Assembly: GCF_014696435.1 (NCBI RefSeq)
Contig: NZ_JACJQG010000062.1
Location: 1-60,078 of the forward strand
DNA from: Calothrix anomala FACHB-343
GTDB lineage: Bacteria > Cyanobacteriota > Cyanobacteriia > Cyanobacteriales > Nostocaceae
Reading direction: 5' to 3'
DNA length: 60,078 nt
A program made the position numbers and the translations under genes. Of this stretch, positions 1-60,078 are shown piece after piece. How positions within the stretch are numbered: the stretch's first letter is position 1; each line of letters starts with the position of its first letter. The notes under the pieces were generated by a model that had not been told where the DNA came from, did no database searches, and saw nothing but the letters and a program-made list of their open reading frames with translations.

Positions 1-503
1 TGGGATATGCTTTACTCATGTTGCTCTCTCGGTGCTGTCTACTATCTATTCACAGCGTATACCGAGAGAGCTTTTTTACAATCTGTCCGACTTTTCAAAC
101 ATCCTCTAAGAGACAACTCGATCGCAAAGAAGAGAGTTGACACTCACCGCCCTAAAAGTGCGGTGATTCTTGGGCTGAATCTTGCCTCCACCAACAATGT
201 TGATTTTGGGCTGACAGTTTCATGTTTAGTCCGACTACACTTTTTACAGCAAGCACTCTTATGGACTACTCCCCAAGCGTAAATTCGGGTATGCCCTACC
301 CTATTTGATTTTTATTTTCTCCCACCTATGCCATATTTTTAGAGGGCAGTGAGGTATTGGGGCAACCCTTGAGGGCTGGTGACACTAGCCTTTATCCAAC
401 GGTCAGTTCGCGTGCCACGACTACACATCTGATTTTCCGGTTGTACTCATTTTACCAGAAAGGCGTCCTAGAAGGACGGGGTTTTAGACCCATTCTCCTG
501 ATA
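1..503. mobile_element. Probable remnant of an IS200/IS605-type element (no transposase left)
   Basis: No convincing gene is visible here. The stretch carries three hairpins. One has arms 23-32/62-71 (GCTCTCTCGG) with an inner stem 34-38/52-56 and a T6 run at 72-77. One is 145-150/160-165 (CACCGC/GCGGTG). One is 464-469/473-478 (CGTCCT/AGGACG), followed by GGGGTTTTAGACCC. The second and third resemble the subterminal hairpins I remember from the right ends of cyanobacterial IS200/IS605 elements, where TnpB coding ends just before such a hairpin. No TnpA or TnpB reading frame survives. A 91-codon open frame at 7-282 has no recognisable domain and runs through two hairpins. The element call is inference from hairpin shape only. 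Confidence 0.35.
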
Positions 504-1028
504 ATGAAAAAAGTAGCCGTGTTTGGTAATACTGGAGGCGGTAAATCAACTCTCAGCCGGAGATTATCAGAAATTACTGGTTTACCACTCTACATTTTAG
601 ATAAAATTCAATATCAACCAGGGGGCGCTAAAATTTCAGATGAAGAGTATCAGCGCATTCATGCGGAAATTTTAGCTAATAACCAATGGATTATTGATGG
701 CTTTGGTTCAATGGAAACTCTTTGGCCTAGACTCAACGAAGCGGATAGTTTGGTATTTATCGATTTACCCCTATATGTGCATTTTTGGTGGGTAACTAAA
801 CGGTTAATTACAGGTTACTTTCAACCCCCAGCAGGCTGGCCGGAAAATAGTCCTATCTTCAGTAGTTCGCTAAATAGCTACCGCGTGCTGTGGTTATGCT
901 ACAAATATTTGACGCCAAAATATCGTGAGTATATTGCACAGGCTGAAAGTAGCAAAAAGATTTATCATATTCGTTCAGTGCAAGAGATTGGGCAGTTTTT
1001 TAAATCAATTGAAAGTCAGAATAAATAA
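504..1028 (+). CDS. Small P-loop NTPase, adenylate-kinase/topology-modulation-like
   Basis: This is a 174-residue protein starting at ATG 504, chosen because MKKVAVFGNTGGGKST puts the Walker A loop (residues 8-15) at the N terminus. An upstream in-frame ATG at 357 would add 49 residues read through the IS-like hairpin. The protein has the size and layout of the AAA_17/FlaR-like nucleoside-kinase family: P-loop, an LDKIQY segment, then IIDGFGSMETLWPR and a FIDLP strand like the middle of shikimate and adenylate kinases. The substrate cannot be told from sequence. The gene stands alone, and its upstream region is the presumed IS remnant, so its native promoter may have been replaced. Family call fairly secure, function open. 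Confidence 0.75.
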   Translation: MKKVAVFGNTGGGKSTLSRRLSEITGLPLYILDKIQYQPGGAKISDEEYQRIHAEILANNQWIIDGFGSMETLWPRLNEADSLVFIDLPLYVHFWWVTKRLITGYFQPPAGWPENSPIFSSSLNSYRVLWLCYKYLTPKYREYIAQAESSKKIYHIRSVQEIGQFFKSIESQNK

Positions 1029-1140
1029 CAGTTTGAGGTTGGGCGATCGCTATATTAGTTAAATGTTACATTTACTACCATATAAAATATGTCTTTAATT
1101 CTATCCCTTCTAGAAATGGGATAAAAGACAACCCAACACC

Positions 1141-1167
1141 GTCAACCGTCAACCGTCAACCGTCAAC
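1141..1167. repeat. Short heptamer tandem repeat, GTCAACC type
   Basis: Just under four head-to-tail copies of GTCAACC lie in the gap between the P-loop gene and dapL. The rest of that 268-bp gap shows a weak TATCCC/GGGATA inverted repeat (1102-1123) and nothing else. Such heptamer repeats are typical of heterocystous cyanobacterial genomes. Confidence 0.85.
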
Positions 1168-1296
1168 GTGAAATACCCCCACATTACCCTTGTGGTAAAG
1201 TCATTGGCTGTGTGCGATTCGAGAATTACGGCAAAACTTTATAATTTGTAATCTGTTCGCAGTAAGCTTGTTTGATGGTATTTCTCTCAATCTACT

Positions 1297-2532
1297 ATGG
1301 CAACGATTAACGACAACTACCTGAAGCTGAAAGCAGGTTACCTATTTCCCGAAATTGCACGGCGGGTAAATGCCTTTGCCCAAGCCAATCCAGATGCGAA
1401 AATTATTCGGTTGGGGATTGGCGATGTTACAGAACCTCTACCTGAAGCTTGCCGCACAGCGATGATTAAAGCTGTAGAGGAAATGGGCGATCGCGCAACT
1501 TTTAAAGGCTATGGCCCCGAACAAGGTTATGCTTGGTTAAGGGAAAAGATTGCAGCGCAAGATTTCCAAGCTAGGGGTGCGGATATCGACGCCTCGGAAA
1601 TTTTTATTTCTGATGGTTCTAAATGCGATACGGGGAATATTTTAGAAATTTTTGGACATGATAATGCGATCGCTGTTACCGATCCGGTTTATCCTGTCTA
1701 TGTAGATACTAATGTCATGGCAGGTAATACAGGTGTCGCTAACGATAAAGGCGAGTTTGCTGGCTTAGTCTATCTCCCCATTACCGCCGAGAATAACTTC
1801 ACCGCAGAGATACCAAACCAGAAAGTCGATTTAATTTATCTTTGCTTTCCCAATAACCCCACCGGCGCAACTGCTAGTAAGGAACACCTGAAAGCTTGGG
1901 TAGACTATGCAAAGGCGAATAACTCGATTATTTTCTTTGATGCTGCTTACGAAGCTTACATCACCGATCCGGCAATTCCCCATTCGATTTATGAAATTGA
2001 AGGTGCTAGGGATGTCGCCATTGAGTTTCGTTCTTTCTCCAAGAATGCAGGTTTCACCGGCACTCGTTGTGCTTTAACTGTCGTTCCCAAAACTTTGACA
2101 GCCAAAGCGGCTGATGGTTCTGATGTTGAACTGTGGAAACTGTGGAATCGTCGCCAGTCTACCAAGTTTAACGGCGTATCTTACATTGTACAGCGCGGTG
2201 CGGAAGCTGTTTATTCCCCAGAAGGACAGGCGCAAATCCAAGGATTAGTCAGCTTTTATTTGGAAAACGCCAAAATTATTCGCGAAAAGCTAACAGCCGC
2301 CGGATTGTCAGTATATGGTGGTGTCAATGCCCCTTATGTTTGGGTAAAAACTCCCAATGGTTTATCAAGTTGGGAATTTTTTGATAAATTACTGCAAAAC
2401 GTCAACGTTGTTGGCACTCCTGGTTCTGGCTTTGGTGCTGCTGGCGAAGGTTACTTCCGCATCTCTGCATTTAATAGCCGAGAAAATGTAGAAGAAGCTA
2501 TGCAACGAATTACCACTGGCTTGTCTTTGTAA
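1297..2532 (+). CDS. dapL: LL-diaminopimelate aminotransferase
   Basis: This 411-residue class I/II aminotransferase has the usual DapL length. It converts tetrahydrodipicolinate directly to LL-2,6-diaminopimelate with glutamate as donor (EC 2.6.1.83), the lysine and peptidoglycan route used by cyanobacteria and plants. The N terminus ([20 protein letters not shown]) and [13 protein letters not shown] are family hallmarks. CFPNNPTGA and [10 protein letters not shown] form the cofactor site. [12 protein letters not shown] carries the PLP Schiff-base lysine (Lys249), and the C-terminal FRISAF motif is present. The ATG at 1297 gives the standard N terminus. No clear Shine-Dalgarno sequence is seen, which is common in cyanobacteria. 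Transcribed alone; a long HIP1-armed hairpin lies 19 bp after the stop. Confidence 0.97.
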
Positions 2533-2550
2533 GTCTGTTTTGACTATAGT

Positions 2551-2592
2551 GCGATCGCATATTCAAAGCTGATGGCTCAGATATGCGATCGC
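2551..2592 (+). terminator. Long hairpin after dapL with HIP1 arms
   Basis: A perfect 12-bp inverted repeat, GCGATCGCATAT (2551-2562) and ATATGCGATCGC (2581-2592), is separated by 18 bp and followed by an AT-rich tail. It lies 19 bp after the dapL stop and could end its transcript. The tail lacks a real T-run, so it may equally be two neighbouring HIP1 sites. Both arms contain the HIP1 octamer. Confidence 0.4.
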
Positions 2593-2632
2593 ATTATATT
2601 ATCATTGGTCATTGGTCAAAGAAGAGGACAAG

Positions 2633-2666
2633 GGGCATTGGGCATTGGGCATTGGGCATTGGGCAT
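2633..2666. repeat. GGGCATT heptamer tandem repeat
   Basis: Nearly five perfect head-to-tail copies of GGGCATT. Two short open frames that cross it (about 2572-2806) consist of the repeat and have no family resemblance, so the stretch is treated as noncoding. Confidence 0.85.
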
Positions 2667-2771
2667 GGGAGACATTGAGAATTATTTATTTGTCTGCGTC
2701 ACGCTCCAAGTCTACTTTTCCCCCCTGCTCCCCTGCCTCTTTGGTCATTTGTCATTGGTATACCCTTGAGA

Positions 2772-2878
2772 ATACAGCGAATTGCAACTTGGTGAGGTAC
2801 AGATAATCGTTGATTGTAGGGGCATTGGCACTGCCATGCCCCGAAGCGCGTACCTCATTTACCTGAAATATGCTTTAT
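2772..2878. mobile_element. 107-bp hairpin element, family A, copy 1 of 4 (MITE-like)
   Basis: This imperfect palindrome has ends ATACAGC and GCTTTAT (GCTGTAT in other copies), inner arms GAGGTAC/GTACCTC and a core reading GGGGCATTGGCACTGCCATG. Close copies lie at 24363-24465, 51625-51731 and 56295-56402, all in the same orientation and all between genes. No coding capacity. The terminal inverted repeats, uniform length and intergenic placement fit a nonautonomous element. The copy at 24363 has an empty counterpart (see findings). Confidence 0.75.
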
Positions 2879-3071
2879 ATTGATTATTTGCTAATATTAT
2901 TTGAATTATTATTATATTTTTCTATACCTGCATAAATAGTTATGGTTAATTTAAAAACCATAGATTATCAGTGTTTTGCAGGTGATATCGATAAAATATG
3001 ACTAAGAAATATCAAATTTTATTGAGACTTTATTTTTCCTGTCTTGCAATACTAAATTGGCCTCAGTGAAA

Positions 3072-3145
3072 TTTTTAAAGATTAGATAAAGTTAGGTATC
3101 CTCCCAAGAATTTATGGTAAGTAAATACTCAGGTTAACTCTGAGT
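3072..3145 (+). promoter_or_regulatory. Conserved upstream block of the RTX genes, copy 1
   Basis: The block begins with TAAAGATTAGATAAAGTTA and continues through TTTATGGTAAGTAAATACTC into an inverted repeat, TTAACTC-T-GAGTTAA. Related blocks lie at 9721-9785, 12914-12995 and 49179-49250, each 280-520 bp ahead of an RTX start codon. Conservation in four places against otherwise diverged spacers suggests a promoter or long-leader element. Which protein or sigma factor uses it is unknown. The rest of the 2879-3423 gap shows only AT-rich sequence and one HIP1 site. Confidence 0.55.
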
Positions 3146-3423
3146 TAAGAAGGTAAAAACAAGGAAAACATATTCATTATTGATGCTTGTATAGTTCTGA
3201 CAGTAGTAACCATCCTTGATTAAAAGTGCGATCGCCCCATCAATCCCAAATTAAAGTATGGATAATTTCCCCAAGCATTACTAGTAAATCGCAGTATTTC
3301 TCGCCAAGAGAGCAACATCAACAATAAGTTGCTCGCTGAAAATTGTCCTGCTTTGTGAGATAGGAATTGTACATTTAGCGCCAAGTTAGTAACAAGATAA
3401 ATTATTTACAAAAAAATAAAACA

Positions 3424-3663
3424 ATGGCAATAATTTACGGAACTACATTAGACGATATCCTCAATGGAACTACTAGTGGCGATCGCATTTACGGTTATGC
3501 AGGTAATGATGTCCTCAATGGTGGTAGCGGTAACGATACACTTTCTGGGGAAGTGGGTAACGATACATACATCGTTGATAGTCTTGGCGATGTTGTCAGT
3601 GAAGATAATCGTGCAGGTGGCGATCGCACAATCAGCGCTGCAAATTTTCTAGTCGTTGCTTAA
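3424..3663 (+). CDS. Miniature RTX protein, internally deleted copy
   Basis: This 79-residue frame starts like its full-length neighbours ([20 protein letters not shown], then two more RTX nonapeptides and [17 protein letters not shown]). It then jumps at about residue 68 to the family's extreme C terminus (ISAANFLVVA and stop). The DNA just after the stop (TAATAGCGCGCAATT) matches the DNA after the next gene's stop. It therefore looks like a full-length copy that lost about 740 codons in frame. It keeps the complete 5' region with the conserved upstream block, so it is probably transcribed. Unlike its paralogs, it has no good Shine-Dalgarno sequence. It could be a decaying copy or a small exported calcium-binding peptide. 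Confidence 0.6.
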   Translation: MAIIYGTTLDDILNGTTSGDRIYGYAGNDVLNGGSGNDTLSGEVGNDTYIVDSLGDVVSEDNRAGGDRTISAANFLVVA

Positions 3664-3681
3664 TAGCGCGCAATTTCTTTA

Positions 3682-3711
3682 TTAGGGATTGAGCAATACT
3701 TAAACCCCTAA
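3682..3711 (+). terminator. Terminator-like hairpin after the mini-RTX gene
   Basis: An imperfect stem TTAGGGATTGAGC / CTTAAACCCCTAA lies between the mini gene and the next RTX gene. It is followed by TAGTCTTTG, which is only weakly T-rich. A nearly identical hairpin follows the next gene at 6270-6295, because the whole 113-bp spacer is duplicated. It may end or attenuate transcription between tandem copies. Confidence 0.4.
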
Positions 3712-3776
3712 TAGTCTTTGTATGGCTGGCTTTAACCATCATACCTATATATTTACAAATTTTTAGGAAGAAAATC

Positions 3777-6251
3777 ATGGCAACAATTAAAGGTACTGCT
3801 GCTGACGATATCCTCAATGGCACTACTAGCAGCGATATCATTTACGGTTATCAAGGTAATGATGTCCTCAATGGTGGCAGCGGGAACGATACCCTTGATG
3901 GCGGTAGCGGTAACGATACACTTTCTGGGGGAGGGGGTAACGATACATACATCGTTGATAGCCTTGGCGATGTTGTGAGTGAAGACAATGGTGCAGGCGG
4001 CGATCCTGGCGGTAGCAAAGATACAGTCATTTCTTCAGTAAACTGGACATTAGGCAATTATATTGAAAGACTTACCCTCACTGGCGCAGCTATTTCTGGC
4101 ACGGGAAACAATCTCAATAACAGAATTACGGGTAATGAATTTAACAATATTATCAATGGTGGAGAAGGCAACGATACCCTAGAAGGTCTGGCAGGAAATG
4201 ATAATTTGTATGGTGGGCTAAGTAATGACACAGTCTACGGTGGTGACGGTAATGACTATATTTACGACAATCAAGGCAAGAACAAACTCTACGGTGAAAA
4301 TGGTAATGATGAGCTAAGTGTTACCTCTTCATCTACAAGTAACACTTTAGACGGTGGTTCTGGTAATGACTACTTGTATGCCCATAACTCCAGTGGCAAT
4401 AATACCCTCAAAGGCGGATCTGGCGATGATTACTTATATATCGTCTCTTCCTTGGGTAATAACAGACTGAGTGGGGATGAGGGAAATGATATCTTTGCGC
4501 TTCGAGGATCTAGCGGGAACAATACACTTTCTGGCGGTACTGGCAATGATACCTTTAATGTTGCCAGCGTTACAGGCGCAAATAGGTTTTCTGGCGGCGA
4601 TGGTAATGACTCTTTCTATCTATCTGCAGGTAATACAGCTTCGTTAGTAACCCAAACAATATATGGGGATGGTAATAGCGATTACTTGGATGTCGATTAC
4701 ATCAGTGCGAATGGTGGTATCATCATGACCTTGGATGGAACCACAACTAACGGCTCAATTACTGCTGGCACAAATAAGATTAGCTTTTCGAGTATTGAAA
4801 GCTTCAATATCATAGGTACAAACTACGATGATAGTATTAAAGGAGGCAATGGCAACGATAGATTTTACGGAGGCTATGCTGGTAATGATCGGATTAATGG
4901 TGGTGCCGGTCACGATTTCTTGAAAGTTGACTATGATGAGCCTGACAGTGGCATCACCATGACTTTAGATGCAAGCACTGGTAGTGGTACGATCGCCAAC
5001 GGTACAAACTTTATTCGCTTTCAGAATATTGAACAATTTGAGATCGGTGTTACCAGCTATAATGACTTGCTTCTAGGTGGCAATGGAGACGATACTTTCC
5101 GGGGGGGCGGTTATAGTAGTAATGGTGGCAATGATGTCATTGATGGTGGTGGCGGTAACGATTTATTAAGGCTTGATTATTATGAAGATGGCGGCCCATT
5201 AATCATGTCCTTAGATGCAAACACTACTAGTGGCACCATTACAACAGGTAGCAACTTTATTCACTTCTCGAATATTGAACGTTTCCATATATTTGCTACA
5301 TACGAAAATGATACCCTAGTGGGTGGTGATGGCGACGACTACCTCGCAGGAGGTTTTTATGGCAATGATGTCATTCGTGGTGGCAATGGTAATGATTATC
5401 TCCGTGGGAGTTATGATGGCATTAGCTATTTAGATGGCGGTAATGGCGACGACATCATCATTGGCGGTGCAAAAGGCTACGATACTATCATTGGCGGTGC
5501 AGGTAATGACATAATTGGGAGTGAAGATTCTGGAAATCAGACCGTTTATGGTGGTGATGGTGACGATAGGATAGGCAGCGACTATTCTGATGGGAATAAC
5601 ATCTTCAATGGAGAAGATGGTAACGATCTCCTTAACCTCAGATATTCTGGTGGCAATAACATCTTAACCGGCGGTAATGGCAACGATTCGCTGACTATTG
5701 AAGATACTGGTGGCAATAATATCTTAAATGGTGGCAATGGTAATGACTATTTAGCTATACGCGGTGATTCCTATGGCGATAACACTCTTCAGGGTGGCAA
5801 TGGGGATGATACATTGAGTTGCTATTATGGTAATGATTTACTCATCGGTGGTGATGGTAATGATTATCTCACTGGTGGTAGCGGTGATGATACCTTTGTT
5901 TTCAATAATTACAGTCAAGGGATTGATACTATCTCCGACTTCAAGAGCTACTCGATCGGATATGACGGGATTGATTATACTTATACCTATGATAATGATG
6001 TGATTCAAGTATCTGCTGCTGGTTTTGGTGGTGGCTTATCCATCGGCGAACTCTCATCAAGTCAATTTACCATTGGTGCGGCTGCTAATGATAGCAATCA
6101 GCGATTTATCTACAACGATATTACAGGTGGTTTGTACTTTGACTCAGATGGCAGTGGAACTGGATTTGCCCAAGTACAATTTGCACAATTGTTCGATTCA
6201 CGATCCAGTGTACCAGCTATCAGCACTGCGAATATTAGAGTCGTAGCTTAA
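3777..6251 (+). CDS. RTX (hemolysin-type calcium-binding repeat) protein, paralog 1
   Basis: This 824-residue acidic, Gly/Asn/Asp-rich protein begins [20 protein letters not shown] and carries tandem GGxGxDxxx nonapeptides that bind Ca2+ in a parallel beta-roll. After a conserved segment (about 80-120, [20 protein letters not shown]) come widely spaced RTX motifs separated by SSGNNTL-type linkers. Modules of the type GGIIMTLDGTTTNGSITAG then follow. A C-terminal domain from about residue 705 (DTISDF, FTIGAAANDSNQRFIYND, LYFDSDGSG) ends in a short hydrophobic tail like a type I secretion signal. There is no Sec signal peptide. AGGAAG lies about 8 bp before the ATG. No type I exporter gene is in the window. 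Family secure; adhesin, matrix or enzyme role unknown. Confidence 0.88.
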   Translation: MATIKGTAADDILNGTTSSDIIYGYQGNDVLNGGSGNDTLDGGSGNDTLSGGGGNDTYIVDSLGDVVSEDNGAGGDPGGSKDTVISSVNWTLGNYIERLTLTGAAISGTGNNLNNRITGNEFNNIINGGEGNDTLEGLAGNDNLYGGLSNDTVYGGDGNDYIYDNQGKNKLYGENGNDELSVTSSSTSNTLDGGSGNDYLYAHNSSGNNTLKGGSGDDYLYIVSSLGNNRLSGDEGNDIFALRGSSGNNTLSGGTGNDTFNVASVTGANRFSGGDGNDSFYLSAGNTASLVTQTIYGDGNSDYLDVDYISANGGIIMTLDGTTTNGSITAGTNKISFSSIESFNIIGTNYDDSIKGGNGNDRFYGGYAGNDRINGGAGHDFLKVDYDEPDSGITMTLDASTGSGTIANGTNFIRFQNIEQFEIGVTSYNDLLLGGNGDDTFRGGGYSSNGGNDVIDGGGGNDLLRLDYYEDGGPLIMSLDANTTSGTITTGSNFIHFSNIERFHIFATYENDTLVGGDGDDYLAGGFYGNDVIRGGNGNDYLRGSYDGISYLDGGNGDDIIIGGAKGYDTIIGGAGNDIIGSEDSGNQTVYGGDGDDRIGSDYSDGNNIFNGEDGNDLLNLRYSGGNNILTGGNGNDSLTIEDTGGNNILNGGNGNDYLAIRGDSYGDNTLQGGNGDDTLSCYYGNDLLIGGDGNDYLTGGSGDDTFVFNNYSQGIDTISDFKSYSIGYDGIDYTYTYDNDVIQVSAAGFGGGLSIGELSSSQFTIGAAANDSNQRFIYNDITGGLYFDSDGSGTGFAQVQFAQLFDSRSSVPAISTANIRVVA

Positions 6252-6269
6252 TAGCGCGCAATTATCACC

Positions 6270-6295
6270 AGGGGTTGAGCAATGCTTAAACCCCT
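6270..6295 (+). terminator. Terminator-like hairpin between RTX paralogs 1 and 2
   Basis: AGGGGTTGAGC pairs with GCTTAAACCCCT around an AAT loop with one bulge. The tail TAATAGTCTTTG is weakly T-rich. It belongs to the 112-bp spacer that duplicates 3664-3776. Confidence 0.45.
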
Positions 6296-6363
6296 AATAG
6301 TCTTTGTATGGCTGGCTTTAACCACCATAGCTATATGTTCACAAATTTTTTAGGCAGAAAATC

Positions 6364-9261
6364 ATGGCAACAATTAAAGGTACTGCTGCTGACGATATCC
6401 TCAATGGAACTACTAGCAGCGATATCATTTACGGTTATGCAGGTAATGATGTCCTCAATGGTGGCAGCGGGAACGATACCCTTGATGGCGGTAGCGGTAA
6501 CGATACACTTTCTGGGGGAGGGGGTAACGATACATACATCGTTGATAGCCTTGGCGATGTTGTGAGTGAAGACAATGGTGCAGGCGGCGATCCTGGCGGT
6601 AGCAAAGATATAGTTATCTCTTCAGTAAACTGGACATTGGGCAATTATATTGAAAGACTTACCCTCACAGGCGCAGCAATTTCTGGCACGGGAAACACCC
6701 TCAGTAACAGAATTACGGGTAATTCACTTAACAATATCCTCAATGCTGGAGAAGGCAACGATACCCTAGAAGGCAAGACAGGAGAAGATTCACTGTATGG
6801 TGGGCTAGGTAATGACACAATATACGGTGGTGACGGTAATGACCGTCTTTACGACTTTGAAGGTAAGAACAAACTCTACGGTGAAGATGGTGATGATGGG
6901 TTAGATATTTCTAACTCTTCTGGGAGTAATCTTTTAGACGGTGGCTTAGGCAGGGATTTCTTATATGCTTATAATTCTACAGGCAATAATACCCTCAAGG
7001 GGGGATCTGGCGATGATTTGCTGTATATCAACGATTCATCTGGTAATAACACCCTGAGTGGCGATGATGGAAATGACTACTTATATGCCGATAACTCCAG
7101 TGGCAAAAATACCCTCAAGGGGGGATCTGGCGATGATAGGTTAGATGTCAACGATTCCTCAGGTAATAACAGTCTCAGTGGTGATGGGGGTAATGATATC
7201 TTGGATATCGATTACTCTAGGGGGAACAATACTCTCTCAGGCGGAACTGGGAATGATTACTTTTCTGCCGATTACATCGCGGGGGCTAATAAGTTTTACG
7301 GGGGAGATGGTAATGACGAATTTTATATAACCACAACTAATACAACCTCCTTAGTAACTCATATAGTAGACGGAGGGTTAGGTAACGATTTTTTCGACTT
7401 ATTTTTTCTTAATGCTAATGCTGGCATCACCATGACTTTAGATGCAAGCACCACTAATGGCTCAATTACAGCTGGTAATCAAAAAGTTAGCTTTCAGAAT
7501 ATTGAACGCTTCATTATCAGAGGTACTAACTATGATGACAATATTCAAGGAGGTAATGGCAACGACGGAATAAATGCCAGAGGTGGTGGCAATGATACCA
7601 TTAGCGGTGGTGCAGGTAACGATGGAATCGGAGCCGAATATTCCATAGGCAACAAGTTCTTCTATGGTGGTATAGGTGACGATTACCTCTCTGTTAGAGA
7701 ATCGAATGGCAATAACATTTTGGATGGAGGTGATGGTAACGATAAATTAGTAGCCTATGGTGTTAATGGTACTAATAGCCTAAGTGGTGGCGCAGGCGAT
7801 GACTCCTTTACTTTATTCATTGGTTCGGAAGAATCTGAAACATCTCCTTCTTCTTTAGTTACTCAGACAGTAGACGGAGGTGTAGGTAACGATTACTTGT
7901 GGATTATTAACAATATTGCTAACGGTGGTATCATCATGACTTTGGATGCTACCAATACTAATGGCTCAATTACAGCTGGTACGAACAAAACTACCTTCTT
8001 GAGTATTGAACAACTGCGCATAAATGCTACAAACTACGATGACAACATTCAAGGAGGCAATGGCAACGACTACTTTGAGTTCATCAGTGGCAATGATACG
8101 GTTAATGGTGGTGCAGGCGACGATATCATCGACTTATCGTTTAGTGATAACAATAATATTTTGAATGGAGGTGCAGGTAACGATCGCCTGAATATAAGTT
8201 TTGGTAATGCTAATAGTGGCATCAACATGACCTTGGATGGAACCAATACCAATGGCACAGTTACTGCGGGGACTGCCTTTGTTAGCTTCCAGGCTATCGA
8301 AAGTTTCTTTATCTTTGGTACAGAATATGATGACAATATTAAAGGAGGCAATGGCGATGATGAATTGTTAGCCTATCGTGGTAATGATACCCTAATTGGG
8401 GGTGCAGGTAACGATTCACTATTCGCATCTTCTTTTTATGGCAATAGTATCCTCGATGGTGGTACAGGTAACGATAGACTCACTATTTCCTATGGTTCTT
8501 CTGGCAATCACATCTTAAATGGTGGATCTGGCGATGACTCCTTTTATATAGAGCAAAGTCGTACATCGTCCTTGGTGACTCATACGTTAGATGGTGGTAC
8601 GGGTAACGATTTGTTGTCAATTGATTACATCATTCCTGACGGTGGGATCGTCATGTCCTTAGATGCAACTACGACTAATGGCACAATTACTGCGGGTACA
8701 TACAATATTAGCTTCCAGAGTATCGAACGTTTAGGGATCAACGGTACAAACTACGATGACAATATTCTAGGAGGGAATGGCGACGACGGCTTAAGAGGAG
8801 GCATTGGTGGTAACGATACTATTAGTGGGGGCGCAGGTAACGATGTACTATCTGGATCTTCTAATGGCAGTTGTATCCTCATTGGTGGCGATGGCGACGA
8901 CATCTTTTATACGAGCGATCGCAATGATACCCTGACTGGTGGCAATGGTAAAGATACTTTTACTGTGTATCATAGGTACTTTAGTCGTATTGATACTATC
9001 ACTGACTTCAGTACAACGGATGATTTAATTCAGATATTTGCTACTGGTTTCGGTGATGGATTATCGTCCGGTACACTTTTATCGAGTCAGTTTACTATTG
9101 GTGCTGCTGCCACAACAAGTACTCAGCGATTTATTTACAATAATGGTACAGGCGCTTTGTACTTTGATGAAGATGGCAGTGCAACTGCATTTACTCAGGT
9201 ACAATTTGCCCAATTATCTGCTGGATTATCACTTAGCGCTGCTAACTTTATGATTCGTTAA
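6364..9261 (+). CDS. RTX (hemolysin-type calcium-binding repeat) protein, paralog 2
   Basis: At 965 residues this is the longest family member. Its first ~120 codons and the spacer ahead of it are almost identical in DNA to paralog 1, so it arose by a recent tandem duplication and then diverged. It has canonical tandem nonapeptides at the N terminus, then a run of widely spaced RTX motifs with NDSSGNNTL-type linkers. At least four copies follow of the module LVT..DGG..ND / GI.MTLDATNTNGSITAG / SIE / GTNYDDNI.GGNG. The C terminus (FTIGAAATTSTQRFIYNN, ALYFDEDGSATAFTQVQFAQ) is the conserved family end. It is expected to be secreted by a type I system and folded by external Ca2+. It has no conserved upstream block of its own, only the short duplicated spacer, so it may depend on upstream promoters. 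Confidence 0.88.
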   Translation: MATIKGTAADDILNGTTSSDIIYGYAGNDVLNGGSGNDTLDGGSGNDTLSGGGGNDTYIVDSLGDVVSEDNGAGGDPGGSKDIVISSVNWTLGNYIERLTLTGAAISGTGNTLSNRITGNSLNNILNAGEGNDTLEGKTGEDSLYGGLGNDTIYGGDGNDRLYDFEGKNKLYGEDGDDGLDISNSSGSNLLDGGLGRDFLYAYNSTGNNTLKGGSGDDLLYINDSSGNNTLSGDDGNDYLYADNSSGKNTLKGGSGDDRLDVNDSSGNNSLSGDGGNDILDIDYSRGNNTLSGGTGNDYFSADYIAGANKFYGGDGNDEFYITTTNTTSLVTHIVDGGLGNDFFDLFFLNANAGITMTLDASTTNGSITAGNQKVSFQNIERFIIRGTNYDDNIQGGNGNDGINARGGGNDTISGGAGNDGIGAEYSIGNKFFYGGIGDDYLSVRESNGNNILDGGDGNDKLVAYGVNGTNSLSGGAGDDSFTLFIGSEESETSPSSLVTQTVDGGVGNDYLWIINNIANGGIIMTLDATNTNGSITAGTNKTTFLSIEQLRINATNYDDNIQGGNGNDYFEFISGNDTVNGGAGDDIIDLSFSDNNNILNGGAGNDRLNISFGNANSGINMTLDGTNTNGTVTAGTAFVSFQAIESFFIFGTEYDDNIKGGNGDDELLAYRGNDTLIGGAGNDSLFASSFYGNSILDGGTGNDRLTISYGSSGNHILNGGSGDDSFYIEQSRTSSLVTHTLDGGTGNDLLSIDYIIPDGGIVMSLDATTTNGTITAGTYNISFQSIERLGINGTNYDDNILGGNGDDGLRGGIGGNDTISGGAGNDVLSGSSNGSCILIGGDGDDIFYTSDRNDTLTGGNGKDTFTVYHRYFSRIDTITDFSTTDDLIQIFATGFGDGLSSGTLLSSQFTIGAAATTSTQRFIYNNGTGALYFDEDGSATAFTQVQFAQLSAGLSLSAANFMIR

Positions 9262-9307
9262 TCAATTGCAGATTTTCTGATGTTTGTTTAAAAACGGGTA
9301 TGGGACA

Positions 9308-9434
9308 TATAGCAATCCTATTTCAGTTGTGAAAAATATCGGTTTTGGCTGTTGACTGGTGAATGTTGACTGTAAACGGTTAACAGCCAAGAATCATTTA
9401 TGTAATCTTTCACACATTATTTAGGATTGCTATA
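9308..9434. mobile_element. 127-bp hairpin element with 13-bp terminal inverted repeats (MITE-like)
   Basis: The ends TATAGCAATCCTA (9308-9320) and TAGGATTGCTATA (9422-9434) are perfect inverted repeats. Inner arms (TTGTGAAA / TTTCACA) and a short TGTTGACTG core make the whole element foldable. It is noncoding, lies between two RTX genes and has only one copy in the window. Length and structure fit a nonautonomous element. Confidence 0.65.
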
Positions 9435-9720
9435 GGTTGGTACCTATGTTCTATACCTGCTGTCTTTTCATGGGATAATACATCCACATCATAATTTTTT
9501 GTGAAATGGTATCAGATATTGCGATCGCCTGTTTCGCAATCATCTGGCATAATTAATTCTTTTTACTTATTTATAAAAGTACAATAAATTAAACCAGTCA
9601 AAATCATATAAAAACATATATTTTTGTTTTTTGTAACGCTGAAAAAAAGCTGGAAATATCTCACTCTTAATTAAGATTCATTTGCTGGATTTTGCTAAAA
9701 ATTTAAATAACAGCAATAGA

Positions 9721-9785
9721 TTTTTAAAGATTGGATAAAGTTCAGATATGTTGAGGGAATTTATGGTAATTAAATAATCAGACCA
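9721..9785 (+). promoter_or_regulatory. Conserved upstream block of the RTX genes, copy 2
   Basis: TTTTTAAAGATTGGATAAAG, then TTTATGGTAATTAAATAATC, aligns with the blocks at 3072, 12914 and 49179. It is 520 bp before the start of RTX paralog 3, the longest such spacing. The rest of the 9435-10240 gap holds scattered HIP1 sites and no gene. Confidence 0.5.
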
Positions 9786-10240
9786 ATGATCTATGAAGAT
9801 GTAAATAACTAGCCTGTGTTCTAGGAATCAGTTTCCGTACCTTGGAAGTCGGCGACCGCTTTTTTACGATAAGCAGGTTTTGTTGGTGAGTGAGTGGCTT
9901 CTGGTTTATTTTGGCATAAATGTGCAAATTCATAGAGCATTGGCATTGAGCAATTAATTAAGCAGCTAGCAACTGCTGAAAATTCTTTGTAAGTGTTTAA
10001 CTAATCAAAGCTAGGCAATAGCCTAAGAAAATTCAACGCCATGACAATACTGGTAAGGGTTTTCGTTGGTAATTGTTAAGGTTGCAAGTATGTTTACGGC
10101 TTGTAACATACTAGCGTGCAATCGCGCTTTTTATTTATGAGGTGCGCGATCGCTTCATTATCGTACTTTGTGGCAGAGGAATTGTGCTCTAAGTACAAAA
10201 TTTTCTCGTGAAGAATTCAATTGTTTAAAGGAATAAAACA

Positions 10241-12733
10241 ATGGCAACAATTAAAGGTACAGTAGCTGACGACATCCTCAATGGCACTACTAGCAGCGAT
10301 ATCATTTACAGTTATGAGGGTAATGACATTCTCAATGCTGGTACAGGGAACGATACTCTTGATGGTGGTAGTGGCAACGATACTATGTCTGGAGGTTCTG
10401 GTAATGATACATACATCGTTGATAGCGCTGATGATGTTGTGAGTGAAGATAATGGTGCAGGCGGCGATGCAGGTGGCATTGATACTATTAAGTCTGCGGT
10501 TAATTGGACATTGGGCAATTATATTGAAAAGCTGATTCTAACTGGGACAGCAATTTCTGGGACGGGAAACGCACTCAATAATACGATTACGGGTAATAGA
10601 TTTAACAATTCACTATCTGGTGGGGATGGTAATGATACCCTCAAAGGCATGGTAGGTGCAGATTCATTGTCTGGCGGTCTAGGTAATGACAAACTCTATG
10701 GTGGTGATGATGATGACAACCTCTCTGACAATCAAGGTAACAACAGCCTCTACGGAGAAAACGGCAATGATACGCTAGATGTTTCCAATTCATCTACAAG
10801 TAATCTTTTAGATGGTGGCTCGGAACAAGACTACTTATTTGCTAATAATTCCAGTGGCAATAATACCCTCAAGGGGGGATCTGGAAACGATCAATTGTCA
10901 GTCAACAATTCTTCAGGTAATAACAGCCTGAGTGGTGATGCAGGAAATGACATTTTTTATCTTGAGGGATCTATCGGTAAAAATACGCTCTCTGGTGGGA
11001 CTGGAAACGATCAGTTTTATATCAATGGAGTTACGGGCGCTAATACGTTTTTTGGGGGGGATGGGAATGATGAGTTTGATGCTCGTGGAGTTACAGGTGC
11101 TAATACGTTTTTTGGGGAGTATGGGGATGATGACTTGTCCATCAATGATTCCGCAGGTAATAACACCCTGAATGGTGATGCAGGAAATGACACCTTATCT
11201 GCTCAGGTTGCTAGAGGTGATAACACCCTGAACGGTGGTGCAGGTAACGATTGGCTAAGTATTACCGACTCAAGAGGCAATAACATCGTCAATGGAGGTG
11301 ATGGCAACGATAAGCTAACAGCCTCTGCTGATATTGGTGCGAATACCCTCAATGGTGGCGCAGGCGATGACGAATTCTTTGTATCCGCAAGTGACACAAA
11401 TTTTTTAGTAATTAACGTAGTAGAGGGGGGTACTTTTAACGACTACTTGCAGGTTAATTATTCTAGCGCTAACGGTGGCATCAGCATGACCTTAGATCCA
11501 AGCGCTAATAATGGCTTAATGATTGCGGGTACAAATCAAATTAGCTTCCAAAATATCGAAAAGTTTAATATCACAGGTACAGCCTATGATGACAATATTG
11601 TTGGAGGCAATGGCGATGACTACCTCTACGGAGGCTATGGTGGTAACGATACGATTAGCGGTGGTGCAGGTAACGATTTGCTAAGTATTACCGGCTCATT
11701 CTATTACTCTTACTTTGGCAATAACATCTTGAATGGAGGAGATGGCAACGATACCCTAACAGCTGCTGTCAAAGGTGCGAACACGTTGAATGGTGGGGCT
11801 GGCGATGACTCCTTCATTTTATCCGCAAATTATACAGATTCCTTAGTAACTCAGATAGTAGACGGGGGTACTCTTAACGACTACTTGGAGGTTAATTACT
11901 CTAGTGCTAATGGTGGTATTAGCATGACCTGGGATGCAACCACTACTAATGGCACAATTACTGTGGGTACGAATCATATCAGCTTCTTGAATATTGAAAA
12001 ATTGAATATATTCGGTACATCCTACAGTGACAATCTTCAAGGAGGCAATGGTGATGATACTTTAAACGGGGGTTATGGTGGCAATGATACTATTAGCGGC
12101 GGTGTAGGGAATGATGTGATACGTGCCGAAAACTATGCTGGTATTAATATTTTGAATGGTGATGATGGAGACGATAGGCTCATATCTAATGATTATTATG
12201 GACAGAATAGCTTGAACGGAGGCAATGGTAATGATTATCTGGAAGTAAATAATAGTTACTATTACTATTACTATGATGGCGGCGATAACACCCTGAACGG
12301 TGGTGATGGAGATGATACCATCTTTGGGAGCGATCGCAATGATATCCTGACTGGTGGCAATGGTAATGATTATCTCAATGGCAGGGGAGGTAATAACACC
12401 CTGAACGGTGGTGATGGTAATGATATCTTCATTCTGAATGCATATTATTATAATGGCATTAATACTATCTCTGACTTCAATACAACTGATGATTTAATTC
12501 ACTTGTCGGCTAATAGTTTCAATAATTTCGGTGGTGAATTATCGCTTGGTGTACTTTCATCTAGTCTGTTTACCATTGGTACTGATGCCACAAATAGCAC
12601 GCACCGATTTATCTACGACGACGCTACGGGTGCTTTGTACTTTGACCCTTATGGTGGCGGTGGGTATCAGGTACAATTTGCACAATTGTCTGCTGGATTA
12701 GCACTCACTTCTACTAATTTTGTTGTTGTTTGA
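10241..12733 (+). CDS. RTX (hemolysin-type calcium-binding repeat) protein, paralog 3
   Basis: This 830-residue protein has the family N terminus ([20 protein letters not shown]) and C terminus ([35 protein letters not shown]). The middle alternates spaced RTX nonapeptides with SSGNNTL/TGANTFF linkers and two copies of the LVT-GGISMT-SFQNIE-YDDNI module. Near residues 672-680 a TTACTA hexamer repeat in the DNA (about 12253-12273) encodes NNS followed by six tyrosines, a slippage-prone insertion absent from the paralogs. AAAGGAAT lies about 8 bp ahead of the ATG. Same expected role as its neighbours: Ca2+-folded exported protein. It has its own upstream block and a downstream hairpin, so it is probably its own transcription unit. 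Confidence 0.88.
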
Positions 12734-12751
12734 TCGAGGTTAAGGGCTTGC

Positions 12752-12774
12752 CAAACGCAGATTTCTGCTGTTTG
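12752..12774 (+). terminator. Hairpin downstream of RTX paralog 3
   Basis: CAAACGCAG pairs with CTGCTGTTTG (one bulge) around an ATTT loop, 19 bp after the stop. A near copy follows paralog 4 at 15000-15023, and a worn relative follows paralog 2. There is no strong T-run, so a transcript 3'-end role is inferred from position and conservation only. Confidence 0.4.
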
Positions 12775-12913
12775 TCAAAGAATGATGGAATAGAGCATAG
12801 GTTTACTCCTATGTTCTATACCTATGTGATTTTGGTGGAATCAAGTGGAGCCGCATAATTTATGGAGATTTGCTCGCCAGTATCTTCTATTACTTGATTT
12901 GAGTAATAATCGA

Positions 12914-12995
12914 TTCTTAAAGATTAAATAAATTTAGGGCTTGTAGCAATAATTTAATGCTAAGTAATACTTAGGTTAACTCTAAGTTAAAAAAG
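12914..12995 (+). promoter_or_regulatory. Conserved upstream block of the RTX genes, copy 3
   Basis: TTCTTAAAGATTAAATAAAT, then a spacer and the inverted repeat TTAACTC-T-AAGTTAA, as in copy 1. It lies about 370 bp before the start of paralog 4. The remaining 12996-13286 sequence includes a repeat fragment (GTCTACGACAAGCCGCTCCG, about 13067-13086) of a kind scattered in cyanobacterial genomes and an AGGA ribosome-binding site at about 13276. Confidence 0.55.
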
Positions 12996-13286
12996 TGAAA
13001 ATGACCAAAAATTATTTGTAATTGCCTAATTGAGGAAACAGCGATAGTAGTCTTTTGAAAAAGCGATGTCTACGACAAGCCGCTCCGCGTCTACGCTTAA
13101 TCAACCCGATAATCAAGCAGGAATAATTCCCCAAAGCGCTACTCATAACGCACAGTATGGATTGCAAAGTAATCAACATCAATGAAATGTTGGTTACCTA
13201 AATTTTGTTGTGCCTTATGAAAGGAAAATTGTGCATTTAGCACCGTGTTTTTGACCAAATACCTTATCTCTATAAAGGATAAAACA

Positions 13287-14981
13287 ATGGCAACAATTAA
13301 AGGTACAGTGGCTGACGACTTACTCAATGGCACTACTAGCAGCGATATCATTTACGGTTATGAGGGTAATGATGTCCTCAATGGTGGTAGCGGGAATGAT
13401 ACCCTCGATGGTGGTAGCGGCAACGATCGCATGTCTGGGGGATCGGGTAACGATACATACATCGTTGATAGCCTTGACGATGTTGTTAGTGAAAATAATG
13501 GCGCTCTTGGCGATCCTGGTGGTAGCAAAGATACAGTCATCTCTTCAGTTGACTGGACATTGGGCAATTATATTGAAAGACTTACCCTCACTGGCGCAGC
13601 AATTTCTGGGACGGGAAATACCCTCAGTAACAGAATTACGGGTAATGAATTCAACAATATTCTCAATGGTGGAGAAGGCAACGATACCCTAGAAGGGAAG
13701 GCAGGGCAAGATTCACTGTATGGTGGGCTAGGTAATGACACAATCTACGGTGGTGACGGGAATGACTATCTTTACGACTTTGAAGGTAAGAACAAACTTT
13801 ACGGTGAAAATGGTAATGATGAGCTAAGTGCGAGATCTTCATCTACCAGTAATACTTTAGACGGTGGTTCTGGAAATGACTCTTTAGATGCCGATAATTC
13901 TAGTGGCAATAATACCCTCAAAGGGGGATCTGGCGATGATTGGTTGTCTATGAGCAATTCCTCAGGGAATAACAGACTGAGTGGGGATGAGGGAAATGAC
14001 ATCTTTGAGCTTCGAGGATCTAGTGGGAAAAATACACTTTCCGGCGGTACTGGAAATGATACCTTCAATGCTTCTGGTGTTACAGGCGCAAATAGGTTTT
14101 CTGGCGGCGATGGTAATGACTCGTTCTATCTATACGATTTTGTGAGTAATAGTACCCTTGATGGCGGTGCAGGTAAGGATTATTTGGCTGTTTCTGGAGA
14201 TGGGATCATCATGAATCTGGATGATACCACCATGAATGGCACAATTAAGAGTGGTACGGGAAAAATTACCTTCTTTGGTATCGAAAGGTTTTGGATCTAC
14301 AGTAAAAACGCTGGTGGCTATCTTCAAGGAGGTAATAGTGATGACTACTTGATCGCAATCGATGGACAATATACGTTGATCGGTGGTGGTGGTAATGACT
14401 ACCTATATGTAGATGATGATTCTGGTAAAGATTCCATCTTGAATGGTGGTGATGGCGATGATACTCTCCGTGGGAGCAATCTTAATGATGTCCTGATTGG
14501 TGGCAATGGCAACGATCATATCTTTGGCCAAAGTGGTAACGATACCGTGACTGGTGATAATGGCGATGATTCTATCTTTGGGCGTGGGGGTAATCAATTA
14601 CTGAGTGGTGGCAATGGCAACGATCTTATCGTTGGCTCGGATGGTTACCATACCCTAACTGGTGGTTCTGGTAATGATACCTTTGGTATTAATGATTACG
14701 ATGAAGGATTTAATACTATCAAAGACTTCAGTACAAGAGATGATTTAATTCGGTTATCTGTTTATCTGTTGCGTAATGAATTATCGCCCGGTGTACTTTC
14801 ATCAAGTCTGTTTACCATCGGGAAAGCTGCGACAAATAGCACGCAGCGATTTATCTACAACGACGCTACAGGCGCTTTGTATTTTGACATTGATGGCAGT
14901 GCTAATGCCTTTACTCAGGTACAATTAGCACAATTGTCTACTGGATTATCACTGAGAGCGGCTAATTTTTTTGTTGTTTGA
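13287..14981 (+). CDS. RTX (hemolysin-type calcium-binding repeat) protein, paralog 4
   Basis: This protein has 564 residues from the ATG at 13287. An in-frame start at 13245 would add 14 residues, but every paralog begins MATIKGT just after an AGGA box, as here. The N-terminal ~270 residues are close to paralog 1 at the DNA level. The rest is shorter, with one module (DGIIMNLDDTTMNGTIKSG) followed by canonical tandem nonapeptides (GGNGNDHIFGQSGNDTVTGD). The C terminus (FTIGKAATNSTQRFIYND, NFFVV) is the family one. Close identity to paralog 1 in one half and to paralog 3 near the end suggests recombination among family members. Expected to be exported by a type I system encoded elsewhere. Confidence 0.88.
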   Translation: MATIKGTVADDLLNGTTSSDIIYGYEGNDVLNGGSGNDTLDGGSGNDRMSGGSGNDTYIVDSLDDVVSENNGALGDPGGSKDTVISSVDWTLGNYIERLTLTGAAISGTGNTLSNRITGNEFNNILNGGEGNDTLEGKAGQDSLYGGLGNDTIYGGDGNDYLYDFEGKNKLYGENGNDELSARSSSTSNTLDGGSGNDSLDADNSSGNNTLKGGSGDDWLSMSNSSGNNRLSGDEGNDIFELRGSSGKNTLSGGTGNDTFNASGVTGANRFSGGDGNDSFYLYDFVSNSTLDGGAGKDYLAVSGDGIIMNLDDTTMNGTIKSGTGKITFFGIERFWIYSKNAGGYLQGGNSDDYLIAIDGQYTLIGGGGNDYLYVDDDSGKDSILNGGDGDDTLRGSNLNDVLIGGNGNDHIFGQSGNDTVTGDNGDDSIFGRGGNQLLSGGNGNDLIVGSDGYHTLTGGSGNDTFGINDYDEGFNTIKDFSTRDDLIRLSVYLLRNELSPGVLSSSLFTIGKAATNSTQRFIYNDATGALYFDIDGSANAFTQVQLAQLSTGLSLRAANFFVV

Positions 14982-14999
14982 TAAAGCTTTTGGGCTTGT

Positions 15000-15023
15000 C
15001 AAACGCGGATTTTCTGCTGTTTG
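15000..15023 (+). terminator. Hairpin downstream of RTX paralog 4
   Basis: CAAACGCGG-ATTTT-CTGCTGTTTG is a near copy of the hairpin at 12752-12774. It is followed by TTTGAG. Confidence 0.4.
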
Positions 15024-15118
15024 TTTGAGAATGGGGGTATACTGCATAGGTTTGCATCTCTGTTTTATACCCTTGACAATTCTTATTGGCTCAGGTAAAA
15101 ACGCAAAACAGAACTTCG

Positions 15119-15252
15119 TTAATGGTACAGGCGCTTTGTACTTTGATGAAGATGGTAGTGCAACTGCATTTACTCAGGTACAATTTGCACAATTTTCTGA
15201 TCCAGTGTTGGGTGTAGCATCACTGGGTGTTGCTGATTTTGTCGTTGTTTAA
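15119..15252 (+). pseudogene. C-terminal scrap of an RTX gene
   Basis: About 45 codons (NGTGALYFDEDGSATAFTQV, then QFAQFSDPV and a FVVV end) match the last segment of RTX paralog 2, almost base for base over the first 80 bp. It has no start, no RTX repeats and no ribosome-binding site. The open frame that contains it (from 14971) begins inside the end of paralog 4 and reads noncoding sequence before reaching it. It marks a former sixth tandem copy at the end of the cluster. Confidence 0.75.
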
Positions 15253-15300
15253 TTGCGATCGCACTAATGATTGCCATTATCTAATAAATCAACACAATTA

Positions 15301-15323
15301 GGGGTTTAGCAATGCTAAACCCC
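15301..15323. terminator. Perfect bidirectional hairpin between the RTX cluster and ispH
   Basis: GGGGTTTAGC-AAT-GCTAAACCCC is a perfect 10-bp stem with a 3-nt loop. It lies between the RTX scrap and the convergent ispH end, so it could serve both strands. It is a clean version of the hairpins at 3682 and 6270. Flanks are AT-rich without a long T-run. Confidence 0.6.
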
Positions 15324-15360
15324 CGATAATTCATCTTCTTAGTTGTAATGTTGGCAAAAT

Positions 15361-16569
15361 TTACAGCGCCAAAACTGTTGCTTTTAAAGCAAAGATTCTG
15401 GTGATGACATCTTCAACAACTTTATCTGGTGTCGAAGCACCGGAAGTAATCCCGACATTAATTTTCCCTTCAGGTAACCAATTATCTGCGGTAACTATAT
15501 CTCCGGTTAATTGGCGGTGTTCAATAGACTTTGCCGATTTAATTCGCTCGACAGAATCAATATGATATGAAGGAATTCCTTTTTCAAAAGCTATCTGTTG
15601 CAATTGGGTGGTATTTGATGAATTAAAGCCGCCAATTACAATCATTAAGTCGAGGTTTTGTTCGACTAAATCTAACATTGCATCTTGACGTTCTTGGGTA
15701 GCGTCGCAAATGGTGTTAAAGCTTTGGAAATGTTGAGTGATTTCTGCGGGGCCGTATTTTTGCATCATTGTGCGCTCTAACAGCCTACCAATTTGTTCGG
15801 TTTCCCCTTTGAGCATGGTAGTTTGGTTAGCAATTCCCACTCTTTGTAAATCTATATCTGGGTCAAAGCCAGGGGAACAAGCTTTAGCGAATTTTTGCAG
15901 AAATTCTTGGCGATCGCCTCCATGTAAAATATAGTTGCTCACATATTCGGCTTCGCGCATATTTAACACAATTAAATATTTGCCTGCGAAGGAACTTGTG
16001 GCTACAGTTTCTTCGTGCTTATATTTACCGTGAATAATTGAGGTATAGTCAATTTTTTTGTGCTTTTCTACTGTATTCCAAACTTTGGATACCCAAGGAC
16101 AAGTTGTATCGACGATTTTGCAGCCTTTTTCGTGGAGAATTTGCATTTCTTGCACGCTGGCACCAAAGGCAGGTAAAATAACTACATCTTCATTGCCAAC
16201 GACAGAAAAGTCTTTTTGACCAGCATTTACAGGGATAAATTGGACTTCCATCTCCTGCATTCGCTGGTTCACAGAGGGATTGTGAATAATTTCATTGGTA
16301 ATCCATATCTGTTCGTTGGGGAAGTGCTGGCGGGTTTCATAAGCCATTGCTACCGCACGTTCCACACCCCAACAGAAACCAAAGGCTTGCGCTAACAAAA
16401 TGGTGACTTCACCTTGTTCTAACCTGTAGTTGCGATCGCGAATTTCCTGAATTAAGCTACTTTGATATTCAGACTGTAACTGGGTAGCAACTTCTGCTTG
16501 ATGACCAAAGCCTTTGCGATTATAGTTTTCCGAGTGTTGCAGGCTACGTTTAAAAGCTTTTGTATCCAT
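15361..16569 (-). CDS. ispH: 4-hydroxy-3-methylbut-2-enyl diphosphate reductase
   Basis: This is the final enzyme of the MEP isoprenoid pathway (LytB/IspH, EC 1.17.7.4). It reduces HMBPP to IPP and DMAPP with a [4Fe-4S] cluster. The protein has 402 residues from the ATG at 16569; an in-frame TTG four codons upstream is less likely, because cyanobacterial IspH begins [10 protein letters not shown]. The three cluster ligands are in place: Cys66 ([10 protein letters not shown]), Cys157 (DTTCPWVSK) and Cys288 ([11 protein letters not shown]). The N-terminal ~50-residue extension is the plant/cyanobacterial form. It is on the opposite strand to the RTX cluster and monocistronic. Confidence 0.97.
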
Positions 16570-16855
16570 TGGTTTGTTCAAGTTAGTTCACCATTTCTCA
16601 TTGTCTCGCGTCAAGACGCTAATGACTCTGTGAAAGTGTCTATGGGTTAGATAATTTTAGATTTTGGATTTTGAATTTAAGTAGTACAGTGTTAAAAATT
16701 ATTGCTATGGCAAGGCAGGAGGCAGATGGCAGATGGCAGGAGGGAAGAAAGTCATAGCTTTGTTTACTTTTCTTAACTTAGTTTTGTTTTTTCCCACTGA
16801 CTTACTTACCTCCAGACAAAAACTGCTGGCTTGATACCCAACTAAGAATAATTGC

Positions 16856-17722
16856 TCAAATTTTAACTTTAACTTTATCCTTTTTCTTTGGTGGCGGTGG
16901 CAATTCTACGGCTTGCTGGCTGTAAATCTGCAATGCAGTTCCCCAAACCATATAACCTTGCGGACTCAGGTGTAAGCCATCGGTAGTCAATTCACTGCGG
17001 ATATTACCTTCAGGATTGACAAACAGGCTATATAAATCGAGATACTTGACGCCTTGATTGCTGGCTATGGTTTGCAATTGCTGATTTAACTGCTGAATTC
17101 GATTGTTGGGAATTTTCAGCAATTTTTCTTTACCTTCCCAAGTTGATTCTGCTCCGCCATGCGGCAAAATTGATTGGATAAAGATTTTGGCTTTAGGATG
17201 GACTTTGCGCAGGTAACCCAGAATTTGCTGTTGATTTTCTAAAATGATTTCATCGCTATTACCGCGAATTAAATCATTAATGCCAATCATCACAAAAATT
17301 ACCTCAGGTTCGGTATTGTCAAAAAGATTTAATCTTTTCAGCAATCCGTCGCTAGTTTCGCCAGAAATAGCCTGGTTGAGCCAACTTCTGTTTTCAGGTA
17401 ATAATTCTGGGGGAAACCACAAACTTAAAGAATCTCCCGCTAAAATGCTGAGATTTTGCGGTGGTTTTTCCGATGCAACCTTGGCTTCTTTTTTCAGGAT
17501 TTCTACCCATTGCTGATAATTGAGTTGATGACGGGGGCCTAACTCTGGTTCAGTAGCCTGGGTTTCAGTGACTGTTGGGGTAGTTGTCTCTTCCTCACTA
17601 TTGGTTAATCTCTGTTGTTGCCAGATTAGCAGTACAACCGCCAACATCAGAAGCCCGTTGGTTAATAAAGAGAAAAATCCCCAGATGGGAAAAGGTTTTG
17701 CAGAAATGGACACGGCTAGCAA
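16856..17722 (-). CDS. Membrane-anchored SGNH/GDSL-type esterase or lipase
   Basis: This protein has about 288 residues. One N-terminal membrane segment (about 12-35) is followed by a Thr/Glu-rich linker and an SGNH hydrolase domain. Visible catalytic blocks are AGDSLSLW (Ser98), Gly121 in SGETSDG, Asn149 in MIGINDLIRG, and Asp248/His251 in DGLHLSPQGY. These form the full serine-hydrolase set expected of GDSL esterases. The substrate is unknown; candidates are lipid, acyl-polysaccharide or peptidoglycan acetyl groups at the cell surface. The start is uncertain: TTG at 17722 or GTG at 17713, and neither has a clear ribosome-binding site. It lies divergent to the CHASE2 kinase gene. The 274-bp gap to ispH contains GGCAGAT short repeats (about 16720-16745) and nothing else recognised. 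Confidence 0.85.
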   Translation of the reverse strand: MLAVSISAKPFPIWGFFSLLTNGLLMLAVVLLIWQQQRLTNSEEETTTPTVTETQATEPELGPRHQLNYQQWVEILKKEAKVASEKPPQNLSILAGDSLSLWFPPELLPENRSWLNQAISGETSDGLLKRLNLFDNTEPEVIFVMIGINDLIRGNSDEIILENQQQILGYLRKVHPKAKIFIQSILPHGGAESTWEGKEKLLKIPNNRIQQLNQQLQTIASNQGVKYLDLYSLFVNPEGNIRSELTTDGLHLSPQGYMVWGTALQIYSQQAVELPPPPKKKDKVKVKI

Positions 17723-17909
17723 AATTTAATTTTACGTTGACTGTGAATACATTGCGATCAACAACTTTAAGCGAATTACTCGGTTTTTGTGGATATTTCC
17801 ATAGCCAAGTACAAACAGTTGTCAGCTATTTAGGTTATCACGGCAGTGATTTCCCTATAGTGCCTGGTATCATAACTCAGAGAATCTAAACTGCGTATAT
17901 TTTTTATTG

Positions 17910-17962
17910 GAGACGCGATGAATCGGAGAAGCGATGAATCTGAGACGCGATGAATCGCGTCT
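17910..17962. repeat. Triple GAGACGCGATGAATC repeat ending in a hairpin
   Basis: Three 15-bp copies (17910, 17926 and 17942; the second has one change) lie in the 353-bp divergent gap between the SGNH and kinase genes. The last copy folds with the following bases: AGACGCGA-TGAA-TCGCGTCT (17943-17962). It is a dispersed hairpin repeat type. No promoter was recognised with confidence in the rest of the gap. Confidence 0.7.
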
Positions 17963-18075
17963 GTACAAGAGGCAATTGCTAAATTAAATAAAGCTGAGGT
18001 TTACGATATTGGGAATCAAAGTATCTTAATATTGCAAATTCTTGACATCTACCAAAATAGTAGTACCGCAATCCC

Positions 18076-20283
18076 GTGATTAGTGGAATTTTACAAAAAC
18101 TGCGAGATGGGTTGAAACAGGATCGGGTGAATCGCGAGGTTTCGCCTATACTTAAGTGGCTGCAAATCGTTGGCGTTAGCAGTCTGGGGGTGACAGCTTT
18201 AGTTTGGGGCGTAAGGGAACTGAAGTGGTTACAATCTGGGGAATTAAAAGTTTACGATCAAATGGTGCGATCGCGTCCGGTGGAAGCAACCGAACAGCGC
18301 ATTACCTTGGTAACTATCACTGAAGCTGATATTGCAAAGGAAAAATGGCCGTTATCAGATAGCACTGTCAACAAATTGTTACAGAAAATTCAGTCTTATC
18401 AACCCCGGACGATTGGCTTAAATATTTATCGACCGACACAAAAAAATTTAGGTGAGGGAATTCCTAATACAGATAATATTATCGCTACTTGTTTATTAAG
18501 TAGTATGGGTAGGGCAGAAGTTCCGCCACCGCCGAATTTCTATATAGAAAATGTCGGCTATAACGATTTAATTCCTGATAGCGAAAATGACCAAATTATC
18601 CGGCGTAGTTTGTTATTCGCGCAACCACCAGATAAAAAATGTACAGCGTCATTTTCTTTTGCGGCATTAACAGCTATTAGCTATTTAGAAAATTCCGGTT
18701 TAGAAGTTAATTTTATTGACAAAAAAACTTTCTCAATTGGAAAAACTATTTTTCCTACTTTAACTAGTAATTACGGTAGCTATAAAAATTTAGATGCTAG
18801 TGGTTATCAATTATTACTAAATTATCATCACCCAGATCACTTTGCTCCAGAAGTGAGTTTAACAGATGTTCTCACAAATAAAGTTAATCCTAATCTTTTT
18901 AAAGATAAATTAGTCATTATTGGCACTACTGCGGCTAGCGTTCATTCTGGTGTATATACACCTTATAGTGCTGCACCAGAACAAATTGCTAGAATGCCTG
19001 CTTTGATGATTCATGCACAAATTGCTAGTCAAATTATTAGCACAGTATTGGATGGTAAACCTTTAATTTGGGATTGGCCGGAATGGGGTGAATTTCTTTG
19101 GGTGTGGACTTGGGGAATAGTGGGGGGAACTGTAGGTTGGCGGCTAAGACATCCTTTAATATTGTTCATCACTGGCGGTATAATTCTGATTGCTTTGGTG
19201 GGTATTTGCTTTGGGTTATTTCTGTTATCTGGATGGGTTCCTTTAATTCCCCCAGCTTTAAGTTTGGTAATCTCTGGGATGGGGGTGATGGTTTATTCTA
19301 GCTATCAAACTCAACAGCAAACTCAGTTAATTATTCAGCAAGTAGAAAAACAACAGGAGGTAATTGCTCAATTAGATTTGCTTTTAAAAGAAACTGCGGT
19401 AGATTCTACAATAGTGCGTGACAGACACCATCATATTTCTGTAATTGAAACACCAGAAAAATCTACGGGTGATTTTCTTTTAGGGGGACGCTATCAAATT
19501 TCCAAAATTCTCGGTTCTGGTGGCTTTGGTTGTACTTATTTAGCAAATGATACTCACCGTCCTGGTAATCCGACTTGTGTGGTAAAACAATTAATGCCAG
19601 CCAGAAGGGATACAAGATTTTTAGAAGTTGCCCGCAGATTATTTAATACAGAAGCGGAAATTTTAGAAGCTTTGGGAAAACATCAACAAATCCCGGAACT
19701 GCTGGCTTACTTTGAAGAAAATCAAGAATTTTATTTAGTGGAACAGTATATTCCTGGACATACTTTGAGCGAAGAATTACCGCCAGTGCAGGATGTCAAG
19801 TCAGAAATTGCCGCGATAAAGATGGTTAAGGAAGTTTTAGAAGTTTTAGAATTTGTCCACGAACATCGGGTGATTCATCGCGATATTAAACCAACTAATA
19901 TTATTCGCTCAACTGAAGATAATCGCTTAGTCTTAATTGACTTTGGCGCAGTTAAATTAATGCAACCAGGTAGCAGCGAACAAACAGAATTAGCCACCGT
20001 CGCCATTGGTACGCGGGGTTACGCGCCAGCAGAACAATTTGCGGGACATCCGCGTCTATCAAGTGATATCTACGCTTTAGGGATGATTGGGATTCAAGCG
20101 ATGACTGGGATTCCCCCCCAAGAACTGCACCCAGACCCAGAAACAGGTAATATAATTTGGCCTCATCACAAAGTTAGTCCAGAATTTGCCGCAATTTTAG
20201 ACAAAATGGTGCGTTACCATTTTAGCGATCGCTATTCATCCGCGATCGCAGTTCTTGAGGATTTGCAAAAATTATCACAGTAG
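18076..20283 (+). CDS. CHASE2-domain serine/threonine protein kinase
   Basis: This 735-residue protein starts at GTG 18076. A membrane segment (about 30-48) precedes a CHASE2 sensor (about 50-330). Three closely packed membrane helices follow (about 338-415). A cytoplasmic coiled linker leads to a Hanks-type kinase (about 470-735). Kinase motifs are complete: Gly loop LGSGGFGCTYL, lysine in CVVKQLMP, HRDIKPTN, IDFGAVK and GTRGYAPAEQF. It probably senses an extracellular or periplasmic signal and phosphorylates Ser/Thr targets. The gap to the NB-ARC/WD40 gene downstream is 75 bp and filled by a heptamer repeat, so co-transcription is plausible and that protein is a natural candidate partner. 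Partner and signal are inference. Confidence 0.93.
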   Translation: MISGILQKLRDGLKQDRVNREVSPILKWLQIVGVSSLGVTALVWGVRELKWLQSGELKVYDQMVRSRPVEATEQRITLVTITEADIAKEKWPLSDSTVNKLLQKIQSYQPRTIGLNIYRPTQKNLGEGIPNTDNIIATCLLSSMGRAEVPPPPNFYIENVGYNDLIPDSENDQIIRRSLLFAQPPDKKCTASFSFAALTAISYLENSGLEVNFIDKKTFSIGKTIFPTLTSNYGSYKNLDASGYQLLLNYHHPDHFAPEVSLTDVLTNKVNPNLFKDKLVIIGTTAASVHSGVYTPYSAAPEQIARMPALMIHAQIASQIISTVLDGKPLIWDWPEWGEFLWVWTWGIVGGTVGWRLRHPLILFITGGIILIALVGICFGLFLLSGWVPLIPPALSLVISGMGVMVYSSYQTQQQTQLIIQQVEKQQEVIAQLDLLLKETAVDSTIVRDRHHHISVIETPEKSTGDFLLGGRYQISKILGSGGFGCTYLANDTHRPGNPTCVVKQLMPARRDTRFLEVARRLFNTEAEILEALGKHQQIPELLAYFEENQEFYLVEQYIPGHTLSEELPPVQDVKSEIAAIKMVKEVLEVLEFVHEHRVIHRDIKPTNIIRSTEDNRLVLIDFGAVKLMQPGSSEQTELATVAIGTRGYAPAEQFAGHPRLSSDIYALGMIGIQAMTGIPPQELHPDPETGNIIWPHHKVSPEFAAILDKMVRYHFSDRYSSAIAVLEDLQKLSQ

Positions 20284-20310
20284 AAGAGGCAGGGGGACAA
20301 GGGAGACAAA

Positions 20311-20349
20311 TGACTATTGACTATTGACTATTGACTATTGACTATTGAC
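20311..20349. repeat. Heptamer tandem repeat, TGACTAT type
   Basis: Five perfect TGACTAT units plus TGAC fill half of the 75-bp gap between the kinase and NB-ARC/WD40 genes and end 9 bp before the next start codon. Confidence 0.9.
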
Positions 20350-20358
20350 CAATAAAAC

Positions 20359-23300
20359 ATGGAACCACTCTCCGCTACTATCGGCTTTATTGTTGGCTTA
20401 ATTGGCTTTATTGCTAGTACAGTGCAAGTGCTGGACTATATAGAAAAACGTCGCGAAAAGCAGCAAGCTGATACTCAACAAGCAAATCAGCCAAATCCCC
20501 AGCTAAAACCTGCAACTTCCCATCGCGTTGATTGGGGGGAAGCTGTTGATGTGTCGGTGTTTTATGGACGGGTGGATGAACTGACGCAGCTGGAAACATG
20601 GGTAGTAGAACAAGGTTGTCGGGTGGTGGCGCTGTTGGGAATGGGGGGAATTGGCAAAACTTCTCTATCTATTAAACTGGCGCAAAAAATTCAAGGGGAA
20701 TTTGATTATGTGATTTGGCGGAGTTTGCGCAATGCGCCACCGATAGAAGATATTCTGGCAGATTTAATTAAGTTTCTCTCTCATCAACAACAAACTGATT
20801 TACCTCAAGATGTGGGGGAAAGAGTTTCTTTATTAATTGATTATCTCCGCAGTTCCCGTTGTCTGGTAATTCTCGATAATGCGGAGTCAATTTTTCAATC
20901 GGGTGCGTTGGCTTATCGCGGCGGTTATGAAGCTTACGGCGAACTTATTAGGAGAATTGGCGGCACAAATCATCAAAGTTGTTTAATTCTCACGAGTCGT
21001 GAAAAACCTCCAGAAATAGCAGCTTCGGAAGGGGAAACTCTCCCGGTACGCGCTTTACAACTCACGGGGTTAAAAGCGGTAGATGGGGAAGAAATTTTTC
21101 ACACTCAGGGACTATCAGGAACGCCAACAGAACAAGTTAAATTAATCGAATTTTATAAAGGTCATCCTTTAGCTTTAAAAATTATCTCAACGACAATTAA
21201 AGAATTATTTGATAGTAGTATTGCTGCTTTTTTAGCTCAGGATACGGTAGTTTTTGGAGGAATTCGCCAACTTTTAGACCAGCAATCTCAGCGCCTTTCT
21301 GATTTAGAAACAGAGGTGATGTACTGGCTAGCAATTAATCGCGAACCTGTGGGAATTGGGGAACTAAAAGAAGATATTGTTAATTTACCTTCTCAATCTA
21401 ATTTAGTGGAAGCGTTGCAATCATTGGCGAGAAGGTCATTAATCGAAAAAAGTAATGCTTTATTTACTCTGCAACCGGTGGTAATGGAATATGCGAGCGA
21501 TCGCCTAATTGCCGAAATCTGTGAAAATCTAGTTAATGGGGAAATTACTACTTGTAATCGCTATGCTTTAATGAAAGCAACGGCAAAAGATTATATCCGG
21601 GAAGCGCAAATTCGGCTGATAGTTAAACCACTGGCGGAACGGTTGCTGAATTTATTGGGTAGTAATAAAAAAGTTGTCGGTAAATTAACAGAACTTATCT
21701 CAACGTTACAAACTAAATTTTCCCATCAACCAGGGTATGCTGGCGGGAATATTATAAATTTACTTTGTTATCTGCAAACAGATTTAACTAATTATGATTT
21801 TTCCAGTCTGACAATTTGGCAAGCTTATCTGAAAGGGGAAAATTTACAGCAAGTAAAATTAATTAATGCGACTTTTGAACGTTCAGTTTTTACCGATATT
21901 CTCGCCACTATTTTCTCTGTCGCCTTTAGCCCCAATGGTAAGATTTTAGCTACAGGCGATGCTAACGGCGAAATTCGGCTATGGCAAATCGATGACGGTC
22001 AACCGATTTTAACTTTTAAAGGTCACACAGGCTTTGTCCGTTCCGTCGCCTTTAGTCCTGACGGACAAACTTTAGCCAGTGGCAGTGTTGACAAAACTAT
22101 CAAATTATGGTCAGTAAATGACGGTAAATGTATTCAAACTTTACAAGGTCACAGCGATCGCGTAGAGTCAGTAGCATATAGTCCCAACGGTCAGCTGATA
22201 GTTAGCGGTAGTTACGACCAAAATCTGCGCATTTGGTCAGCGAATACGGGACAATGCGTGCAAATTTTCCAAGGACATACTAACGAAATTTGGTCAGTCG
22301 CTTTTAGTCCCGATAGTCAAACTGTCGCCAGTGCTAGTTACGACCAAACTGTGCGACTATGGTCAATGAGCGATGGTAAATGCTTGCAAGTTCTGTATGG
22401 ACATACAGATAAACTGCGGTCAGTCGCCTTTAGTCCCGATGGTCAAATGTTAGCCAGTGCTAGTTATGACCAAACTGTGCGAATATGGTCAGTTAATAAC
22501 GGTCAATGCTTGCAAGTTTTACAAGGACATAGCGATCGCGTATTAGCAGTAAGATTTAGTCCAGATAATCAAACCGTAGTTAGTAGTAGTTACGACCAAA
22601 GCGTGAGATTATGGTCAGTTAATAACGGTGAATGTTTGCAAATATTGCAAGGACATAGCGATCGCGTTTGGGCTGTTGCCTTTAGTCCTGATGGTAAAAT
22701 CTTAGCCAGTGCAGGTTATGACCAAACAGTAAGATTGTGGTCAGTCAGTGGTGGTGAATGTATTAAAGTATTTCAAGGTTATATTAACGGTGTCGAGTCA
22801 GTCGCCTTTAGTCCCGATGGTCAAACCTTAGCCAGTGGTGGTTTTGACCAAAAAGTCAGACTATGGTCTATTGTTAACAATCAATGTCGGAGAACCTTAG
22901 ACGCTCATACTCAGCAAGTCAGGTCAGTAGCATTTAGTCCTAATGGAGAAATTTTAGCTAGTTGCAGCCACGACCGCACAATTAGATTATGGTCAGTCAA
23001 AGATGGTAAATCTCTCCATATTTTAGCCGAACATCAGCATAAAGTCCGTTCCATCGCCTTTAGTCCCGATAGCCAAATTTTAGCTAGTGGTAGTCACGAC
23101 AGCACAATTAGATTATGGTCTGTCAGCACAGGTAAATGTTTGCATGTTTTACAAGAAACCGCCAATCAAGTTTGGTCAGTCGCCTTCAGTCCCGACGGAC
23201 AAATTTTAGCCAGTGCCGGTTACGATCGAGAAGTGCGGTTATGGTCAGTCAACAATCGCCAATATCTCAGAATATTACAAGGACACACCGGACAAGTAGG

Positions 23301-23769
23301 CCCCGTAGCATTTAGTCCCGACGGAAAACTTTTAGCCAGTGGCGGAAACGACCAAATAATTAGACTATGGTCAGTGAATGATGGTGAATGCGTGAAAATT
23401 CTCCAAGGACATAGTAACTGGATTTGGTCAGTCGCCTTTAGTCCCGACGGAAAAATTTTAGCCAGTGGCGGTGATGACCAAACAGTAAAATTATGGTCAG
23501 TGGATGAAGGTAAATGTATAAGTACCTTACCCGCACATATTAACCGAGTTTGGTCTGTGGCATTTCATCCTGATGGTCATACCTTAGCCAGTGGTAGCGG
23601 CGATGGCACGATAAAATTATGGAATGTGAATACAAGTGAATGTCTCCAGGTTTTGCAAGTAGAAAGACCTTATGAAGGAATGAACATCACCGGAATCACA
23701 GGTTTAACTCCCGCACAGGTAGCGACATTAAAAGCTTTAGGTGCGGTGGAGAGTGATTCTAGGGGCTAG
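20359..23769 (+). CDS. NB-ARC STAND NTPase with 14 WD40 repeats
   Basis: This is a 1136-residue protein. An N-terminal hydrophobic helix (about 6-25) and a charged linker precede an NB-ARC/NACHT-type NTPase: Walker A GMGGIGKT at 94-101, Walker B VILDNAE near 175, sensor [10 protein letters not shown] helical arm and a short [14 protein letters not shown] segment follow. From about residue 515 there are 14 WD40 units of the form [20 protein letters not shown], enough for two seven-bladed propellers. It ends with a [20 protein letters not shown] tail seen in such proteins. The architecture is that of Apaf-1-like signal-dependent oligomerising switches. The effector may be the N-terminal membrane helix, since no enzyme domain is present. 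The WD40 units are highly similar in DNA, so unit number may vary between strains. Confidence 0.92.
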
Positions 23770-23803
23770 GGGTTAGGGGCTAGGGGCTAGAGAATAGGGG
23801 TTA

Positions 23804-23844
23804 GGGCATTGCCCAGCATATCAGGGTTTTGGTAGGCAATGCCC
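23804..23844. repeat. Hairpin after the NB-ARC/WD40 gene
   Basis: GGGCATTGCC (23804-23813) and GGCAATGCCC (23835-23844) form a perfect 10-bp stem. It follows a GGGGCTA/GGGGTTA short repeat (23763-23803) right after the stop codon. It could be a terminator or a dispersed hairpin; there is no T-run. Confidence 0.5.
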
Positions 23845-23860
23845 ACACTACACTTAAGAT

Positions 23861-23968
23861 TACAGCTATTTTCAGGTAAAAATACCACGCTGTAGGGGCA
23901 CGGCACCAGTAAAATTATTGTATGTACCAAAAAATTGTCGATGCCGTGCCCCTACGACAGATGTGGTT
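23861..23968. mobile_element. Hairpin element, family B, copy 1, right end cut at the 21-bp array
   Basis: Long arms TGTAGGGGCACGGCA (23891-23905) and TGCCGTGCCCCTACG (23942-23956) surround AAAATTATTGTATGTAC. The other copy at 52039-52167 carries matching ends (TACAGCA / TGCTGTA). Here the left end is present, but sequence identity stops right after GATGTGGTT, exactly where the 21-bp repeat array begins. Confidence 0.7.
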
Positions 23969-24232
23969 CTCATTCACGAGCAAAATAACCTCATTCACGA
24001 GGAAAAAAGCCTCATTCACGAGGAAAATAACCTCATTAATGAGCAAAATAACCTCGTTCACGAGGAAAATAACCTCATTAATGAGCAAAATAACCTCATT
24101 CACGAGGAAAAAAGCCTCATTCATGAGGAAAATAACCTCGTTCACGAGCAAAATAACCTCGTTCACGAGCAAAATAACCTCATTCACGAGCAAAATAACC
24201 TCGTTCACGGAGCAAAAAGCCTGGTAAATGAG
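23969..24232. repeat. 21-bp-period palindromic repeat array 1 (12.5 units)
   Basis: Twelve units of exactly 21 bp and a closing half unit run without any indel. Each unit is a 12-bp near-palindrome (CTCATTAATGAG, CTCGTTCACGAG, CTCATTCATGAG or CTCATTCACGAG) plus a 9-bp linker (CAAAATAAC, GAAAATAAC or GAAAAAAGC). Arm changes often compensate each other. Both strands are open because the period is 7 codons, giving LIHEQNN-like heptads. No start signal, composition or family supports a protein. A sister array lies at 29921-30205 on the other side of the histidine kinase gene. A run of protein-binding sites on one DNA face, or RNA hairpins, is possible. Confidence 0.9.
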
Positions 24233-24236
24233 AATT

Positions 24237-24483
24237 TAATACAGGCGATCGCACAATTTTTGCTAAATTTGTAGTCAGCACTTCACTGCTTCCCAACCCA
24301 GGACTAAATTCCTGACTACAAAATCGTTAAAACCTAGCGTATAAGAAAAGCGATCGCAATATATACCGCAGATTGCCAGTTGGTAAGGTACAGATGATCG
24401 TTAATTGTAGGGGCACTGGCACTGCCATGCCCCGAAGGGTGTACCTCAACCGGAAATATGCTGTAACTCGGTTCCTAATGAAA
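24237..24483. repeat. Left copy of the duplicated flank around the histidine kinase
   Basis: ACAGGCGATCGCACAATTTT, then CTTCCCAA, AAGAAAAGCGATCGCA and ACTCGGTTCCTAATGAAA, recur in the same order at 30318-30441. The copies differ by substitutions, small indels and one inserted family-A element (24363-24465 here). Both copies directly follow a 21-bp array, so array plus flank is one duplicated unit in direct orientation about 6 kb apart. Confidence 0.7.
24363..24465. mobile_element. Hairpin element, family A, copy 2 of 4
   Basis: The same element as at 2772, with ATACCGC and GCTGTAA-like ends. It sits inside the left duplicated flank. The right flank has GCGATCGCATTACATAACTC without the element, giving a filled/empty pair. 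Confidence 0.75.
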
Positions 24484-24488
24484 CAAAC

Positions 24489-24600
24489 GGGAGGAGGGCA
24501 CGGCAATGCCGATGCCCCTACTTTCGCCCCGCAAGGGGATAAGAGCAAAAAAGAACTCTTTGCGGGGATGAAAAATAATTGAAAATAAGAGCGATCGCAC
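24489..24600. repeat. 112-bp repeat with a CRISPR-like core, copy 1
   Basis: It begins GGGAGGAGGGCACGGCAATG and contains CGCCCCGCAAGGGGAT and TTGCGGGGATGAAA, which match the core of the CRISPR repeats of this window. It ends at a HIP1 site. A nearly identical copy (one base longer) lies at 30996-31108, directly after the last repeat of the short CRISPR array. Confidence 0.75.
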
Positions 24601-24680
24601 AAATCTAAACTCAGCAAAAAGAGCGATCGCATTTGATAAATTGAGTATCTACTTTAAAGCGAAAATAGCGATCGCATTCT

Positions 24681-24720
24681 TCCCCCTCTGCCCCCTGCCC
24701 CCTGCCCCCTGCCCCCCTGC
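24681..24720. repeat. CCCCCTG tandem repeat upstream of the histidine kinase
   Basis: Four to five units of CCCCCTG with slight length variation, about 90 bp before the kinase start codon. It is low complexity and slippage-prone. Confidence 0.7.
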
Positions 24721-24811
24721 TTTCATCCCAAGCTCAGTCTAAAGAAAGATCCTGGTTTAGTGGAATTCGGATTAAATAGAAAAAACCGTGTACGCCTACG
24801 GGTAAAGGAAA

Positions 24812-27800
24812 ATGAAGCGCGACTCTACTGGTAAGTTTGTGAGGAATTGGGAATTAGAAAGCAAACAACGGGTTAGTGTCACGCTTACCAATACAGCATG
24901 GCGATCGCTCGATGCGGCAGCCCAAAAGCAAGGAATTTCGCGATCGGAATTGATTGAATGCTTTGCACGGAGCTTGGGAACAGAGGAACAGCCAGATTTC
25001 CCAGAAATGCAAGCAACTGCGGAAAATGCTGGATTACAAGCATCTATCGCTAATTTAGAACAGCAAATTCAGCATTTAGAGGCTGTAGTAGAAAAGACAC
25101 CAGATGCAATCGCCCGCATCGCTGCGCTAGAAACTGAACGAAAGGTGATTACTATCCTGGAAAGTATTACCGATGCTTTTGTGGCTTTTGATTGTGATTG
25201 GCGCTACACCTATATTAATCAAGCCGCCGCCAAAATTTTAAACCAATCGCCACAGGAACTCATTGGTAAAAATGTTTGGCATGAAGTGTTTCCCGAACTG
25301 ATCGATGGTATTGCTTATCAAGCGATGCATCGCGCTGTGGCTCAACAACTTCCGGTTTCTTGGGAGGAATATGGCGAACCTGTGGGGCGGTGGTTAGAAG
25401 TCCATGCTTATCCCTCTGCTGAAGGTGTGGCGGTATATTTTCGCGATATCACAGAACGCAAACAAACCGAAGCCGAACGCGATCGCTTAATGCAAGAATT
25501 GGAAATTGAACATGGGCGGTTTGTGGCGGTTTTGCGCCAGTTACCCACTGGGGTGCTGATTGCAGATGCAGCGACAGGTAAATTAGTTCTCGCTAACGAA
25601 CAAGCCAAGCAAATTGTCGGCTATAGCTATGAAGAATCCCTAGAACTGGAAGAATACGTCCCCCTTACTCCCTTTGTCGCCTTTGGTAGGGATGGAGAAA
25701 TGTATGCGCCTGATGATTATCCTTTAGCGCGATCGCTCCGCACTGGTGAAATCATCTCTAATGAAGAATTGACACTGCAAAATGATGGTAAGCAAACTTT
25801 TATTAGTGTCAATTCCGCACCCATCTTCAATAGCCAAAATCAAATTGTCGCAGCAGTCGCCGTATTTCAAGATATTACCGAGCGCAAGCAAATTGAAACA
25901 GCACTTAGGCAGCAAACCGCAGCTTTAGAAAATCAGCATAAATGGCTAGAAACTGTGTTGGATTTAATGCCAACGGCAACGGTATTTGTAGAACCAGCTA
26001 CAGGAAAAATCACCTTCACTAATCGGATTGCTAACGAATTAGCAGGTAGTGAAATCCCGAAAAATAAAGCTTTTGATGAGTATATTGATACTTATTACTG
26101 CACCGATGCCAATGGCGAACCTATTCCCAGAGAAAAAATGCCCTTGGTGTTGTTAGCAACAGGAAAACATCTGCAAAATTATCAAATCAACTGGCATACA
26201 CCAGGGGGTATTCGCTCTACACTGTGCTGGGGAGAAACTTTACCCGCAATGTATGGGTATCCGGAAACGGGTATTTGCATGTTTCAAGATGTAACTCATC
26301 TCAAACAGATTGAAGAAAATCTGCGGCAAACAGAAGAACGCTTGCAACTGGCTTTATCTTCCGCCCAGATAGTCGCCTGGGATATGGATTTAGTCAACAA
26401 TCGTGTAGTCTGTTCCCTTAATTCAGTTTGTGCTTGGGGCTTGGAAGCCAGCACAATCGAGGAATTTGTCACCAAAATTCATCCAGACGATCGCCAGCAA
26501 GTTTTGCAAGCAGCCGAAAACGCCGCCGCAGGCGAAAGGATTTATCAGCAAGAGTACCGGGTAATTGCCGCCGATGGTACGGTGCGCTGGCTAAATAGCC
26601 AAGGTAGAGTTTACCTGGATGCAACAGGGCGGGGAGCGCGGATGATAGGCGTTTCCGTGGATATTACAGAACGCCAACAACTGTTGGAAAAGTTGCAACA
26701 CAAGGAGAAACAACAGGAATTTTTAATTCAATTAAATGAAGCAATTCGCGCCATTGTTGAGCCAAAGGAAATTATGTGGCAGGTGGTATGCGCCACTGGG
26801 CAACATTTCCAAGTTACGCGCTGTACCTACGGCGAAATTGATTCCACCCAAGAATACGTCATTGTTGAGCGCGACTACTGCAACGGCGTCATCAGCGTTG
26901 TTGGCTCTCACCAGATGGATTCTTTTGGCCCGGAAATTATTACCCAACTCAAACAGGGGCAAACAATTGTTGTCGATGATGTGGATATCGATCCTCGAAC
27001 TCAGGGAGCAGGTGCGGCTGCTTTTGATGCCATTGAAACCAAATCGCTTTTATGCGTGCCTTTGGTTAAACAAGGCAAGTTTGTAGCCTTATTTGTATTA
27101 CACCATATATCTCCACGTCCCTGGACAGATGAGGAAGTGGCGCTAATGGAGCAAATTGCCGAGCAAACTTGGTTAGCCGTAGAGCGATCGCGCGCGGAAG
27201 AAGCTTTGCGGGAAAGTGAGGCGCATTTACAACTGGCGCTGAATGTCGGGCGTATGGGTTCCTGGGATTGGGAAGTGCAAACAGGAGCTTTACACTGGTC
27301 AGAAGGACATTTTACCGTGCTAGGGTTGCAACCTTATGAATGTCAACCCGCTTATGAAGTTTGGTCTAGTCGGGTACATCCCGATGATTTAGCTACAGCC
27401 GAAGCCACCCTAGAGCAAGCCATGCAGCAAAGGAAAGATTACCATCACGAATATCGTTTGCGGTGGACAGATGGCTCAATTCACTGGGTAGAAGCTAGAG
27501 GACAGGCTACATACGATTACCTGGGAAAACCGAAAAATTCCATTGGCGTAGTCATTGATATTACCGAACGCAAGCAAGCAGAACAAGAAAGAGAACGCTT
27601 GCTAAAGCGCGAACGCATCGCCCGGATGCAAGTAGAAACCATACAACGGCAATTAGCAACTATTTTTGAAACTTCCCCGGTGGGTATGGGGTTTTTAGAT
27701 AGCCAGCAGCGATTTATTGCCATTAATGAAGCATTAGCCCAAATCAACGGGTTAACGCGGGAACAACATTTAGGAAATTCGATTCCGCAGCTATTTAGTG

Positions 27801-29704
27801 AATCAGACCCCCGATTAGTCGCCGTTTTCGAGGAGATTTACAAGACTGGTAATCGCTTTATCTCACCTAACTTTGCAGTAAATGTTCCAGCACGCAGCGA
27901 TCGCTCTCCCGGTTATTACAATGTTTACTATCTACCCACAACCAACGCCAATCATCAAGTCGAAGATGTTTTGGTGTATGTGGTAGATGTAACAGAACGT
28001 GTAAGGTTAGAGCGCGATCAACGTTTTCTAGGAGAAGCCAGCGCAGTTTTAGCATCTTCTCTCGATTACCAAATTACCCTAGAGCGGGTAGCACAATTAG
28101 CAGTACCAGAGTTAGCCGACTGGTGTACAGTCCACATCGTTAAAGAAGATGGTTGCATTGAACAGATTGCTGTCGCCCACGCCGATCCAGGTAAACTGCA
28201 ATGGGCAGAAGAAATTCGGTGCAAATATCCTTTGAACCCCGATGATCCCAGAGGTGCGGCGTTAACTTTACGCACAGGTGAATCGCAGTTAATCGCAGAT
28301 ATCCCCGATGAATTGCTAGTGCAAGCTGCGCGCAGTGCCGAACATTTAGAGATTTTGCGCTCTGTAGGCTTTAAAGCTTTTATGTCAGTACCATTACGCA
28401 CACAAAACCGAATTTTTGGTGTAATTTCTTTTATATCTGCCGAATCAGGGCAAGTTTACGACCAGGGCAATTTACAATTAGCCGAGGAACTAGCTCACCG
28501 TGCATCCTTAGCAATTGATAATGCCCAATTGTACCGCAGGGCGCAAAGCGATCGCGCTAAAGCCGAAGCCGCCAATAGAATTAAAGATGAATTTCTCGCC
28601 GTACTATCTCACGAATTGCGATCGCCCCTGAATCCGATTTTAGGTTGGACAAAACTTCTCCGCAGTCAGCAGTTAAACCCCGCAAAAATCGACCAAGCCT
28701 TAGAAACCATCGAACGCAATGCCAAATTACAAGCCCAATTAATTGAAGATTTACTCGATGTTTCCCGCATTCTTCAAGGGAAAATGTCTTTAAACGTCGC
28801 CCCAGTCAATTTAGCTGCAACCATTGAAGCAGCCAACGAAACAGTGAGACTAGCCGCCGAAGCCAAGAATATTCACATCCAAACCATACTTAACCCGATT
28901 TCCGGCACAGTTTCCGGCGATACCAACCGTTTACAACAAGTTATCTGGAATTTGTTAGCGAACGCTGTCAAATTCACCCCCCCTGGTGGAGAAGTTGAGG
29001 TAGAACTACAACAGGTGGGGATGTATGCACAAATTCAAGTTACAGATACAGGAATTGGTATCAGCCGAGAATTTTTACCTTATGTCTTTGAATACTTCCG
29101 CCAAGAAGACGGCGCAACCACCAGAAAATTTGGCGGTTTAGGATTAGGATTAGCCATTGTCCGCCATTTAACAGAACTGCATGGGGGAACAGTCTTTGCA
29201 GATAGCCCCGGACAGAATCTGGGCGCAACCTTCACAGTTAAGTTACCATTAAATATAGTTGAGTCAGATTTATCTGGCGATGCTAGCAATTTGCAAAGCG
29301 CGATCGACCTTAACGGTATGCAGATATTAGTTGTCGATGATGATGCAGATATGCGCGACTTAGCAGAATTCATCCTCACCCAAGCTGGCGCACAAGTAAC
29401 TACAGCCGATTCTGCATTGCAAGTTTTAACTTTATTACAGCAATCGCTCCCAGATTTACTAGTATCTGACATAGGTATGCCAGAAATGGACGGCTATTGC
29501 CTAATTCGGCAAATTCGACAATACCCACCGCAACAGGGAGGAAATTTACCCGCGATCGCACTTTCCGCCTATGCAGGAGAAATCAACCAGCAACAAGCCC
29601 TACAAGCCGGATTTCAACAGCATATCCCCAAACCCATCGACCCAGATGAGTTAGTCAGGATAATTGCATTGTTAATGGGAAATATTACAGAAAGTCGGCA
29701 GTAA
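24812..29704 (+). CDS. Hybrid histidine kinase: RHH-like N terminus, multiple PAS and two GAF domains, REC
   Basis: This 1630-residue soluble protein begins with a ribbon-helix-helix-like segment (about 18-56, RVSVTLTNTAWRSLDAAAQK, then GISRSELIE). A coiled coil (75-112) follows. PAS domains lie at about 113-220, 232-365, 375-500 and 508-625, each ending DITERK or similar. GAF 1 spans about 635-795, two more PAS about 805-925 and 945-1065, and GAF 2 about 1072-1245. HisKA lies at 1258-1325 with phospho-His in LSHELRSPLNPILGW. The HATPase (1370-1480) has N, G1 and G2 boxes (NLLANAVKF, DTGIGIS, GGLGLGLAIV). The C-terminal REC domain (1503-1625) has DDD and phospho-Asp in VSDIGMPEMDG. Neither GAF shows an obvious bilin-binding DCF or CxH motif that I could assign. 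The RHH-like start suggests dimerisation or DNA contact. The kinase core resembles that of the gene at 44725-48639. The gene is bracketed by repeat arrays. Confidence 0.93.
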   Translation: MKRDSTGKFVRNWELESKQRVSVTLTNTAWRSLDAAAQKQGISRSELIECFARSLGTEEQPDFPEMQATAENAGLQASIANLEQQIQHLEAVVEKTPDAIARIAALETERKVITILESITDAFVAFDCDWRYTYINQAAAKILNQSPQELIGKNVWHEVFPELIDGIAYQAMHRAVAQQLPVSWEEYGEPVGRWLEVHAYPSAEGVAVYFRDITERKQTEAERDRLMQELEIEHGRFVAVLRQLPTGVLIADAATGKLVLANEQAKQIVGYSYEESLELEEYVPLTPFVAFGRDGEMYAPDDYPLARSLRTGEIISNEELTLQNDGKQTFISVNSAPIFNSQNQIVAAVAVFQDITERKQIETALRQQTAALENQHKWLETVLDLMPTATVFVEPATGKITFTNRIANELAGSEIPKNKAFDEYIDTYYCTDANGEPIPREKMPLVLLATGKHLQNYQINWHTPGGIRSTLCWGETLPAMYGYPETGICMFQDVTHLKQIEENLRQTEERLQLALSSAQIVAWDMDLVNNRVVCSLNSVCAWGLEASTIEEFVTKIHPDDRQQVLQAAENAAAGERIYQQEYRVIAADGTVRWLNSQGRVYLDATGRGARMIGVSVDITERQQLLEKLQHKEKQQEFLIQLNEAIRAIVEPKEIMWQVVCATGQHFQVTRCTYGEIDSTQEYVIVERDYCNGVISVVGSHQMDSFGPEIITQLKQGQTIVVDDVDIDPRTQGAGAAAFDAIETKSLLCVPLVKQGKFVALFVLHHISPRPWTDEEVALMEQIAEQTWLAVERSRAEEALRESEAHLQLALNVGRMGSWDWEVQTGALHWSEGHFTVLGLQPYECQPAYEVWSSRVHPDDLATAEATLEQAMQQRKDYHHEYRLRWTDGSIHWVEARGQATYDYLGKPKNSIGVVIDITERKQAEQERERLLKRERIARMQVETIQRQLATIFETSPVGMGFLDSQQRFIAINEALAQINGLTREQHLGNSIPQLFSESDPRLVAVFEEIYKTGNRFISPNFAVNVPARSDRSPGYYNVYYLPTTNANHQVEDVLVYVVDVTERVRLERDQRFLGEASAVLASSLDYQITLERVAQLAVPELADWCTVHIVKEDGCIEQIAVAHADPGKLQWAEEIRCKYPLNPDDPRGAALTLRTGESQLIADIPDELLVQAARSAEHLEILRSVGFKAFMSVPLRTQNRIFGVISFISAESGQVYDQGNLQLAEELAHRASLAIDNAQLYRRAQSDRAKAEAANRIKDEFLAVLSHELRSPLNPILGWTKLLRSQQLNPAKIDQALETIERNAKLQAQLIEDLLDVSRILQGKMSLNVAPVNLAATIEAANETVRLAAEAKNIHIQTILNPISGTVSGDTNRLQQVIWNLLANAVKFTPPGGEVEVELQQVGMYAQIQVTDTGIGISREFLPYVFEYFRQEDGATTRKFGGLGLGLAIVRHLTELHGGTVFADSPGQNLGATFTVKLPLNIVESDLSGDASNLQSAIDLNGMQILVVDDDADMRDLAEFILTQAGAQVTTADSALQVLTLLQQSLPDLLVSDIGMPEMDGYCLIRQIRQYPPQQGGNLPAIALSAYAGEINQQQALQAGFQQHIPKPIDPDELVRIIALLMGNITESRQ

Positions 29705-29920
29705 AACTCACTCGGCGTTGCTGATTAAGGAGATGATTCAGGCTGACGCAGGGACGCAGGGATACCCAGACGCGGAGACGCAAAGACACCCAAACGCGAA
29801 GATACGGCATGGGAAAAGCCTTGCCCTTATAATTTGTAATATAACTGCGTACCACAATTGAATGCAAAACCCTATAGCTAGAAAAAACAGTCTTTGATAT
29901 AGAGGAATGAGGATAAAAGC

Positions 29921-30205
29921 CTCATTCACGAGCAAAAAAGACTCATTAACCAGTATCAAAGACTCATTAACCAGTATCAAAGCCTCATTAACCAGTATCA
30001 AAGACTCGTTAACCAGTATCAAAGACTCGTTCGCGAGCAAAAAAGCCTCATTAACCAGTATCAAAGACTCGTTAACCAGTATTAAAGACTCGTTCGCGAG
30101 TAAAAAAGACTCGTTAACCAGTATCAAAGACTCGTTCGCGAGTAAAAAAGCCTCATTAACCAGTATCAAAGACTCGTTCGCGAGTAAAAAAGACTCGTGA
30201 ATGAG
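29921..30205. repeat. 21-bp-period repeat array 2 (13.5 units)
   Basis: Thirteen units of exactly 21 bp plus a closing half unit (CTCGTGAATGAG). Two unit types alternate irregularly: CTCGTTCGCGAG or CTCATTCACGAG with linker CAAAAAAGA/TAAAAAAGC, and CTCATTAACCAG or CTCGTTAACCAG with linker TATCAAAGA. The first type keeps dyad symmetry; the second breaks it in one arm. As in array 1, the first unit is CTCATTCACGAG and the last ends AATGAG. The preceding 29705-29920 stretch is a GACGC(A/G)GG-like low-complexity run followed by plain AT-rich sequence, with no gene. Confidence 0.9.
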
Positions 30206-30211
30206 AATTGA

Positions 30212-30315
30212 TAGCGGTTCTCACTTGGATTAAATACAAAATTATATCATCGCCTGTAGGGGCATCGGCACTGCCGTGCCCTCAAGATTTTATTGGACTC
30301 AACCGAAAACCGCTA
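30212..30315. mobile_element. 104-bp hairpin element, family C
   Basis: The ends TAGCGGTT (30212) and AACCGCTA (30308-30315) are inverted repeats, extendable with one mismatch. The core GGGGCATCGGCACTGCCGTG resembles that of family A. It lies between array 2 and the right duplicated flank. The left flank shows AATTTAATACAGGCG with no element at the same junction, so this is a second filled/empty pair. Confidence 0.7.
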
Positions 30316-30441
30316 TATACAGGCGATCGCACAATTTTGGCTAACTTCCTAGTCAACACACAGCTTACTTCCCAAACTACGACTGAAAGCCTAACGTACA
30401 AGAAAAGCGATCGCATTACATAACTCGGTTCTCAATGAAAT
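30316..30441. repeat. Right copy of the duplicated flank around the histidine kinase
   Basis: Homologous to 24237-24360 plus 24464-24483, without the family-A element. It ends ACTCGGTTCTCAATGAAA. Homology then stops and the leader of the short CRISPR array follows. Confidence 0.65.
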
Positions 30442-30745
30442 CTCACTGCGATGCTTAAATTTAACAGAAATCACTCGTTACTTGTAACAAATCAGTAACA
30501 AATTTGACTTAATTAGCTCAAAAATTTTATATTAAAAATAGTTTGTGTCGCTCATCGACACCACTCACCAGAACCTTGAAAACCGCATAACTTCGTTGAC
30601 TGGTGTCGATTGCTTGCACAGCCAAGTTTCCAGGCTGTGAAATGCCTAAATTATTGATAATTTCTGTAGCTTATTGACATTATAAAAAGTGGTGTCGATT
30701 GGGGGGTCTACAACTCTCTCCCCGCAAGGCTTCCAGAAGTGAACT
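30442..30745 (+). promoter_or_regulatory. Probable leader of the short CRISPR array
   Basis: This gene-free AT-rich stretch lies on the side where the repeats are intact. CCAGAACCTTGA at 30568-30579 is shared with the presumed leader of the long array (56154-56165, opposite strand) at a similar distance from the first repeat. Three copies of the GGTGTCGAT motif (two direct, one inverted as ATCGACACC) lie between 30552 and 30700. Leader side is inferred; no promoter was defined. Confidence 0.5.
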
Positions 30746-30991
30746 CTTTACACTTACCTCGCCCCGCAAGGGGATGGAAACTTCTGTAGGTTGATTGGTT
30801 TGAAGAACTGCGTCTGACTTTACACTTACCTCGCCCCGAAAGGGAATGGAAACAAAATAATGCCTGTGGTTGTTCCTCCGTAGATTAGACTTTACACTTA
30901 CCTCGCCCCGAAAGGGGATGGAAACAAATGTAATCAAACGGAATTAAAGTGCTTTGCTTTACACTTACCTGGCCCCGCAAGGGGATGAAAC
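30746..30991 (+). CRISPR. Short CRISPR array, 4 repeats and 3 spacers, no cas genes nearby
   Basis: The 36-bp repeats start CTTTACACTTACC and end GGGGATGGAAAC around a CCCCGCAAGGGG palindrome. They lie at 30746-30781, 30818-30853, 30890-30925 and 30957-30991. The last is degenerate (one substitution and one missing base), which puts the leader on the left. Spacers are 30782-30817, 30854-30889 and 30926-30956 (36, 36 and 31 bp) and differ from each other. The 3' ATGGAAAC handle is like those of cyanobacterial type I and III repeats. The minus-strand open frame across it is an artefact of repeat periodicity. Confidence 0.93.
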
Positions 30992-30995
30992 GAAA

Positions 30996-31108
30996 GGGAG
31001 GAGGGCACGGCAATGCCGATGCCCCTACCTTTCGCCCCGCAAGGGGATAAGAGCAAAAAAGAACCCCTTGTGGGGATGAAAGATAATTGAAAATTAGAGC
31101 GATCGCAC
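30996..31108. repeat. 113-bp repeat with a CRISPR-like core, copy 2
   Basis: Nearly identical to 24489-24600. It begins 4 bp after the terminal repeat of the short array and holds another CGCCCCGCAAGGGGAT core, as if an old array end had been copied together with a hairpin element. Confidence 0.7.
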
Positions 31109-31226
31109 CAAAGCTGGTTGATTGTTGAAGAGTTGACTTTTAAACATATCGCAAAAGTCTAACAATAAGCTACCATATCCCCTAATTCCTGTTGGGTCTT
31201 TAAGTGGGGAGTCGTAAAAGTTCAGT

Positions 31227-32351
31227 ATGAGTACAATCGAAGATATCAAAACTCAAAGCGCCAATCACCTACAAGCGATCGCCGAACAATTTACAATTCA
31301 AGGTAAAGTTAGAGATATTCAAGCTTTTGGCAGTGGTAATATTAATGACACTTTTTTAGTTACTCTAGATGGGGAAACTGAACAAAATTTTGTATTGCAA
31401 CGCATTAATACACAAGTATTCCGTCAGCCGGAATTGATTATGCATAATATGTGTACTTTCACTGAGCATATTCGCCAAGGGCTACAAAAACAACCCCTAA
31501 ATCGACGCTGGGAAGTACCGCGAGTACTGTTTACCCAGGATGGAAAAGATAACTGGAAAGATGCTAACGGTGCATTTTGGCGGGCGATTAGTTTTATTAG
31601 TAATTCCCAGTCATTTGATACAATGAGCGATCGCGCTCAAGCTGGCGAAGTTGGTTATGCTTTGGGGATGTTCCACAATTTAATCAGCGATTTACCACCA
31701 GAAAAACTTGCTGATACCTTAGAAGGGTTTCACATTACGCCGCGTTATTTGGAACAATATCACAAAGTTCTGGCAACTACATCTGTAGAGAAAACAGCAG
31801 AGGTAAATTATTGCTTGCAATTTGTGAGCGATCGCCAAAATTTTGTGCATACTTTAGAAGATGCCAAAGCTACAGGTAAATTACCTCTGCGTTTGATGCA
31901 TGGCGATCCCAAAATTAATAACGTGATGTTTGATACTGTGACTGGTTTAGCTGTCAGTGTAATTGACTTAGATACCGTTAAACCTGGTTTAGTACATTAC
32001 GATATTGGCGATTGTTTGCGTTCTGGTTGCAATCCATCGGGTGAAGAAACAGCAGATTGGCAAAATGTTGTGTTTGATACTGATATTTGTCAAGGGATAT
32101 TGCAAGGATATCTGTCTGTCGCTAAAGCGTTTCTCACCGAAAATGATTATGTATATATGTATGATGCGATTCGGTTAATAGCTTTTGAATTAGGGTTAAG
32201 ATTTTTTACAGATCATTTAGCAGGGAATGTCTATTTTAAAGTTAAACATCCAGAACATAACTTAGCTAGAGCGCTAGTACAATTTGCCTTAACCAAAAGC
32301 ATTGAAATTCAGGAAAGTCAAATTCGCGCCATAATTCAGGATGTAAAATGA
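31227..32351 (+). CDS. APH-fold kinase, N-acetylhexosamine-kinase-like
   Basis: This 374-residue protein of the aminoglycoside phosphotransferase/choline kinase fold most resembles the N-acetylhexosamine 1-kinase (NahK) branch. An N-terminal FGSGNINDTFLV is the nucleotide loop and FVLQRINTQVF follows. The catalytic block MHGDPKINNVMFD has His225 and Asp227. VIDLDTVKPGLVHYDIGDCL is the metal-binding aspartate motif. It probably phosphorylates a sugar or amino sugar; the exact substrate is unknown. The stop overlaps the next start by 4 bp (ATGA), so the two genes are translationally coupled. The start ATG at 31227 is the first reasonable one. Confidence 0.85.
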   Translation: MSTIEDIKTQSANHLQAIAEQFTIQGKVRDIQAFGSGNINDTFLVTLDGETEQNFVLQRINTQVFRQPELIMHNMCTFTEHIRQGLQKQPLNRRWEVPRVLFTQDGKDNWKDANGAFWRAISFISNSQSFDTMSDRAQAGEVGYALGMFHNLISDLPPEKLADTLEGFHITPRYLEQYHKVLATTSVEKTAEVNYCLQFVSDRQNFVHTLEDAKATGKLPLRLMHGDPKINNVMFDTVTGLAVSVIDLDTVKPGLVHYDIGDCLRSGCNPSGEETADWQNVVFDTDICQGILQGYLSVAKAFLTENDYVYMYDAIRLIAFELGLRFFTDHLAGNVYFKVKHPEHNLARALVQFALTKSIEIQESQIRAIIQDVK

Positions 32352-32890
32352 GCAATCAATCATTTTCTCTGCAACCTTTCCCCGGTACTGGGCAATTACT
32401 TAATATAGAAATTGCCGCTAAAATTGCTCGCAATAGTAATAAATTGGCGATTGAATATACTTTAGTTGGTAATATCAAAGAAATTGCCATCAGTTCACCA
32501 TCACCAACACCATCGCGCAAGCATCAACTGTGGGAAGATACTTGCTTTGAGTTTTTCTTAGGAATGCAGAATTCTCCAGGTTATTGGGAATTTAATCTTT
32601 CCCCATCTGGTGATTGGAATGTTTACCGCTTTGATAATTATCGTCAAGGAATGCAAGAGGAAACAGCTTTTTCTGCATTGCCGTTTATTGTGCAACAGCA
32701 AGGAGATAGTTTACAACTGACTCTAGAATTCGATTTAGATAAAATTCTTCCTTTAGAACAAGCTTTAGAAGTTGCGATTACCACGGTGATTAAAAGCAGA
32801 AATGGTGAAGTAACTTATTGGGCGTTGATTCATCAAGGTGCTGAGGCTGACTTTCACCGCAGAGATAGTTTTATAGCGGTTGACTGTTGA
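32348..32890 (+). CDS. DOMON-like domain protein
   Basis: This 180-residue soluble protein is predicted to be mostly beta, with HQLWEDTCFEFFLG, GYWEFNLSPSGDWNVYRFD and FHRRDSFIAVDC. These match the conserved blocks I associate with cyanobacterial DOMON-like proteins, a sugar- or heme-binding beta-sandwich type. No signal peptide. Coupled to the sugar-kinase-like gene by ATGA overlap, so a carbohydrate ligand would make sense. The last codons and the stop codon (GTTGACTGTTGA) are part of a GTTGACT heptamer repeat, which means the repeat now defines the C terminus. Confidence 0.75.
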   Translation: MSNQSFSLQPFPGTGQLLNIEIAAKIARNSNKLAIEYTLVGNIKEIAISSPSPTPSRKHQLWEDTCFEFFLGMQNSPGYWEFNLSPSGDWNVYRFDNYRQGMQEETAFSALPFIVQQQGDSLQLTLEFDLDKILPLEQALEVAITTVIKSRNGEVTYWALIHQGAEADFHRRDSFIAVDC

Positions 32891-32905
32891 CTGTTGACTG
32901 TTGAC
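32879..32905. repeat. GTTGACT heptamer repeat overlapping the end of a gene
   Basis: Nearly four units of GTTGACT. The first 12 bp encode Val-Asp-Cys-stop of the DOMON-like protein. Confidence 0.9.
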
Positions 32906-32931
32906 AGAGTTGAAAGCCTTGTATTGTCAGT

Positions 32932-33008
32932 AGATGTAGGTTGGGTTGAGGAACTTCAACACCTTGCAGATGTTGGGTTTCACTTCGTTCTACCCAACCT
33001 ACACATCT
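32932..33008. repeat. 77-bp hairpin element
   Basis: AGATGTAGGTTGGGT at the left and ACCCAACCTACACATCT at the right form long arms with one bulge. The inside repeats GTTGGGTT/TTGAGGAAC motifs. A related fragment (GTAGGTTGGGTTGAGGAACG) sits at 54790-54809 beside the long CRISPR array. Noncoding. Confidence 0.7.
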
Positions 33009-33018
33009 GGATTCTTAG

Positions 33019-33049
33019 TTTTGAATTTTGAATTTTGAATTTTGAATTG
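33019..33049. repeat. TTTTGAA tandem repeat
   Basis: About four units of TTTTGAA. The remaining gap to 33415 is AT-rich with one HIP1 site and shows no gene. Confidence 0.8.
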
Positions 33050-33415
33050 TTAGTAACCTCAACTTCTCTATATTTTCAGTAACTTTTGTTACTTTTACCG
33101 CAAAAGTCGTGAATAACAGCTATATGTTGCGGTTTCCTGCACCTTGACAACGATTTGGTTTTGTTATTTGATGCGATCGCATTCCTTAATATAGGATTCT
33201 ACTGATAATTAAAAATTAATCGCGAATATTTATCACAATACAAACTTATTACCGAACCAAGACAAGAGAAAAAATCGCTGACTTGAGCTTGTACCGATGT
33301 ATCTGATAATTCAGTGTATAAAAAGCAGCGACAAACCCTCATAAAAACCATGATATAAAATCAAGAGAGGCATGATAAGTTTTAAATCCATCGTCCTCCC
33401 TTAGAGCTTTGCCTT

Positions 33416-36400
33416 ATGCATCTGCACTATTTACACCCGCAACACCTTGAGGAATTAGTCAATAGCAGTGGCATAAATTTACACCTTGCGAAGCTCAATT
33501 TTTTGTCGCTGGAAGGCATCAACGCCTATGAATATCTGTTAATTTCCGAGTTACTTCCCCGCACCAATAGCGGTATGGTGAAAAATGCCTGGTTGCAGCG
33601 TTACGCCCACATTACAGCAGGTGGTTGGTGGTGTTCGGGACTCGATCCCCTCACCGATTGGCAGACAATGGAATGGGGATGTTTTAAGCCTAACCAACCG
33701 CGTCTAAATCAAAATGGTAAGGCGATTAAATACGAACATCCACCCAGCACCGCAACGCGGGTATTTTGTCTGCGAGTGACATTAGAAATTTGGCAGCAAG
33801 TCGCCCAGCGTTATCATCTGTCTTTGCCTGACAATATTACGATTGCCGCGCATGGCGAAGCTGTAGGTTTTTGGCAATGGGTGATGGAACAGAAATTACC
33901 TGTGATTATTTGCGAAGGTGCAAAGAAAGCCGCCACACTCTTAACTCAAGGATACGCTGCGATCGCAATTCCGGGAATAACTAGCGGCTATCGCGTCGTT
34001 AAAGATAACTTTGGTAAAGTTACCCGTCGTCAGCTAATACCCGACTTAGGAATTTTCGCCCTCAAACAACGCACCTTTTATATATGCTTTGATTTTGAAA
34101 CCAAACCTAAAACCATCGCTGCAGTTAATAACGCCATTTCTCAACTCGGTTTTTTATTACAAGAAAAAAACTGTCCTGTAAAAGTTATCGAATTACCAGG
34201 AATGGAAAAAGGTGTTGATGAATTTATCGTAGCTAAAGGTGCAAGTAGTTTCGATAAAGTTTATCGCCAAAGCGTTGATTTAGAAGTTTATCTCGCTCAA
34301 ACAAAGCCCCATACCGAATTAACGATTCCGGCTGCAATCACCGTTAATTGTCCTTATTTAGGCGAAATTCCGTTCCCCACATCGGGATTAGTAGGAGTAA
34401 AATCAGCCAAAGGTACAGGTAAAACCACAGGTTTAAAATCTCTAGTTCATCGTGCCAAAAGTAAAAATCAACCTGTTTTATTAATCACCCACCGCATCCA
34501 ATTAGGACGCTTTCTCTGTGAAAAAGTCGGCATCAACTGGGGCATCAATTACACAGAACGCAAACCAGAAAACCCCCCTCAATGCCCAATGCCCAAATCT
34601 TTTGGTTTATGCATAGATTCCATTTGGAAACTCAACCCGGAAGATTGGCAAGGTGCAATAGTAATTTTAGATGAAGTTGAGCAATCTTTATGGCACTTAC
34701 TCAACAGCAATACTTGTAAACAAAAGCGCGTTAAAATTCTCAAAATATTTCAACAATTAATCGCCACAGTATTTAGAACAGGCGGCTTAGTTATCGCTCA
34801 AGATGCCGATTTATCTGATGTTTCTCTAGAATATTTACAAGGATTGTCCGAAAATAAATTAACACCTTGGATATTATTAAATCAATGGCAACCTCAACGG
34901 GGATGGGATGTGACATTTTACGATTCTCCCAACCCTACACCCTTAATTCATCAATTAGAATTAGATTTAATTGCTGGGCGAAAATGTTACGTTACCACTG
35001 ATAGCAGAACTGGACGTTACAGTTGTGAAACTATCGAACGTTATTTAAAAGAAAGGTTAGAAAAACTTCGGCGACAATTTCCAAAAACTTTAGTCGTCAG
35101 CAGCCAAACTACAAATACACCAGGACACCCAGCAGTTGATTTTGTCGCCGCAATTAATCAAAAAATTCCCGAATATGATACCGTATTTGTTACCCCGACA
35201 ATCGGTACAGGAATTAGTATTGATGTGCAACATTTTGATCGAGTTTATGGCATTTTTCAAGGCGTAATTCCTGATTCAGATGCGCGACAAGCCTTAGCTA
35301 GAGTTAGAGATGATGTCCCCCGTGTAGTGTGGTGCGCTAAACGAGGTATTGGCTTAATTGGTAGCGGTAGCACCAATTATCGCTTGCTTTCCTATTGGTA
35401 TCAGGAGAATCAAAAAGATAATTTAGCTTTGCTCAGTCCCCTACATAAAATCGATGTAGATTTACCCTTAGTTTACGATCCAATTCATTTACGCACCTGG
35501 GCGAAATTATCTGCTAGGGTAAATGCTTCCATCCGTCTTTATCGCCAATCTTTACAAGAAGGCTTAATTGCTGATGGACACCAAATTAGACCTAGAAGCA
35601 ACGCCGTACATAATAATATTATTCGCGATTTACGCCTAGCATTTTTAGCCACAGATCCGCAAGATTTAGCAAATCGCAAACGCTTAATTTTAGAAATTGT
35701 CAAAGTTCAAAAAGATTGGACAGAGAAACGCATTAAAGCGAAAGAAATTAAACGTAAAATTCGTGAAATTAAGCAACAAAATCAATTATTAGCTGCTAAT
35801 GCTGTCGCCAAAGCCAGAGATATTGATTATGTAGAATATGAGCAGTTATTAGCGAAGCATTCTTTAACCGATGATGAGCGTAACGCTATGCAGAAATATA
35901 TACTGCGTCAGCGTTATGGTATGCAGGTAACGCCAGAATTAAAATTGCAGGATGATAAAGGCTATTATGGACAACTGTTAACGCACTATTATTTAACCCA
36001 CGAAAGCGAGTATTTTCACATTCGCGATCGCCAGGAGTGGCATCAACAATTATACTGGGGAGAAGGGCAGGTGTTTCTCCCAGATATCAAGACTTATACC
36101 CTCAAAGTTGAGGCGATGAGAGCCTTAGGGATGGTAGATTTTCTCGCAGCTACCAAAGAATTTACCGAAAACGATCCAGAATTGATTGTGCTGAAGAATT
36201 TAGCGAGTCAAAATAGTAAACATATTAAAAGAGTACTGGGGATTAATTTGGGTAGCAATACAGAAAATATCTCCGCAATTAAAATTCTCAGTCGTCTGTT
36301 AAGTTTGTTGGGGTTAAAGCTGAAGCGAGTCGATACAGGATATCAAATTCATATAGAAACTCTGGATGATGGTAGAGATAAAATATTTGCAGTTTGGCAT

Positions 36401-36526
36401 CACAGAGATGAGTTAATGTTGACTCATTTGCGCAATACGCGAGAGGAAACGAGTCAGAGCAATTCGCAATTTACTAGTTTACATCCGGCAAAAATTTCCT
36501 CAGTTGCATCGGTTGACGTATGTTAG
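33416..36526 (+). CDS. CyRepA1-family plasmid replication protein (DUF3854 plus helicase)
   Basis: This 1036-residue protein has an N-terminal DUF3854/TOPRIM-like part (about 30-290: GGWWCSGLDP, VIICEGAKKAATLL, GVDEFIVAKG). An SF2-like helicase follows: Walker A AKGTGKTT near 330, Walker B VILDEVEQS near 417, TPTIGTGISID and a QALARVRD motif VI. Its own C-terminal helical region runs to the end. This is the layout of the CyRepA1 replication initiators reported for cyanobacterial plasmids. Here it sits among chromosomal genes, without partition or toxin genes, so it may be a plasmid or integrated-element relic or a domesticated copy. All helicase motifs appear intact. ATG at 33416. No iterons were recognised nearby. 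Confidence 0.85.
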   Translation: MHLHYLHPQHLEELVNSSGINLHLAKLNFLSLEGINAYEYLLISELLPRTNSGMVKNAWLQRYAHITAGGWWCSGLDPLTDWQTMEWGCFKPNQPRLNQNGKAIKYEHPPSTATRVFCLRVTLEIWQQVAQRYHLSLPDNITIAAHGEAVGFWQWVMEQKLPVIICEGAKKAATLLTQGYAAIAIPGITSGYRVVKDNFGKVTRRQLIPDLGIFALKQRTFYICFDFETKPKTIAAVNNAISQLGFLLQEKNCPVKVIELPGMEKGVDEFIVAKGASSFDKVYRQSVDLEVYLAQTKPHTELTIPAAITVNCPYLGEIPFPTSGLVGVKSAKGTGKTTGLKSLVHRAKSKNQPVLLITHRIQLGRFLCEKVGINWGINYTERKPENPPQCPMPKSFGLCIDSIWKLNPEDWQGAIVILDEVEQSLWHLLNSNTCKQKRVKILKIFQQLIATVFRTGGLVIAQDADLSDVSLEYLQGLSENKLTPWILLNQWQPQRGWDVTFYDSPNPTPLIHQLELDLIAGRKCYVTTDSRTGRYSCETIERYLKERLEKLRRQFPKTLVVSSQTTNTPGHPAVDFVAAINQKIPEYDTVFVTPTIGTGISIDVQHFDRVYGIFQGVIPDSDARQALARVRDDVPRVVWCAKRGIGLIGSGSTNYRLLSYWYQENQKDNLALLSPLHKIDVDLPLVYDPIHLRTWAKLSARVNASIRLYRQSLQEGLIADGHQIRPRSNAVHNNIIRDLRLAFLATDPQDLANRKRLILEIVKVQKDWTEKRIKAKEIKRKIREIKQQNQLLAANAVAKARDIDYVEYEQLLAKHSLTDDERNAMQKYILRQRYGMQVTPELKLQDDKGYYGQLLTHYYLTHESEYFHIRDRQEWHQQLYWGEGQVFLPDIKTYTLKVEAMRALGMVDFLAATKEFTENDPELIVLKNLASQNSKHIKRVLGINLGSNTENISAIKILSRLLSLLGLKLKRVDTGYQIHIETLDDGRDKIFAVWHHRDELMLTHLRNTREETSQSNSQFTSLHPAKISSVASVDVC

Positions 36527-36545
36527 GGAATTAGGATTAATTGAT

Positions 36546-36573
36546 GGTGCGTTGCGCTTTGCGACAACGCACC
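36546..36573. repeat. Short hairpin repeat
   Basis: GGTGCGTTG (36546-36554) pairs with CAACGCACC (36565-36573) around a short loop, 19 bp after the CyRepA1 stop. It could end that transcript; the rest of the gap to the CHAT gene shows two HIP1 sites. Confidence 0.55.
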
Positions 36574-36742
36574 CTACGCGATCGCAGTCCTACAATCCCA
36601 TTGTCACGCCATACAATCAAATTGCAACGTGATGCGATCGCTCTACATTTTGGCTTGACAACAAAAATTTACATAGCACAATTCAGTAATTTACCTTAAC
36701 TGCGTGTAGACTTCATCTAGGTAAGAATCCGGCTTTAAATGG

Positions 36743-38398
36743 TTGAAAGTGAAAAGAATCCTGATTTTGTCCGCTAATCCGACGAACACAAACAAGCTAC
36801 GCCTGGATGAAGAAGTGCGGGAAATTCAGGCTGGGTTGGAACGTGCTAAAAGTCGAGATAAGTTTGAAATTATCACTAAATGGGCCGTGCGGACTGATGA
36901 TTTACGGCGGGGATTATTAGATTATGAACCGCAAATCGTCCACTTTTCTGGGCATGGCGCAGGTAGTGAAGGGTTAGCTTTAGAAAATAGTACTGGACAA
37001 ATGCAACTAGTGAGTACAGCATCACTAGCGCGGCTGTTTAAATTATTTCAAGATAAAGTTGAATGTGTATTGTTAAATGCCTGTTATAGTGAAGCCCAAG
37101 CTGAAGCGATTTATCAATATATTGACTGTGTAGTCGGCATGAATCAGCAAATTGGTGATAGAGCTGCAATAGAATTTGCTGTTGGCTTTTATGATGCTCT
37201 TGGTGCTAATAGAACCTATGAAGATGCTTATGAATTCGGCTGTAGTGCGATTGATTTAGAAGGAATTCCCGAATCTTCTACCCCAGTACTCAAAAGTAGA
37301 AATCATCCCAGCCAAGCTGTTTCTCCAGAACCACTCCCGCCAACCCCAATCAAAAATACTCCAGTCATCGCCACAATTAATCTTGAAGATCCCGAAGGAC
37401 AAGTACCACTAGAATCGGCTTTTTATGTGGAACGTCCCCCGATTGAAGCCGACGCTTACGAAACGATTCTTAAACCAGGTGCTTTAATTCGTGTCAAAGC
37501 TCCCCGACAGATGGGAAAAACTTCTTTAATGACGCGAATTTTACACCATGCAAAACAACAAAGTTATCAAATTGCAGCTTTAAACTTTCAGTCAGCCGAT
37601 GCAGAATTTCTCAGCAATTTAGACAAATTTTTGCAATGGTTTTGTGCCAGCATTACCTACGAACTCAATTTACCAGATAAATTAGAAGATTCGTGGAAAG
37701 GACTTCTTGGTAGTAAAAATAAATGTACAAATTACTTTCAACGCTATTTGTTAGCTGAAATTAAAACCCCCATCGCTTTAGGATTAGATGAGGTTGATGA
37801 AGTTTTTAAACATCCCGAAATTGCTGATGGCTTTTTTGGTTTGTTGCGTTTTTGGCACGAACGAGCTAAGAATGAACCAATTTGGCAAAAGCTCAGATTA
37901 ATCATTGTCCATTCTAAAGAAGTATACATTCCCCTGAATATTAATCAGTCGCCTTTTAATGTAGGATTGCCAATTGAGTTACCAGAATTAAATCAAGCGC
38001 AGGTACAAGACTTAATACTGCGTCATCAACTCGATTGGAATACACAAGAAATAGAGCAGTTAATGTTACTAGTAGGCGGACATCCTTATTTAGTGCGAGT
38101 GGCGCTGTATCAAATTGCCCGCAGCCGCTTGACTTTAGCCAAGCTGCAACAAGTTGCATCAATGGAAGAAGGCCCTTACTGCGACCATTTACGCCGTCAT
38201 TTGCTAAATTTACAAGAGGACGAAGATTTACTGAATGCCATTATAAAAGTAGTCACATCAAACACAGCAGTCGATGTCGGCACAACGGAAGCCTTCAAAC
38301 TCAGAAGTATGGGTTTAGTCAAATTTCAGGGGAATAAAGTCATACCGTTGTGCGATTTGTACCGTCAGTATTTTGGCGATCGCTTGGGAGTTAAATAA
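36743..38398 (+). CDS. CHAT caspase-like protease fused to an AAA-like ATPase domain
   Basis: This protein has about 551 residues. The N-terminal CHAT domain (1-190) shows the His-Cys dyad: His in IVHFSGHGAG (near 72) and Cys in CVLLNACYSE (near 114). After a Pro-rich linker (200-225), an AAA_35-type NTPase (about 230-545) has Walker A PRQMGKTSL near 255 and Walker B ALGLDEVDE near 350. The start is uncertain: TTG 36743 or GTG 36749, since relatives begin KRILILSAN. The stop overlaps the next ATG (TAATG), so it is coupled to the AAA-WD40 gene. Domain mix and neighbours suggest a signal-activated protease in a conflict or cell-death pathway. The protease target is unknown; the C1 peptidase or the AAA-WD40 partner are possible substrates. 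Confidence 0.88.
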   Translation: MKVKRILILSANPTNTNKLRLDEEVREIQAGLERAKSRDKFEIITKWAVRTDDLRRGLLDYEPQIVHFSGHGAGSEGLALENSTGQMQLVSTASLARLFKLFQDKVECVLLNACYSEAQAEAIYQYIDCVVGMNQQIGDRAAIEFAVGFYDALGANRTYEDAYEFGCSAIDLEGIPESSTPVLKSRNHPSQAVSPEPLPPTPIKNTPVIATINLEDPEGQVPLESAFYVERPPIEADAYETILKPGALIRVKAPRQMGKTSLMTRILHHAKQQSYQIAALNFQSADAEFLSNLDKFLQWFCASITYELNLPDKLEDSWKGLLGSKNKCTNYFQRYLLAEIKTPIALGLDEVDEVFKHPEIADGFFGLLRFWHERAKNEPIWQKLRLIIVHSKEVYIPLNINQSPFNVGLPIELPELNQAQVQDLILRHQLDWNTQEIEQLMLLVGGHPYLVRVALYQIARSRLTLAKLQQVASMEEGPYCDHLRRHLLNLQEDEDLLNAIIKVVTSNTAVDVGTTEAFKLRSMGLVKFQGNKVIPLCDLYRQYFGDRLGVK

Positions 38399-41300
38399 TG
38401 ACTGTAGAACCGCGCCCAAGCTACGAATATCAAGTAGGCGGGAGTTTACCCGTTAATGCGCCAACTTATGTGTGGCGACAAGCCGATAGGGAATTTTATG
38501 ACAGCTTAAAGCGCGGTGACTTTTGTTACGTCCTTAACTCCCGACAGATGGGTAAATCTAGCTTGCGAGTGCAAACAATGCAACGGTTGCAAAGAGAAGG
38601 TTTTGCCTGTGCAGACATTGATATCACAGCCATTGGCACAGCAGATATTACCCCAACGGAGTGGTATGCTGGGGTGATTGATACTCTAGTAGGCAGGTTT
38701 AATCTTTATCATAAGTTTGATTTAGAAACCTGGTGGAATGAAAACAGTTTGCTGTCACCAGTGCAGCATTTCAGCAAGTTTATTGAGACGGTACTGTTAA
38801 AAGAAAAAACTGAAAATATTGTCATCTTTATCGATGAAATTGATAGTATTCTTAGTATTAAATTCCCATTAGATGACTTTTTTGCAGTCATTCGTGAATG
38901 CTACAATCGACGTTCTGACCACAAAGAATATCATCGCCTCACGTTTGCTTTAATTGGCGTATCTACACCTACAGATTTAATTAGCGATAAAGGGCGAACA
39001 CCGTTTAATATTGGGCGAGCAATTGATTTAACAGGCTTTCAACTAGAAGAGGCGCAACCGCTAGCACAGGGACTAGAAGCTGTAGGCGATCGCACAAAAT
39101 TAATGACAGCCATATTAGACTGGACAGGGGGACAACCATTCCTTACTCAAAAAGTATGTAAATTGGTGTTGAATGCTGGGCAAGAACAGGAAACAAAAGC
39201 AGACGCCAACATAGCACAATGGGTAGAAGAGTTAGTGCGATCGCAGATTATCACCAACTGGGAAGCCCATGACGAGCCAACCCATTTAAAAACAATCCGC
39301 GATCGCATTTTACGCAGTCAACATGGTAGCGGTAGATTATTAGGATTGTGTCAGCAAATTTTACAGCAAGGTGAAGTCATAACCGATGAAAGTCCAGAAC
39401 AGGTTGAACTGCGGCTAACAGGATTGGTGGTGAAGCGCGATGGTAAATTGCGAATTTATAACCGACTATATGCAGAAGTATTTAATAAAGAATGGTGTGA
39501 TGGAGAACTAGCAAAAATTCGTCCATACACCAAAGAATTAAATGATTGGGTAGCTAGCGAACGTCAAGATGAGTCACGCTTATTGCGAGGAAAAGCACTA
39601 GAAGATGCTCAAACTTGGGCTAAAGGTAAAAGTTTAAGCGATTTAGATTACCAATTTTTAGCAGCTAGCCAAGAATTAGAAAACCGTGAAATTCAGAAAC
39701 TATTGGATGTACAAACAGCAAAAGCTGCTGCTGCTAAAGCAGAAATAGAAGCATCACAAGCCATACAACAAGCTAAACAAAAGATTGAAGAACAAAAGCG
39801 AAAAACTAGAGATGCAGTTTTGATTACATCTTTAGGTTTCCTTACAATAATTACCATATTTGCTGGACTTAAGTGGAGAGAAGCAGAAGCAGGACAGATC
39901 CAAAAACTTACAGCATTCTCAAGTTTTAAATACACCATAAATCGAAATACTTTTGATGCTTTAATAGATGCTTTGAGAGCAGCAAAACAACTAAAGCAAT
40001 CTATGTGGTATGGAAACGATCTTGAACTGCAAGCTCAAGTAATGGAAGCACTTGGTAGTGCAGTTTACAGTGTCAGGGAGAGCGATCGCTTAGAAGGACA
40101 TCAAAACTTTGTGATGCAGGCTACATTTAGTCCTGATGGTAAAACAATTGCGACTGCTAGCTACGATAATACTGCTAAACTCTGGAACTCAGATGGCAAA
40201 CAAACCTCAAATTTGCAGCATAATGACTCAGTTACCGATGTCAGCTTCAGCCCTGATAATCAAATAATTGCTACTCCTAGTCTAGATGGAACAGTAAAAC
40301 TCTGGAATCAACAAGGTAAATTACTTAGAAATCTTACAGCACATAAAGATAAAGTTTGGAGTGTAAGATTTAGCCCCGATGGCAAAACAATTGCTACAGC
40401 CAGTGAAGACAACACAGTTAAACTTTGGTCATTAGATGGTAAACTCATCAAGACTTTAAATGGTCATACTATAGCAGTATACAAAGTAGCTTTTAGTCGT
40501 GATGGCAAAATAGCTACTGCTAGTGAAGACAACACAGTCAAACTCTGGGATACTCAGGGTAATTTAATTAATACCTTAAAAGGACACACAGATGCTGTGT
40601 TGAGTGTAAATTTTAGCCCTGATGGTCAAACTCTTGCCTCTGCTAGTAAAGATAAAACAGTTATCCTTTGGGATGTTAAAAAAAGTAAGCAAGTCACATC
40701 ACCTTTAATACATACTGATATAGTTAGAGATGTTATTTTTAGCCCTGATGGTCAAATAATTGCAACTGCTAGTGATGATAATGTTGTGAAACTTTGGCGG
40801 AATCAAGATTATTTACTACTAGAAACTTTGAATGGACATCAAGGTTCAGTCAATAGTGTAAGTTTTAACCCCCAGGGCAATATACTTGCATCTAGTAGTG
40901 TTGACAAAACAGTCAAACTTTGGCGGATAAATGATTTGCTAACTACTTTGAAAGGACATAGTGAAGGAATTTATAGTGTTGATATTAGCCCCAAAGGCAA
41001 CATGATTGCAACTGCTGGCAGTGACAATACAGTGAAATTGTGGAACTTGCAGGGGAAGCAACTCAAGACGCTTCAAGGACATACTCAATCTATTGGTAGT
41101 CTTAATTTCAGCCCAGATGGGGAGTTAATTGTTAGTGGTAGTAATGACAAAACTGTTAGGCGATGGAATTTACAAGGACAACAAATTAAACCACATCTTA
41201 CAGGGCATAGCAGAGTTATCACTAGCGTTGCTTGGAGTCCAAATAATAATATAATTGCTTCCGCCAGTCTTGACAGTACTGTTAAACTTTGGAGTCGCAA

Positions 41301-41904
41301 AGGAGAATTTATAAAGAATCTAGAAAATAATGATGAACAAACTGGTAGTCTGAGTTTTAGCCCAAATGGTAAAATCATTGCTGCTGCGAGTCGATATACG
41401 GGAAGAGTACAACTCTGGGACAGTGATGGAAATTCCTTGCGTAATTGGCAGGCTCACAATACTTCAATTTATAACATTCGTTTTAGTCCTAATAGTAAAT
41501 TTATCGCTACTGCCAGTGAAGATAACACTGTGAAATTATGGAATTTGGATGGTAGTTACATAAATTCTTTGAAAGGGCATACTGCCGGAATTTGGGGATT
41601 GGATTTTAGCCCTGATGGTCGAATGATTGCGACTGCTAGTGATGATAAGACAGTAAAAATTTGGTCAGATAGAAGTGTATTAATTATGACTCTTAATGCT
41701 CATCTTGATAGTGTTAATTCACTCAAATTTAGCCCTGATAGTAAAATACTTGCTACTGCTAGTTCAGATAAAACAGCAATGTTATGGCATATAGAAAACT
41801 TAAATCTGGATACATTTATGGTGCGTGGATGCAATTGGTTAAGCGACTATTTAAAGAATAATCGTAATGCGCCTAATGATATTTGTAACGAAATCAAGAG
41901 GTAA
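38398..41904 (+). CDS. AAA-like ATPase with membrane helix and 14 WD40 repeats
   Basis: This 1168-residue protein has an AAA_35-type NTPase at about 20-370, with Walker A SRQMGKSSL near 50 and Walker B IVIFIDEIDS near 142. A charged Ala/Gln-rich coiled coil (about 435-470) and one membrane helix (about 473-492, VLITSLGFLTIITIFAGL) follow. A helical stretch leads to 14 WD40 units from about 567 (FSPDGKTIATASEDNTVKLW type), two propellers' worth. The N-terminal ATPase is a paralog of the one fused to CHAT in the previous gene, so the two proteins may oligomerise together. The membrane helix would place the sensor propellers and the ATPase on either side of, or both close to, a membrane. Translationally coupled to the CHAT gene; 62 bp before the C1 peptidase gene. 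Confidence 0.9.
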   Translation: MTVEPRPSYEYQVGGSLPVNAPTYVWRQADREFYDSLKRGDFCYVLNSRQMGKSSLRVQTMQRLQREGFACADIDITAIGTADITPTEWYAGVIDTLVGRFNLYHKFDLETWWNENSLLSPVQHFSKFIETVLLKEKTENIVIFIDEIDSILSIKFPLDDFFAVIRECYNRRSDHKEYHRLTFALIGVSTPTDLISDKGRTPFNIGRAIDLTGFQLEEAQPLAQGLEAVGDRTKLMTAILDWTGGQPFLTQKVCKLVLNAGQEQETKADANIAQWVEELVRSQIITNWEAHDEPTHLKTIRDRILRSQHGSGRLLGLCQQILQQGEVITDESPEQVELRLTGLVVKRDGKLRIYNRLYAEVFNKEWCDGELAKIRPYTKELNDWVASERQDESRLLRGKALEDAQTWAKGKSLSDLDYQFLAASQELENREIQKLLDVQTAKAAAAKAEIEASQAIQQAKQKIEEQKRKTRDAVLITSLGFLTIITIFAGLKWREAEAGQIQKLTAFSSFKYTINRNTFDALIDALRAAKQLKQSMWYGNDLELQAQVMEALGSAVYSVRESDRLEGHQNFVMQATFSPDGKTIATASYDNTAKLWNSDGKQTSNLQHNDSVTDVSFSPDNQIIATPSLDGTVKLWNQQGKLLRNLTAHKDKVWSVRFSPDGKTIATASEDNTVKLWSLDGKLIKTLNGHTIAVYKVAFSRDGKIATASEDNTVKLWDTQGNLINTLKGHTDAVLSVNFSPDGQTLASASKDKTVILWDVKKSKQVTSPLIHTDIVRDVIFSPDGQIIATASDDNVVKLWRNQDYLLLETLNGHQGSVNSVSFNPQGNILASSSVDKTVKLWRINDLLTTLKGHSEGIYSVDISPKGNMIATAGSDNTVKLWNLQGKQLKTLQGHTQSIGSLNFSPDGELIVSGSNDKTVRRWNLQGQQIKPHLTGHSRVITSVAWSPNNNIIASASLDSTVKLWSRKGEFIKNLENNDEQTGSLSFSPNGKIIAAASRYTGRVQLWDSDGNSLRNWQAHNTSIYNIRFSPNSKFIATASEDNTVKLWNLDGSYINSLKGHTAGIWGLDFSPDGRMIATASDDKTVKIWSDRSVLIMTLNAHLDSVNSLKFSPDSKILATASSDKTAMLWHIENLNLDTFMVRGCNWLSDYLKNNRNAPNDICNEIKR

Positions 41905-41966
41905 AAATTACTGGTCTTATATACTCTAAATAATTTGACAATTGCAAAAAATATTAAAAGGAAATT

Positions 41967-43532
41967 ATGGAAAATAGCCGTAACCAACAAGAAAAAAAGG
42001 ATTGGAGTAAAAAAGGATTGGGCTGGTTACCAGATTATCCAGACCTCCGTGATTATAACTTAGGCAATGAAGAAGGTATCAAAAATAACCTCATCAAAAT
42101 AGAAGAAAGAACTAATAATTTTGAACAATCTGTAAACAATTTAATTGATGTGATTTCAAAAATTGCCGACAAAATCGGAGATGATTTATCAATAAAAAAT
42201 ACTGTAGAAGAATTAAGAACCCAAATATTTGGTAATGTCAGATTTGCCAAGGTAAAAGTTTATAAGATACTAAGATATATATCTGAAAACACAGATAGAA
42301 CAGATGATCTACCTCCAGCTAATCCAATTCCATATGAAAGTGTACTTTCCAAGCAAATACTAGACTTAAAGCAGTATCTTTTTTTAATTGAATCATCAAT
42401 GTGTGCTAAGAAGGGACAAGATTTTAATTGGGATATTTCAGAAAGTCTGGATTGGATGAGAAATTCAGAGTACGATGAACGCACTAAATCATTGGTACAG
42501 AAGTTACAAGTTTGTTCTAAAATTCAGGATGATGGAATAGTAGGAATTGAAACTTATAATGCTTTAAATGAATATTTTTATAAGGAAAATGATAGTAAAA
42601 ATAAGAAGATTTTAGAATCTCAAAATGATAGAGGAAATCAAAGTATTATATCTGCAAAATCGTCATCAGAGGTTAATTTTGTTGCTATTAGTTCATTGAT
42701 AACAATCAAAGAATTTAAAATCATCCTAAAAATTCTAAAAAACAAAGTCATAGAGCAAATAGACAACGAATTTCACAACGAATTTCCAAAAGATAAAAAT
42801 AATGATTTTGACAGTCTAACTCCTCAAAATAAAAAGGAGCGAGTCAATACTTTTGTAGAGAAGTTCTTTGAATATAGCTTTCTAGAAGCTATTGAAATTA
42901 GTATTAAGTTAGAATTTCAAAATCTATTTAAATTAACACAAGACGATTTTAATCAAATTACACAAAATAATGAGTTGAAAAATTTAATTATAAAAATAGT
43001 AGAAGAAATTAATAATATAGTAAAAGAAATTAATAATACTTCTTCTCCATCTAGCAAGATTTTAGAAGCATTACAAAACTCATCTGTAACTAGGCCAATA
43101 TTTTCAGTGATAACGCGAACTTTTTCTCCTTTATCCCAATACAGCAATCAGACTTGGGAGGAAATGATAACAAAAGGCTTTAATAATCTGGATAAACCTG
43201 CTGATTTAAATCCAGAACCAGGATATTCTCAAGAAAAATTAATCAGCACTGCGATTAGTCAAGTTACATCTCTTCTTCAAAAAGAAATTGAAAAAAATAA
43301 AGCTAATACAAGTGCCCTATTTATATGTTTCTTACTGAAAAAATATCTAAATAGATTAAAAGAAAAGCATATGAAAGATGTCAAAATTGATATTAAAAAA
43401 ATGAGTATAAAAGTAATATTTTTGATAATCAAGAAGTATTTAAAATTGAGCAATTTCTTGGCTATGATAATAATATTGAACAGTCAAAAGAGACTGAAAC
43501 AAACAAGCCGAAAGATTTATTTACATCTCTAA
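41967..43532 (+). CDS. N-terminal part of a frameshifted C1-family peptidase gene
   Basis: This open frame has 521 codons with AAGGAAA just ahead of the ATG. It begins with KGLGWLPDYPDLRDYNL, a motif typical of the N terminus of cyanobacterial C1A (papain-like) peptidases. A helical, Lys/Asn/Glu-rich region follows, and a peptidoglycan-binding-like segment (about 178-205, VQKLQVCSKIQDDGIVGIET). After residue 478, at AAAAAAA (43395-43401), the frame becomes unnatural (MSIKVIFLIIKKYLKLSNFL). The -1 frame continues with a hydrophilic sequence (NEYKSNIFDNQEVFKIEQFL) that runs into the catalytic domain. One extra A would give a single protein of about 820 residues. Unusually AT-rich coding compared with its neighbours. 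It is the third gene of the CHAT/AAA-WD40 set. Confidence 0.75.
   Translation: MENSRNQQEKKDWSKKGLGWLPDYPDLRDYNLGNEEGIKNNLIKIEERTNNFEQSVNNLIDVISKIADKIGDDLSIKNTVEELRTQIFGNVRFAKVKVYKILRYISENTDRTDDLPPANPIPYESVLSKQILDLKQYLFLIESSMCAKKGQDFNWDISESLDWMRNSEYDERTKSLVQKLQVCSKIQDDGIVGIETYNALNEYFYKENDSKNKKILESQNDRGNQSIISAKSSSEVNFVAISSLITIKEFKIILKILKNKVIEQIDNEFHNEFPKDKNNDFDSLTPQNKKERVNTFVEKFFEYSFLEAIEISIKLEFQNLFKLTQDDFNQITQNNELKNLIIKIVEEINNIVKEINNTSSPSSKILEALQNSSVTRPIFSVITRTFSPLSQYSNQTWEEMITKGFNNLDKPADLNPEPGYSQEKLISTAISQVTSLLQKEIEKNKANTSALFICFLLKKYLNRLKEKHMKDVKIDIKKMSIKVIFLIIKKYLKLSNFLAMIIILNSQKRLKQTSRKIYLHL
43395..43401 (+). other. Run of seven A at the frameshift point of the C1 peptidase
   Basis: In the upstream frame the run reads ATT-AAA-AAA-ATG. 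The downstream catalytic frame opens exactly here, since its previous stop is TAA at 43394-43396. Candidate causes are a one-base deletion in an A8 run, a sequencing error, or transcriptional slippage on poly-A. A classical ribosomal -1 heptamer in phase is not present (T precedes the two AAA codons). Confidence 0.7.
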
Positions 43533-43585
43533 ATTTACATATTCCTATAATAATTAATAACAGTTATTTAAATAATTCAAGAACA

Positions 43586-44428
43586 TTGAATAAAGAAGAG
43601 GAATCATTAGAAACCCTGTTTTTTTATCTTCCTGCTGTAATAGATTTGAGCTTTTGGTTTTCTCCAGTGAGAGATCAAGGTTCACTGAAATCTTGCACAG
43701 CATTTGCTGCGATCGCACTGTTAGAATATTTTCAAAATAGAAATTTTGGCAAGTCAACAGATGCTTCTCCCCTATTCCTCTATAAGGCTGCCCGTAATAA
43801 AATGAATCTGGAAGGAGATCTTGGAGTTTCTATTAGAGAAACAATGAAAGTACTAGCACTATTTGGTGTGCCTCCTGAACAATCTTGGCCTTATGAAGAA
43901 GATAAAGTAAATGAAGAGCCACCGCCTTATTGTTATGCCTATGCTCAAAACTACAAAACTCTCAAATACTTTCTTCTAGATTATGCTGGCATTACTACAG
44001 AGAGTCTCTTGTTTCAGATTAAAGCAGTGTTAGCAGCAGGGTTTCCTTGTATTTTTGGGTTAACGCTTTATAGTTCTGCATACGAAGAAACTAATTCTAA
44101 AACAGGTCATATTCCATATCCAGACCCCGATAAGGATAAGGTGGTTGGTGGACATACTGCCGTTGTTGTTGGATATGATGATTTCAAATTTATTCGCTGT
44201 GCCGATCGCAAGCACTATTCAAAAGGTGCATTCTTGATCAGAAATTCTTGGGGTACTGAATGGGGAGTAAACGGTTATGGATGGCTTCCCTATGACTATG
44301 TTTTAGCTGGACTCACATCTGCTTGGTGGTCTTTACTTAAAGCAGAGTGGTTTGATGAAAGTAACTTTGGTTCAGCTAGAACAGGTGGTGAGGTCGCAGA
44401 TGATGATACAAAAGGCGGTGGTAAGTAG
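43586..44428 (+). CDS. Catalytic part of a papain-like C1A cysteine peptidase
   Basis: The catalytic domain is complete. Active-site Cys is at codon 43694-43696 (RDQGSLKSCTAFAAI), His at 44153-44155 (VVGGHTAVVVGYDD) and Asn at 44243-44245 (IRNSWGTEWGVNGYGWLPYD). The open frame could start at TTG 43586, but in-frame coding continues upstream to 43397, and no good start or ribosome-binding site exists in between. It is therefore the 3' half of the gene starting at 41967. It would cut peptide bonds after activation, perhaps by removal of the long N-terminal region by the CHAT protease two genes upstream (inference). The C-terminal ~25 residues are a Gly/Asp-rich tail. Confidence 0.85.
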   Translation: MNKEEESLETLFFYLPAVIDLSFWFSPVRDQGSLKSCTAFAAIALLEYFQNRNFGKSTDASPLFLYKAARNKMNLEGDLGVSIRETMKVLALFGVPPEQSWPYEEDKVNEEPPPYCYAYAQNYKTLKYFLLDYAGITTESLLFQIKAVLAAGFPCIFGLTLYSSAYEETNSKTGHIPYPDPDKDKVVGGHTAVVVGYDDFKFIRCADRKHYSKGAFLIRNSWGTEWGVNGYGWLPYDYVLAGLTSAWWSLLKAEWFDESNFGSARTGGEVADDDTKGGGK

Positions 44429-44724
44429 GGAGGCACAATTATTTGTAAGATGCGATAGTATCTTCACAAAGCCTTAAACCCTTTAAAAGCATGGGTTACG
44501 CTACGTTAACTCATCTTAGGTTTAATTCAAGCCACCTACTTAGCTAAGGAGATAGTAAGCTAAAACATATCTAATTTGTAGATTCAATTTTATCAGTCTC
44601 TTGTGAGGTAGGCATTTTGCCTGCCCAAATCATGCAGCTTAAATGCAGATTAACTTAGACCACGGCAAAGGCTAAGAAGTTATTGTCATTAAAATCGGGA
44701 CAGAAGTCTCGACTACAAAATGCA

Positions 44725-47700
44725 TTATTGCTCTCGCAGGAGTTGGGCGATCGCTAAAATTAATAAATCGGGATCGATGGGTTTGGATAAATGGCGCTGA
44801 AATCCGGCTGCTAGTGCTTGTTGCTGATTAATTTCCCCAGCGTAAGCAGTAAGTGCGATCGCCGGAATTGTACCACCTTTTTCTGCTTCTAGTTTCCGCA
44901 CTTGTCGCATTAAGGTATAGCCATCTACCTCTGGCATACCGATATCACTCACGATAATATCTGGTTGAAATGATGCGATCGCTGTTAAAAATTCTCCACT
45001 AGATGCTACTGTCATCACTTCTGCGCCATACTCAGCTAATAAGAATTCGATGAAATCCCGGCTATCTGCTTCATCATCAATAGTTAATACCTTGATGCCT
45101 GTGAGATCCAGTATATCTGCGGGTAATTCCTCTGGGCGATCGCTCTCTGATTCTACATGCAATAAAGGCAATTTCACTGTAAATATAGCTCCATGCCCTT
45201 CCCCTAGACTATCGGCGCTGACTGTTCCCCCATGCGCTGCAATTAAGTGGCGGACAATCGCTAACCCTAACCCTAATCCACCATATTTGCGAGTAACGGA
45301 AACATCTTCTTGGCGGAAAGATTCAAAAATGTAGGGAAGAAATTCGGGATTAATCCCTTTACCAGTGTCAGCAACGGTAATCTGTGCTTGTTTACCTACC
45401 TTTTCTAGCCAAATGTCTACTCGCCCACCACTGGGGGTAAACTTGATGGCGTTAGACAGCAAATTCCAAATTATCTGCTGTAACCGCACTGCATCACCGG
45501 ATACTTGCCCAATATTGGGTAATAGGGGATGAATCACAATGGATTTAGCAACAGCTGCGGTGCGCACTGTCTCAATTGCCGCTTCTATTACATAAGCTAA
45601 GTTTACAGGCTCGGCATTTAAACTGAGTTTACCGCGTAAAATCCGCGCAATGTCTAACAAATCGTCAATTAGTTGTGTCTGTAACTTGGCGTTCCGCTCA
45701 ATTGTCGCTAAGGCTTCGGTTGTTTTGGCTTCATCCAGCTTGCCACTTTGCAGTAACTTTGTCCAACCTAAAATCGGGTTGAGGGGAGAACGCAACTCAT
45801 GGGAAAGAACCGCTAAAAACTCATCTTTAATCCGGTTGGCTTTTTCGGCTTCATTTCGCGCCTCTTGTTCTAATTGTAAAATGCGATCGCGTTCTATCTC
45901 TAAGTTTTTATCATCCGTAATATCACGGGAAATACATAATATTTGTACTACTTGCCCGGCTGAATTGCGAATAGGCGTCAGTACCACATCCCACCATTTC
46001 GGCTTTCCTTTCGCCGTCGGACAATAGCCTTGAAATCTGCCTAATTCGCCCAGTTTCGCCATTGCTAGTGCATCTTCCGCAATGTTTCTAGCTTCCTCTG
46101 GCCAAAAACAGCACCATTCACTGTGGAGTAAGGGTGTAAAATCGTCAATTTCTAACAGACAAATCCCGCCGGGATTCATGTATAAGAGTTTGCCATCTAA
46201 GTCGAGGACTTTGATACAATCGCTACTACTCGCCAGCATCCGTTGTTTAAATTCTTCACTCTGGCGCAGTTCTTCTTCGGCTCGTTTGCGATCGCTAATA
46301 TCCAAGTTGATCCCACTCAAACGCAAGGGTTCGCCATGACGATCAAAAGTAACGCGCCCTAAAGCCAATAGCCAACAAATACCCTTCTGTGGATGAACAA
46401 TGCGGAATTCACTCTGATACTCCGGGAGTTTCTGCTCCACAACCTGCATAACTTCAGCATGAGTGCGTTCTTTGTCTTCTGGGTGCAGAGTATTATACCA
46501 ATCTGCATATTCAACTTGAGCTTTGTTGGGATCAAGCCCATATAAATCATAATTTTCTGGCGACCAGTTGATTTGATTAGTTTGAATTTCCCAATCCCAA
46601 GAGCCAGCCTTAGCACCCGACAACGCCAGTCGCAGGAGTTGTTCGTTTTCTCGCAAAGCAGCTTCCGCAAGTTTGCGAGCTGTGATATCCATTGATAAGC
46701 CAATCATCCCCACCGGACGCTGATTTTCATCGCGCAGCAAGGATAGGGAAAGCAACACGGTAATGAGTTCGCCAGATTTGCGGGGTACAGTTACTTCTAA
46801 TTCATGCTCGCCTTTGATTTTCAAGGGTGCGATTACCTGGGTTTCCAGAAAATCGAGCATTTCTGGTTGTCTATACATTAGCCGTAGATGTTGACCGATT
46901 GCTTCCTGGGCAGAATAGCCAAAAACTCTCTCTGCGCCTTGATTCCAACTGGTAATGTAACCATCGAGATCGGTGGAAATGACACTATCATGGGTTTGCG
47001 CCAGCACTTGTGCTTGTAATCTTATTTGCTCTTCAGCTTGCTTGCGGTCAGTAATATCCGTCAGCGTGCCAATATAGCCAGTAATGCTGCCATTGGGGTC
47101 AGTCTCAGGTAATACCTGACAGTAAAACCAGGTAATACTTCCATCGGGACGCAGACATCTGCCTTCTTGTTGATACATGCCTCCTGATGCTAATGCTTGC
47201 GCCCATGCGGTGACGATGCGATCGCGGTCTTGGGGGTGTAAGCTATCAATCCATCCCGACCCAAAAGCGGCTTCTTTTGGTCTGCCGCTAATTTCTGACC
47301 AGCGATCATTGACATATACGCAGTTATTATGGTTATCAAAGCGAAAAATCGCCACTGGAACTGCTTGGGCTAAATTTGCATAGCGGCGTTCGCTTTCACG
47401 CAGATTTTCTTCCGCCAATTTGCGAGCGTTGATGTCTTGAATATTACCTGTCATGCGCACGGCTTTGCCAGTTTCATCGTAGAATACCTTAGCTCTTGAT
47501 GCTAACCAGCGATCGCTTTGAGGATGTAGCAGCCGAAACTCAGTATCATAATCTTGTTGTTGGTCGCGGATCAGCCGGGAAATATATTCATTGACTTTAA
47601 TTCGGTCTTCCGGGTGTATTAATAGCAACCAATCTTCATAGCTAATTTCCCTTATGGCTGGGTCAATAGCAATTAGGCGACAAAATTCTTCGCCAATCCT

Positions 47701-48639
47701 GATTTTACCTGTGGTCAGATTCCAATCCCACAATCCTGAACTTGTGGCTTTTTGTGCCAATTTTAACCATGCGTTGGTTTGTTGCAATTCGGCTTCTGAA
47801 CGTTTACGTTCAGTAATATCTAAATCTACACCCGCCATGCGTACAGGATTGCCTGTCTCGTCGTAAAAAACTTTACCTTGGCTGAGTGCCCAACGAATAT
47901 CTCCATTAGGGTAAACTACCCGAAATTCAATATTGTAGTTTGCCCCTGTAGCGATCGCTGCATTGATGGCTTCAAGAACGCGATCGCGATCGTCTGGGTG
48001 TAATCTAGAAACAAACATGGTATATGAACCATCAAATTCCCCTGGTTTCAAGCCAAACAAAGCTTCTAAGTTACTAGACCATTGAATTTTACCTGTAGTG
48101 ATATTCCAATCCCAAGTGCCCATGTGGGCAGCTTCGAGGGCTAATCGCAATCGTTCTTCATTTTCCTGTAAAATTTTCTCAGTACGTTTGCGCTCTGCTA
48201 GTTCATCTTGTACTTGCTGTAGTGCTTGTTGCAGTTGGTTGCGTAACTGAATATTTTCAATTGCTGCATTTACCGCCAAACACAATCCATCTGCAGTCAT
48301 GCTGCCTTTAACTAAGTAATCTTGGGCACCTGCTTTAATTGCTTGCGCGGCGATCGCTTCATTTCCCTGCCCTGTAACTACAATTACAGGTAAAAATAAT
48401 TGCCCCGTTATTGTTTGCAGTTGGCGGAGAAAATCTCTGCCATCTAAGTCTGGTAGGAAATAATCAAGCAACACAATATCAGGCTGATGTTGCTGCCATA
48501 GTTCCAAGCCTATACGCGCCAATTCTGCATGGACAAAGTTATAATTATATGTCCCATCTCGCCGTAAATATCGCAGATACAGCTCGCGGTCTTCTGGGCT
48601 ATCATCAACAATCAACACAGTCCTTAGTTGCTGGTTCAT
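44725..48639 (-). CDS. Hybrid histidine kinase: REC, six PAS, HisKA-HATPase, REC
   Basis: This protein has 1304 residues from the ATG at 48639; a TTG nine codons upstream is possible but weaker. The N-terminal receiver (about 5-125) has phospho-Asp in IVLLDYFLPDLDG. A coiled coil is followed by six PAS domains (about 150 to 930), most closed by DITERK, DINARK or DITDRK. The HisKA domain has LSHELRSPLNPILGW, and the HATPase has NLLSNAIKF, DTGKGIN and GGLGLGLAIV. The C-terminal receiver has VSDIGMPEVDG. There are no membrane helices, so it is cytoplasmic and probably takes redox, light or ligand input through PAS. Kinase and C-terminal REC modules are close relatives of those in the gene at 24812. 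It converges on the C1 peptidase gene; the 296-bp gap between them shows no feature. Confidence 0.93.
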   Translation of the reverse strand: MNQQLRTVLIVDDSPEDRELYLRYLRRDGTYNYNFVHAELARIGLELWQQHQPDIVLLDYFLPDLDGRDFLRQLQTITGQLFLPVIVVTGQGNEAIAAQAIKAGAQDYLVKGSMTADGLCLAVNAAIENIQLRNQLQQALQQVQDELAERKRTEKILQENEERLRLALEAAHMGTWDWNITTGKIQWSSNLEALFGLKPGEFDGSYTMFVSRLHPDDRDRVLEAINAAIATGANYNIEFRVVYPNGDIRWALSQGKVFYDETGNPVRMAGVDLDITERKRSEAELQQTNAWLKLAQKATSSGLWDWNLTTGKIRIGEEFCRLIAIDPAIREISYEDWLLLIHPEDRIKVNEYISRLIRDQQQDYDTEFRLLHPQSDRWLASRAKVFYDETGKAVRMTGNIQDINARKLAEENLRESERRYANLAQAVPVAIFRFDNHNNCVYVNDRWSEISGRPKEAAFGSGWIDSLHPQDRDRIVTAWAQALASGGMYQQEGRCLRPDGSITWFYCQVLPETDPNGSITGYIGTLTDITDRKQAEEQIRLQAQVLAQTHDSVISTDLDGYITSWNQGAERVFGYSAQEAIGQHLRLMYRQPEMLDFLETQVIAPLKIKGEHELEVTVPRKSGELITVLLSLSLLRDENQRPVGMIGLSMDITARKLAEAALRENEQLLRLALSGAKAGSWDWEIQTNQINWSPENYDLYGLDPNKAQVEYADWYNTLHPEDKERTHAEVMQVVEQKLPEYQSEFRIVHPQKGICWLLALGRVTFDRHGEPLRLSGINLDISDRKRAEEELRQSEEFKQRMLASSSDCIKVLDLDGKLLYMNPGGICLLEIDDFTPLLHSEWCCFWPEEARNIAEDALAMAKLGELGRFQGYCPTAKGKPKWWDVVLTPIRNSAGQVVQILCISRDITDDKNLEIERDRILQLEQEARNEAEKANRIKDEFLAVLSHELRSPLNPILGWTKLLQSGKLDEAKTTEALATIERNAKLQTQLIDDLLDIARILRGKLSLNAEPVNLAYVIEAAIETVRTAAVAKSIVIHPLLPNIGQVSGDAVRLQQIIWNLLSNAIKFTPSGGRVDIWLEKVGKQAQITVADTGKGINPEFLPYIFESFRQEDVSVTRKYGGLGLGLAIVRHLIAAHGGTVSADSLGEGHGAIFTVKLPLLHVESESDRPEELPADILDLTGIKVLTIDDEADSRDFIEFLLAEYGAEVMTVASSGEFLTAIASFQPDIIVSDIGMPEVDGYTLMRQVRKLEAEKGGTIPAIALTAYAGEINQQQALAAGFQRHLSKPIDPDLLILAIAQLLREQ

Positions 48640-49096
48640 GACTACTTTGGCAAATTTTGGGGTCAAAGAAGCGGAGAAAATCTCTCATGGTTAAATATCA
48701 GAAATTTCTCCCAAAAAACACACTTGATAGAAAATTTTACTTCTAGAGTCTTTACAGCATCAGGATATTATCATATTTACACCTTTCCTGGAGCCATAGA
48801 GATCCTTAGCGCGAAATTCACTAAATCTAGATGGATGCTCAAAGGTTAGGCGATCGCTAAATTAAAACATTATTAACTAATTCGCCGATCGGGGAGATAA
48901 GGTATATAGGCATTTGCGATCGTTGGGGCTGACTATATTAAGCAATATAAAAATATGGAACTCATTTTATTTTCAGGACTTCATTTTGAATTTTGAATAA
49001 GCAAATTTTGAATTAATTTCTCCCTAATTTTTTGTTACCTCACTACACAAATCACTACTCGCAATTAAATCAGTCCCCAATAGAAAAATCTCTCTT

Positions 49097-49138
49097 AACA
49101 GTCAACAGTCAACAGTCAACAGTCAACAGTCACCGCTA
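49097..49138. repeat. AACAGTC heptamer tandem repeat
   Basis: Six perfect units between the histidine kinase start and the upstream block of the next RTX gene. The rest of 48640-49096 is AT-rich with a few HIP1 sites and no recognisable gene. Confidence 0.9.
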
Positions 49139-49178
49139 TTTCCAAGATAAATGGCTACAATCTCCGAAAAAATTTTCT

Positions 49179-49250
49179 ATTTTAAAGATTAGGTAAAGTT
49201 AGATGATTTTTCGGTAATTGTATGGTCAAATAAATACTGCATTTGAGAAT
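49179..49250 (+). promoter_or_regulatory. Conserved upstream block of the RTX genes, copy 4
   Basis: TATTTTAAAGATTAGGTAAA, then GTTAG, TGTATGGTCAAATAAATACT and a GAATTAACTCC relic of the inverted repeat. It lies about 280 bp before the isolated RTX paralog 5, which is more than 34 kb from the main cluster. Confidence 0.55.
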
Positions 49251-49461
49251 TAACTCCAAAACACGAGCCAGTCAAAAAACATCTGTCTTAGTGTAAATAA
49301 TCACATACAACTAATAGCTTGATAGTAAGTCATAGTGTGCATCAAATTAGCAATCAACATCAACGATCGGTTGAAAATTTCAACTTATCGCTGATGTTGA
49401 ATTTTCAACCTGCAAAAAATGCAGATTTGCTCACAGGATAATTCATCACAGGAATCAAAGA

Positions 49462-51489
49462 ATGGTAACAATTAAAGGTACTGCTGCAAACGATTTACTC
49501 CAAGGAACTTCCGGAGGCGATCGCATTTACGGTTATGCAGGGAATGATATCATCAATGGCGGCACAGGCAACGATACAATGTTTGGTAATTCTGGTGATG
49601 ATACATACATCGTTGATAGCATTGGCGATATTGTCACTGAAGAAAATAGTAATGGTAGCAATGCTGGTGGCAGAGATACTGTTAAATCTGCGGTAAACTG
49701 GACTTTGGGTAAATATGTCGAAAACCTAACTCTGACGGGAACAGCAATTTCCGGGACAGGAAACGCACTTAATAATACAATTATCGGAAATACTGCCAAC
49801 AATCAACTCGCTGGTGGGGATGGAAATGACATTCTTAAAGGCTTGGCGGGTGCAGATACCTTATATGGCAGTGCAGGTAATGATACAATCAACGGCGGCG
49901 ATGATGATGATTATTTATCTGACAGCGAAGGTAAAAATAGGTTATATGGCGATCGCGGTAATGATATCTTAGATATTTCCGCTTCTTCCCAAAGTAATTT
50001 TTTAGACGGTGGTTCAGGTAACGACTTTTTATATGCTTATAACTCCAGTGGTAATAATACCCTCAAAGGCGGTGCTGGAGATGATGGAATATTTCTCAAT
50101 AATTCCACAGGTAATAACACAGTCAGTGGTAATACGGGAAATGACGAATTTTATCTCACTGGATCTAGTGGGAAAAATACTCTGTTTGGTGATGCAGGTA
50201 ATGATAGCTTTTATACCTCTGGCGTCACCGGGAATAATCAATTTTCTGGCGGAGATGGTGATGACTCGTTTTATTTATATGCAAATAATGCAGCATCCTT
50301 AGTCACGCAAACAATTAATGGTGATGGTGGTAGCGATTATTTGTTTGTCTATTACGATGATGCTAACGGTGGGATTGAGATGAATTGGAATGCCACCAAT
50401 ACAGAAGGTACAATTACTGCGGGTACAAATAGGATCGACTTCCGCCATATTGAAAGCCTAGAAATCTTTACTACAGACTACGATGACAATATTCAAAGTG
50501 GCAATAGCAATGATACCTTTAATATTAAAGGTGGTGGTAGCGATCGCATTAATGGTGGTGCAGGTAATGATTCCCTCTTAGTTGATTATGATGATGCTAA
50601 AAATGCCATCATTATGAGTTTCAATGCAACTATCAATCAAGGTTTAATCAAGGTAGGTGCAGATAGAGTTAGTTTCCAAGATATCGAAAGCCTGAAAATT
50701 TCCGGTACAGAATACGATGATAAGATTGTCGGTACTAATGGCGACGATATCCTCGATGGAGGCGTTGGCGGTAAAGATACAATTAGTGGCGGTGCTGGTA
50801 ACGATATAATCGGTCGTGAAGATTCTAGCTATCAGCTTTTATCTGGTGGTGATGGCAATGATACGCTAGGAATCGACTTTTCAGCAGGTTATAACACTTT
50901 AAACGGTGGTAATGGTAGCGATCGCCTCGTCATCAATTATTCTAATGGCAATAACATCTTAAATGGTGGTAACGGTGACGATATCCTCAGACTAGAAACT
51001 GTTAACGGCAATAACACCTTAAGCGGTGGTAATGGTAATGACTTTCTGGGCGCATTAGATGATACCTATGGCGATAACACCCTCAACGGCGGTAATGGTG
51101 ATGATACCATCCGTGGGGGTTATGGTAATGATGTCCTCATCGGTGGTGCTGGCAATGATTATCTAATCGGTTTCGATGGTAATGATACCTTTGTTTTTAA
51201 GAATTTTAATCAAGGTATTGATACTATCGAGTTTTTTGGTGCAGAAAATTTTGTAATTCAAGTCTCTGCTGCTGGTTTTGGTGGTGGATTATCTGCTGGC
51301 GAACTCTTACCGAATCAGTTTACCATCGGTACTGCTGCCACCACCAACGCTCAAAGATTCATCTACGACAATAGTACAGGTAGTTTGTACTTTGACCGAG
51401 ATGGCAGTGCTAATGCATTTACACAAGTGAAATTTGTACAATTTATTGCTGCACCATCACTCAGCGCCGATAATTTTCAGGTTGTTTAA
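49462..51489 (+). CDS. RTX (hemolysin-type calcium-binding repeat) protein, paralog 5 (isolated copy)
   Basis: This 675-residue protein begins MVTIKGTAANDLLQGTSGGD and shares family architecture with the cluster at 3.4-15 kb. Canonical nonapeptides come first, then a VNWTLGKYVENLTLTGTAIS segment, spaced RTX motifs with NSSGNNTL linkers, and two LVT/GGIEMNWNATNT modules. A run of [15 protein letters not shown] units precedes the conserved end (FTIGTAATTNAQRFIYDN, LYFDRDGSANAFTQVKFVQF). CAGGAATC lies ahead of the ATG. More diverged in DNA than the clustered copies, so an older duplicate. The retained upstream block suggests co-regulation. Presumed type I secretion substrate that folds on Ca2+ outside the cell. 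Confidence 0.88.
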   Translation: MVTIKGTAANDLLQGTSGGDRIYGYAGNDIINGGTGNDTMFGNSGDDTYIVDSIGDIVTEENSNGSNAGGRDTVKSAVNWTLGKYVENLTLTGTAISGTGNALNNTIIGNTANNQLAGGDGNDILKGLAGADTLYGSAGNDTINGGDDDDYLSDSEGKNRLYGDRGNDILDISASSQSNFLDGGSGNDFLYAYNSSGNNTLKGGAGDDGIFLNNSTGNNTVSGNTGNDEFYLTGSSGKNTLFGDAGNDSFYTSGVTGNNQFSGGDGDDSFYLYANNAASLVTQTINGDGGSDYLFVYYDDANGGIEMNWNATNTEGTITAGTNRIDFRHIESLEIFTTDYDDNIQSGNSNDTFNIKGGGSDRINGGAGNDSLLVDYDDAKNAIIMSFNATINQGLIKVGADRVSFQDIESLKISGTEYDDKIVGTNGDDILDGGVGGKDTISGGAGNDIIGREDSSYQLLSGGDGNDTLGIDFSAGYNTLNGGNGSDRLVINYSNGNNILNGGNGDDILRLETVNGNNTLSGGNGNDFLGALDDTYGDNTLNGGNGDDTIRGGYGNDVLIGGAGNDYLIGFDGNDTFVFKNFNQGIDTIEFFGAENFVIQVSAAGFGGGLSAGELLPNQFTIGTAATTNAQRFIYDNSTGSLYFDRDGSANAFTQVKFVQFIAAPSLSADNFQVV

Positions 51490-51624
51490 TTAATACCAAT
51501 TTAAATACTGTTTGCGGCACATCATTATATTCTAAAGGGCATGGCAATGCCATGCCCCTACCATCCTTCGCATCCTTTTTTCAAATTAGTACAAGTATTT
51601 TCTAGGATTTGCGAAAAAAAGCAG

Positions 51625-51731
51625 ATACAGCGAATTGCAAGTTGGTGAGGTACAGATAATCGTTAATTGTAGGGGCATTGGCACTGCCATGCCCCGAAGC
51701 GCGTACCTCATTTACCTGAAATATGCTGTAT
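51625..51731. mobile_element. Hairpin element, family A, copy 3 of 4
   Basis: The cleanest copy: ATACAGC/GCTGTAT ends and GAGGTAC/GTACCTC inner arms, 107 bp. Just upstream (51537-51560), GGGCATGGCAATGCCATGCC is a further palindrome. Confidence 0.75.
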
Positions 51732-51800
51732 TATGTATAGATTTGCTTTCATCTTTAATACTTATAGCTGTAGCCAAATGACTAAAAAACTTTTAAGTCT

Positions 51801-51856
51801 GTCAACAGTCAACAGTCAACAGTCAACAGTCAACAGTTAACAGTCAACAGTCAACA
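51801..51856. repeat. GTCAACA heptamer tandem repeat
   Basis: Eight units, one with a single change (GTTAACA). The longest heptamer array of the window. Confidence 0.9.
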
Positions 51857-52038
51857 GCGATAACTTAAACAATTCCAAAATAGCTAAAATTTAGCAATAG
51901 CAAGAACACCAAGATTTTCTGTCTAAAGTCATAAATATATCCATGACTTTAGTCATACTGAAAGCAGACACAATATATAAATTAATTGTTAACTTAATAA
52001 TAGTTAACAAAGCCTGTAGTCAAAGACATCATTTAGCT

Positions 52039-52167
52039 TACAGCATCTTCCTGTAAATAGACCACGCTGTAGGGGCACGGCATCAGTAAAATTATTGTAT
52101 GTACAAAAAGATTGTCGGTGCCGTGCCCCTACGATAGATGTGGTTCAAATAGGTGAAAACTGCTGTA
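52039..52167. mobile_element. Hairpin element, family B, copy 2 (complete)
   Basis: The ends TACAGCA (52039-52045) and TGCTGTA (52161-52167) are inverted repeats. Inner arms TGTAGGGGCACGGCA and TGCCGTGCCCCTACG match those at 23891-23956. 129 bp, noncoding, just before egtC. Confidence 0.7.
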
Positions 52168-52223
52168 AAGCTGGTAGCTAATTTGATTACTCTGGCATTC
52201 ATCCTATTGTATATTTGTTATCT

Positions 52224-53021
52224 ATGTGTAGATTAATTGGCTATCTCGGTAACAACATTCGCTTGCATGAATTGTTGTATAAACCAGAACATTCTCTTTA
52301 TCAACAAAGTTATCAACCCTTAGAATTAAAGTCTGGAGTAGTATGTGCAGATGGTGTTGGAATCGGCTGGTACGATGAAGCGGGAAAGTCATTTATTTAC
52401 CGTAACACTATCCCCTTATGGAACGATCGCAACCTGGAAGAATTAAGCCAATATGTACAGTCTCATTGTACTTTAGGCTATGCCCGACTAGCGGGAATAG
52501 GCGAATCACTCGACATTAGTAACTGTCAACCATTCCGGAGCGGTAAGCTGTTGTTTGTACATAATGGCGAAATCGCCAACTTTAAACAAACACTCTATCG
52601 ACCAATACGCGATCGCCTTTCCGATGCCACATACAATTTAATTAAAGGTATGACTGACTCTGAACATATCTTTGCTCTCTTCGTAGAAATATGGCAGTCA
52701 TCTCCAGAAAGCAGTCTAGTGTCAGCCTTACAGATGACACTAACAGAATTGACAGATTTAGCGCAAAAATACGACACCAGTTTGAGTGCCAATATCATTG
52801 TTAGCGATGGTAACACTGTTGCAGCAGTTCGCTATAGCTATCAAACAGCAGCACCTACTCTTTATTGGTATTGTGATACTGTCGATAGCCCCAGCCAAAT
52901 TATAATTGCCTCTGAACCTTTATCAAAAAATAACTGGGTAGCTTTTTCTGAACAAAGTACTCTATCAGTTGCAGCCGAGTCATTATTACCAAAAATTAGC
53001 CTTTTGCCAAAATACTCTTAA
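52224..53021 (+). CDS. egtC: EgtC-like class II glutamine amidotransferase
   Basis: This protein has 265 residues from the ATG at 52224. That start is required because removal of Met exposes the N-terminal nucleophile Cys2 (MCRLIGYLG); an upstream in-frame TTG at 52215 would bury it. Motifs of the Ntn-hydrolase glutaminase fold are present: GVGIGWYDEAG, TLGYARLAG, CQPFRSGKLLFVHNGEI and ASEPLSKNNW. The best match is EgtC, which removes the glutamyl group from the sulfoxide intermediate in ergothioneine synthesis. No other egt genes (egtB, egtD) are in the window, so the pathway assignment rests on sequence style alone. A family-B hairpin element lies about 60 bp upstream and may carry or disturb its promoter. 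Confidence 0.82.
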   Translation: MCRLIGYLGNNIRLHELLYKPEHSLYQQSYQPLELKSGVVCADGVGIGWYDEAGKSFIYRNTIPLWNDRNLEELSQYVQSHCTLGYARLAGIGESLDISNCQPFRSGKLLFVHNGEIANFKQTLYRPIRDRLSDATYNLIKGMTDSEHIFALFVEIWQSSPESSLVSALQMTLTELTDLAQKYDTSLSANIIVSDGNTVAAVRYSYQTAAPTLYWYCDTVDSPSQIIIASEPLSKNNWVAFSEQSTLSVAAESLLPKISLLPKYS

Positions 53022-53371
53022 TTTTGCTGACGCTACTTGAGGGTTATTATCCACATATTTCAGTTTAATGTGTGTAGCACTATTCAAGAAATCACAAAAA
53101 CATACTACAGTACAAAATCTGTTAAATCTAACTCTAGTATTTATTGTCATACTTGGATTACACAGGCATAAATCTGGCTATTTATCTAGTTATTAGCTTT
53201 TGACACGCCGGATTAGTCAACATTTTTCTGTATTAAAGCAGACCTAGTATTGCTTCAGGAAAAAAATACTTTGTAAATTCTTTACTTGTCATTTAAAAAA
53301 GACATACAAAAATGTCTTGCTTTTATGAATGACTAAGAGAAAATGAAAAGTATCATGAAAAATATGAAGAT
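53022..53371. other. Gene-free gap with one hairpin before the small gene pair
   Basis: 350 bp of AT-rich sequence. The only structure I see is AAGACAT (53299-53305) and ATGTCTT (53312-53318), a 7-bp stem with a 6-nt loop located 54 bp before the next start codon. It could be an operator or part of the leader. Identity unknown. Confidence 0.5.
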
Positions 53372-53836
53372 ATGACTGACCGAAGGCGTTCTGAAAATTA
53401 TAAGCAAGTCAGTGGTTATATTCCACTAGAACTAGCTTTAGAATTCAAAAGCATCTGTGCGCGCTTGGGAATATCTCAAGGCGATGCAGTAGAAGAGATG
53501 ATTCAGGATTGGATAGACAAAACTACAGGTTCTGGTGGTAAAAACCAACCCAAACAAACACCAGAAACAATTGCTGATTTAGTCAGACTCAATGCAATCA
53601 AACTTAAAAGTTGCGGTATTAAGAACTTGCAAGCATTAGCTGATGGAGAAGTACTACCTACACCAGGAGACTTTGCAATCATCACTTCGGTTTTAGGTAT
53701 CCCAGAACAAGAAAGGATAAAGATTTGGCAAGGAACGTATAAACCGTCCGTGTATCCAGATGCTAGGGGTGTAAAAGTATATAGAGTTTCTGAAGGTGTC
53801 AAAACAGATGAGTGTCAGTATTCTGAAAATCCTTAA
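53372..53836 (+). CDS. Small putative DNA-binding protein
   Basis: This 154-residue basic protein is not assigned to a family with certainty. Residues about 14-50 (VSGYIPLELALEFKSICARL, then GISQGDAVEEMIQDWIDK) look like a ribbon-helix-helix or CopG-type segment: a short strand followed by two helices. The C-terminal half (about 68-130: ADLVRLNAIKLKSCGIKNLQ, then GDFAIITSVLG) may be a helix-turn-helix fold. It overlaps the following gene by 29 bp if that starts at its ATG, so both are probably made together. A 7-bp inverted repeat ahead of the start might be its own operator. A regulator is the likeliest role. Confidence 0.6.
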   Translation: MTDRRRSENYKQVSGYIPLELALEFKSICARLGISQGDAVEEMIQDWIDKTTGSGGKNQPKQTPETIADLVRLNAIKLKSCGIKNLQALADGEVLPTPGDFAIITSVLGIPEQERIKIWQGTYKPSVYPDARGVKVYRVSEGVKTDECQYSENP

Positions 53837-54488
53837 CCTACCTGGCTGGAATTATAAAATGTCCTATGAAGGAATTTCTATTCTAGCCCCAACTAAACGC
53901 GATGCTACACAACTGGCGCAAAACTACGGTGATGCCCTGAGTGAAACCGCGTTAAAAATTAACGGTAAGATACGGATCAAATGGCGTGGCTGTAAACAAC
54001 CAATCGAGTTTTTCGGATGGATGGCTAGTCAACTACCACCGGCACCTTCCGAAACCGCCGAACGTATATTAAACAATGGAGGTAAAGTATTTTGTAACCA
54101 ACTGCATCTTCCTGATGAGTTGTTATATCGGATGGTAGCTGCTGCAGATAATGAACTTCCTGTCAGCATCGTCAGACAAGACACCCGCCAGCAAATCATT
54201 GTCAATCAGCCAATGATTGAAATGTTGCAAACTCCTGCTGAGATTGCGACTCAACGGTCAATGTCAAAATTCTGGCTACCAGAAGATTTACACGAGTTGG
54301 AAAAGCGATTACAAAGTCATCAACAATTTACTTGGACTTATTCAGCCGGTCTCAATGAACAAGCATGGGCAATTTTGACCACTCAATTTGAGATCTTCGA
54401 GACTGAAGGAATATGGTATCGTCAAGGAACTTGCTTGTCGTCTCCTCAACTCGTACCAATTCCACCTGGCGTGTTTGAATCTGCTTAA
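53808..54488 (+). CDS. Unknown protein with a PAS-like C-terminal region
   Basis: This protein has 226 residues from the ATG at 53808; a GTG at 53796 is also in frame. Not recognised as a named family. The middle region (LPPAPSETAERILNNGGKVF) is followed by a stretch resembling a PAS fold with a sensor-like pattern (VNQPMIEMLQTPAEIATQRS, then FWLPEDLHELEKRLQSHQQF and a TWTYSAGLNE strand). No membrane segment and no enzyme motif seen. The overlap with the preceding RHH-like gene suggests a regulator-sensor pair. It sits about 330 bp from the long CRISPR array on its leader-distal side, and no Cas motif was found in it. Confidence 0.6.
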   Translation: MSVSILKILNLPGWNYKMSYEGISILAPTKRDATQLAQNYGDALSETALKINGKIRIKWRGCKQPIEFFGWMASQLPPAPSETAERILNNGGKVFCNQLHLPDELLYRMVAAADNELPVSIVRQDTRQQIIVNQPMIEMLQTPAEIATQRSMSKFWLPEDLHELEKRLQSHQQFTWTYSAGLNEQAWAILTTQFEIFETEGIWYRQGTCLSSPQLVPIPPGVFESA

Positions 54489-54663
54489 TTTAACGATTTA
54501 ATTCCTTCCAGAACTCCATAGTTATCAGGTGCTTCCTTTTTTCAGGATATTTTTTGCATAAAGGCAGATGGCAGAAGGCAGATGGCAGAAGGGAAGAGAG
54601 TTAAAGTTAAGTTCGTTGTTTAGCATTTAAGCAAGTAAAAAATATACGTCGTAAGCGGCTGAT

Positions 54664-54681
54664 TTTCATCCCCTTGCGGGG
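54664..54681. repeat. Isolated CRISPR-repeat-like core
   Basis: TTTCATCCCCTTGCGGGG is the reverse complement of the conserved core shared by both CRISPR repeats. It stands about 150 bp outside the array without spacers. The 54489-54812 gap otherwise has a GGCAGAT/GGCAGAA short repeat (54564-54594) and a GTAGGTTGGGTTGAGGAACG fragment (54790-54809). Confidence 0.5.
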
Positions 54682-54812
54682 AAAAATAGTCCCTTAATTT
54701 AGCAACCCTATTTTTTCTTTGCAGTAAGCATCCCTAACCCTTATTTTCAGGCAAAACTATTCCTTTACCCTCAAAAACCTAAAATTTCGTAGGTTGGGTT
54801 GAGGAACGAAAC

Positions 54813-56014
54813 CCAACATTCCCCTTGCGGGGTAATAGATATTTGAAACAGTTCGGCTTTTTGAAGGGGGTAAAATTCGCCCTGGTTTCAATCCCCTTAC
54901 GGGGTAATAGGTATTTGAAACCTAAAACTTTAATTGGCCCTAGCGGACAATTAAATAGTTTCAATCCCCTTGCGGGGTAATAGGTATTTGAAACTTCAGC
55001 CGCAATTCTTGATTGTTCTGCTGAGTAGCGTTTCAATCCCCTTGCGGGGTAATAGGTATTTGAAACTTGGTTAACCCAAGCGGGTGTAAGAGGTTCAATC
55101 TCGTTTCAATCCCCTTGCGGGGTAATAGGTATTTGAAACCACCCGAAAAAATATTGATGCTGCTACAGACAGCAAGTTTCAATCCCCTTGCGGGGTAATA
55201 GGTATTTGAAACCTCGTAAGTTACGCGGTAGACTTCAGATAAAACCATGTTTCAATCCCCTTGCGGGGTAATAGGTATTTGAAACGAATCGGGTTTACTT
55301 AACAACAATAAACTTTATCCGGGTTTCAATCCCCTTGCGGGGTAATAGATATTTGAAACCAAGGAAGCCATCCTGTCTCCTGGCGTTACTCAAGGTTTCA
55401 ATCCCCTTGCGGGGTAATAGATATTTGAAACCTTAGGGTTAACTGACCGTCCTATATATCTAACGTTTCAATCCCCTTGCGGGGTAATAGATATTTGAAA
55501 CCTTGGCATGGGCAACGGCAAACTTACCCAATCGTAAAGTTTCAATCCCCTTGCGGGGTAATAGATATTTGAAACCCTGTAGCGTGTCACGTATGGCGTA
55601 ATAAGGACAAAGTAACGTATGTTTCAATCCCCTTGCGGGGTAATAGATATTTGAAACTGCCGCAGGAAAGCAATTTCTTACTAGATATATTGTTTCAATC
55701 CCCTTGCGGGGTAATAGATATTTGAAACTAAACAGAAGGATAAACGCTAACTAACATGTAAAGGTTTCAATCCCCTTGCGGGGTAATAGATATTTGAAAC
55801 CCGCCAAGACTTGCCAATTATTTTCGCATTGAGAGGTTTCAATCCCCTTGCGGGGTAATAGATATTTGAAACCCTTAGCTTCTGTCTTGCGATCTTTTTC
55901 CTGGTTGTTTCAATCCCCTTGCGGGGTAATAGATATTTGAAACTTTAGATGCCGCTTTGCTGCTGTTAGTCTTATTCGTTTCAATCCCCTTGCGGGGTAA
56001 TAGATATTTGAAAC
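54813..56014 (-). CRISPR. CRISPR array, 17 repeats and 16 spacers, no cas genes nearby
   Basis: The 37-bp repeats read GTTTCAATCCCCTTGCGGGG then TAATAG(A/G)TATTTGAAAC. The first repeat (54813-54849) has a ruined 5' part; the other 16 run from 54885-54921 to 55978-56014. Spacers are 33-37 bp except the eleventh (55576-55620, 45 bp). Six consecutive repeats (54885-55285) carry TAATAGGTATT; the nine or so on the right carry TAATAGATATT. On the minus strand repeats end GGGGATTGAAAC, the classical 3' handle. The degenerate repeat is at the left end, so transcription from a leader on the right is inferred. Translated frames across it (KYLLPRKGIET) are artefacts. Confidence 0.97.
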
Positions 56015-56260
56015 CCTTCGTGCTGAAACCCATACACAGCAACCATCTTGTCAGAGGTTTTGGCAGATCGAAAAAAATGGTTATTTTCAGACGACCTTAT
56101 TGCAATTAATTTGCAACTGTGCCAAATCTCCAAAGGCTAAACTTATTAATTTGTCAAGGTTCTGGCGTTTTTGGCGGAACCCCCCAGGTTTTTGCCCCCG
56201 CTTCGGTTTGCCAAACATCAAGCTAACACATCAATAATAGGATGATATCAAATCTATTAC
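56015..56260 (-). promoter_or_regulatory. Probable leader of the long CRISPR array
   Basis: This gene-free stretch lies next to the intact end of the array. On the minus strand it contains CCAGAACCTTGA (56154-56165), also found in the leader of the short array at a comparable distance from the first repeat. AT-rich near the repeats, with a GC-rich GGCGGAACCCCCCAGG segment further out. The exact promoter was not identified. Confidence 0.5.
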
Positions 56261-56294
56261 CGAAATTTCAGAAGCACTAGAAAATTTACAGAAA

Positions 56295-56402
56295 ATACAG
56301 CAGATTGCCAGTTGGAGAAGTCCAGATAATCATTGATTGTAGGGGCATTGGCACTGCCATGCCCCGAAGCGCCTACCTCATTTACCTGCAAATATGCTGT
56401 AT
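56295..56402. mobile_element. Hairpin element, family A, copy 4 of 4
   Basis: ATACAGC and GCTGTAT ends, 108 bp, with a few substitutions compared with copies 1 and 3 (for example the inner left arm GAAGTCC). Confidence 0.75.
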
Positions 56403-56486
56403 GTTACAAAATCTTTACCAATGACAAATGACAAATGACTAATGACAGCCAATTGGTATTAACTAAGCGAAATCTAACTTAAATCT

Positions 56487-56846
56487 ATGACACAGTTGTT
56501 AGCGTTACTTATTTCCTGGCTAATTGAAATACCAATAGTGTTAATTACATTAGTAATTACTAAACAACTGTCTTCTCATAGGGATATTTGTAATTCATTA
56601 TTTATCGCCATTGCTGCTACTCTCTTTACCCATCCCCTAGCTTGGGAAAGCAATCAAATATTGACTTCCTATATTAAATTTCCGCTTCGGGTAGCAGTTA
56701 TTGAGAGTTTCGTTATGATTATCGAAGGTATTTTATATACAAAATTTTTGAAATTGAGTTGGCGAAAAGGCTTATTATTATCTATTTTGGCAAATACCAC
56801 TTCATTTTTAGCTGGTTTTGTAATTAATCAGCTTTTTTATAGTTAA
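56487..56846 (+). CDS. Small integral membrane protein of unknown function
   Basis: This 119-residue hydrophobic protein has about four membrane helices (roughly 5-27, 37-50, 66-88 and 94-117). A conserved-looking HPLAWESNQ sits between helices 2 and 3. No signal peptide beyond the first helix and no catalytic motif recognised. It ends 2 bp before the convergent end of the next gene. The charged loop KFLKLSWRKG probably faces the cytoplasm. Family not recognised. Confidence 0.65.
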   Translation: MTQLLALLISWLIEIPIVLITLVITKQLSSHRDICNSLFIAIAATLFTHPLAWESNQILTSYIKFPLRVAVIESFVMIIEGILYTKFLKLSWRKGLLLSILANTTSFLAGFVINQLFYS

Positions 56847-56848
56847 TA

Positions 56849-57805
56849 TTAATGTGATGTGTCTGGTATGGCTAAAGCTAACAGTAAAATCGGGATTTCT
56901 ACCCAAGCATGAACTGCGGCGACAATTCCATATACAGCACGGGCATTATTAAATGCTATAGTAAACCCGATAAATAATAATGTGCTAAATAAAATAATAA
57001 ACCATGTAAAATACTTTCGTGGGTATCCTATAAATATACTGTTGTTGGTTCTAGATTGCTTACTATCCTCCCACGTTGGTAATACACCAATAACTACTGC
57101 ATAATGCATAGATTGTAAAAATACTGCTGCGGAAAAAGCATGAATAGCGATGATTTGATTGTGTAATTGTTTGGGGACAAATACTCCTAAATGCGCTTCA
57201 ATTCCACCAACCGGAAGTAAGGAAAATTCCCATTTTACTAAATTTAAAGATGATAATAATTTGTAGGGTATTCCTGAAAGAATTAGCAAGGGTATGAGTA
57301 TAAATACTATAATACAAGCTAACAAAGCGCGATCGCGGTTTGAACCTCGCAATTTTTCAGCGATAAATCCTACAGGGGTAAGGTTATGAAGTACTGCAAA
57401 TAATAACAGTGTAAGAGTTGGCGAGTAAAATATTCCTAAGGCGATTCCAACAGCTAATACAGTTCCCAAAATTCCTAGTCGCCAATCTTTTTTGACTAAA
57501 ATCGGGATAACCAAAATTACTAAGCCAATTACACAACTGAGTTCTAAAGGTATGCTTACCCAAGTAGGAATTAAACCAAATACTTGCAAGCTACGCAAAG
57601 AAATTATTATTAATAATAGCTGGCTAATAGAAATTCGTAGGCGGTTTATTAGCCGTTGACTAAAGCGATTTTCGACATAGTGCAATTCTGTCAAAACATG
57701 GGTTAGCCCAAATGTTGCTAAAGTCAAGGTGTAAGTAGCTAGAGGAAAAGCTACAGATAATATTGCACTCAGCAAAACTAAAGCAATAGCCGCTATTGTG
57801 AACAT
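56849..57805 (-). CDS. Polytopic membrane protein with conserved-looking histidines
   Basis: This 318-residue protein has about eight to nine membrane helices. Histidines sit at or near helix ends in patterned motifs: GLTHVLTELHYVENRF, VLHNLTPVGFIAEKL, IHAFSAAVFLQSMHYAVV and AVHAWVEIPILL. Such His pairs in a membrane bundle suggest a di-metal or heme-type enzyme. The Brp/Blh carotenoid oxygenase-like fold is one possibility, but I do not recognise the family. The start ATG at 57805 lies 2 bp after the stop of the upstream gene at 57808, so both form one transcript. Confidence 0.65.
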   Translation of the reverse strand: MFTIAAIALVLLSAILSVAFPLATYTLTLATFGLTHVLTELHYVENRFSQRLINRLRISISQLLLIIISLRSLQVFGLIPTWVSIPLELSCVIGLVILVIPILVKKDWRLGILGTVLAVGIALGIFYSPTLTLLLFAVLHNLTPVGFIAEKLRGSNRDRALLACIIVFILIPLLILSGIPYKLLSSLNLVKWEFSLLPVGGIEAHLGVFVPKQLHNQIIAIHAFSAAVFLQSMHYAVVIGVLPTWEDSKQSRTNNSIFIGYPRKYFTWFIILFSTLLFIGFTIAFNNARAVYGIVAAVHAWVEIPILLLALAIPDTSH

Positions 57806-57807
57806 TA

Positions 57808-58494
57808 TTATGATAATTTATTGCGTTTTTTAAAAAAATTTGATTTTTTATAAATCAGCACTATCCCCACGAGTGAGAATCCAGGGATAATTAAATTCAA
57901 GAAATTAAAATTTCTGCGCAATGAGGGTAATGGTCTGTTATCTTGTGTTTGATATGCCTTCTTCTCAGGACTTCCTTGTTGGTAAGTATAGATAACTTCT
58001 TTATATTTTAATTCCAGAGATTTAGGTTTAATTGCCACAATTTCTAAGACATCTGCAACTTCTTTCACTCCATATCTATCTGGCAGTAATCCCACTGGGT
58101 TAATACTAGCTTTGGCAGGAATTAATACAGATTTTTTACTATTAAAGTTTTTTAGGGATATACCTTCTTTATTTTTGAGAATTTCTTGGGATTTGACTAG
58201 AGATTTTTTTAGAGCATAGACATCGCTGTATTCCCGATAGCCATTTAATCCTAAACATTTACCTGATTCGAGGATTCTGTTATGTGTTGGGATACTGGGA
58301 TTTGCTGACTTGATGTTAGCAACTATAAAATAATTAGAATATTTATTAAGATTTGCTATTTGAAAACAGTAATTTACTCTAGATTCCCCAGGGGATAAAA
58401 TATCTGCTGAAGCAGTAGGTACTTGAATACAGGATAGGAGAGTAAGTAAAACTAATATTATGAGGATTGGTTTTACAGGCTTCATGATATGCAC
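57808..58494 (-). CDS. Exported protein with C-terminal membrane anchor
   Basis: This 228-residue protein has an N-terminal signal segment (about 8-30, PVKPILIILVLLTLLSCIQV, then PTASA), probably cleaved after ASA. An extracytoplasmic domain (about 31-195) follows, then one C-terminal membrane helix (about 200-218) and a Lys/Arg-rich tail facing the cytoplasm. The domain has two cysteines (YCFQIANLN and GKCLGLNGY) that could form a disulfide. Start may be ATG 58494 or ATG 58485. It is the first gene of a two-gene unit with the His-rich membrane protein. It may be that protein's extracytoplasmic partner. Family not recognised. Confidence 0.65.
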   Translation of the reverse strand: MHIMKPVKPILIILVLLTLLSCIQVPTASADILSPGESRVNYCFQIANLNKYSNYFIVANIKSANPSIPTHNRILESGKCLGLNGYREYSDVYALKKSLVKSQEILKNKEGISLKNFNSKKSVLIPAKASINPVGLLPDRYGVKEVADVLEIVAIKPKSLELKYKEVIYTYQQGSPEKKAYQTQDNRPLPSLRRNFNFLNLIIPGFSLVGIVLIYKKSNFFKKRNKLS

Positions 58495-58661
58495 AATGGT
58501 ATAAATTTTATAGTTTAAATATAACTTCTAAGAATCATTTATTTGTGAAGCTGTACAAAAATATACTTTTTTTGAACGCAAAGTTACGCTAAGGTTAACG
58601 CAAAGGTACGCAGAGTTTTTTAAGTTCTATGTCTTTGAACATAATTATTTGTATCTTTGTA

Positions 58662-59240
58662 TTAACTTGGTACAAGTACTATTTCACCAGTTTTTAAATT
58701 AATCTTGACTTTAGATAATTTTTTATCTCGGTTGTATTCTAAAGGAATAAATACAAAATTATCAATAGTTTCAGGTGTACCAAATAGACAAGGGCAGGTA
58801 AATTTTGTCCTCATAAATGGAGTGAAATTAATTCTCAATTTTAGCTCGCCGTGATATGTACCGCATTCTGTAGAAGTATCTGGAGGAGCGCAGGTATAGT
58901 TGTATAAATAAATTGTCTGAGAATATTCTTTGTATATCAAAGTTTCTATACTGGGAGCATCAAAGGCAGATGCAACGTAAATTATAAATAAGACAAATAG
59001 AAATATTAGGGTTGTTATCAAAAAGTGAATAATAATTAAAATACGTGTTTTAACTATTGGTAGTGGTTGCGGTTTTTTAAATAACAATAAGCCGACAACT
59101 AAAGTTATTAGCCAAATTGCTATCGAAAAGCAGAATTGAATATTTACCCAACTAGGAATTATGGGTAAGAAGTGAATTCCTATGGCAATAAATGGGCTAA
59201 TCAAAAACAATAACAATTGCCAGTTTCGATAATACAACAT
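58662..59240 (-). CDS. Membrane protein with extracytoplasmic Cys-rich domain
   Basis: This 192-residue protein has three hydrophobic helices in the first half (about 7-25, 32-53 and 64-90). A domain (about 95-192) follows containing YNYTCAPPDTSTECGTYHG and TKFTCPCLFG, four cysteines in all. The cysteines suggest disulfides outside the cytoplasm. No known family recognised. It precedes the two-gene membrane unit on the same strand with a 167-bp gap, which holds a CGCAAAG/ACGC short-repeat patch (about 58577-58616). Confidence 0.6.
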   Translation of the reverse strand: MLYYRNWQLLLFLISPFIAIGIHFLPIIPSWVNIQFCFSIAIWLITLVVGLLLFKKPQPLPIVKTRILIIIHFLITTLIFLFVLFIIYVASAFDAPSIETLIYKEYSQTIYLYNYTCAPPDTSTECGTYHGELKLRINFTPFMRTKFTCPCLFGTPETIDNFVFIPLEYNRDKKLSKVKINLKTGEIVLVPS

Positions 59241-59425
59241 AAAATCTCATACCAATCCATGACATTGGTATCAAAATTTTGTGTAACTCTCGGCTTCTGG
59301 AGCGCTTACTTTAAGTATTTGTAACAAAACTTACATTTTATCTATAATGGTTGTGTATTTACTTATAGATTTTTTATCCTGTTTGTACTAAACTACGATA
59401 AAACAATCGGCATTATGTATTTAAC

Positions 59426-59890
59426 ATGGAAAATACACAACAGACAAGTAGCGAATTAAACGCTACTACCAATAAGGCCAATGACTCTTTTGCAACGCTA
59501 AACCCAAGCGGAATCAGGCTGACAACGATTTTAAAAACCATCAGAGGTGGTTTTTTTCTGGTAATCGGATATTTACTTTCGCCGATGTCTTGGTGGAACG
59601 ATTTATTTTTCAATCTCCCACTGGCTTATGGCTTTGGTTATCTCTGTAGTTTATTTTCCAAAGACTTACTGGTACCATGTGCGATCGCAGGATATTGGCT
59701 TTCTAATGTACTAGGAATTCTCCTGATGCAAGCTGGGGTGATGGATGTACTGCAAAATCAGGCACAAGAACGCAATCTAAAAAAAGAGTTGCTGACAGGG
59801 TTAGCTTCTTCCACTGCTTATACTTTAGTAATTTTGGCGTTAATTCATTTCAAGATTCTCGATACGCCGAATCTTTTCCCCGGTAGTTAA
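59426..59890 (+). CDS. Small membrane protein of unknown function
   Basis: This 154-residue protein has a hydrophilic Thr/Asn-rich N terminus (1-30) and then about four membrane helices (roughly 41-55, 60-80, 83-105 and 126-145). GGFFLVIGYLLSPMSWWNDL and LPLAYGFGYLCSLFSKD are the most distinctive segments. ATG at 59426 is used; no strong ribosome-binding site. It is divergent from the Cys-rich membrane protein, with a 185-bp promoter region between them. Function unknown. Confidence 0.65.
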   Translation: MENTQQTSSELNATTNKANDSFATLNPSGIRLTTILKTIRGGFFLVIGYLLSPMSWWNDLFFNLPLAYGFGYLCSLFSKDLLVPCAIAGYWLSNVLGILLMQAGVMDVLQNQAQERNLKKELLTGLASSTAYTLVILALIHFKILDTPNLFPGS

Positions 59891-60078
59891 TTCACTGAAG
59901 AGGAAAAGGGGCAGGGGGCAGGGAGCAGGGGAAAATAAAATATCTTCTCTGAGAAATTGGATAATTTATTTTGTGACAACTCTCACCGCTAACTGCAAGC
60001 AGTGTAGCGGGAGCATCTCAGATTCACAAATGAGACTTTCTGCTTCACAGGCTGGGCATCCCCTAAGCCTCCACAGAC

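What the first reader, a model, noticed from the sequence alone, without database searches (positions are those of the whole stretch)
23969..24232. Array 1 of a 21-bp-period palindromic repeat with compensating arm changes
Units are exactly 21 bp, two turns of B-DNA, with no indel in 12 units. The 12-bp core switches between CTCAT..ATGAG and CTCGT..ACGAG, so both arms change together in six units. Five further units have CTCAT..ACGAG, which mispairs as A-C on the plus strand but pairs as G-U in RNA from the minus strand. This points to selection for dyad symmetry: a row of dimer binding sites on one face of DNA, or RNA hairpins. It also reads as heptads in both strands, but nothing else supports a protein.
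Basis: seen in the sequence. Interest (0 to 1): 0.75.

Follow-up and report, generated by a model that had tools for sequence, protein, structure and literature searches.

The report
Non-coding 21-bp repeat arrays in cyanobacteria
The array is real and belongs to a class of non-coding repeat rows with an exact 21-base step, scattered between genes of nitrogen-fixing filamentous cyanobacteria and often found just behind one small-protein gene family; the step is kept while the letters change, so the spacing itself may be what matters, but the claimed paired letter changes are not supported.

Summary
Array 1 (23969-24232) is a genuine 21-bp array, but its 'compensating arms' are not significant alone (Fisher p 0.49) and vanish in 940 units of 86 related arrays. 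It is not protein-coding. It belongs to a class of intergenic arrays with exact 21-bp period in Nostocaceae: at least 12 loci of this sequence type in its own genome, 18 of 59 genomes searched, own included, plus six intergenic arrays of other unit sequence and the same period in 1.2 Mb sampled at fixed coordinates. A small-protein gene family without Pfam match (here 'PYQN') carries a 21-, 42- or 63-bp array on its 3' side in 29 of 30 best loci; 60 of 64 distinct 3' regions have lag 21 as strongest. PYQN and this array type co-occur (16 of 16 against 2 of 43 genomes). Diverged units stay in phase; gaps of whole units are the commonest. Best reading: a DNA element whose two-helical-turn spacing is selected, probably a row of protein sites on one DNA face; the protein is unknown. 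Neutral minisatellite and 3' RNA remain rivals.

The parts
23969..24232 (+). Array 1: 12 full 21-bp units plus one partial unit; core CTCRTTNAYGAG + A-rich 9-bp spacer
   Evidence: non-coding tests; intergenic in this window
24200..24220 (+). Last full unit of array 1, readable as +1/-1 compensated indel that keeps the 21-bp length
   Evidence: sequence; similar ...GGAGTTCAAAGA units in other arrays
29921..30210 (+). Array 2 of the same family: 13-14 units; core mostly CTCRTTAACCAG, with an uncompensated C-C at pair 3-10 in 8 of 13 units
20359..23769 (+). NB-ARC + WD40 (STAND-type) gene; array 1 lies 200 bp 3' of it
   Evidence: Pfam NB-ARC E 2.6e-14, WD40. Genes about 80% identical in G005 and G007 have arrays starting within about 30 bp of their 3' end, in the opposite orientation to array 1
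24812..29704 (+). PAS/GAF hybrid histidine kinase between the two arrays
   Evidence: Pfam; ortholog 93% identical in G001 with an 8-unit array upstream

Best explanation
Array 1 is one member of a class of non-coding intergenic arrays with exact 21-bp period in heterocystous cyanobacteria. SHOWN: it shows no sign of translation; its sequence type is dispersed over many loci; arrays differ in copy number at orthologous sites; arrays inside one genome resemble each other more than arrays of other genomes do, which fits exchange between loci; the same period occurs with several unit sequences; arrays sit on the 3' side of most examined copies of one small-protein gene family. INFERRED: the conserved quantity is distance, 21 bp or two turns of B-DNA, so the arrays most likely act as DNA, as a row of sites presented on one face to a protein that binds side by side, with loose demand on sequence (weak dyads in several arrays). 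INFERRED more weakly: the arrays are cis elements of the genes they abut (PYQN-type small proteins, some NB-ARC/WD40 and ATPase genes), and the PYQN protein, with its basic tail, is a candidate but unproven partner.
For: Non-coding: no frame is free of stops in all 86 arrays; the best frame (R1) has 21 stops in 16 arrays, the number expected from column-shuffled units (19.5, sd 2.4); T4-type 3' regions differ 796/836/872 by position modulo 3 while the adjacent CDS differs 239/135/1002. Period: in 1.2 Mb sampled at fixed coordinates from 16 genomes, seven TRF arrays of period 21 with >=4 copies, six of them between genes (one, in L209, lies inside a 255-aa ORF), against three rows of any other period from 16 to 60 (17, 27, 36). 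The unit types are mostly not alike in sequence. PYQN: 29 of 30 best loci have a 21/42/63-bp array 3', 16 of these 29 starting within 20 bp of the stop codon and 26 of 29 with the T-rich strand in gene sense; 14 of 20 further loci, mostly 42-49% paralogs, have one too, with other unit sequences; 60 of 64 distinct 3' regions have lag 21 as top lag of 12-40, against 33 of 388 control ORF ends (lag-21 score >=62: 56 of 64 against 8 of 388; the control also had to have 21 on top). T4 units, 41-56% alike in their best window, stay in phase by eye for up to about 230 bp. Gap runs of 21 or 42 are 35 of the 56 listed for T4. Co-occurrence 16 of 16 against 2 of 43 genomes. Within-genome similarity 0.850 (309 pairs) against 0.787 between genomes (2965 pairs); inside the genus 0 of 500 label permutations reach the excess. 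Basic C-terminal tail, +2 to +5, in 71 of 71 listed proteins, some listed twice.
Confidence: 0.4

Rival explanations
1. Neutral or selfish minisatellite: a 21-bp tandem repeat that grows and shrinks by slippage or unequal exchange, spreads by ectopic recombination, and has no function; period 21 is inherited from ancestral arrays.
For: Copy-number change (8 against 13 units at the array-1 ortholog), concerted evolution inside genomes, no orientation rule among 77 arrays with both neighbours, labile sites.
Against: Arrays persist 3' of most examined PYQN genes down to 42-49% paralogs; diverged T4 arrays stay in phase; several unit sequences, mostly unlike each other, share the period.
Confidence: 0.3
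2. RNA element: the array is transcribed from the upstream gene as a structured 3' UTR that stabilises, terminates or sequesters RNA.
For: PYQN arrays lie 3', 16 of 29 starting within 20 bp of the stop codon and 26 of 29 in one orientation; array 1 folds well on both strands against dinucleotide shuffles (z -8.6 and -8.7); against column-permuted arrays some T1, T3 and T4 arrays still reach z -3 to -4.8.
Against: Against column-permuted arrays array 1 falls to z -4.0/-1.9 and the five T2 arrays and L190, L196 and L207 show no excess; no compensatory changes; arrays lie 5' of ATPase genes (9 of 9 loci); RNA folding does not require an exact 21-nt period.
Confidence: 0.18
3. Protein-coding heptad repeats (21 bp = 7 codons) on the minus strand.
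For: R1 has the fewest stops of the six frames (21 against 88-947) and a mild synonymous excess (233 against 191, z 3.1).
Against: Frame F2, with 88 stops, has a larger excess (z 4.1); stops in R1 equal expectation; no consistent ATG; positions 1 and 19, both third positions in R1, are among the most conserved; no codon periodicity in T4, T2 or T1b, and in the small T1a and T1c sets two positions are high and one low, unlike a CDS; array L067 and its ortholog L144 share an in-frame stop.
Confidence: 0.03
4. Higher-order form of the heptanucleotide (STRR) repeats: three degenerate 7-mers make a 21-bp unit.
For: T2-type arrays upstream of kinase orthologs show lag-7 identity 0.37-0.43 (L172, L176, L178, L180) and lie beside a GGGGATT/GGGGACT 7-mer array; 7-bp arrays are very common in the same genomes.
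Against: The family of array 1 shows lag-7 identity 0.25, inside its background of 0.13-0.33 (82 arrays); L190, L191, L196, L200, L207 and L209 also show no 7-bp signal, while L217 does (0.58).
Confidence: 0.06

Closest known systems
Heptanucleotide repeats of Nostocales (PMC4692102, passages seen; the name STRR is recalled for them)
   Same: Intergenic, dispersed, abundant tandem arrays with variable copy number in heterocystous cyanobacteria
   Different: Unit 21 bp, not 7; the array-1 family has no 7-bp sub-period
Plasmid and chromosome iteron arrays such as Rep-iterons (recalled; no iteron paper read)
   Same: Row of direct repeats spaced about two helical turns, beside a gene for a small protein
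   Different: Many dispersed chromosomal loci; neighbour protein has no recognised Rep or DNA-binding domain; no link to an origin shown
REP/BIME elements and their RAYT genes (REPs: PMC3733652, listing only; RAYT pairing recalled)
   Same: Dispersed intergenic repeats with partial dyad symmetry, and a gene family that carries the repeat beside it
   Different: Long 21-bp tandem arrays; the linked gene has no Pfam match, transposase or other
Minisatellites / VNTRs
   Same: Tandem units, copy-number change, concerted evolution
   Different: One period across units that are mostly unlike in sequence; phase kept in diverged arrays; recurrent place behind a gene family

Membership tests
CRISPR array | Repeats separated by unique spacers | tested here: not met
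   Units are contiguous and near-identical throughout, including the 9-bp stretch
STRR (heptanucleotide) repeat | 7-bp unit | tested here: not met
   Period 21; lag-7 identity 0.25 in 82 arrays, inside background
Minisatellite / VNTR | Tandem units with copy-number variation at orthologous sites | tested here: met
   8 against 13 units at the array-1 ortholog; other pairs; gaps of 21 and 42
Iteron array | Direct repeats at a constant spacing of about two helical turns | tested here: met
   Exact 21 bp
Iteron array | Adjacent gene encodes the binding (Rep-type) protein | tested here: inconclusive
   PYQN: no Pfam match, fold comparison uninformative
Iteron array | Located in a replication origin | not tested
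   Origins not mapped; arrays are dispersed over many loci
REP/BIME with RAYT | Conserved palindrome with compensating stem changes | tested here: not met
   No excess pairing at 4-9 or 3-10
REP/BIME with RAYT | Linked tyrosine transposase gene | tested here: inconclusive
   PYQN has no Pfam match. One RAYT-looking ORF beside one array (L019) was recognised from recall, not tested
Heptad-repeat coding gene | Open frame under coding constraint | tested here: not met
Known structured RNA | Rfam match | tested here: not met
   cmscan of 23700-30700: only one chance hit, to a microRNA family, E 0.9 and below gathering

The most novel reading that the evidence does not exclude
A chromosomal 'small protein + cognate 21-bp array' system: each subfamily of a helical small protein carries behind it an array of its own unit sequence, and copies of that array type sit at other loci (STAND, TPR, kinase genes) where the protein, or a shared partner, assembles on DNA in two-turn steps to bridge or regulate them. 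Partly in favour: in the five congeneric genomes with a PYQN paralog followed by a T2 array (G002, G003, G004, G006, G008) the best T2 match elsewhere reaches 183-235 bits; in G000, G001 and G005, where no such paralog was found, the best is 81-133, and in G007 132. These genomes are related and the query came from one of them.
Probability: 0.2. Interest if true: 0.88.

Novelty: new variant of a known kind. Interest (0 to 1): 0.6.

Why it matters
Non-coding DNA in which distance is conserved but sequence is not is rare and hard to see with ordinary homology search. If the 21-bp step is under selection, it points to an unknown architectural or regulatory DNA-protein assembly in multicellular cyanobacteria, tied to small proteins without an annotated family and sometimes near conflict-type (STAND) genes. 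It makes testable the old question of why repeats of fixed step length are so abundant in Nostocales genomes.

Tried and rejected
Coding heptads; compensating arms; derivation from 7-mers for this family; a gene-orientation rule for all arrays: 77 with both neighbours split 25/21/18/13; Rfam. Distant DNA search in plasmids gave only two Citrobacter plasmid matches at 79% over 43% of the query, taken as chance. PYQN homologs: no phage match, one plasmid homolog without array. Link to genes with long coding tandem repeats (TPR/WD40/HEAT/LRR): 25 of 70 stretches against 6 of 60 control windows, weaker after merging related sites, 14 of 48, p 0.013: kept as a lead only. A second small-protein family (YNTLL/HNTLL) with arrays 5': 10 of 13 loci had been fetched because of their arrays; of the three others one (L444) has an array, L195 and L170 do not: biased, a lead only. 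PDB sequence-profile search gave only chance-level hits. No known family for the PYQN fold appeared among the 148 chains aligned; the plain Foldseek search could not be run.

Dropped before counts: first and last unit of every array (on); arrays under 7 units (autocorrelation); the CDS controls of T3 and T1c are invalid (length offset) and not used; one search kept 64 distinct 3' regions of at least 250 bp. Its four exceptions were L424, L430 and L432, which carry 42-bp arrays beyond the lag range, and L516, whose array lies further away. The 12 weak loci include two places fetched twice.

Literature: searches listed no paper on 21-bp arrays in cyanobacteria; this covers open-licence PMC only. 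Passages were seen of PMC4692102 and PMC5987646; the other papers named here or in the report were seen as listings only.

Full report
1. Observation. The window is contig C104 of a 9.24-Mb genome. The closest named relative found is G001, whose chromosome length of 8,527,291 bases equals that of Calothrix brevissima NIES-22, NZ_AP018207.1; two window stretches are 93% and 97% identical to it in DNA. Array 1 is as described: 12 units of 21 bp and a partial one. Nothing like it arises in 50 simulated windows. Unit 12 can be read as a +1/-1 pair of changes. Of the 12 units, positions 4/9 read A-C 5, A-T 3, G-C 4, G-T 0; Fisher p 0.49. Array 2 in the same window has C-C at pair 3-10 in 8 of 13 units, an uncompensated arm.

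2. A family of arrays. BLAST with both arrays finds at least 12 loci of the same sequence type in this genome. Of 59 genomes searched (own included) 18 have it: all 9 of the genus, 9 of 26 others of the same family, and none of 24 genomes from 24 other families of the order. An exact two-unit pattern over the genome collection hits 108 stretches; the 80 listed are from Nostoc, Mojavia, Fischerella, Fortiea, Calothrix, Tolypothrix and Spirirestis, plus one contig of a Coleofasciculus MAG. I fetched 80 stretches with flanks. With four loci from the first matches this gave 86 arrays; 12 to 15 units are commonest, the range 5 to 21. They are intergenic with exceptions: of 77 with both neighbours called, 5 overlap a neighbouring ORF, and in two loci a long ORF covers an array; median distance to neighbours is about 155 bp, and there is no orientation rule.

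3. Arms do not covary. In 940 internal units, permuting within arrays, pairs 4-9 (z 0.75), 3-10 (z 0.14), 5-8 (z 0.27) and 1-12 (z 0.25) show no excess of Watson-Crick pairs. Pair 2-11 gives z 2.4 on 882 against 881 pairs, and only the adjacent central pair 6-7 is strong (z 7.1). Dyad symmetry of the unit itself, tested in 25 arrays, has uncorrected p below 0.05 in 7, array 1 among them (0.015); it is absent in L190, L191, L196 and L207.

4. Not coding. Six-frame stops, stop depletion, synonymous excess and codon-position tests support no frame. The minus-strand frame that looks best has as many stops as shuffled columns (21 against 19.5).

5. The period is general. I sampled 60 stretches of 20 kb at fixed coordinates from 16 genomes. 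TRF gave seven 21-bp arrays, none of the array-1 sequence type, in five family genomes (G001, G002, G006, G011, G013). Six lie between genes; the one of G006 lies inside a 255-aa ORF. The five genomes from other families and the other six family genomes had none in the sampled stretches. TRF rows with at least four copies and period up to 60 were otherwise of period 7 (most), 9, 14, 6, 12, 15 and single rows of 8, 17, 27 and 36. The unit types are mostly not detectably related, with a few borderline pairs. Two of these types are dispersed in their own right.

6. The linked gene family. Array sites near a 158-aa gene ('PYQN', my label from its N terminus) recurred across genera. In a sample of 145 genomes of the family, 60 have a match at E <= 1e-20; of the 30 best loci 29 have a 21-, 42- or 63-bp array on the 3' side, and the last, L414, has none that TRF detects. 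In 16 of the 29 the array starts within 20 bp of the stop codon, in 26 of 29 with the T-rich strand in gene sense. Of 20 further loci, mostly paralogs of 42-49% identity, 14 have such arrays with other units. Those without a TRF hit still show 21 as the strongest lag of 12-40, though in L496 and L414 inside the range of shuffles. Over 64 distinct 3' regions the top lag is 21 in 60, against 33 of 388 control ORF ends; three of the four exceptions are 42-bp arrays. These loci share ancestry, so the count is not of independent events; the point is retention over that divergence. In T4-type loci the repeat begins at the stop codon itself and its units, 41-56% alike in the best window, stay in phase by eye for up to about 230 bp. 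Alignment gaps of 21 or 42 are the commonest in T4 (35 of 56 listed runs over 28 pairs, not independent), less so in T1b (11 of 23 are multiples of 21), and 12 of 34 in 15 other ortholog pairs. Presence of PYQN (E <= 1e-5) and of array-1-type arrays coincide: 16 of 16 against 2 of 43 genomes, p 1e-12; counted by genus inside the family 8 of 8 against 2 of 19, p 2e-5. Shared descent is not corrected for.

8. How arrays evolve. In several ortholog pairs arrays diverge more than flanks (for example L087/L093: flanks 97 and 96%, array 88%), in others not (L067/L144: flanks 85 and 98%, array 95%). Arrays at different loci of one genome are more alike (0.850) than arrays of different genomes (0.787); inside the genus 0 of 500 label permutations reach the observed excess. 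This fits exchange between loci.

9. Mechanism. What is kept is distance more than letters. That favours a physical reading at DNA level: sites two helical turns apart on one face, for a protein that assembles side by side. I put 0.40 on it. A functionless minisatellite (0.30) explains turnover but not retention and phase; a 3' RNA element (0.18) explains the 3' position but not the exact period or the 5' arrays.

10. Novelty. As a dispersed tandem array it is a new variant of a known kind. The combination of a 21-bp period shared by unlike sequences and a linked small-protein family was not found in the searched literature. Related context, conflict genes of multicellular bacteria, is in PMC7159879 and PMC10907252 (listing only).

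Noticed in passing
window 30700-31000 and 54958-56015: Two CRISPR-like arrays (CTTTACACTTACCTCGCCCCGCAAGGGGATGGAAAC type, and GTTTCAATCCCCTTGCGGGGTAATAGRTATTTGAAAC type).
   Followed up: no
L387, L390, L397, L401, L405; L362, L369, L374, L375, L376; L444: A second family of small proteins (about 140-170 aa, YNTLL/HNTLL motif, no Pfam match for the fragments tested) with 21-bp arrays roughly 150 bp 5' of the gene.
   Followed up: partly
L172, L176, L178, L180: Upstream of kinase orthologs in G006, G002, G003 and G004, a 21-bp array of another unit type lies next to a GGGGATT/GGGGACT heptamer array.
   Followed up: partly
window 24812-25000 (kinase N terminus): RHH_1 match at E 9e-4, below Pfam's cut-off, residues 20-53 of the hybrid histidine kinase.
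   Followed up: partly
array-centred stretches L065-L144: Neighbouring genes often hold long coding tandem repeats (TPR, WD40, HEAT, LRR): 14 of 48 independent sites against 6 of 60 control windows.
   Followed up: partly
L003, L108, L111, L125, L127, L128, L129, L138, L140: An AAA_16-like ATPase gene with a 21-bp array just 5' of its start in 9 of 9 of these loci; among 30 orthologs fetched by protein 9 have a 21-, 42- or 63-bp array on that side.
   Followed up: partly
L567 (Thiodictyon plasmid pTs417): PYQN homolog beside arginine decarboxylase and pyruvate kinase genes in a purple sulfur bacterium, without a 21-bp array.
   Followed up: yes
L209:1100-1213: A five-copy 21-bp array inside a 255-aa ORF of G006, so not every 21-bp repeat in these genomes is intergenic.
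   Followed up: no
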